Source of the DNA: a virus
Length of the DNA stretch: 27,763 bases
Direction: 5' to 3' (one strand)
IMG/VR virus record: IMGVR_UViG_3300042946_000596
Location: 1-27,763 of that record
The notes beneath the pieces were generated by a model that made no database searches, had not been told where the DNA came from, and saw nothing but the letters and a program-made list of their open reading frames with translations. Positions 1 to 27,763 of the stretch are shown here, piece after piece. The translations under genes were made by a program, and so were the position numbers. Position 1 is the first letter of the stretch; each line of letters begins with the position of its first letter.

Positions 1-1092
1 CGAGCCATCGACATCCTTGAGCTTCCTCTGAAAGAGTCCGCAGACGACATGGCCCTCGCGGTTTCTCGGGCGTCGTCAGAGGCCGCATCGAAGATCAAGG
101 AGGCCCAGGATCAGGTCGCAGAGGCCATCCGGGCTGGAGCGCCGGGGGCGGCGGTCTTCAGCGTCGCAATCGGCAAGACAGCAGAGTCGCTCGCTGCCGC
201 CCAAGACAAGCTTGTTGCGGCCGTCAATGAGAAAGACCCAGAGCAACGACGGGCCATGGTAGAGGCCGCCAAGAAGGACGTCGGCGCACTCTCGCAGGCC
301 ATCGAACAGCAGCTTGAAGCATCCCGAGGCATGATGTTCGGCGGCCTCGGTGTGAAGGGCGGGAGGGGAGGTCAGTTGACCGGAATCCGCCGAGTCGAGG
401 GCGCCGGGTCTGTTCTTGCGGCCTTGGAGGGATCGTCATCGTTTGGCGGCCAGAAGCCGCAGATGGTTGCGGCGCTGAGGTCTCTGATGACTCAGGAGCA
501 GTCGGCGCGATCGGACCTGTCGAGATCCATGACGTTCGGCAACGGCGGGCAGAGAATGCAGGCAGCAATGCGACTGGAACAGGTGCAGCAACAACTCCAG
601 CAGTTCACGGAAGGGCTCCCCGAGGACATCAAGTCCGGCGCCGACGCCGCGAAGGCGGCAACGAAAGAGGCAACAAAGGACGCCAAGACACGCGAGGAGA
701 TGGTCGCGAGGGGTCGAGAACTCCTTGCGTCTCCGAAGCAGAGGGCGATGGAGACATTCCGAAAGGACATGGAAGCGGCGAGCCTCGCGGCGGCAGGCCC
801 CGACCGCGATGCACTCCTCAATTCGTTCGTCAAGAACAGGGCCATGGAGATTGCCCCTGCCCTGGCCGAGCTTGCCAGAGAGCGAGAGCAGGCCATCACC
901 CCAGCCTACTCGCCTGCCCTTATGGCGTCCGACGCATCGACGGCCGAGGGGCAGAAGGAACTCAACCGACTTCTCCGCGGTGAGGACTCCAGCAAAGACA
1001 AGAACCTCGACGAACTGAAGAAGCAAAGCGAATTGCTCTCTGAAATGCTTGAGGTCGCCAAACGCGACCACAACGTAGTCATCGACTTCTAG
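1..1092 (+). CDS. Tail tape-measure protein, C-terminal part (5' truncated)
   Basis: The frame is open from base 1 with no stop before the first ATG at 49, so the gene starts outside the window and 363 residues are visible. The protein is almost entirely helical, rich in Ala, Glu, Gln and Lys, with long heptad-like stretches. It ends in a coiled segment (LDELKKQSELLSEMLEVAK) followed by a short hydrophobic tail, a typical ending for phage tape-measure proteins. It is followed by beta-rich proteins typical of a tail tip. Tape measures set tail length and line the tail tube. The call rests on composition, C-terminal pattern and position rather than a catalytic motif. Another large coiled structural protein is possible. 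Confidence 0.6.
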   Translation, partial: RAIDILELPLKESADDMALAVSRASSEAASKIKEAQDQVAEAIRAGAPGAAVFSVAIGKTAESLAAAQDKLVAAVNEKDPEQRRAMVEAAKKDVGALSQAIEQQLEASRGMMFGGLGVKGGRGGQLTGIRRVEGAGSVLAALEGSSSFGGQKPQMVAALRSLMTQEQSARSDLSRSMTFGNGGQRMQAAMRLEQVQQQLQQFTEGLPEDIKSGADAAKAATKEATKDAKTREEMVARGRELLASPKQRAMETFRKDMEAASLAAAGPDRDALLNSFVKNRAMEIAPALAELAREREQAITPAYSPALMASDASTAEGQKELNRLLRGEDSSKDKNLDELKKQSELLSEMLEVAKRDHNVVIDF

Positions 1093-1106
1093 GAACAAGT
1101 GCGACC

Positions 1107-1475
1107 ATGGCTGACATCACTCTCGGAACGTCCATCTCGATCAACAAGGGACTCCTCTCGGAGTCGGTCTACGTCAGCAACGTGACCGCTGCGATGTCGC
1201 AGACCGGATTCAAGACCACGACCTACACGGTGAACAGCGCCGCGACAACGCTCTCGACGGCGAACCTGAGTTCAGTAGGTTACGCGCTGTTCAGAAACCT
1301 TTCACCAGACACGGCATCAACGATCTCGGTCGCGGCTGTCTTGGGGACAGCCACGATCAGCTTCTCAACGCTTCGCCCCGGAGAGCCGGGAATGCTCCGA
1401 CTGAGCGCTGGAACCGGCTATCAGGCAACGGGGACGGCTGGGGCCATCCTTCGCGTGGACATCACGGAGGGCTGA
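1107..1475 (+). CDS. Small beta-rich tail-region structural protein
   Basis: This 122-residue protein has no family I recognise. It is rich in Thr, Ser, Ala and Gly with alternating hydrophobic residues, as in a beta-sandwich, and has no Cys, signal peptide or membrane helix. It lies 14 nt after the tape-measure gene, with AGGA about 11 nt before the ATG, and 3 nt before the next gene. A beta-rich protein just downstream of a tape measure suggests a tail-tip, distal-tail or tube-associated component. The role comes from position and composition only. Confidence 0.6.
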   Translation: MADITLGTSISINKGLLSESVYVSNVTAAMSQTGFKTTTYTVNSAATTLSTANLSSVGYALFRNLSPDTASTISVAAVLGTATISFSTLRPGEPGMLRLSAGTGYQATGTAGAILRVDITEG

Positions 1476-1478
1476 TCA

Positions 1479-2624
1479 ATGCCTAAGTTCGCAACAGAGC
1501 TTACTCAGGGCCAGTCGTTTTCAAGGACATCCGAGGACGCCGTCCTAGCCGACACAGCTTCGCGGTCGTACAAGGTAATCCTCTCGGCCCCCGGAGAGGT
1601 GTTCGACCCGCAGGCTTTCTGCGGGGTGTTCGTGGGCAGCAGGCACCCGACGAACACCAACCTCACTTGCAGCGACTTCAGTGCGAAGTTCGATGGCGAC
1701 AGCCGGATGGTGGCGATCGTCACCTTCAACTACCGATCGAACCTGTCGATTGCCTCGGCGAACAACCACAAGAACCCCAAGCAAACGCACCCCAAGGAGC
1801 GACCAGCGACATGGACTTCAAGCTCTACGCTCTACGAGGCTCCGGCATATGTCTGGAGGACGATAGCGCAAAACGCAAATGGCGACATCACGTCCTACTC
1901 CGACTGGGGTGTCCCAGGCATCGCCGCAACAGGCGAGCGGTTTGAAGGCGTTACGAACATGGTGTCAATGATCAACTTCAGGATCGTCCAATACGTTGAT
2001 TTCGATCCGATGATGCACCACGCCTACACCCAGTACGTCAACTCTGCTCCAATATCAATTGGAAGCCTGAACTGCAACGTCCACACTTTACTCGTCAAGG
2101 GCGTCGAGGTTGAGCCGCACACAGAGCCATTCATGGGTTCTGTCTGGCAGGGCTACAAGGTCACATACGAGATCGCGTACAAGAAGAATCCCGTGCTGGT
2201 CCCAACTCCGGCAGACAGGTCGGTCCTCTGGCCCATTGAAGTCGGATGGGATCAGCTTCAGCCAGTCGAGGGCTACAAGATCGTCAACTCCGGCCTCGGC
2301 GTGACAGGCGTCGATCAAAACGCCTTAGCTCTCCGGCACGTCAACTGGGTCGTTCAGGAGAGTCCGCTGGCGTATGCCGACAACACGCAGGGCAAAGTTG
2401 TGGCCGCGTGCGTGATGCTCTCCGGCAAGGAGACGGGGCGTATGCAGGCGAGGGCCTCAAGCCCGGTCGCGCTGAACCTCGGTCAGTCGGGGCTTCCAGA
2501 CGGTACGCCACGCGATCTCATCAACACTGTCGGCGGGAAATACCTTTCACCGATCTTGCTTCGCGTTCAGGTGCAGCCAGAAGCCGACTTGTCGGCGGTC
2601 TTCGGTCTTAGGCTACAGGCGTAA
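1479..2624 (+). CDS. Tail/baseplate-like structural protein, 381 aa
   Basis: The 381-residue product is beta-rich with many aromatic and polar residues and no catalytic motif or membrane segment that I can see. It starts 3 nt after the previous stop and ends 2 nt before the next ATG, so it is translated within the tail operon. Size and position between the tape measure and the fibre genes fit a distal tail, baseplate-hub or receptor-binding adaptor protein. I do not recognise a named family; the assignment is positional. Confidence 0.6.
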   Translation: MPKFATELTQGQSFSRTSEDAVLADTASRSYKVILSAPGEVFDPQAFCGVFVGSRHPTNTNLTCSDFSAKFDGDSRMVAIVTFNYRSNLSIASANNHKNPKQTHPKERPATWTSSSTLYEAPAYVWRTIAQNANGDITSYSDWGVPGIAATGERFEGVTNMVSMINFRIVQYVDFDPMMHHAYTQYVNSAPISIGSLNCNVHTLLVKGVEVEPHTEPFMGSVWQGYKVTYEIAYKKNPVLVPTPADRSVLWPIEVGWDQLQPVEGYKIVNSGLGVTGVDQNALALRHVNWVVQESPLAYADNTQGKVVAACVMLSGKETGRMQARASSPVALNLGQSGLPDGTPRDLINTVGGKYLSPILLRVQVQPEADLSAVFGLRLQA

Positions 2625-2626
2625 TC

Positions 2627-3175
2627 ATGCCAGACGGCTACCTCGTCGGCCCCGGCCTTGCCGGGAGAATCCGCGACACAATCCGAACCGTCGATTCTAT
2701 GCAGGCTGGCGAAGGCGAGCCGCCGACACTCTTGCGGACGACGTTCGACGAGCCGACTGGCCCGCCACGCTTCCGCATCGGCACCTTCGGCACCGCGGCC
2801 TGGAGCCTCGGCAGCGCCAACACCGTCACGCTGTCGAACGTCGGCGTCACCGGCTACACGGTCTTGGCGACCAACGTGTTCGGGTCGCTGCCTGCGGCGG
2901 GGTCAACGCAAACGTGTGCCATCGCCAAGGACGGGACGGCGTGGTACTTGATCCAGCCAACTGGACAAAACGCCGTCGGGTATACGTCCTCTGCGTGGGC
3001 AAAGGGAACGACTCAGTCGATACAGATTTACGCCGGAGTGCTAGGCGGCGAGTCGCCCACGGGCACCTACATCACTGCATACAATGGGTTTGCCGCCATC
3101 GGATCGTCAAAGCGAGTGATTATAGCTAGAACGTTTGGAGACAACTGGCACGTCATTTCTGCGGAGTGCTCATGA
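2627..3175 (+). CDS. Tail-region structural protein, 182 aa
   Basis: The 182-residue product begins with a short polar, partly helical stretch (about residues 8-25), then becomes a Gly/Thr/Ser-rich beta domain ending in a Trp-containing strand and a terminal Cys-Ser. It overlaps the next gene by an ATGA junction (ATG 3172, stop 3173-3175), indicating translational coupling. It resembles small tail or fibre-base proteins in composition. No family is recognised. Confidence 0.55.
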   Translation: MPDGYLVGPGLAGRIRDTIRTVDSMQAGEGEPPTLLRTTFDEPTGPPRFRIGTFGTAAWSLGSANTVTLSNVGVTGYTVLATNVFGSLPAAGSTQTCAIAKDGTAWYLIQPTGQNAVGYTSSAWAKGTTQSIQIYAGVLGGESPTGTYITAYNGFAAIGSSKRVIIARTFGDNWHVISAECS

Positions 3176-3996
3176 TGTTCGCCGAGATCGCCGCCAACCC
3201 TGCCGCGTTGCCCCTGTGGGGCGTGTTCGTGTTCGCGGCGCTCATGTATCCGCTGGGGCTGTTGCTGCCTGGGTGCCCGTGTTGCGAAGGGGGTAGCTGC
3301 ACCCAGTGTGGCTTCTTGTATTACGGCTACCAGACTGGGCAATACTCAGATGGGCGGCTGTGCTGCACGGGTGCAATCGCATCCAGCGTAACGCTCAGGC
3401 TCACGAACATAGGGCCGAACACTTCAAGTAAGGTCACGCGCGGAAGCGGGGCTTCGTACACAAAAACGACATCTTCTTTCGCATGCAGTTCAATGGCAGG
3501 CGATTACGTCTTGCCGTTGGTAAGACAGGTTTATGGAGGAAGCTCCACCCAGGAGGCCACATGCCGATGGACAATGATCGTAACCGAAACATGCACCGCC
3601 GGAGGTTCGGCAAACGTGCAGCCCTACGTTTACTACAACAGCCAGCAAACACCGGGCGATGAACTGAGCTTTCCGCAATACTGGCTGTTTCTTACTCAGT
3701 TCGTCTGGAAGATGGCCGGAACGTACAGAGTGCAAACCTGTTCAGGGCATCCAGGCGTTGAATCATGCAATGTCGGCCAAACATGGACGTCTGCTTCGTG
3801 GAAGACAATGGTTGACGTTGGCCCTTCGTTTCCGACGATGCTCCCGAAAATCCTCCTGTCTGAGCAAAGGTGCAATCCTGCCGGAATCGTGTTCGATAAC
3901 AACATCAAGCCATGGGCCGTCCAAGCCTGCGACGTTGGCTTTGGGTTCTTTGGTCCTGGCGAGACAGGCTGCGAGTTCAAAGTGGAGCTTGTCTGA
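3172..3996 (+). CDS. Membrane-anchored Cys-rich protein
   Basis: A single hydrophobic helix at about residues 12-32 is followed at once by a dense Cys cluster (CPCCEGGSCTQCG). The remaining ~230 residues are beta-like and hold ten more Cys, giving 15 in 274 residues. The N-terminus looks like a signal anchor, so the Cys-rich body may be exported and disulfide-bonded, or may bind metal. Start ATG 3172 (or the adjacent ATG 3175) overlaps the upstream stop. The downstream gene starts on the last base of this stop codon (TGATG). Function is unknown; such Cys content is unusual for a virion protein. Confidence 0.65.
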   Translation: MMFAEIAANPAALPLWGVFVFAALMYPLGLLLPGCPCCEGGSCTQCGFLYYGYQTGQYSDGRLCCTGAIASSVTLRLTNIGPNTSSKVTRGSGASYTKTTSSFACSSMAGDYVLPLVRQVYGGSSTQEATCRWTMIVTETCTAGGSANVQPYVYYNSQQTPGDELSFPQYWLFLTQFVWKMAGTYRVQTCSGHPGVESCNVGQTWTSASWKTMVDVGPSFPTMLPKILLSEQRCNPAGIVFDNNIKPWAVQACDVGFGFFGPGETGCEFKVELV

Positions 3997-4301
3997 TGCT
4001 GTGCGACTACTCCCCCGACGACCTTACCTGTCGTGCCTGCGGCCATGTCGCTCTCCGTCTCCCCACCTATCGGGAATGTACGGCGACCCGGATCTACCTC
4101 CCCCGGCCGATGCTCGGGGATGCGCTGGCGAGGCTCCTGACGACCGTCGGGATCACCGAGGCCCGCGTCTCGTCCTGGCTCGGTGGGGCCGACTGCGGCT
4201 GTGCCAGTCGGCGGAAGTGGATGAACAGAGCCGGGGGCCTCGCGGTGGACCGGATCGAGCGGTGGATCAATGCCTTTTCGAGGTTTGCGTTTGGGGGGTA
4301 G
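3996..4301 (+). CDS. Small Cys-rich protein with two possible zinc clusters
   Basis: The 101-residue product starts at the ATG overlapping the previous stop (TGATG). It holds two Cys groups: an N-terminal set (C3, CRAC and a later C) and a central CGC followed by basic residues and an MNR segment. The pattern of a 'LGD...LL..GI' helix followed by 'CGC..R...NR' recurs in small phage proteins of unknown function. Pairing with the upstream Cys-rich membrane protein, with coupled translation, suggests they act together. I make no functional call. Confidence 0.6.
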   Translation: MLCDYSPDDLTCRACGHVALRLPTYRECTATRIYLPRPMLGDALARLLTTVGITEARVSSWLGGADCGCASRRKWMNRAGGLAVDRIERWINAFSRFAFGG

Positions 4302-4350
4302 CCGAGGCTTGCATCGCCGCCGATCGGAAGTCCCAGCAAAAACCCCCATC

Positions 4351-4379
4351 CTGACACCCCCTCGGGGCTGTGGTAAGCT
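4351..4379 (+). promoter_or_regulatory. Sigma70-like promoter upstream of the 4.4-7.3 kb genes
   Basis: CTGACA (4351-4356), a 17-nt spacer, then TAAGCT (4374-4379). A near copy exists at 21008-21036 with the same 17-nt spacer and the same TAAGCTACCCGGCA downstream, supporting a real element. The expected transcription start falls at or next to ATG 4387, which would make that message leaderless. Confidence 0.5.
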
Positions 4380-4386
4380 ACCCGGC

Positions 4387-4593
4387 ATGACAAAGCCGCC
4401 CGAAAAAAGGCTCGATATCGGGGAGTCTGAGGAGGTCTTCGACACCGACGTCGATGGCCTGCCGCAGATGCCGCCGACCGACGACATCGGGTGGCTACGG
4501 ACACCCCAGAGGCCGTCGCGTGAGCGCAAAAGCCAAGCCCCCAAAGCTCCTCGATCTTCTTCAGCGGGAACTCGCAAGCCCCGCAAGACCTAG
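4387..4593 (+). CDS. Small polar protein, possibly read from a leaderless message
   Basis: This 68-residue reading frame is acidic in its first half (several Asp and Glu) and basic/Pro-rich in its second half (SRERKSQ, TRKPRKT). No domain is recognised. No good ribosome binding site precedes ATG 4387, but a promoter's -10 lies 8 nt upstream, consistent with leaderless initiation. It overlaps the next gene by 74 nt in another frame, so part of its C-terminus could be a shadow of that gene. Moderate to low confidence. Confidence 0.4.
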   Translation: MTKPPEKRLDIGESEEVFDTDVDGLPQMPPTDDIGWLRTPQRPSRERKSQAPKAPRSSSAGTRKPRKT

Positions 4594-4783
4594 GTTCCGT
4601 TGGTTCGCGGACCTGCCAGCGGACGTGCAGGCCGACTTTCTGGAGGCCAAGCGGCTATGGCGAGACGGGACGTACAAGGTCACCGCGAACCGAATGGCGA
4701 CAAATCTGGTCGCCGCCGCGAAGCAGATGGGAATCGACCCCCTGCCGTCGAGAACGGCCGCAGCCGACTGGCTGAAAGACTGA
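4520..4783 (+). CDS. Small HTH-like protein upstream of the phosphoesterase
   Basis: The likely start is GTG 4520, about 7 nt after AGAGG; 87 residues. The middle reads FADLPADVQADFLEAKRLW, followed by a helix-turn-helix-like end (TAAADWLKD). Similar 'elP.....el...W..G....a..l...WL' layouts are found in small phage DNA-binding proteins or fused to the N-terminus of phage phosphoesterases, which fits the next gene. DNA binding is inferred only from helix pattern. Confidence 0.55.
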   Translation: MSAKAKPPKLLDLLQRELASPARPRFRWFADLPADVQADFLEAKRLWRDGTYKVTANRMATNLVAAAKQMGIDPLPSRTAAADWLKD

Positions 4784-5919
4784 TCGCCGCCGACCCGACG
4801 ATCCTCGGGCCACCCCAGATCACGACGACGACCGACGGCGACACGAAGACGATCCAGTCGGCGTCGCATGGGATCAGGACCGTTGACGATCTCCTCCGGC
4901 ACATCGAAGCCGATCTCACGAAGTTCGAGGTCGTCGCGAGCGAAGCGACTGTCTGGGAATCTCCCAGCGACGGCGCCAAGGTGCCGCTCTACCGCGTCTG
5001 GGTGAAGCTCCGGCCCCGCGGCGGCCCCGGCGTCCTTGACGCTGTGAAGGCCATGCTCGACGGCGCCGCCGCCTCGATCACCCGCAAGGCCCGCAAGCCG
5101 CACCGCCCCCGCACCGGCGGCGCGTGGCAGGTGCTGGTCGTGGCCGACGTCCACCTCGCCAAGCTCGCCTGGACGCCCTCGACCGGCGAGGCCGACTACG
5201 ACCTCGACATCGCCACCCGGCTCCTCCGCGACACGTCCCACGAACTGGTCGCCAGCGGCGACGCGATCTTCAAGCCGTCCCGAAGGACCGTGGCCTTCCT
5301 CGGAGACTTGTTCCACTTCGACACCCCACACGGCACGACGAGCAGCGGAAACACCTACCTCGACCGCGACTCCCGCATCCAGAAGATGCTCGACGTCGGC
5401 ACCGACGCCCTCCTCGACGTCGTGGCCCGGTCGGCCGAGACCTGTCAGACCGACGTCGTCCTTGTGGCCGGGAATCACGACGAGGCCCTGTCGTGGGCGT
5501 TCCACAAGATGCTCTCGATCCAGTTCGCGAAGGACGAGCGGGTCACGATCGCCAAGAGCTACACCGCCCGTACCTACGCCCATCACGGCGGGACACTCCT
5601 CGGGTTCGCCCACGGCAACCGGGCCAAGAAGAAGCTCCCGCAACTGATGGCCTACGAGCGCCCCGCCCTGTGGGCACAGTGTCCCTACCGGGAATACCAC
5701 ACCGGCCACTTCCACTCCCAGGCGGCCGAGTGGCAGCGGCCCATCGAGACGATCGATTCGGTGGTCGTGCGAACCGCCCCTGCCCTCTGTCCTGCGGATG
5801 AATGGCATTCCGCGAACGGCTTTCTGGGGAGCCGCCGGGCGATGGAGACGTTTTTCTACAGCCACCGCGGGGGCCTCGACGGGATGCTCGTCGCCGGGCC
5901 GGAGGAGGAGGGGAAATGA
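4657..5919 (+). CDS. Calcineurin-like metallophosphoesterase (phage DNA/nucleotide phosphoesterase)
   Basis: All metal-binding motifs of the calcineurin-like phosphoesterase fold are present in order: DVH (D164, H166), GD (216-217), GNHD (272-275) and GHFH (350-353), counted from ATG 4657. An N-terminal region of ~140 residues with a TVDDLLRHIEADL...FEVV...TVWE segment precedes the catalytic domain; this is common in phage members. GGAGG lies 10 nt before ATG 4657, but the first ~40 residues are Arg-rich and overlap the previous gene, so the true start may be internal. The stop overlaps the deaminase start by ATGA. Substrate is unknown: SbcD-like nuclease, nucleotide phosphatase or RNA phosphatase are possible. 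Confidence 0.85.
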   Translation: MARRDVQGHREPNGDKSGRRREADGNRPPAVENGRSRLAERLIAADPTILGPPQITTTTDGDTKTIQSASHGIRTVDDLLRHIEADLTKFEVVASEATVWESPSDGAKVPLYRVWVKLRPRGGPGVLDAVKAMLDGAAASITRKARKPHRPRTGGAWQVLVVADVHLAKLAWTPSTGEADYDLDIATRLLRDTSHELVASGDAIFKPSRRTVAFLGDLFHFDTPHGTTSSGNTYLDRDSRIQKMLDVGTDALLDVVARSAETCQTDVVLVAGNHDEALSWAFHKMLSIQFAKDERVTIAKSYTARTYAHHGGTLLGFAHGNRAKKKLPQLMAYERPALWAQCPYREYHTGHFHSQAAEWQRPIETIDSVVVRTAPALCPADEWHSANGFLGSRRAMETFFYSHRGGLDGMLVAGPEEEGK

Positions 5920-6404
5920 GCGAGGTCAACTACCTGCGGCGAGCGGTTGAGTTCGGGATGGAGCATTCCGACGACCCCCGCACAAAAATCGGCGCAGCCG
6001 TCAAGTTCTCCCCTGCATTGCCGCACTTGGTCTTCGGGGCAAACCGCCTGCCGGAAGGCGTTCGCCTCATTGACGCTCGCATCTCCCAAGAACACAAGGC
6101 CCGCTACATCGAACACGCGGAACGAGACGTCATCTATGCCTGCGCGAGGAGAGGCATTCCGGCTTTTGGCGCTGTCATGTACGCCCCGTGGTTCGCCTGC
6201 TGCTGCTGCGCCAGGGCGATCATCGTCTCCGGCATTCGCGAGGTCGTCGGGCTGGCGAGTCTCCACGCGATGACGCCCGACCGATGGTCCGACGACATCG
6301 CCGCGGCACACCAGATGCTCGCCGAGGCTGGAGTCGGGATGCGGTGGCTCACCGCGAAAATCGGCACGACGATCCTGTTCGACGGCAAGGAGGTGGAGAT
6401 ATGA
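5916..6404 (+). CDS. dCMP deaminase-like zinc deaminase
   Basis: The 162-residue product has the cytidine/deoxycytidylate deaminase signature. HAE (H67, E69) gives one zinc ligand and the proton shuttle. A second motif with C95 and C98 gives the other two ligands, here inside four consecutive Cys instead of the usual PCxxC. The family converts dCMP to dUMP, feeding dTMP synthesis. Start ATG 5916 has a strong GGAGGAGG 5' of it and overlaps the phosphoesterase stop. The stop overlaps the kinase start by ATGA, so phosphoesterase, deaminase and kinase form one coupled nucleotide-metabolism operon. Related deaminases with other substrates cannot be excluded. Confidence 0.8.
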   Translation: MSEVNYLRRAVEFGMEHSDDPRTKIGAAVKFSPALPHLVFGANRLPEGVRLIDARISQEHKARYIEHAERDVIYACARRGIPAFGAVMYAPWFACCCCARAIIVSGIREVVGLASLHAMTPDRWSDDIAAAHQMLAEAGVGMRWLTAKIGTTILFDGKEVEI

Positions 6405-7273
6405 CCCCGACGATCATCGGTCTCTGTGGGGCCGCAAACGCTGGCAAGAACCTCGTCGCGCGGCTCGTCCAGCCCGACGCGACCATCGCCTTCGCAGACC
6501 CCCTCTACGAAGCCCTGTCGGTCATGCTGGGCATCCCGGTAGCTACCCTGCAAGACAGGGAGTTCAAGGAGCAGGTCATCCCCTGGCTGGGGAAGTCGCC
6601 TAGGCAGATGCTCCAGACCCTCGGGACCGAGTGGGGCCGGGGAATGGTGAACCCCGGAATCTGGCTGATCCTGGCCGAGAGGCGAATCGAGGCGGCTGTC
6701 GCGTCGGGGGCGAAGTCGATCGCCATCACCGACGTCCGTTTCGACAACGAAGCAGAACTCATTCGGCGTCTGGGCGGCACCGTCGCCCAAGTCGTCAGGC
6801 CCGGCGCCCCGACGTGCGTAAGGCACTCAAGCGAGGGGGGCATCAGCCGCCACCTGATCGATGTGACCATCGAAAACAAAGGCTCAATCGGCGACCTCCA
6901 CACCGCGGTGCAGTGCCTTCTGATCCTCCGCGAGGCGGCGGGCCAAAATGCTACACTGAAAGATATCACGGAGGGTGACTATCGTGACCGAAGAGTCGAA
7001 GGCTGCGCTGTTTTGAAGTTCGGCACGCAGTTGGGCGTCCCCGTCCTGATCCTGGGGGCGGTCCTGTACATGGCGAGAGAGGCGGGAATCGCCATCTACT
7101 CGTCGGCCGTCGTCCCGCTGGTCGAGGCACACGCGGAGTTCCTTGACGCCACACAGGGGACGCTCAAGGAGATCGGCCACACGCAGAAACAGCAGGCCGA
7201 AACCATGCGTGAAATCGTCGTCGGGCAACGCGAATTGGCAACGATCATCGAGGCGCAACGGGGGGAGAACTGA
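6401..7273 (+). CDS. Deoxynucleoside monophosphate kinase, reading through into a membrane/coiled-coil segment
   Basis: Residues 1-185 match phage dNMP kinases: P-loop GAANAGKN (10-17), the RQMLQTLGTEWGR signature (68-80) and ITDVRFDNEAE (109-119). The enzyme would phosphorylate dNMPs to dNDPs for replication. The frame does not stop at the expected end (about residue 185-195). It continues through a hydrophobic helix (about 211-231) and a coiled coil, to 290 residues. A strong ribosome binding site (GGAGGG 6970-6975) and GTG 6984 lie inside this tail, so the second half probably belongs to a separate gene. Dropping one A at 6945-6948 would end the kinase at TGA 6957. Kinase call high, fusion doubtful. 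Confidence 0.8.
   Translation: MTPTIIGLCGAANAGKNLVARLVQPDATIAFADPLYEALSVMLGIPVATLQDREFKEQVIPWLGKSPRQMLQTLGTEWGRGMVNPGIWLILAERRIEAAVASGAKSIAITDVRFDNEAELIRRLGGTVAQVVRPGAPTCVRHSSEGGISRHLIDVTIENKGSIGDLHTAVQCLLILREAAGQNATLKDITEGDYRDRRVEGCAVLKFGTQLGVPVLILGAVLYMAREAGIAIYSSAVVPLVEAHAEFLDATQGTLKEIGHTQKQQAETMREIVVGQRELATIIEAQRGEN
6984..7273 (+). pseudogene. Small membrane coiled-coil protein, frameshifted near its start
   Basis: GGAGGG (6970-6975) sits 8 nt before GTG 6984, which opens VTEESKAALF and then stops at TGA 7014. The kinase frame carries the continuation LKFGTQLGVPVLILGAVLYM plus a coiled coil of ~45 residues up to 7273. One extra T in the TTTT at 7011-7014 would join both parts into an ~97-residue protein with one membrane helix. 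An extended -10-like TGCTACACT (6949-6957) precedes it. The shape resembles small phage holin- or spanin-like proteins, but no family is recognised. It could instead be the natural tail of the kinase. Confidence 0.45.
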
Positions 7274-7596
7274 TGGCGACAGCCTCCGACGCCCCCGAAG
7301 TCCTCAATCTCTCCTGGCGGCGGGGTGACGAGTTCGGCAAGAACCTCATCTACACCGAGGATCTGACCGGCGCCACCGCCCTGACGACGCTCTACAGCCT
7401 CCGCACGGGGGCTGACGTCACGGCCATGACGACGGTCATCACGGCGGGGGCCACCGCGTCGAGCGTGGCAATCAGCCTCTCCGAGATCCCCTCGGCCGCT
7501 CTTCTCCTCGGCACCTACGGCTGGAGGCAGGTCATCATCGCCGCAGGAAGCGTGCAGAAGACCCGAATCGTCGGCAGGGCCGAGGTGACGCCGTGA
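7273..7596 (+). CDS. Small beta-sandwich protein preceding the tail fibre
   Basis: The 107-residue product contains a DLTGAT...[10 protein letters not shown]...[24 protein letters not shown] pattern: alternating strands ending in 'G.Y.W.v'. This resembles the N-terminal beta-sandwich of baseplate/fibre attachment proteins (BppU-type), often encoded directly before a fibre. It is coupled on both sides: ATG overlaps the upstream stop (TGATG) and its stop overlaps the fibre GTG. It likely helps attach or assemble the fibre. Role inferred from fold pattern and position. Confidence 0.55.
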
Positions 7597-8900
7597 GCAT
7601 CAACGTCACGAACACGAAGTCCTCGATCTCGGTGGCCGACGACAAGGTGACGGTCAAGGTCACCGACGGCATCGGGCCGCAGGGGCCAGTGGGGCCTGTG
7701 GGTCCACAGGGGCCTGCGGGCGCCGGGTACACCCTCCCCGCCGCAACCACGACCGCCCTCGGTGGCCTCATCGTCGGCGACAACCTCACGGTTGATTCCA
7801 ACGGTCGCGTCTCCGGCCAGCAGGGGGGCGTGACGCTCCTCAACGGCCTGACCGGGAGCGTGACGATCACCTCGGCCGGTGGCATCACGGCCTCCGGCGG
7901 GACGATTACGATCGGCTACGTCGCCCCGCCCGTGTCGAGCGTGGCAGGCCGCACCGGCGCGGTGACGCTGACGACTGCCGACCTCCCAGACTTCGCAACG
8001 CAGGCGGCCAAGTACGGCCCGGTATCGAGCGTGGCGGGCCGCACCGGCACGGTGACGCTGACGGCCTCCGATGTCAGCGGCCTGGGGGCGATTGCGACGC
8101 AGAACGCCCTCGGAAACATCAGTTCCGCAGGCGCCATTGGCTCGACGAGCGGATTGCCCATCCTCACGACCACCTCGGGCGTCTTGGCGGCGGGGGCATT
8201 CGGGTCTTCGGCCGGGTCGGTGTGTCAGGGCAACGACAGTCGATTGAGCGACGCCAGAACGCCCAGCGGCGCCGCGGGCGGCGACCTCACCGGCACCTTC
8301 CCCAACCCCACGCTCGCCGCCACTGCTGTCTCAGCCGGAAGCTACGGGTCTGCGTCGGGCGTTGCGACGTTCACGGTGGACGCCAAGGGCAGACTGACCG
8401 CCGCCGGGACGACGTCCATCGCCATTGCGGCAGCAGCCGTCAGCGGCCTTGGATCACTCGCCACGCAGAGTGCGATCGGCAACATCAGTTCCGCAGGTGC
8501 CATCGGATCGACAAGCGGCCTGCCGGTCATCACGACCACTGGAGGCGTCGTCACCGTCGGATCGTTCGGATCGACGGCGGGGACGTTCTGCTCGGGAAAC
8601 GACGCCCGACTGAGCGATGCGAGGACGCCGCTGGCTCACAATCAGGCGTGGTCAACGATCACCAGCACCCCGACGACGCTGGCGGGGTACGGGATCACGG
8701 ACGCCGCCCAAGCGTACTCCCGCCGCTTCGCGTGGGCATCGCCCTACTCCTACTCCGGGCGAGCCGCCGCCGGTTCCGCTACCTCCGCTTCTGTTTGGAC
8801 GATCAAGCGGTCGCAGGTTTCAGCCGCCGGTGCCGTCACCGCTACGCTCACTGCCACCAACGTCGCCTGGGACAACTACGCTTCAGCCTCCTATTCGTGA
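7593..8900 (+). CDS. Tail fibre with collagen-like stretch and internal repeats
   Basis: GTG 7593 overlaps the previous stop by GTGA. After ~25 residues comes a collagen-like Gly-X-Y run ([16 protein letters not shown]). Then follow two VAGRTG(A/T)VTLT motifs, common in phage fibres, and two long copies of a ~50-residue [16 protein letters not shown]...[11 protein letters not shown] unit. A TAGYGI-like segment and a short C-terminal domain (about the last 60 residues) with many Ser and aromatic residues finish the protein. These are trimeric fibre features; the C-terminal end would contact the receptor. Repeats make this region prone to recombination. Confidence 0.85.
8111..8630 (+). repeat. 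Two-copy ~154-bp direct repeat inside the fibre gene
   Basis: Copy one spans about 8111-8264 and copy two about 8477-8630, offset by 366 bases and in the same frame. Both encode [16 protein letters not shown] and end in RLSDARTP. Differences are mostly at third codon positions, so protein sequence is conserved while DNA has drifted. This is protein-level repetition of a fibre shaft, not a CRISPR array. Confidence 0.8.
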
Positions 8901-8905
8901 TCGAC

Positions 8906-9193
8906 ATGAAATCAAACGCAATCATCGAATCGGACGGCAGGACGTTTCCAGCGTGGGATGTGTCGCTTGCAATCACGCAGCGACTCCGCGAGGACGGCAC
9001 CGAGCCGATCTCGTTTTCGCTCCAGTGCGTCCCTGTTCGCATCAACGAGCATGGCGCTAGGGAGACGCTTGATAGCGCTGCGGTCCTGTTCGTCCGTGGC
9101 CGCGAGGGCGAGATCACGGACCCGCGAGAGCAGGCAGCGTTTGCCGTTGTCCAATCTGCCGTGGTGGACTTCCTCCGCTCAAAGGGGCTTTGA
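8906..9193 (+). CDS. Small protein between fibre and spike genes
   Basis: The 95-residue product (98 if GTG 8897, which overlaps the fibre stop by GTGA, is used) has a DVSLAITQRLREDG helix, a beta-like middle and a C-terminal helix (REQAAFAVVQSAVVDFLRS). No family is recognised. Its place between two adsorption genes fits a fibre chaperone or a small accessory tail protein. No membrane segment or Cys pair is seen. Confidence 0.6.
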   Translation: MKSNAIIESDGRTFPAWDVSLAITQRLREDGTEPISFSLQCVPVRINEHGARETLDSAAVLFVRGREGEITDPREQAAFAVVQSAVVDFLRSKGL

Positions 9194-9196
9194 GAA

Positions 9197-10420
9197 ATGG
9201 CGACTTACTTCGCTCGCGCGAGCGGCAACATCAACGGCGCTATCTGGGCGACGACGCCAACCGGAACGGCGGCGACCGCTACGTTCACTTCCACAGACGT
9301 TCTGTGCGCGAATGGCATTTCCGCAATCGTCATCAACGTAAACACGACCGTCGCGCAGATCCGAAACGACGCCTTCAACGACGGGGCCAACACCGCAACG
9401 GCGGGCGGCGGTTTCTCGCTCTCTCCTGGCGTGACGCTGACCGCGAACCTCATTCGTGGTGCCTCGACCCTTCTGTCGATCACTGCCACAGGGACATACA
9501 CAATCAACGGTTCCGTGACATCGAGCGGACCGGCGGGGTTTGGTATTTCGTTTAGCGGCCTAGGAACACTGAATCTAACCGGCTCCGTTTCTTGCCTTGC
9601 AGGGACGGGTGTTATGGCTGGTATTCAGTGTAATGGGGCAGGTACGTTGAACATCACCGGCAACGTGACTGGTGGTTCTAGCTCGGCGTTCAATGCCGGG
9701 TTGTTCATCGACGGCCATAGTGGGCCTATCAACATCACTGGCGATGTCATAGGAGGAACAGTAGCCCACGGCTTTCACTTTAACGGAGGCACTCCGCCAA
9801 TCACGATCACCGGCAATGTGATCGGCGCTGCTGTCTCTGGGATTACTTTGTTGGCTAATAACAATCAATCAATAACCGTCAATGGCGCGGCGGTTGGCGG
9901 AACACTGGCCCCTGGATTACAGGTCGCTAACGCAGGCACTTGCATCGTGACGCGAGCGAAGGCCAGCGCAACGCAGCCTGGAGTAAATGGCGGCACGATC
10001 GGCGTCCGCGTAACCGAGGTCGAGTACGGAGACAACGGAATGTCGCCAACGACTGGGATCATATTTTTCACGCCTTCGACATCCAACATCGCCCTCGTCC
10101 AAATGGTCGGAGGAACGACGGCTGGTACAAAGAAGACACTGGTCGATCCGATCTCCACGGGCTTTTATCCGGCAACCGGCGACGTACGCAGCGGCACTAC
10201 CTACGCTGGCGGAACGCGAACAGGAACGCTCGCCGTGCCTGCTGCGTCTCTGGTCGCTGCTGGGGTCGCTGTGGACAACACCACCGGGACGGCAGCAATC
10301 ACTTCGACAGCCATGCAAACGGCGTGTTCGTCGGCGCTGACTGCGTTTGCGAGCGGGCGGCTCGCTGATGTGGCGACGACGGCGACGACAGGCCAGCAGA
10401 TTGCCGACGCGACGTGGTGA
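9197..10420 (+). CDS. Beta-rich tail spike/fibre-like protein
   Basis: The 407-residue product is Gly/Thr/Ser/Asn-rich with regularly repeated short strands (for example [10 protein letters not shown] and [10 protein letters not shown]), a pattern of a right-handed beta-helix as in tail spikes. The C-terminal ~100 residues become Ala-rich with a [10 protein letters not shown] end seen in other fibre proteins. ATG 9197 follows TTGAGAA, and the gene starts 3 nt after the previous stop. It probably binds or degrades host surface glycan, but no catalytic residues can be assigned. It directly precedes the sugar-nucleotide gene. Confidence 0.65.
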
Positions 10421-10433
10421 CAGAGGCCATCCA

Positions 10434-11387
10434 ATGAAAGCACTGATCACGGGAATCACCGGGCAGGACGGCAGCTACCTCGCGGAGTTGCTGCTGGCGA
10501 AGGGCTACGAGGTGCATGGAATCGTGCGGCGGTCCAGCACGTTCTCGACTGGCAGGATCGAGCATCTCTACGAGCGGCTGCATCTGCACTACGGGGACGT
10601 CACCGATGGCTCGTCGCTCTACAGTTTGTTGCGAAAATTGCAACCAAGTGAGGTGTACAACCTCGCCGCCCAGAGCCATGTCCGCGTGAGCTTCGACCAG
10701 CCGACCTACACGGCCCACGCCACGGGCGTCGGGACGCTCGCCGTCCTTGAGGCCATGCGGGACGTCGCCCCGAAGGCCCGCTTCTATCAGGCGTCGTCGA
10801 GCGAGCAGTTCGGCAACGAGCCGTCGCCGCAGTCGGAGACGACAGCCTTCCGGCCGCGGTCGCCCTACGCCTGCGCGAAGGTGTTCGCCCACCACCTCGC
10901 CGTCAACTTCCGCGAGAGCTACGGCCTCCACATCTCCTGCGGCATCCTGTTCAATCACGAAAGCCCCCGCCGGGGCGAGACGTTCGTGACTCGGAAGATC
11001 GCCCAGGCCGTAGCCCGGATCGCCGCCGGGAAACAAGAAAAGGTCGTCCTCGGGAACCTCGATGCCCGGCGCGACTGGGGTTTTGCGGGTGACTACGTCG
11101 AGGCGATGTGGCTCATGCTCCAGCAGGAGCAGCCCGACGACTACGTCGTCGCCACGGGCGAGACGCACAGTGTCCGCGAGTTCCTTGAGGTGGCCTGCGA
11201 GCGGGTCGGCCTCAAGCCCGAGGCGATCGTCGCCCACGACCCGCGGTACGACCGGCCTGCCGAGGTGGACTGCCTCCTCGGGGACGCCGAGAAGGCGCGG
11301 CGCGTCCTCGGGTGGCGGCCTTCGGTCGGCTTTCGCGACCTCGTTCACCTGATGGTCGATGAGGAGGTCCGTCAGGCAGGTGCTTGA
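10434..11387 (+). CDS. gmd: GDP-mannose 4,6-dehydratase
   Basis: The 317-residue product is an extended short-chain dehydrogenase. It has the Rossmann NADP motif GITGQDG (7-13), the catalytic SSSE (121-124, matching Thr-Ser-Glu in bacterial GMD), YACAK (145-149, YxxxK) and the family segment [15 protein letters not shown] (212-226). It converts GDP-mannose to GDP-4-keto-6-deoxymannose in the cytoplasm, step one of GDP-L-fucose synthesis; step two is encoded at 25463-26392. GAGG lies 7 nt before ATG 10434. It is slightly shorter than many cellular GMDs. Its 3' end overlaps a minus-strand gene. It is likely an acquired host-surface-modifying gene. Confidence 0.93.
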
Positions 11388-11640
11388 AGCCGACGATGTC
11401 GGCGGAAACAAGGCTCCAGCCAAAGAGCATGGCGGCCGTCACGACGCCCCACTCGGTCTGAACGTCCTGCGACGGGAACAGCGTCGCGACGTCGGCAATG
11501 GCGCGGCCCGGATCCTCGGCGTCGATCTCCACGGTCCCGCAGCCGGTCTTTCCCCGGCAGGTCAGGCAGGGCCTCATTGGGTTGTGGGGCTGGCACTGCC
11601 GAAGGTCGCTAAAGCCAATGCTGACGGTCCACCTCTTCAT
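11212..11640 (-). CDS. Minus-strand small protein overlapping the gmd 3' end
   Basis: GGGAGG lies 6 nt before the ATG at 11640 (minus strand), giving 142 residues. The first ~80 residues look genuine: [17 protein letters not shown], a [10 protein letters not shown] cluster and an AIADVATLF helix. After about residue 85 it becomes an Arg/Pro-rich string that is simply the antisense of gmd, so the natural stop may have been lost or the gene cut by gmd acquisition. A minus-strand promoter lies just upstream (11676-11703). Function is unknown; the Cys pairs may bind metal. Confidence 0.5.
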
Positions 11641-11675
11641 CGTTCGCCTCCCATGCGTGTTTGTTGATTGTGCCG

Positions 11676-11703
11676 ATGGTATACGTCTGTACAGGTGAGT
11701 CAA
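11676..11703 (-). promoter_or_regulatory. Minus-strand promoter with internal palindromic operator
   Basis: On the minus strand TTGACT (complement of 11698-11703), a 16-nt spacer and TACCAT (complement of 11676-11681). The spacer contains a perfect 8-bp palindrome CTGTACAG (11687-11694), the position where a repressor would block RNA polymerase. It would drive the minus-strand gene starting at 11640. Confidence 0.45.
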
Positions 11704-11712
11704 GAAAAAAGG

Positions 11713-11955
11713 CTAGCGTGCTGTCATGCCAGCGATTTCCGCCTCCTCGGAGGGGGAGAGGAGGTGGACAGAGACCACCTCGGCGAGGGGCGACATCTCG
11801 GGGGGGTCGGCCTCGGAGAGGGCCGTGTCGATCGCCTGGGCGGCGTTGACGGCCATGACGGGGCGAATCTGCGAGTCGATCATCGCGTGCGGCTCGGCCG
11901 AGGCCGGATCCCGCCACCCCACCAGCACCGCGTACCTGCGGATCGCTGGACCCAT
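11713..11955 (-). CDS. Minus-strand 80-aa protein of unknown function
   Basis: A good ribosome binding site (GGAGGGG) lies 5' of the ATG at 11955. The 80-residue product starts MGPAIRRYAVLVGW, has a central helix (VNAAQAIDTAL) and an acidic C-terminal half ending in a SPSEEAEIAGM helix. No domain is recognised. It is preceded by its own minus-strand promoter and an inverted repeat (11985-12042) and lies between the HTH gene and the Cys-containing minus gene, in the control region of the element. Confidence 0.55.
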   Translation of the reverse strand: MGPAIRRYAVLVGWRDPASAEPHAMIDSQIRPVMAVNAAQAIDTALSEADPPEMSPLAEVVSVHLLSPSEEAEIAGMTAR

Positions 11956-11984
11956 GGTTCCCCTCCATTTCACCAAGGTGTCTG

Positions 11985-12042
11985 AGGTTTCAGCATGAAA
12001 CCTGCGACGGGAACTTTAGGGGAACGAGATCAATGTGGTCAA
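11985..12042 (-). promoter_or_regulatory. Minus-strand promoter with downstream perfect inverted repeat
   Basis: On the minus strand TTGACC (complement of 12037-12042), an 18-nt spacer and TAAAGT (complement of 12013-12018). About 10 nt downstream lies a perfect 8-bp inverted repeat AGGTTTCA-GCA-TGAAACCT (11985-12003), at or just after the expected start of transcription. It has no T-run, so an operator is more likely than a terminator. The gene at 11955 would be controlled. Confidence 0.5.
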
Positions 12043-12049
12043 GGGGGCG

Positions 12050-12328
12050 TCACGAAGCCCGTTTGCGTTTCCTGCCGCCGGGCTTTTTCGCCCCGCGTTT
12101 CACGCCAGCGCACCACGCCATTCCAGACCGCGCCGCCGCCTCGGCCGTGTGGCGGTAGACGAGCCAGATCAAGCCAACGACCTGCTTCCCCTCAACCCGC
12201 CCGCCGACCGACAGGCCGGTCGCCTTGTCGAGGTGTTCGCGGAGCCATTTCGTGATCATCTGTCGGCTGCACGGCAGGATCGCCAGAGCCTCGGTGACAG
12301 TAATCAACTCGCCCCGTTCGTCCTTCAT
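12050..12328 (-). CDS. Excisionase/MerR-like helix-turn-helix DNA-binding protein
   Basis: The 92-residue product contains ITVTEALAIL...SRQMITKWLREHL, a helix-turn-helix of the excisionase/MerR type. A wing-like segment follows (GGRVEGKQVVGLIWLV), with a C-terminal basic tail (KRGAKKPGGRKRKRA). GAGGTG precedes the ATG at 12328. It is transcribed divergently from the integrase across a 150-nt region holding two dyads. It may be a repressor or a recombination directionality factor; the sequence cannot separate these. Confidence 0.7.
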   Translation of the reverse strand: MKDERGELITVTEALAILPCSRQMITKWLREHLDKATGLSVGGRVEGKQVVGLIWLVYRHTAEAAARSGMAWCAGVKRGAKKPGGRKRKRAS

Positions 12329-12346
12329 GCCGCACCTCACGAGAAC

Positions 12347-12423
12347 CACTGGAAAACCAGTGCGATTTGCTTCGTGAGATCGAGGTGGCGATGATCCCTT
12401 GTCTACACCGTAAGAGTGGAGAC
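12347..12423. promoter_or_regulatory. Divergent control region with two dyad operators
   Basis: Between the minus-strand HTH gene and the integrase lie CACTGG-AAAA-CCAGTG (12347-12362, perfect 6-bp inverted repeat) and GTCTACAC-CGTAAGA-GTGGAGAC (12401-12423, 7 of 8 arms matching). Neither has a T-run. They sit where operators of a lysogeny or integrase switch would be. No convincing promoter hexamers were found on either strand here. Confidence 0.4.
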
Positions 12424-12505
12424 GGAGGGGATAGTACCCTCACTAGACATCGTCAGAGGGACCGACTAAACCAATGGCATGGACGCCACTCAGGAGACCA
12501 ATGCC

Positions 12506-13384
12506 ATGCTGCTTCGTGAACTGCTCGACAAGGAATACGCGATCGTCCGCGGACTCCGTCCCAAGGCTATCTACCAAGTTCGGCTGACCCTCTCCCGTTG
12601 GGCCGACTTTCTCGGGAGAGGACCGCGTACAACGGATCTGACGAATCTGCGGGTCATGGAGTTTCTCCAGTACCGCAAGGGCGTCGTTGCCCTCGGGACG
12701 GTTCTCAAGGACAGGAACGGCATCTGCGGCCTGTGGAACTACGCCGCCAAGCAAGACCGAACGCTACCGTTCCCGACATTGCCCCCCATGAGTCCCGTAA
12801 AGCGGGCGCCAAAGGCGTACCGGGTCGAGGACGTCTCGGCCATCCTCCGGGTCGCCAAAGCCCTCCCCGGCGACATCCTGGGCGTCCCGCGGGGCCTGTG
12901 GTGGGCCTCGATCTGCCGAACCGCCTGGGAGACGGCCGAACGCCACAACGCCCTCGCCGTCCTCAAGTGGAAAGACGTCGATCTGGAGGGGCGGCTGATC
13001 ACGTTCCTGGCCGAGGGGCGGAAGGGTGCGAGGGCCGACATCCAGCGGGAAATCAGCGGCGAACTGGCCGAGTGGCTGGGGGACATCCGCCGCCAGCCCA
13101 ACGACCTCGTCTGGCCCTGGAAGGGGGCGGAATCGACGCAGTGGCTCGAATTGAACCGGATCTGCGCCCTCGCGCAGGTGACCCTGCGGGGATTTCACGG
13201 GTTTCGCAAGTCCAACGCCTCCTACCTGACCGCGGCGCGAGGGGTCGGAGCCGCCGCCGAACAGCTTGGTCACAGCAGCGCCGCCGTCACGCTACGCCAC
13301 TATGTCGATCGCACCATCGCGAAGCCCGCCGAGACGGCAATTGACCTGCTTCCGAAGCTCAATTTGGAAAACTGGGAAAAATAG
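12506..13384 (+). CDS. int: Tyrosine recombinase/integrase
   Basis: The catalytic set of the tyrosine recombinases is present (counted from ATG 12506): R146 in TAERHNAL, K173 in the beta-hairpin EGRKGAR, H231xxR234 in HGFR, H256 in LGHSS and Y266 in LRHYVD. An N-terminal SAM-like DNA-binding domain covers about residues 1-95. Start 12506 has AGGAG at a 9-nt distance; ATG 12479 in the same frame lacks a site. The length of 292 is normal for a phage integrase. It indicates that the element can integrate or resolve multimers. It is divergent from an HTH gene and followed by a tandem-HTH gene. Confidence 0.88.
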   Translation: MLLRELLDKEYAIVRGLRPKAIYQVRLTLSRWADFLGRGPRTTDLTNLRVMEFLQYRKGVVALGTVLKDRNGICGLWNYAAKQDRTLPFPTLPPMSPVKRAPKAYRVEDVSAILRVAKALPGDILGVPRGLWWASICRTAWETAERHNALAVLKWKDVDLEGRLITFLAEGRKGARADIQREISGELAEWLGDIRRQPNDLVWPWKGAESTQWLELNRICALAQVTLRGFHGFRKSNASYLTAARGVGAAAEQLGHSSAAVTLRHYVDRTIAKPAETAIDLLPKLNLENWEK

Positions 13385-13387
13385 GCG

Positions 13388-13416
13388 TTGATTCGGGGCT
13401 GGCTACCCCGCATGAT
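13388..13416 (+). promoter_or_regulatory. Promoter-like element before the tandem-HTH gene
   Basis: TTGATT (13388-13393), a 17-nt spacer, CATGAT (13411-13416). It starts 4 nt after the integrase stop and ends 15 nt before the GGAGGG site of the next gene. Each hexamer deviates by two bases from consensus, so confidence is modest. Confidence 0.35.
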
Positions 13417-13445
13417 GCTGTCACACCCCAGGAGGGATGCACATC

Positions 13446-14075
13446 ATGACCAAACGGCCCCCAATGAAGGCGGCCACCCTGCCCGACATCGCGCTCGGGA
13501 GCTACGAGGCCGCTGCCGTCACCGGAAGCCAGTACAGCCGCCCCGCGCGGCTCGCCAAGGCCGGGAAACTCGTCTACCGGCCGCTGGCTTCGGGCTGGTC
13601 GGAAGCCCGGCAGAACGAGGTGTTTCTGTACTCGTTTCGGGACTGCGACGAGAACTATCAGGAGTACATGGCCTCGCTCGCCGGAGGACGGACCCCCGGC
13701 AGGCCGAGGGCCGAGGAGTACCTTGCCCAGCGGGAGCCGATGATCAAGCGGCTCCAGGCGGTCGAGCCGATCCTGTACGACGACGCGATCGGCACCGCCG
13801 AGGCCGCGATAATCCTCGGTGTCCACATCACGCTGGTGAATCGCCTGATCCGCTCCGGCGATATCCGGGCGAGAGTTCCCATCAATGACCGCTACCCCGA
13901 CCGGGCCGGAGGCGTCTACATCGTCAGTCGCCGGTCGTGCGAGGAGAACCGGGCGAAGTACGCGGCACTGGAGGCCGCGGGGAAGAAGACCGGAGCGAAG
14001 CGGAAACCCGGAACGCCTCGGGTCGTGTCCCGTCCTGCCCCGGTGCGAAAAAAGCCGCACAAGCGAATGTCTTGA
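13446..14075 (+). CDS. Protein with two tandem excisionase-like HTH domains
   Basis: The 209-residue product has two related halves. Half one (about 17-75) reads GSYEAAAVTG...RLAKAGKLVYR and ends in FRDCDENYQEYMA. Half two (about 116-180) reads GTAEAAIILG...RLIRSGDIRAR and ends in RRSCEENRAKYAAL. Each resembles a HTH_17/excisionase winged helix ('s..eAA..lg.....v.rl...G.i'). The C-terminus is Lys/Arg/Pro-rich. GGAGGG lies 9 nt before ATG 13446. The gene follows the integrase, so it may be a recombination directionality factor or a transcription regulator that binds an extended site with both halves. Confidence 0.65.
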   Translation: MTKRPPMKAATLPDIALGSYEAAAVTGSQYSRPARLAKAGKLVYRPLASGWSEARQNEVFLYSFRDCDENYQEYMASLAGGRTPGRPRAEEYLAQREPMIKRLQAVEPILYDDAIGTAEAAIILGVHITLVNRLIRSGDIRARVPINDRYPDRAGGVYIVSRRSCEENRAKYAALEAAGKKTGAKRKPGTPRVVSRPAPVRKKPHKRMS

Positions 14076-14100
14076 CCGGGGACTAACTCCTCTGTAGATT
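14072..14100 (+). promoter_or_regulatory. Promoter for the SNF2 helicase gene
   Basis: TTGACC (14072-14077), exactly 17 nt, then TAGATT (14095-14100). The -35 matches consensus at five of six bases and the -10 at four. It overlaps the previous stop and lies in the 73-nt gap before ATG 14149. It would start the recombination/replication block. Confidence 0.5.
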
Positions 14101-14148
14101 GCCCCTCGCCCAGGACGGACGTCGGGCGATCTACCGGAGGATGCACGG

Positions 14149-15567
14149 ATGCCAGTCGGACTGTGGAGTCACCAGCGCGAGGCGATCATGTACGCCCGCG
14201 GCAAGCGGGACGTCATCCTCCACCTCGGCATGGGCTGCGGGAAAACCCGCACGGCGATCGAGATCATCAAGGAGTTGATGATCGGTCGGCTCACTGCCCG
14301 CATTCTCATCTGCGCCCCGAAAGCCGTCGTCGCGGCGTGGGCGAAGCAATTCTCGATGTGGATGCCCGAGATGCGCGTCCTCGTCCTCGATGCCGCCACC
14401 GGCACGTCGGCCGACAAGGAGGAGGCGCTGAAGGGCGCCCTCGCCGACACCTCGCCGCTGGCTGTCTGCATCAACTACGAATCGGCGTGGCGGGTCGGGT
14501 TGATCGAGAAGACGAAGTGGGCCGTCCTCGTCTATGACGAGGTTCATCGGCTCAAGTCGCCGTCGGGAAAGGCGAGCCGCTGGGCAGCGAGGATGGGGAA
14601 GTCCAACCCCGAGGCCAAGCGGATCGCCTTGTCGGGGACGTTGATCAGCCACAGCCCCCTCGACGCCTTCGGTGTCTACCGGGCCGTCGAGTCGCCGGAC
14701 TGCCAGACCTTCGGTCAGACGCACGGGGCGTTCAAGACGCGGTATTGCGTCACCAATCCGCATGTCCCAGGCATGGTCGTCCGCTTCATCAATCAGGACG
14801 AGATGCGGAAGAAGATCGCCGACACGACGTTCTATCGCCGGTCGGAAGACGTCCTCGATCTCCCGCCGATCATGCACGAAGAGTTGGCCTTTGAGCTGAA
14901 TCCGGCCGAGGCCCGCGTCTACCGGGACTTGGAGAAGGACTTTTGCAGTTTGCTACGCGACAAGACGGTGACACCAGCCAATGCGATGGTCGGCGCCCTG
15001 CGGCTGCTCCAGTGCTGCGGCGGGTACATCACCCCCGACGGCGAGAAGGTCGGCGTCCAGATCGCCGACGAGACCCCGTCGAAGACGGCCCGTTTCGTCG
15101 AGTGGCTGGAAGACCTGCCGGAGCGTGAGCCGCTCGTCGTGTTCTGCCGGTTTCGGGCCGACATCGCCGCCGCCCGAAAGGCCATCGAATCGACTGGCCG
15201 CACCACCAGCGAACTGTCTGGTACGATGAATGATCTGGCCCAGTGGCAGGCTGGCAAGACCGACGCGCTCGTCGCCCAAATCGTCTCGGGCGGCATCGGG
15301 ATCGACCTCACCCGCGCGTCGTTCGGAGTGTTCTACTCCATCGGCCACTCCCTCTCCGAATGGCTCCAGGCCATCGCGCGCCTGCACCGCCCCGGCCAGA
15401 CCAAGCACACTTCGTTCTATTCGCTGGTGGCTACGCTACCGCACAATCGTTTGACCGTTGAGGGGCGGGTCTATGCAGCCCTTCGTGACAGAAAGGATGT
15501 CGTCAGTGAACTCGTCTCCCTCTACCGAGACTTCGACCCTCGCCGACCTGTCGGGTCGTCTGGCTGA
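14149..15567 (+). CDS. SNF2-family (SF2) DNA helicase/translocase
   Basis: SF2 motifs appear in order: Q-like W6SHQ, Walker A GMGCGKT (27-33), Ia-like ICAPKAV, Walker B DEVH (130-133), motif III LSGT (161-164) and motif VI QAIARLHRPGQ (407-417). The last is diagnostic of SNF2-type enzymes ('R.hR.GQ'). The length of 472 residues is the compact phage form without a nuclease domain. It would remodel or translocate on double-stranded DNA during replication or recombination. GGAGG lies 8 nt before ATG 14149. Its end overlaps the next gene, and an SSB-like gene follows, a common phage grouping. Confidence 0.9.
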   Translation: MPVGLWSHQREAIMYARGKRDVILHLGMGCGKTRTAIEIIKELMIGRLTARILICAPKAVVAAWAKQFSMWMPEMRVLVLDAATGTSADKEEALKGALADTSPLAVCINYESAWRVGLIEKTKWAVLVYDEVHRLKSPSGKASRWAARMGKSNPEAKRIALSGTLISHSPLDAFGVYRAVESPDCQTFGQTHGAFKTRYCVTNPHVPGMVVRFINQDEMRKKIADTTFYRRSEDVLDLPPIMHEELAFELNPAEARVYRDLEKDFCSLLRDKTVTPANAMVGALRLLQCCGGYITPDGEKVGVQIADETPSKTARFVEWLEDLPEREPLVVFCRFRADIAAARKAIESTGRTTSELSGTMNDLAQWQAGKTDALVAQIVSGGIGIDLTRASFGVFYSIGHSLSEWLQAIARLHRPGQTKHTSFYSLVATLPHNRLTVEGRVYAALRDRKDVVSELVSLYRDFDPRRPVGSSG

Positions 15568-15964
15568 AGTCCAGTCGCTCACCGACACCATCGACGGCCT
15601 CGAAGAACAAATCAAGACGCTCAAGAAGCGTCGCGAACACCTTGAATCCCTGTGCGTCGAGGACTTGCTGGCATCAAAGACCGATCGACTCGGTGCCGCG
15701 GGCAGGCTGTGGCGCGTTGAGTGGACCCATTCCATCTCCGCCACCGAGGCCAACAAGGAACAATTGCTCGCCGCCGCGAAGGCCCTCGGCATCGACGCCG
15801 ACTCGATCATGCAGGTCAACACATCCAAGCTGAAGAACATCGTCAAGGAACTGGCGGAAAACGAGGGCCGTGACGTCCGCGAGAAGTGGACGGCAGGCAC
15901 CCCGTTGGAAGGTCTGGCCGGGGAGTACGTTGCTCCCCGGTTGCGTTCGGTGAAGGCGGGCTGA
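15506..15964 (+). CDS. Coiled-coil protein between SNF2 helicase and SSB-like gene
   Basis: The 152-residue product has an N-terminal coiled coil (LAEVQSLTDTIDGLEEQIKT and following) and a C-terminal alpha/beta part containing LWRVEWTHSIS, an ALGIDADSIMQV helix and LRSVKAG at the end. GTG 15506 is preferred, with AAGGA at 8 nt; in-frame ATGs at 15473 and 15497 are possible. It overlaps the helicase end by 62 nt. Gam-like nuclease inhibitors share this coiled layout and position, but no diagnostic motif is visible, so function is open. Confidence 0.65.
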   Translation: MNSSPSTETSTLADLSGRLAEVQSLTDTIDGLEEQIKTLKKRREHLESLCVEDLLASKTDRLGAAGRLWRVEWTHSISATEANKEQLLAAAKALGIDADSIMQVNTSKLKNIVKELAENEGRDVREKWTAGTPLEGLAGEYVAPRLRSVKAG

Positions 15965-15991
15965 AGCCCGCAAAACTCAGAGGAGTAGTCA

Positions 15992-16783
15992 ATGACTACC
16001 GCGATTTCGACTGTGAACAGTGTGTCCTTCGGGAGCCTCGTCCCCGGTTCCCGGCAGATGGCGATCATCGCCGCCAACATGGACGGCGAGCCGATCAACG
16101 AGATGGATCTGACGAAGGTCAAGAACCCGGCCGGTGGCAGTACGACGTGGGAGATCGACAACCAGGGCAACGTCGAGACGTCGCCCGAGATCGTCGGTGT
16201 CCTCGTCGCCATCGGCAAGCGGGGCGTCCTGTGGCCCCGTGAGGAGATCGGTGAGGAGCCGCCGGTCCTCGTCACCAACGACCTCGTCACCGGCTACCGC
16301 GTGTCGGACAAGCTCGGGGACATCGACCCGAAGGCCCTCGAACGCTACCGGACTGGAGATCGCCGCTATGACTGGCACGCGATCTCCGAGGGGCCGGAGT
16401 TCGGGCCGAAGTCTGGCAAGGGTGGCGTCGGCAAGCGGGTGAAGGAGAGCAGGACGCTCGCCATCCTCCGCGACGGCGACGTCTGGCCGCTCCTGATCTC
16501 GGTCGGGCCGGGCAGTCTCGGGTCGTTCCTGCCGTTCCTCAAGAAACTCCCCTGTTTCCACTACGAGGCCGTCATCGGCCTCAAGCTCCAGAAGGAGAAG
16601 TCGAAGAGCGGCATCGGCTACTCGATGATCGTCCCGCGGCTCGTCGGGCAACTGTCCGAGGAGCAGGGCGAGTTCGTTCGTGAGACCTACACGAACAACT
16701 TCAAGAGGATGTTCGCCGCGATCCCGAACGGCGCGACGGTGGCGGCTGACACCTCGACCGTGGACGCCGAAGGCCCGTTCTGA
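15992..16783 (+). CDS. SSB-like single-stranded-DNA-binding protein (candidate)
   Basis: The 263-residue product is placed between a SNF2 helicase/coiled-coil pair and the primase. It has alternating beta strands and a basic loop (KSGKGGVGKRVKESR, about 126-140). It ends in an acidic tail finishing DAEGPF. A C-terminal Pro-Phe after acidic residues is the hallmark tip that bacterial and phage SSBs use to bind partners. GAGGAG lies upstream of ATG 15992. The body does not show a clear SSB signature, so an analogous ssDNA-binding or annealing protein is possible. Confidence 0.5.
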   Translation: MTTAISTVNSVSFGSLVPGSRQMAIIAANMDGEPINEMDLTKVKNPAGGSTTWEIDNQGNVETSPEIVGVLVAIGKRGVLWPREEIGEEPPVLVTNDLVTGYRVSDKLGDIDPKALERYRTGDRRYDWHAISEGPEFGPKSGKGGVGKRVKESRTLAILRDGDVWPLLISVGPGSLGSFLPFLKKLPCFHYEAVIGLKLQKEKSKSGIGYSMIVPRLVGQLSEEQGEFVRETYTNNFKRMFAAIPNGATVAADTSTVDAEGPF

Positions 16784-16784
16784 A

Positions 16785-16827
16785 ACGGACGCCGGGCCGG
16801 TGGCGCGAAACCGACCCGGCCGTCCGT
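16785..16827 (+). other. Large GC-rich hairpin after the SSB-like gene
   Basis: ACGGACG+CCGGGCCGGT pairs with ACCGACCCGG+CCGTCCGT: a 17-bp stem with one bulged base and one G-U-type pair, 8-nt loop. It begins two bases after the stop codon and has no T-run. The following ~120 nt contain further GC-rich self-complementary segments and no credible gene. It may protect the 3' end of the message or be part of a structured RNA ending at the terminator at 16952-16993. Confidence 0.5.
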
Positions 16828-16951
16828 AGCGTGTTCAACCTCGGGCGAGCCTGTCGGCCGGTCGCCCAGGCGCAGGCGGCGTAGTAGCGGCGCAAGTCGA
16901 TGACGGGCGGCAGTGGTCATTCTCCCCACATAGCACCCCATCGGCGTTCTT

Positions 16952-16993
16952 TCCCCTGCTGACCGGAGTGATCCGGTCAGCAGGGGATTTTTT
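16952..16993 (+). terminator. Strong rho-independent terminator
   Basis: A perfect 15-bp stem (arms 16952-16966 and 16973-16987, TCCCCTGCTGACCGG and its complement), 6-nt loop AGTGAT, and a T6 run (16988-16993). It ends the helicase/SSB transcript about 30 nt before the primase gene and separates the two blocks. Confidence 0.93.
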
Positions 16994-17025
16994 CACTACC
17001 ACACATGAGGATGATGGAGTGCAAT

Positions 17026-18642
17026 ATGGCATTTGAGTTCGATCCAGACGAGATGTTCCGGCTCTGCGCACTCTACCTGTCGAAAGGCATGAAGATTGTC
17101 CGCGTCGAGGGCATCTGGCCCAACGGGTACTGCACCTGCGGGAACAAGTCGCACTTCACCGACCCGGCAAACGGCCTCGCCACTGCCGGAGCGAAGAAGT
17201 GCGGCAAGCATCCGGTCGGCGAGGGGTGGGCGAACCACTACGCGAGGTCGGAAGACGACATCCTGCGGTGGCTTGCCGATGGAGTTCCTTTCAATGTCGG
17301 ATTGCTCCTCGGACCCGAGGGCGGCCTGATCGACAACGAGGACGACACCCCCGCCGGGACGGCTTTCCGAGAGTCGCTCGGGCTTGCATTGCTTGAGACT
17401 CCGACATGGACGTCTGGGAAATCAATGCACCAAGCGACTCGATGGACCGAGAAGCTGTCGGTCGTCGGGAAGCAGAAGGAGACGATCTCCGGCCTGGAGA
17501 TTCGCGTGGGATGCGGAAAGATGACACAGAGCGTCTTGCCGCCGTCGTGGCACTGGAGCGGGGTTCAGTACAAGTGGAAGCCGGGCTTCTCGCCCGACGA
17601 CATCGACTTCGCCGAGACCCCGCATGAACTTCTCGTCCCCTTGATCAACGGAGTCGATGGGTCGCCGACGATCGTCAGCAGCAGCGCCCCGGCTCGCAGC
17701 ATCCTGTTTGAGAAGGTCAAGGACGGCGACGGCCGCCACGACAAGATGCTGCGGTGGATGTGGCTGAAGTTCATCAAGACGAACGATCCGCTCAACAGGG
17801 CGACGTCCGAGGAGATGCTTGCGGAGCTTCAGGACACGAATCAGTGCCGCCTCGATCCCCCGAAGTCGAGGGACGAGATCACCGAGATGTTCAACCGCAC
17901 CAGCGAGCGGTTCAGGAAGAAGCTGGAGGGCGGATGGCGCCCCCGAGAGTCAGACCTGACCGACGCGGCGGTGGCCGCGGAGGCCAGGGCGCTCGCGGCG
18001 GGGGGGGACGACAGCGAGTCTCTTCCGGTCTGCGGGCTGATCAAGTACGGCATTGGTCAAGTCCGACCCGCCAGAGATCATCCTGTGCGTCGATGCGTGG
18101 AAGTCGTCGCCGTGTCACGGCAGGGTGTCGCTTTCGATGGACGAGTTCCGCTCCTCGCAGAAGGTGGCGTCGGCCGTGTTCACCGCAACCCAGCGGGTCA
18201 TGCTCGACGCCAATCCGTCGCTGTGGCGAAAGGCGTGGCACGGCCAGGAGCCGTCCAAGAAGAACGGAGGCATAGAGGTTCCCGGCCTTGCGCAACTCCT
18301 CATGGAGAAGAAGCAGGCCGAGGACGACCTGCCCGCGGGGGTGTCGAGCTTGAGGTATGCGGTCGTCGCCGGGTGGCTGCTCGACACCTTCAAGAAAGCC
18401 ACGTCACCGAAGGACGAAGAAAAGCCGGAGCCAAACGAGTCGGGGCGCCCCTGCGAGGTCAAGCCGGGGGTGATCTGGTTCAAATGGGCCAAGACTTGGG
18501 AGGACATCGGCCGGATGCACGACGTCCAGGCCGGGGATCGCCTGAAGCTGAAGCGGATGCTCTGCCAGGAGGTCGGCGTCAAGGACTTCCGCGAGGACAG
18601 GCACACGTTCGGAGGCGTTCGGCAATCGTTCGTGGTGTTTGA
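17026..18642 (+). CDS. Primase-polymerase (AEP-type) N-terminal part; true frame leaves at ~18050
   Basis: Residues 1-~210 match bifunctional DNA primase/polymerases of the archaeo-eukaryotic type. They include a Cys-rich entry (CTCG...KCGKHP, 36-63), EGW..H, FNVGLLLG (89-96), the acidic metal site IDNEDD (102-107), a SGKSMH segment (130-135) and LPPSWH (171-176). A PriCT-like helical domain follows (about 240-310). From about codon 342 the frame becomes an Arg-rich shadow while the real C-terminus continues one frame over (18053-18697). Removing T18057 would join them into one ~556-residue protein. GGAG at 6 nt favours ATG 17026 over 17005. It would prime or copy phage DNA. Confidence 0.8.
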   Translation: MAFEFDPDEMFRLCALYLSKGMKIVRVEGIWPNGYCTCGNKSHFTDPANGLATAGAKKCGKHPVGEGWANHYARSEDDILRWLADGVPFNVGLLLGPEGGLIDNEDDTPAGTAFRESLGLALLETPTWTSGKSMHQATRWTEKLSVVGKQKETISGLEIRVGCGKMTQSVLPPSWHWSGVQYKWKPGFSPDDIDFAETPHELLVPLINGVDGSPTIVSSSAPARSILFEKVKDGDGRHDKMLRWMWLKFIKTNDPLNRATSEEMLAELQDTNQCRLDPPKSRDEITEMFNRTSERFRKKLEGGWRPRESDLTDAAVAAEARALAAGGDDSESLPVCGLIKYGIGQVRPARDHPVRRCVEVVAVSRQGVAFDGRVPLLAEGGVGRVHRNPAGHARRQSVAVAKGVARPGAVQEERRHRGSRPCATPHGEEAGRGRPARGGVELEVCGRRRVAARHLQESHVTEGRRKAGAKRVGAPLRGQAGGDLVQMGQDLGGHRPDARRPGRGSPEAEADALPGGRRQGLPRGQAHVRRRSAIVRGV

Positions 18643-18697
18643 CGACAAGTTCCGCGCTGCACTGGAGCGACTGGCGGCAGGCAGGGTTGACGCCTGA
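18053..18697 (+). CDS. C-terminal domain of the primase-polymerase in the shifted frame
   Basis: This frame opens after a stop at 18038 and gives KSDPPEIILCVDAW..., a compact domain with helices (SSQKVASAVFTATQRVMLDA), typical of the winged C-terminal region following phage primase-polymerases. TTG 18053 could start it independently, but no ribosome binding site is evident, and it fits exactly as the continuation of the upstream product (...KYGIG + KSDPPE...). A one-base insertion (mutation or read error) or a +1 recoding event are the explanations. Ends at 18697. Confidence 0.7.
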   Translation: MVKSDPPEIILCVDAWKSSPCHGRVSLSMDEFRSSQKVASAVFTATQRVMLDANPSLWRKAWHGQEPSKKNGGIEVPGLAQLLMEKKQAEDDLPAGVSSLRYAVVAGWLLDTFKKATSPKDEEKPEPNESGRPCEVKPGVIWFKWAKTWEDIGRMHDVQAGDRLKLKRMLCQEVGVKDFREDRHTFGGVRQSFVVFDDKFRAALERLAAGRVDA

Positions 18698-18904
18698 CGC
18701 CTTTTATAGGGGGATTTCGCGACCCGAAAATGATTTCGCAGTTTCGGAATTGCGTATTGGCGTCATTTTGCCGTAAGTCATTGGTGGCAAAGGCTTTACT
18801 GTGACGCAAGACGAAAATCATTTCGCGTAAGTGCGTATTTGGTCGTCGTAAAGCCTTGTGGTGTAGCAAGTTACGAGTGACGGAAAAAAATCAAGGAGGT
18901 TCGG
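18698..18904 (+). other. AT-rich repeat region; candidate replication origin or regulatory region
   Basis: This gene-free gap is visibly AT-rich in a GC-rich window. It holds two direct copies of CGAAAAT(G/C)ATTTCGC (18725-18739 and 18812-18826), each followed by GCGTATT(T)GG (18752-18760 and 18833-18842), and each nearly palindromic. A third partial copy (TCATTTTGCCGTAAGT, around 18763-18778) lies between. Copy two is flanked by an inverted repeat GGCTTTAC/GTAAAGCC (18792-18799, 18848-18855). Iteron-like repeats in AT-rich DNA between primase and helicase genes suggest an origin. An operator for the helicase gene is the alternative. It ends with AAGGAGG, the helicase ribosome binding site. 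Confidence 0.45.
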
Positions 18905-20566
18905 ATGAGCGATCTGAGGATCAAGGAAGTGATCGGCGGGGCGGGGACGGGGAAGACCACGATGATGGTCAGTGTCCTCTGTAAGGCCCTGGAGCGGCCC
19001 GAGGTGGGCGGCAATCCGTTTGCCCTGGGGTTTTCCAGCTTCACCCGAGCGGCCCGTGGAGAGGCCGCCAGGAGGGCTGGCGCGGCATGGGGCATGGACC
19101 CGTCGGTGCTGGAGAAGGAGGGCTGGTTTCGGACGGCACACTCGGTGGCGTATCGGCAGCTTGGGGTCCAGCGGGGCGAGGTCATCGCCGGGGGCAAGGA
19201 GGACGACAAATGGGTCTCCGAGGCCCTCGGGAGCGACGTGTCGTCGGCGTTCGATGACGAGGAGGAGGGCGGGATCCGGCTCTACGCGGGCGACCCGGTG
19301 GCGGCGGCGGCGCTGAACTACTGGAGTCTGGCGAGGAGTCTCGTCTGCCCCCTGCGGGACGTCGTCGAGGCCGATCAGAACCCCGAGGCGCCACCGGCCG
19401 ACGAGGTCATCAAGCGGATCGAGAGCTACGAGCAGGCCAAGCGGCTGGAGGGGCGGATCGACTTCACCGACATGCTGGGCCGGTTCGTCGGCCTGCGGTT
19501 CGATCCGGCGACCGGGCCGATCGAAGCGACTCCCGAGGGCGCCGTCCCCGACAACGTCGTGGGGTGGATTTTCGACGAGGCACAGGACGCCAGCAAACTG
19601 CTCGACATGGCCTGCCGGAGGCTGGTGACCGGCGACGCCTGCAAGTGGGTATGGCTGGTCGGAGACCCGTTCCAATCTCTCCACTCGTGGTGCGGCGGGT
19701 CTGCGGAGCACTTCCTGTCGTGGGGGACGAAGGACCGGAGCATCATGCCCCGGAGCTACCGATGCGCCCCGCCGATTATGGCTCTGGGGGAGCGATGCCT
19801 TCAGCGGCTCCCTGACTACTGGGATCGAGGGATCGCACCGGCCGATCACGACGGGCGGGTCGAGGAGTCGGAGAACTACGAGGACGATCTGGCCGACATC
19901 GACCCGCGGGAAGAGACGCTGGTGATCGCGAGGACGAACCGCCATGTGAAGAACATCGCGGCGATCCTCGACGACATCGGCATCCCGTTCCGCAGGACGA
20001 AGTCCCGCGGCGAGACGCTCAATCGGGATCTGGGCATGGCGGGGCTGTGGAAGCTCCAGCATGGCGAAGCTGCGACCGCGGAGGAGTGGACTCACGCCAT
20101 CGATTTGCTACCATCCAAGACCATCGACGGCAGGACATGGCTGACCCGAGGGAGCAAGTCGGCCTGGAACAAGGGGCTGAAGTCGCAGTTTGACTACATC
20201 TTCCCCGAGGAGATCGAGCGACTGGGGGCGACGACGCACCTTCAGGAGGCGATCAAGTCGGGTGCCTGGGGCGGCCTGTGTGACGGCGGGACCAAATGGA
20301 CGAACGCCGCCAAGAGGTGGGGCATCGAGGTCGTCGAGAAGCCGAAGGTCAAGATCGGGACGATCCACAGCGTCAAGGGCATGGAGGCGTCGAAGGTGAT
20401 TGTGCTGACGAGCGTCGGACGCAGGACTCGCGAGAGCGAGGAGGCTGACGAGCGTCGGTTTGCCGAGGAACGAAGGATCGAGTACGTCGCCTGCACGCGG
20501 GCGAAACACACGTTGGTCGTGGCGCACGACCCGAGAGAACGCTACCGCATGGAGTTGCCGGTATGA
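18905..20566 (+). CDS. UvrD/Rep-like superfamily 1 DNA helicase
   Basis: SF1A motifs in order: Walker A GGAGTGKTT (11-19), FSSFTRAAR (motif Ia), DEAQD (224-228), VGDPFQS (motif III), RSYRC (motif IV), SVKGMEASKVIVL (motif V) and ACTRAKHTLVVAHD (motif VI, about 529-542). It has 553 residues, smaller than UvrD because insertions 1B/2B are reduced. It would unwind DNA 3'-5' in replication or repair. AAGGAGG lies 5 nt before ATG 18905. It is the likely replicative helicase here, since no DnaB-like gene is present in the window. Its stop overlaps the next gene by ATGA. Confidence 0.92.
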   Translation: MSDLRIKEVIGGAGTGKTTMMVSVLCKALERPEVGGNPFALGFSSFTRAARGEAARRAGAAWGMDPSVLEKEGWFRTAHSVAYRQLGVQRGEVIAGGKEDDKWVSEALGSDVSSAFDDEEEGGIRLYAGDPVAAAALNYWSLARSLVCPLRDVVEADQNPEAPPADEVIKRIESYEQAKRLEGRIDFTDMLGRFVGLRFDPATGPIEATPEGAVPDNVVGWIFDEAQDASKLLDMACRRLVTGDACKWVWLVGDPFQSLHSWCGGSAEHFLSWGTKDRSIMPRSYRCAPPIMALGERCLQRLPDYWDRGIAPADHDGRVEESENYEDDLADIDPREETLVIARTNRHVKNIAAILDDIGIPFRRTKSRGETLNRDLGMAGLWKLQHGEAATAEEWTHAIDLLPSKTIDGRTWLTRGSKSAWNKGLKSQFDYIFPEEIERLGATTHLQEAIKSGAWGGLCDGGTKWTNAAKRWGIEVVEKPKVKIGTIHSVKGMEASKVIVLTSVGRRTRESEEADERRFAEERRIEYVACTRAKHTLVVAHDPRERYRMELPV

Positions 20567-21033
20567 GCGACACCCTATTCCCCATCGCCCCCGACGAGCC
20601 GACGAAGCGAAAGCCCGCCCGCAAGGCGGCACCGAAGCCTGCGGAGGCTGCTGCCCCTGCCCTGCCCCCCCGCGAGCGGAAACCTGCGATCAAGCCGATC
20701 GGGCAGATCGACGGCGCGCCGTGCGACGGCCGGGCCTTCGGAGAGCCGTGCGGGACGACGCTTCGGGACATCTTCTACGAGGACAATGGCGAGTGGCTCA
20801 CCGGATGCTGGGTGTGCGGCTGCGTCCGGTGGATGCCGGTCGTGCCTGGACACCTGCCGGAGCGATCGACGTTCGTCGTTCACGGCGGCCGATTCGACGG
20901 CCTGACGTTCGACGAGATCGCCGAACAGCCGCGAGGCATGGACACGATCCGTCTCTACGCCGGGGATGCGAAAAAGCCGACGATCCAGCGTGAGGCGAAA
21001 AAGTGGCTTGACGATCGGGCTGGGAATCAATAA
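20563..21033 (+). CDS. Cys-rich protein with ExoX-like C-terminal domain
   Basis: The N-terminus (1-45) is Pro/Ala/Lys-rich and disordered. The middle has five Cys (GAPCDG, GEPCG, GCWVCGC), a likely zinc-binding module. The C-terminus (about 106-156) reads HGGRFDGLTFDEIAEQ...RLYAGD...KWLDDR, resembling the small 'putative quorum-sensing-regulated/ExoX-like C-terminal' domain ('fGkykG.t..eia') found alone in phage proteins and attached to ExoX exonucleases. It is coupled to the helicase by ATGA. It may be a DNA-binding helicase partner. The next promoter lies in its 3' end. Confidence 0.55.
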   Translation: MSDTLFPIAPDEPTKRKPARKAAPKPAEAAAPALPPRERKPAIKPIGQIDGAPCDGRAFGEPCGTTLRDIFYEDNGEWLTGCWVCGCVRWMPVVPGHLPERSTFVVHGGRFDGLTFDEIAEQPRGMDTIRLYAGDAKKPTIQREAKKWLDDRAGNQ

Positions 21034-21036
21034 GCT
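21008..21036 (+). promoter_or_regulatory. Promoter for the csrA-led operon
   Basis: TTGACG (21008-21013), 17-nt spacer, TAAGCT (21031-21036), followed by ACCCGGCA. This copies the layout and downstream bases of the element at 4351-4379. The expected start near 21043 leaves a short leader holding GGAGG (21052-21056) before the csrA ATG 21065. Confidence 0.6.
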
Positions 21037-21064
21037 ACCCGGCACGGCATTGGAGGCCGTCAGA

Positions 21065-21235
21065 ATGTCCACGCTCGTCGTAACACGGAAGATCGGCGAA
21101 GCCGTCAGGATTGGCGACGACATCAAGGTGACTCTCATCCGCGCCAAGCGTGATGGAGCCTACCGCCTCGTCATCGAGGCCCCCCGGTGCGTGAAGATCC
21201 TCCGCGAGGAGATTTACAGCGGAGCAGCCAAATGA
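21065..21235 (+). CDS. csrA: CsrA-family carbon storage regulator
   Basis: The 56-residue product aligns over its full length with CsrA/RsmA: VVTRKIGEAVRIGDDIKVTL, RLVIEAPRCVKILREEIY. The RNA-contacting residues near both ends (the early T-R-K and the Arg in LREEIY) are kept. The usual Gly in 'R.G..AP' is replaced by Val. CsrA dimers bind GGA in mRNA leaders and change translation or stability. It has its own promoter and GGAGG and leads a long operon, so it would be made early and could act on host messages or on the phage's own GGA-rich ribosome binding sites. The stop overlaps the next gene by ATGA. Confidence 0.92.
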   Translation: MSTLVVTRKIGEAVRIGDDIKVTLIRAKRDGAYRLVIEAPRCVKILREEIYSGAAK

Positions 21236-21435
21236 AAAGCGGAACGCTCGACGGATTTGTCGTGTTGGCGGCTATGGGGGTCTTCCTCTACATCGCGCTC
21301 GCCCAAACCGTATTTGCGTTCCGACACCCATGGGCAACCGACACCGAGCGGTTTCTGTACATGGGACGCGCGTTGACGTTCGGATCGGTCGATTACGCCG
21401 AGGCGCGGCCTCGGGAAACCAAGGACAAGGAGTGA
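21232..21435 (+). CDS. Small single-pass membrane protein
   Basis: The 67-residue product has one hydrophobic helix (about 8-29: FVVLAAMGVFLYIALAQTVF) with a short N-terminus and a polar C-terminus containing TDTERFLYMGRALTFG and an acidic/basic tail. The start is coupled to csrA by ATGA. No family is recognised. A small inner-membrane protein in a moron-like operon might alter host envelope functions, but nothing in the sequence shows which. Confidence 0.65.
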   Translation: MKSGTLDGFVVLAAMGVFLYIALAQTVFAFRHPWATDTERFLYMGRALTFGSVDYAEARPRETKDKE

Positions 21436-21440
21436 GGGCC

Positions 21441-21746
21441 ATGAAGGTCTATCGGGCTTACGTCAGTTCCAGCGACAGCAATCACTGGGTTGACGAGGGC
21501 GTTCGAGTGATGGTCGAGGGTGTCGAGTACGTTCGGATGGGTTCGACGACGCACGCCACTCTCGTCCCCTTCGAGAGCAACTACGGCGGAAGGTGGCGCG
21601 AGACCCGCGCCGAGGCGTTGCGCGACGTCGCCGCGGCGTTTGAGGAGCGTGCGGTCACCCTCCAGGCGAAGTCTTCGGAGATCCGCCTGAAGGCCGACGA
21701 GGCCGACCTGAACGTCGCGGTCGCCGTCTCTGGGGCCTCCGCATGA
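21441..21746 (+). CDS. Small protein, 101 aa, unknown function
   Basis: The product starts MKVYRAYVSSSDSNHWVDEG, with strands up to ~50, then a long helix (AEALRDVAAAFEERAVTLQA and onwards), an alpha/beta layout. The site AAGGAGTGAGGG precedes ATG 21441. The 'KVY...' start with an 'R.T..EA......E....L' helix occurs in many small phage proteins. No function is assigned. The stop overlaps the next gene by ATGA. Confidence 0.65.
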   Translation: MKVYRAYVSSSDSNHWVDEGVRVMVEGVEYVRMGSTTHATLVPFESNYGGRWRETRAEALRDVAAAFEERAVTLQAKSSEIRLKADEADLNVAVAVSGASA

Positions 21747-22018
21747 ACGCCATGCTGCCATTCATGGCCTCAGAAGCTACCCCACTGGACACCGCAGTGG
21801 CCGACTTTGTCTCCCGGCTCCCCAAGGGCGAGGGACACGTCGGCTGCAACTACCTGTGGTTCGCGTTTGAACACGACCATCCGGCGATCGTCTCCCTCGA
21901 AGACTTCGAGGCTTCGGCCGCCAGGGTCACCGAGACCTCGACGGTCTACGGCCGTCGATTCATCGAGGGCGTCGATCCGGTGGGCGTGAAGGCTCTGTAT
22001 CTGGAGACGTTCGCTTGA
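21743..22018 (+). CDS. Small acidic protein, 91 aa
   Basis: A 91-residue alpha/beta protein with a DTAVADFVSRLPKGEGHVGCNYLWFAF segment and two acidic regions. It has one Cys and no signal or membrane helix. ATG 21743 overlaps the previous stop and its own stop overlaps the TTG start of the Tat-signal gene (TTGA). No family is recognised. Confidence 0.6.
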   Translation: MNAMLPFMASEATPLDTAVADFVSRLPKGEGHVGCNYLWFAFEHDHPAIVSLEDFEASAARVTETSTVYGRRFIEGVDPVGVKALYLETFA

Positions 22019-22449
22019 ACCAGTCTCGTCGCTCATTTCTCGGTCTCATCTCCGCGGTCTCGGCGGCGGTGGCTTCCGGTGTTCGCATCCCAGCGAGTAC
22101 CGAGGTCGCTGCCGCCGGGACTGCGCCGGTCAAGGGGCGTATCAAGCCCGTTGTGTCGGTCAAGGCAACGAAACTTGAGCGCGACCTGCGGAAGCTGCTG
22201 GAGCAGTACATCGTCATCGAGACCGAGGGGATGCAGTGCTTCGACGGGCCGACGCACTGGCGAGTTGTGTACCGCAAGGGCAATGGGGCGACGTCGCCGC
22301 TGGATGCCAACAGGAGCGACTGGGAGCGACTGCGGCCGACCGCCATAAAGCTGACCTCTTACGAACCGCACCCGTACTGGGTGGCAGGCAAGAAGCTCTA
22401 CGCCCCGGTCGATCCATCCGACTACACCATCGAGGTGACGTGGGCATGA
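22015..22449 (+). CDS. Exported protein with twin-arginine (Tat) signal peptide, no. 1
   Basis: The start is TTG 22015, overlapping the previous stop. Residues 1-~35 form a Tat signal: SRRSFLG twin-arginine motif (positions 4-10), a weakly hydrophobic Ala/Val core and a small-residue end. The mature part (~110 residues) has a helix (KLERDLRKLLEQYIVIETEG) and beta-rich Trp/Tyr segments (HWRVVYRKGNG, PYWVAGKKLY). No catalytic motif is recognised. The Tat route exports folded proteins. Another Tat-signal gene and a tatA lie within 1.4 kb, so export by a phage-modified translocase is the likely context. Confidence 0.7.
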   Translation: MNQSRRSFLGLISAVSAAVASGVRIPASTEVAAAGTAPVKGRIKPVVSVKATKLERDLRKLLEQYIVIETEGMQCFDGPTHWRVVYRKGNGATSPLDANRSDWERLRPTAIKLTSYEPHPYWVAGKKLYAPVDPSDYTIEVTWA

Positions 22450-22667
22450 GCCACCGTGTCGAAACCATTCGCCGAATCAGCAGCGGCGACATTCGCGTCG
22501 ATGTCGGGCCGTCACCGGAGAAAGAAGGCAAGGTGAGGCTGTCGGTGTTTTCGCAGCGATTCTTCGTCAGCGAATTGACCATGGACCCAGGCGTAGCCAA
22601 TGAGATCGCCGACGCGATCTACGACCGCATCGTTGAAATCGAGATGGGTGAGGAGGACGACAAATGA
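22446..22667 (+). CDS. Small protein, 73 aa, unknown function
   Basis: Coupled by ATGA at both ends. The product has a beta-rich first half (ISSGDIRVDVG, KVRLSVFSQRFFVSEL) and an acidic C-terminal helix (VANEIADAIYDRIVEIEMGEEDD). No motif, Cys pair or membrane segment is present. It shares the 'strands then helix' build of the next gene, and the two may be related or form a complex. Confidence 0.6.
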   Translation: MSHRVETIRRISSGDIRVDVGPSPEKEGKVRLSVFSQRFFVSELTMDPGVANEIADAIYDRIVEIEMGEEDDK

Positions 22668-22894
22668 GCGACCGCCTACCGAAAGTCATAGTGATCCGCG
22701 AGATATTCAGCGCTCTGAGTTCCGGCCGCGGTGAATGGCACCATGCGGTCAAGCCTCAGGACGGCATGGTTGATGTCGTCTACTACGAGAACGACATCCT
22801 CAGGAACTACATCAGCATCACCCTTGACTCGGCCGAGGCGTTCGCCGCCGCGATCGTGGCGTGTGCGAATGAGATGAGGGCTGCCGAACAATGA
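22664..22894 (+). CDS. Small protein, 76 aa, unknown function
   Basis: Coupled by ATGA to its neighbours. It has strands around KVIVIREIF and YISITL, then a C-terminal Ala-rich helix (SAEAFAAAIVACANEMRAAE). No family is recognised. It lies directly upstream of the second Tat-signal gene. Confidence 0.6.
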   Translation: MSDRLPKVIVIREIFSALSSGRGEWHHAVKPQDGMVDVVYYENDILRNYISITLDSAEAFAAAIVACANEMRAAEQ

Positions 22895-23271
22895 ACCGCC
22901 GATCCTTCCTCGCCGCCGCAGTCGCCGCCCTGGCCGGATCGACGGTCGCGAAGGGCGCCGTCCTGCCGCTGACACTGCCCGACACCCCCGTCGAGCTTGC
23001 GAAGCAGGCGGGGATGGCGGTGCCGCCAGCAGCCGTGGCCGAGGCCGTGAAGCAGTCGGTCTCGACGCCCTACGGCATCCACCCGGCCCTGCTTGGCGGC
23101 GGATACCTCCGCATCCACGACCTGATCTACGAGAAGTTCGCCCGAGAGATGGCAAAGAGGATCGACGAGGAGTTCTGGGTGTCGGTGGACGCCTGCCAGA
23201 AGGCTCAGTCCAAGATCGCCCCTGCCTGCAAAAGGATCACTGGTTTCCCTGTTCGCAAGTTCACCCACTGA
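22891..23271 (+). CDS. Exported protein with twin-arginine (Tat) signal peptide, no. 2
   Basis: Begins MNRRSFLAAAVAALAGS: a twin-arginine motif (NRRSFLA) and a short Ala-rich hydrophobic core, a strong Tat signal. The mature part (~100 residues) is mostly helical with two Cys near the C-terminus (DACQKAQ, APACKR) and ends KFTH. No catalytic motif is recognised. ATG overlaps the previous stop. The tatA gene begins 12 nt after its stop, so substrate and translocase component are adjacent in the same transcript. Confidence 0.7.
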   Translation: MNRRSFLAAAVAALAGSTVAKGAVLPLTLPDTPVELAKQAGMAVPPAAVAEAVKQSVSTPYGIHPALLGGGYLRIHDLIYEKFAREMAKRIDEEFWVSVDACQKAQSKIAPACKRITGFPVRKFTH

Positions 23272-23282
23272 AGGAGGTTCCC

Positions 23283-23486
23283 ATGTTGTTCGCGTTTTTT
23301 GGTGTCGGCCCGATGGAGATGGTGATCGTCGGCGGCATCGCCGTGATGCTCTTCGGCGGGCGGTTGCCGAAGGTCGCCAGGAGCGTCGGCCAGTCGATCG
23401 TCGAGTTCAAGCGCGGCTTCCTTGAAGTCGAGCAGGAGTGTGCGGAGATCAGCCGGAGCATCGAGGCGAAGGAGAAGGCCCGATGA
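23283..23486 (+). CDS. tatA: TatA-like twin-arginine translocase subunit
   Basis: The 67-residue product has the full TatA architecture. A short N-terminal membrane helix (about 3-24) contains the polar Glu (E12) after GVGP. A hinge FGGRLP (24-29) and an amphipathic helix ARSVGQSIVEFKRGF (32-46) follow, then a charged tail. TatA oligomers form the export path of the Tat system in the inner membrane. No tatB/tatC is in this window, so it would have to work with host TatC. AAGGAGG lies 5 nt before the ATG, one of the best sites in the operon. TatA and TatB/E can be confused at this length. Confidence 0.88.
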   Translation: MLFAFFGVGPMEMVIVGGIAVMLFGGRLPKVARSVGQSIVEFKRGFLEVEQECAEISRSIEAKEKAR

Positions 23487-23731
23487 GCAAGAAGATCAAC
23501 GTCGCGAAGCTCCAGAAGGAAGCCGAGGCTGCTCGCGACGAGTGGATTGCAAAGGCCAACGTCTCCGCCCAGATCGGGCGATTGCTTGACAACAAGCTGC
23601 AAGAGGTGTCGGAAAACTCCTTGGATTCGATGTTCGCTGGGGCGGCGGATGGGAGGTTGACCACTGCAACGGCCGCGCCGGGGACAGCGCCGCTGGCGAC
23701 TACCTCCGCGAGAAGTGTGGGGCGGCCGTGA
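23483..23731 (+). CDS. Small protein, 82 aa, helical N-terminus and Thr/Ala-rich tail
   Basis: Coupled to tatA by ATGA. Residues 1-50 are helical and charged (KINVAKLQKEAEAARDEWIA, LLDNKLQEVSENSL). The C-terminal 25 residues are low-complexity Ala/Thr/Pro and may be disordered. No motif is recognised. Its stop overlaps the next gene by GTGA. Confidence 0.55.
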   Translation: MSKKINVAKLQKEAEAARDEWIAKANVSAQIGRLLDNKLQEVSENSLDSMFAGAADGRLTTATAAPGTAPLATTSARSVGRP

Positions 23732-23934
23732 AGGAGTGGCTCGACAAGGCGGCGGGCGAGTTGCCGCCGCTGCCGAAGCAGGCCATCAAGGCTCTCGTCT
23801 CGTCGTATCACGAAATGCTGGAGAGAGCCATCCGCGACCAGCTTTTCAAGAAGGCCCAGCGCGACGCAGCCGCGATAGCCGAGTCGATTGCTTTGGAGGT
23901 CACTTCCGAGCCTGAGAAGGAGCAGCCCGAATGA
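23728..23934 (+). CDS. Small helical protein, 68 aa
   Basis: GTG 23728 overlaps the previous stop. The product is almost all helix (MKEWLDKAAGEL, QAIKALVSSYHEML, IRDQLFKKAQRDAAAIAESI) with an acidic C-terminus. No family is recognised, no membrane helix. Its stop overlaps the next gene by ATGA. Confidence 0.55.
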   Translation: MKEWLDKAAGELPPLPKQAIKALVSSYHEMLERAIRDQLFKKAQRDAAAIAESIALEVTSEPEKEQPE

Positions 23935-24161
23935 TCATCGCACCCCCGCCGCCACCGCCGGTTCAGCCTCCTGCCATCGTGCAGACGATCGACGCCGTCG
24001 TTCAGACGCAGCAGCAGGGCCACGGCGGTAAGACGCCTGTCCCGACGAGGCCGCGGAAGAAGCGGTCCAGGCGCCTGACAAACGAGCAGCGGCGTTTCAA
24101 CCGAAGGAAGCGCGAGTACCAGTCGCGAAAGGCGAAGAGGGCGAGGCGCAACAATGCCTGA
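23931..24161 (+). CDS. Proline-rich N-terminus with highly basic C-terminus, 76 aa
   Basis: The first ~20 residues are Pro-rich (APPPPPPVQPPAI). The last ~40 residues are very basic (RPRKKRSRRLTNEQ, RRFNRRKREYQSRKAKRARR), suggesting nucleic-acid or ribosome binding. No folded domain is recognised. It is coupled upstream by ATGA and overlaps the next gene by 8 nt. Confidence 0.55.
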   Translation: MIIAPPPPPPVQPPAIVQTIDAVVQTQQQGHGGKTPVPTRPRKKRSRRLTNEQRRFNRRKREYQSRKAKRARRNNA

Positions 24162-24378
24162 CAACCTCGTCACCGAGACGGTTCGGTTCGCCGTGGACGT
24201 CGAGATCAGCTACACGACCGAGGCGGCTCGCGCCTACTGCGTCTCGTCGGTGTGCCGAGACCTCCGCAGGTGCATCTACGCCGTCGGGGCCGGTCGCGAC
24301 GGCCGGTACAGCATGACGAGCAAAGGAGCCGAGGAACTCCCGGCCGAGATCAGAGGCGACACGGACGTCGCTGGCTGA
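24154..24378 (+). CDS. Small protein with two Cys, 74 aa
   Basis: The product starts with a strand-rich part (VTETVRFAVDVEISYTT), then a YCVSSVCRDLRRCIYAV segment with three Cys and a polar C-terminus. No family is recognised. GAGGCGC precedes ATG 24154. A 38-nt gap holding CGGAGGG follows before the next gene. Confidence 0.55.
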   Translation: MPDNLVTETVRFAVDVEISYTTEAARAYCVSSVCRDLRRCIYAVGAGRDGRYSMTSKGAEELPAEIRGDTDVAG

Positions 24379-24416
24379 ACGGGGCGACGCGATCGCCCGA
24401 CGCAACGGAGGGATCC

Positions 24417-24917
24417 ATGAAAGGCGATGTCATCGTCAGCCTGACCGTCAGTGAGATCGTCAGTTGCTACCACGTTGCGGGCCATCGCATTACCGCCTCG
24501 GAGGCGCAGAGGCTCAACCATGCCAGCACCTACCAGCGGGGAATCAGGACTCGATTCGATCAAGAGAGCGTCGGCGCGATCGGGGAAAGGGCATTTGCGA
24601 AGTGGCTGAACGTCTACAGCACGGACCCGATCAACACGTTCCACGACACACCGGACTGCGGTGATCGATTCGAGATCCGCTCGACCTCGTTCCCAGACGG
24701 GAGGCTGATTGTTCGAGACAATGACGCCGACGACAGGATTTACGTCCTGGCCCTCGTCGGCCTCGACGGCCGTGTCATCCTTCGCGGGTGGATTCGCGGC
24801 TCCGACGCCAAGCAGCCTAAGTGGATCTGGAATCCGAACGAAGTTCGACAGGCTTGGGGCGTCGTGCAGGATGCCCTCAATCCCATGAGTCAGTTGAAGG
24901 AAACAACGCCCAGGTAG
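24417..24917 (+). CDS. Possible PD-(D/E)XK-like nuclease, 166 aa
   Basis: A central alpha/beta core reads SVGAIGERAFAKWLNVY (E57), then CGDRFEIRST (D83, E86-x-R88), then LIVRDNDADDRIYVLALVG and ILRGWIRG strands. The layout 'GE..F..WL ... D..EiR ... vrdnD.ddr.yvl' resembles phage members of the PD-(D/E)XK nuclease fold, with Arg in place of the usual Lys. That substitution leaves activity uncertain. CGGAGGG lies 5 nt before ATG 24417. It ends at TAG 24915-24917, overlapping the 5' end of the tRNA-like element. Confidence 0.5.
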   Translation: MKGDVIVSLTVSEIVSCYHVAGHRITASEAQRLNHASTYQRGIRTRFDQESVGAIGERAFAKWLNVYSTDPINTFHDTPDCGDRFEIRSTSFPDGRLIVRDNDADDRIYVLALVGLDGRVILRGWIRGSDAKQPKWIWNPNEVRQAWGVVQDALNPMSQLKETTPR

Positions 24918-24998
24918 TTTGCATCCGGCGACAGTCACCGGAGACGGGAAAACACACCGAAAAGGTGAGACCGGAGGTTCGACCCCTCCCCAGGGCGC
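24909..24998 (+). tRNA. tRNA-like element with enlarged anticodon loop (uncertain)
   Basis: A perfect T-arm is present: GGAGG-TTCGACC-CCTCC (24974-24990), followed by CCAGGGC, which pairs at six of seven positions with GCCCAGG (24909-24915). TA occupies positions 8-9. A 16-nt D-arm-like segment (GTT/GAC ends, 24918-24933) and a 5-bp stem TCACC/GGTGA (24936-24940/24965-24969) follow. The loop of that stem is 24 nt instead of 7, so no anticodon can be assigned. An alternative fold uses TCCGG/CCGGA. The element fills the only gap (83 nt) between coupled genes. It could be an intron-bearing, degenerate or mimic tRNA. Confidence 0.35.
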
Positions 24999-25000
24999 TA

Positions 25001-25278
25001 TGACGAAGACCTATCTGACCGAGTTCCGCGGAGCCATCAAGGGCAACGCTCGGCTGCGTCGAAAGATCGACCGACTTGAGGAACGGATTGCGTCAATCAA
25101 GGCGACCGTAGCCAAGCTCATTACCCTCGCCGACTTCAACGGCTTCGGGGATCACCCGATCACCGTGCGGGCGGCGGCAGAGATCGGCTGGGTGCGGATG
25201 ACGCCGGAGCAGCGGACTCAACTGGCCGAGCAACTCAAGGCCGTCCACGGAGACACGCAGTGGAAGAATCCAAGCTGA
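25001..25278 (+). CDS. Coiled-coil small protein, 92 aa
   Basis: The N-terminal half is a basic coiled coil (NARLRRKIDRLEERIASIKA and onward); the C-terminal half is a small alpha/beta part (AAEIGWVRMTPEQRTQLAEQ). ATG 25001 follows the tRNA-like element directly; AGGGC at a 3-nt distance is a weak ribosome binding site. It overlaps the next gene by 19 nt. No family is recognised. Confidence 0.6.
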
Positions 25279-25466
25279 AGCTCTTCGTCTGGACGGAGTT
25301 TTGCCCCGGCTACACGCCGGGGCTTGCATTCGCCCTGGCGTACACGAAGGCCGAGGCGAAAGCGGCTGTCGTGGCGATTTACGGCTGTGAGCCGAGCGAA
25401 TGGGGCAAGTGTCGCGTTCACCGCGTCGAGTCTGGTCGGGCCGAAGCAATTGGAGGAGGGGCATGA
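25260..25466 (+). CDS. Small protein upstream of fucose synthase, 68 aa
   Basis: GTG 25260 begins inside the previous gene. The product reads KLKLFVWTEFCPGYTPGLAF, then an Ala/Lys-rich helix (TKAEAKAAVVAIYG) and a short beta end. This 'kLfvWt....dyt.G.a.a.a...eeA...v' pattern is common in small phage proteins without known function. It is coupled to the fucose synthase by ATGA. A perfect 8-bp hairpin (25303-25323) inside the gene appears coincidental with coding. Confidence 0.6.
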   Translation: MEESKLKLFVWTEFCPGYTPGLAFALAYTKAEAKAAVVAIYGCEPSEWGKCRVHRVESGRAEAIGGGA

Positions 25467-26392
25467 TGAATCTCAAGGACAAACGCATCCTGATCACCGG
25501 AGGCAACGGCTTCCTCGGTCGCGCCGTCCGGCGGGCGCTGCAGTCGAGGGGCGTGTACGCCTGCTGCCCGTCGAGCCACGACTGCGATCTGCGGTTTCAG
25601 TCGGTCGCGTCGGGCTATTTCCAGTTCCATTGCCCCGAGATCGTCATTCACCTCGCCGCCATCGTCGGCGGGATCGGCGCCAATCGCGAGCGACCCGCCG
25701 ACTTCTTCCGCGAGAACATTCTGATCGGTATGAATGTCGCAGAACTCTGCCGTCGTTATCGAGTCCAGAATCTCATCAACATCGGCACCGCCTGCTCCTA
25801 TCCGGCCGACGCTCCGACGCCGATCGAGGAGTCGTCGATGTGGTCGGGCTACCCCGAGCCGACGAACGCTCCTTATGGCGTGGCAAAGCGGGCCATGATC
25901 ACGATGCTCGACGCCTACCGGGACCAGTACGGCCTTGAGTCGGTGACGCTGATCCCAGCAAACCTCTATGGCCCAGGCGACAACTTCGACCCCGAGACGA
26001 GCCACGTCATCCCGGCGATGATTCGGAAGATCGAGGAAGCGAAGCGAACAGGTGTCCCGCCGGTCTTCTGGGGCAACGGCAACGCCACCCGGCAGTTCCT
26101 CTACGTCGATGACGCCGCGGAGGCGATCGTGCGAGCCGCCGAGCGTGACATCGGCGAGACGGTCGTGAATCTGCCTGGCTCCGAGGAGGTGCAGATGCGG
26201 CAGCTTGCCGGTCTCATCGTCAACGCCTGCGGCTACGGCGGCAGCGTCACCTGGGACGGCTCGATGCCCAACGGCCAACGCCACCGCGCCCTCTGCGGCA
26301 AGCGTGCGAGCGACTGGCTGAATTGGTCGCCATCGACTACATTAGCCACCGGGCTAGCGAATACGGTCGAGTGGTGGAGGCAGCAGGGATGA
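25463..26392 (+). CDS. fcl: GDP-L-fucose synthase
   Basis: The 309-residue product is an extended short-chain dehydrogenase of the GDP-fucose synthase type. It has NADP motif GGNGFLG (13-19), GTACSYP (108-114, with the family Cys C111), YGVAK (138-142, YxxxK) and NLYGPGDNFDPETSHVIPAM (168-187) with catalytic H181. A family-typical FLYVDD (212-217) is also present. It epimerises and reduces GDP-4-keto-6-deoxymannose to GDP-L-fucose, completing the pathway begun by the enzyme at 10434-11387. GGAGGAGGGG precedes ATG 25463. It is coupled upstream and downstream by ATGA overlaps, so it belongs to the late part of the csrA operon rather than beside gmd. Confidence 0.93.
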   Translation: MMNLKDKRILITGGNGFLGRAVRRALQSRGVYACCPSSHDCDLRFQSVASGYFQFHCPEIVIHLAAIVGGIGANRERPADFFRENILIGMNVAELCRRYRVQNLINIGTACSYPADAPTPIEESSMWSGYPEPTNAPYGVAKRAMITMLDAYRDQYGLESVTLIPANLYGPGDNFDPETSHVIPAMIRKIEEAKRTGVPPVFWGNGNATRQFLYVDDAAEAIVRAAERDIGETVVNLPGSEEVQMRQLAGLIVNACGYGGSVTWDGSMPNGQRHRALCGKRASDWLNWSPSTTLATGLANTVEWWRQQG

Positions 26393-26667
26393 GCGAGAAG
26401 AACTACGTCGAGATCGATACGACCTACGAGGTTTATTGCGCCATCGTGCGGGCGCACCAAGACAAGCTCCGCGTGTTCTCGTCCTACACGGGCGACGGCG
26501 AGGCCGACACGGTCTGGGGCTTCGACGAATCGGAGACTCCGATCCTTCACGCGAATACGCGGTGGGACGGCTACGACGAGGGGACTTATCAGAGGCGAAA
26601 CGAGAAGCACCGATACCGGCTGTGTCTGCCGAAGGCCGAACAGTCGCATGCCCCAATCGACGACTGA
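26389..26667 (+). CDS. Small protein, 92 aa, unknown function
   Basis: Coupled by ATGA to fcl. The product is beta-rich with many aromatics and charged residues (NYVEIDTTYEVYCAIVRAHQ, VFSSYTGDGEADTVWGFDES). No motif or membrane helix is recognised. The next gene starts on the last base of its stop (TGATG). Confidence 0.55.
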   Translation: MSEKNYVEIDTTYEVYCAIVRAHQDKLRVFSSYTGDGEADTVWGFDESETPILHANTRWDGYDEGTYQRRNEKHRYRLCLPKAEQSHAPIDD

Positions 26668-26888
26668 TGGCCGCCACTGCCCCGAGGATCATCCCGATGG
26701 GCTACACGCCACTGACGCGCCCGGCTGTGCCGAAGAGCCATCGGTTCGACGACCGCGAGCATCGCGACGGCATCGAGATCGTCGTGGCCCTGACCATCGC
26801 GCTCGTCCTGTCGCTCTTCTGGGGCAGCGCGATGCTGGCTATGAGGGACGAGGAGCCGAAGGAAGTCTTGAAAGCGGAGGTGGAGTGA
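26667..26888 (+). CDS. Small single-pass membrane protein, 73 aa
   Basis: About 34 polar residues are followed by a strong hydrophobic helix (about 36-58: GIEIVVALTIALVLSLFWGSAML) and a short charged tail. This puts the N-terminus, rich in His/Arg, likely in the cytoplasm. No family is recognised. TGATG overlaps couple it on both sides. Holin-like size, but one helix and operon position argue against a firm call. Confidence 0.6.
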   Translation: MAATAPRIIPMGYTPLTRPAVPKSHRFDDREHRDGIEIVVALTIALVLSLFWGSAMLAMRDEEPKEVLKAEVE

Positions 26889-27292
26889 TGGCCCGTTTCT
26901 GGCTCAGTTGGCTTCAGCCGACCAACGACTCCCGCCCGCTCACCTGCCCGCCGAATCAATCGGTCCTCGGCTGGTGGGAGTCGGGGCTGTCTTACGAAGT
27001 GAACGACGACGGCGACGAGGTGGTGATGCCAGTTCTCTGTGCGATCGTCGATGCCATCGACGAGCAGGGGGCCAAGGCCTCCGTCCTCATTGACTGGCCG
27101 GAGGCCGAGGGCTGGCGGTTTGTGGTGCCATTGAGGGGCGAATGGTCGCTGTCTGATCGATTCCCGCTGGCGGATTGGATGATCGAGAGACTTGGTGGGG
27201 TAAATGATGAAACAAGCGATGCTGTTTATGTTGCTGGCGTGCGCCGTGGGGTGCGGCGGAATGAACGGGCCAGTCACCGTCACGACAATTGA
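26888..27292 (+). CDS. Small Trp-rich protein; 3' end probably past its true stop
   Basis: Residues 1-~103 look genuine: FWLSWLQPTNDSRPL, GWWESG, VMPVLCAIVDAIDE, WPEAEGWRFVV, DWMIERLGG. The 'FWlSw..p..d.RPl..p.......gyW.sG' pattern is common in phage hypothetical proteins. After GG the frame runs ~30 more residues antagonistic to the next gene. If GGGG (27197-27200) had one base fewer, the frame would end at TAA 27201-27203, just before ATG 27204. Confidence 0.6.
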   Translation: MARFWLSWLQPTNDSRPLTCPPNQSVLGWWESGLSYEVNDDGDEVVMPVLCAIVDAIDEQGAKASVLIDWPEAEGWRFVVPLRGEWSLSDRFPLADWMIERLGGVNDETSDAVYVAGVRRGVRRNERASHRHDN

Positions 27293-27434
27293 CGGGAAGG
27301 AGTTCCCTGGGATGCGGATCACCGGAGGCGGCACGGGCTATATGCGATACGTCGGCCCCGACGGACGACGTCTCCACGTCGAGGGTGCGCACTACGCGAT
27401 CGAGGAAGTCCAGGCAGAGAGGCACACACCTTGA
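27204..27434 (+). CDS. Small predicted lipoprotein, 76 aa
   Basis: The N-terminus MMKQAMLFMLLACAVGC is a lipoprotein signal: one Lys, a hydrophobic core and a lipobox ending A-V-G-C (Cys17). The mature ~59 residues are beta-like (TVTTIDGKEFPG, GYMRYVGPDG). Phage lipoproteins include superinfection-exclusion proteins and outer spanins; no partner is visible. GGTGGGG precedes the ATG. Its stop overlaps the phoH TTG start. Confidence 0.6.
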   Translation: MMKQAMLFMLLACAVGCGGMNGPVTVTTIDGKEFPGMRITGGGTGYMRYVGPDGRRLHVEGAHYAIEEVQAERHTP

Positions 27435-27763
27435 CCCGCAAAAAAGAGAAGCCCCAGCGCAAGAAGCCAAACCCACCACCGCCGCCCGAGGGCTACTCGG
27501 CTAAGACAAAATCGCAGCAGAGCGCTCTCGATCTCATTGCCCGTTCGACGATCACGTTCGTCCTCGGCCCGGCCGGGACGGGGAAGACGCACCTAGCCAG
27601 CGGGTATGCGGTGCAGCGGCTCCTCGATGGAGCAGTTGAGAACATCGTGATCACGCGCCCCAGTGTGGCAACGGAGCAGTTGGGGCATCTGCCCGGCAGC
27701 GCCGAGGAGAAGGTGGGACCGTACCTCATCCCGTTCTTCGACGCCCTGGAGCGGATCGCTGGG
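27431..27763 (+). CDS. phoH: PhoH-like ATPase, N-terminal part (truncated by window end)
   Basis: TTG 27431 overlaps the lipoprotein stop (TTGA). After a basic/Pro-rich start of ~25 residues come AKTKSQQSAL, P-loop GPAGTGKTH (about 47-55), ITRPSV (about 74-79), LGHLPGSAEEKVGPYLIPFFDAL, the family signature. 111 codons are visible and the frame is open to the end. PhoH proteins are P-loop ATPases, often carried by phages; the nearest relatives act with RNases or helicases in RNA metabolism. The role in phages is not settled. Confidence 0.9.
   Translation, partial: MTRKKEKPQRKKPNPPPPPEGYSAKTKSQQSALDLIARSTITFVLGPAGTGKTHLASGYAVQRLLDGAVENIVITRPSVATEQLGHLPGSAEEKVGPYLIPFFDALERIAG

Follow-up and report, generated by a model that had tools for sequence, protein, structure and literature searches.

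A phage TatA gene beside twin-arginine signal genes and its probable part in an accessory export module

Why should a phage carry a gene for TatA, and why should that gene lie next to genes for proteins with twin-arginine signals? As described in PMC5102672 and PMC13323110, the twin-arginine signal is bound by TatB and TatC, and the receptor so occupied recruits multiple TatA protomers. The question is raised by the window, by which we mean the whole stretch of DNA analysed, a single IMG/VR virus record of 27,763 bases. Matches to an integrase, two helicases, a primase, a DNA repair exonuclease and a PhoH-like protein among its other genes identify the window as phage DNA, and synteny in other virus records disfavours the view that the Tat genes are host chromosome, in agreement with an earlier note that had placed them in a phage. 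The answer that we favour, with moderate confidence, is an accessory Tat-export module, in phages most likely infecting Planctomycetota, with phage and host Tat parts together exporting folded phage cargo.

The two signal genes, here called RR1 and RR2, and tatA were all found at the earlier note's coordinates, on the plus strand. They lie in a variable stretch that is opened by a gene for a csrA-like regulator (21065-21235, plus strand; PF02599, 58.9 bits) and preceded by a gene for a UvrD-like helicase (18905-20566, plus strand; phrog_1967 DNA helicase, 161 bits), which serves as the syntenic anchor of the phage group and is shared by 54 related virus loci. Nearly all 54 have a csrA-like gene after the helicase, a strikingly constant phage-borne regulator. 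RR1 (22015-22449) encodes 144 aa from a TTG start. Two small genes on the same strand separate it from RR2: 22446-22667, defined by its reading frame, whose product has no family match above cutoff in family profile searches, and 22664-22894, which is conserved at the same place in two related phages, G001 and G002 (the same gene in L002 and L003). RR2 (22891-23271) encodes 126 aa and lies directly upstream of tatA (23283-23486; 67 aa). The genes had been described as one ATGA-coupled operon, which holds for those starting at 22446, 22664, 22891 and 23483; RR1, however, starts with a TTG that overlaps the previous stop as TTGA, and tatA is not ATGA-coupled but follows RR2 after an 11-nt gap. 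The strong ribosome binding site reported for tatA is present as the Shine–Dalgarno sequence AAGGAGG (23271-23277, plus strand), overlapping the RR2 stop codon. Promoter and terminator scans gave results at chance level.

The tatA product passes the Pfam profile PF02416 (TatA_B_E) with 37.8 bits against a gathering cutoff of 21. With TIGR01411 (tatAE) it scores 45.7 bits, below the curated cutoff of 53.9, and with the tatB model 21.6 bits; from the difference between these two scores it is taken to be of the TatA rather than the TatB type. The full helix-hinge-amphipathic layout, proposed on inspection and now backed by the profile search, comprises an N-terminal helix, short and carrying a polar Glu, together with the FG hinge, LPK and RSVGQSIVEFKRG as the amphipathic segment. 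All of its phage relatives score above the PF02416 cutoff, with exactly one TatA per record, and residues E12, F24, G25, L28, P29 and F42 are invariant across nine phage sequences. The gene is under selection in the phages, with pN/pS of 0.15-0.47 between them, synonymous sites being partly saturated. The likeness to TatA/TatE of bacterial Tat translocases thus covers profile, helix, FG hinge and amphipathic helix, and the nearest of these are the TatA proteins of Planctomycetota. Unlike bacterial TatA/TatE, the phage proteins come without tatB or tatC and are encoded beside phage twin-arginine genes; they are 58-67 aa long, and one phage clade has an invariant cysteine in the tail. In the window this cysteine is residue 53, part of an E-C pair in the C-terminal tail (23435-23441); it is invariant in ten main-clade phage TatAs, and the host TatAs compared have no counterpart at that place.

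A scan of viral contigs with TatA gave nine relatives at 39-81% identity, a scan with an alignment added a tenth, and two more, near-identical, were reached via helicase neighbourhoods. With near-duplicates counted once and the window included, these make up 11 phage types, in 10 of which tatA has a twin-arginine gene abutting it, overlapping it or close beside it. The neighbour lies upstream in nine types, as a family B protein in six and in the RR2 slot in three, and downstream in one (G009). The eleventh type (G004/G005) has no adjacent twin-arginine gene; a protein of family alpha, the family of RR1, is encoded on the same strand at a distance of 4.5 kb. Of 42 further related virus records, 40 lack the gene for TatA, the exception being the pair L121/L122, and TatA is an accessory in this phage group. 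Six related loci without it carry family alpha proteins, so this family can do without TatA. Within the 10 kb or less that was examined after the helicase, Tat-signal genes occur at 5/5 loci with TatA and 6/33 without (Fisher p 9e-4), a result that we regard as supportive rather than conclusive since the test ignores shared ancestry and covers only that stretch.

TatA is a small membrane protein that forms oligomers. These properties would suit a small holin-like protein that perturbs the membrane or poisons the host Tat system and is gated by membrane-anchored twin-arginine neighbours, and the short tail with an invariant cysteine, kept in the phage clade and absent from the host TatAs compared, could be read in the same way. 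We consider this unlikely: the residues typical of a working TatA are invariant in the phages, the unit lies in the helicase-csrA region outside any recognised lysis cassette, and a holin would not be expected to be linked to genes whose RR signals are conserved.

The export module requires that the neighbouring proteins carry true Tat signals. The RR1 protein begins MNQSRRSFLGLISAVSAAVASGV, with the motif SRRSFLG, and the RR2 protein begins MNRRSFLAAAVAALAGSTVAKGA, with the motif NRRSFLA; in both the twin-arginine motif is accompanied by an N-terminal hydrophobic stretch. They resemble known twin-arginine signal proteins (PF10518, TIGR01409) in having RRxF(L) close to the N-terminus and, after it, a stretch without charged residues. 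The RRSFL signals had been called clear, but taken individually neither passes the hidden Markov models: RR2 scores 13.8 bits with PF10518 (TAT_signal; E 0.059 over 24,736 models) and RR1 11.9 bits with TIGR01409 (E 0.23), both below threshold. What stands of the claim is an excess over chance and the recognition of the family. By shuffling of residues in the window's 37 genes, 0.00075 N-termini with RRxFL plus a hydrophobic stretch are expected per window, against two observed. The 13 aligned members of family alpha are ~30% identical and share five invariant columns, three of which belong to the Tat motif (its R, R and F), and TIGR01409 matches 11 of the 13, one of them (L127, 21 bits) above the curated cutoff of 16.7. 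A twin-arginine signal starts every member found of family alpha and of family B. Because RRxF is invariant and relatives match TIGR01409, the predicted signals of RR1 and RR2 are taken to be Tat signals, the stronger evidence being that of the relatives. A reading of the RRSFL starts as hydrophobic N-termini that arose by chance would fit the sub-threshold scores in the window, but it is extremely improbable in view of the shuffling result, the invariance of RRxF in so divergent a family and the member above the curated Tat cutoff.

What lies behind the signals is far less familiar. Family profile searches gave no functional family match for the mature parts of RR1 and RR2, and PHROG and Pfam scans of the cargo proteins gave nothing functional except a capsid/portal signal in the RR2 protein of G001. 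These are small phage proteins whose mature parts, in contrast to those of known Tat substrates, match no known Tat substrate family. Scans of viral contigs with RR1 alone or RR2 alone found no relatives, and a scan with a single family B protein found only its own record; the relatives of RR1 and RR2 were reached via TatA and helicase neighbourhoods, and in G001 and G002 the slot of RR2 is occupied by its distant relatives. The mature domain of RR1 had no match in 392 Planctomycetota genomes, a set that contained no positive control. In the model of the RR1 family the mature domain is predicted to be alpha-beta-beta-alpha-beta-beta, mostly at 76-90 pLDDT with one loop <61; structure searches gave no significant match for family alpha or for family B, whose model is of low confidence. 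Among the signal proteins, that of G009 (L010:6238-6687), encoded downstream of a divergent TatA, contains repeats of the kind YASFVLDGPFTLGE...YATFALKGRFPLGE. PADLOC models of anti-phage defence matched none of ten proteins.

In all, at least six unrelated-looking mature parts are carried behind RR signals, and in family alpha nothing is as well conserved as the signal. Such a pattern could arise if only the signal peptides mattered, acting as decoys that occupy host TatBC and leaving the mature parts free to vary. We think this quite unlikely, as a predicted mature domain, modelled with confidence in stretches, is retained in family alpha together with a conserved Y and P, and an extra TatA would counteract the blocking of Tat. 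The export module needs in addition a TatC and a host.

No match to the TatC profile PF00902 was found in the phage records searched, as the earlier note had reported for the window, although these records are fragments in which a tatC may be missed. With no phage TatC, host TatC would have to serve, and TatC is present in all eight Planctomycetota genomes checked. A scan of bacterial genomes returned 24 TatA relatives, all but one from Planctomycetota, the lone exception being a doubtful short match. The phage TatAs cluster among those of Planctomycetota, with that of G009 outside, and nine of them fall together and are spread over divergent phages; a single origin of the phage TatAs is not rejected (p-AU 0.126). 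Judged by this clustering, they are of Planctomycetota TatA ancestry. Planctomycetota are most likely also the hosts of these phages, for which the case is strong though short of proof. A related helicase occurs in one of 392 Planctomycetota genomes. The chromosomal region concerned (G357:C1:1372500-1411000; L140/L141) has the helicase and a csrA-like gene (profile match) and no TatA; by inspection it holds integrase-like and terminase-sized genes, its flanks look like ordinary bacterial genes, and it is an apparent prophage. Beside a terminase-sized gene, on the minus strand, it encodes a Tat-signal protein (L140:5539-5853) that begins MDRRGFLAAVVAVAAAPFVV.

An accessory gene of Planctomycetota ancestry might also be a mere passenger, recently captured from a host and near twin-arginine genes by accident. 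This is disfavoured, and we rate it very unlikely, for the nine phage TatAs cluster together across divergent phages, their pN/pS is well below 1 and an RR gene is the neighbour of tatA in all but one of the types.

The core of what the earlier note had proposed, a unit of substrates and pore subunit, is supported by comparison: the genes are phage genes, the signals are conserved, and TatA is intact, linked to them and without a phage TatC. Export itself we infer from these parts; the phage may also adjust the host translocase, as the same note suggested. The phage would make between one and three proteins that bear twin-arginine signal peptides, which a TatC-containing receptor of the host may recognise. 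The phage TatA, short, intact and made beside one of the signal proteins, would add to or replace the host TatA pool, from which the translocation site is formed, and it might raise export capacity or give selectivity; the phage cargo may there cross the membrane in folded form. Where related phages have a protein of the RR1 family and no TatA, they would presumably rely on the TatA of the host. The exported cargo would act at the envelope or within the periplasm. Given that location and the integrase, our guess is that its purpose is most likely lysogenic conversion (conversion of the envelope) or superinfection exclusion. Of the roles considered, lysis timing fares worst, as the Tat unit adjoins the helicase and csrA.

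One lead as to the cargo comes from G001, where the Tat-signal protein in the RR2 slot directly upstream of TatA (L002:5317-5952) matches the Phage_capsid profile PF05065 with 30 bits against a cutoff of 24.2 (E 4e-7). It also has PHROG major head protein matches, a TIGR01554 score of 23 bits (cutoff 27.5) and portal-like pieces below cutoff; the capsid-like and portal-like pieces stand in permuted order, and the protein is the best non-member for these phages' own capsid (E 0.03) and portal (E 0.12) models. The protein in the same slot in G002 (L003:5323-5913) has sub-threshold capsid/portal-like pieces and, by eye, a terminase-like stretch. For the RR1-family model, the list of PDB matches is topped by phage neck and tail-terminator proteins, which are non-significant (E >= 0.1, TM ~0.24). 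It is conceivable, if doubtful, that the cargoes exported by Tat are made out of proteins of virion assembly, or imitate them, and that beyond the inner membrane they serve to decoy or block rival phages.

As single elements, TatA and the Tat signal are already known; the variant that is new is the phage-borne unit of substrate plus TatA. Against a collection of phage genomes the window TatA gave one weak match (E 0.03) and a Planctomycetota TatA query gave none, whereas an E. coli TatA query did find TatA there, in records that are bacterial-looking (Salmonella, Acinetobacter) or short and unannotated. These were rejected as phage TatAs and taken to be contigs of bacteria filed in the wrong place, or short pieces that lack annotation. 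Like the window, the record of a circular marine virus (PMC10564846) has an annotated Tat component, but that component is TatC rather than TatA, and the passages of that paper dealing with it mention no Tat substrate beside it. No report of a phage TatA paired with Tat substrates was found in the open-licence literature. A phage TatA recurs beside phage Tat-signal proteins in an uncultured group and has no convincing match in the annotated phage records searched. If export is real, the host route for folded proteins is one that viruses can both exploit and supplement, and two questions arise: whether Tat export in an infected or lysogenic cell is limited by the supply of TatA, and which folded protein the phage needs outside the membrane.

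Some further features of the window deserve mention. Two open reading frames downstream of tatA (23483-23731 and 23728-23934) jointly match a single 146-aa gene that lies downstream of TatA in the related phage G006; the gene at 23483-23934 is split in the window by a frameshift or an assembly error. The primase gene (17005-18700) is likewise apparently frameshifted, near 17965-18044, the protein of a relative matching in frame 1 up to that point and in frame 2 beyond it. Finally, by inspection, two sugar-nucleotide genes (10434-11387 and 25400-26392) resemble those for GDP-mannose dehydratase and GDP-fucose synthase, and they possibly serve the modification of surface or virion glycans.
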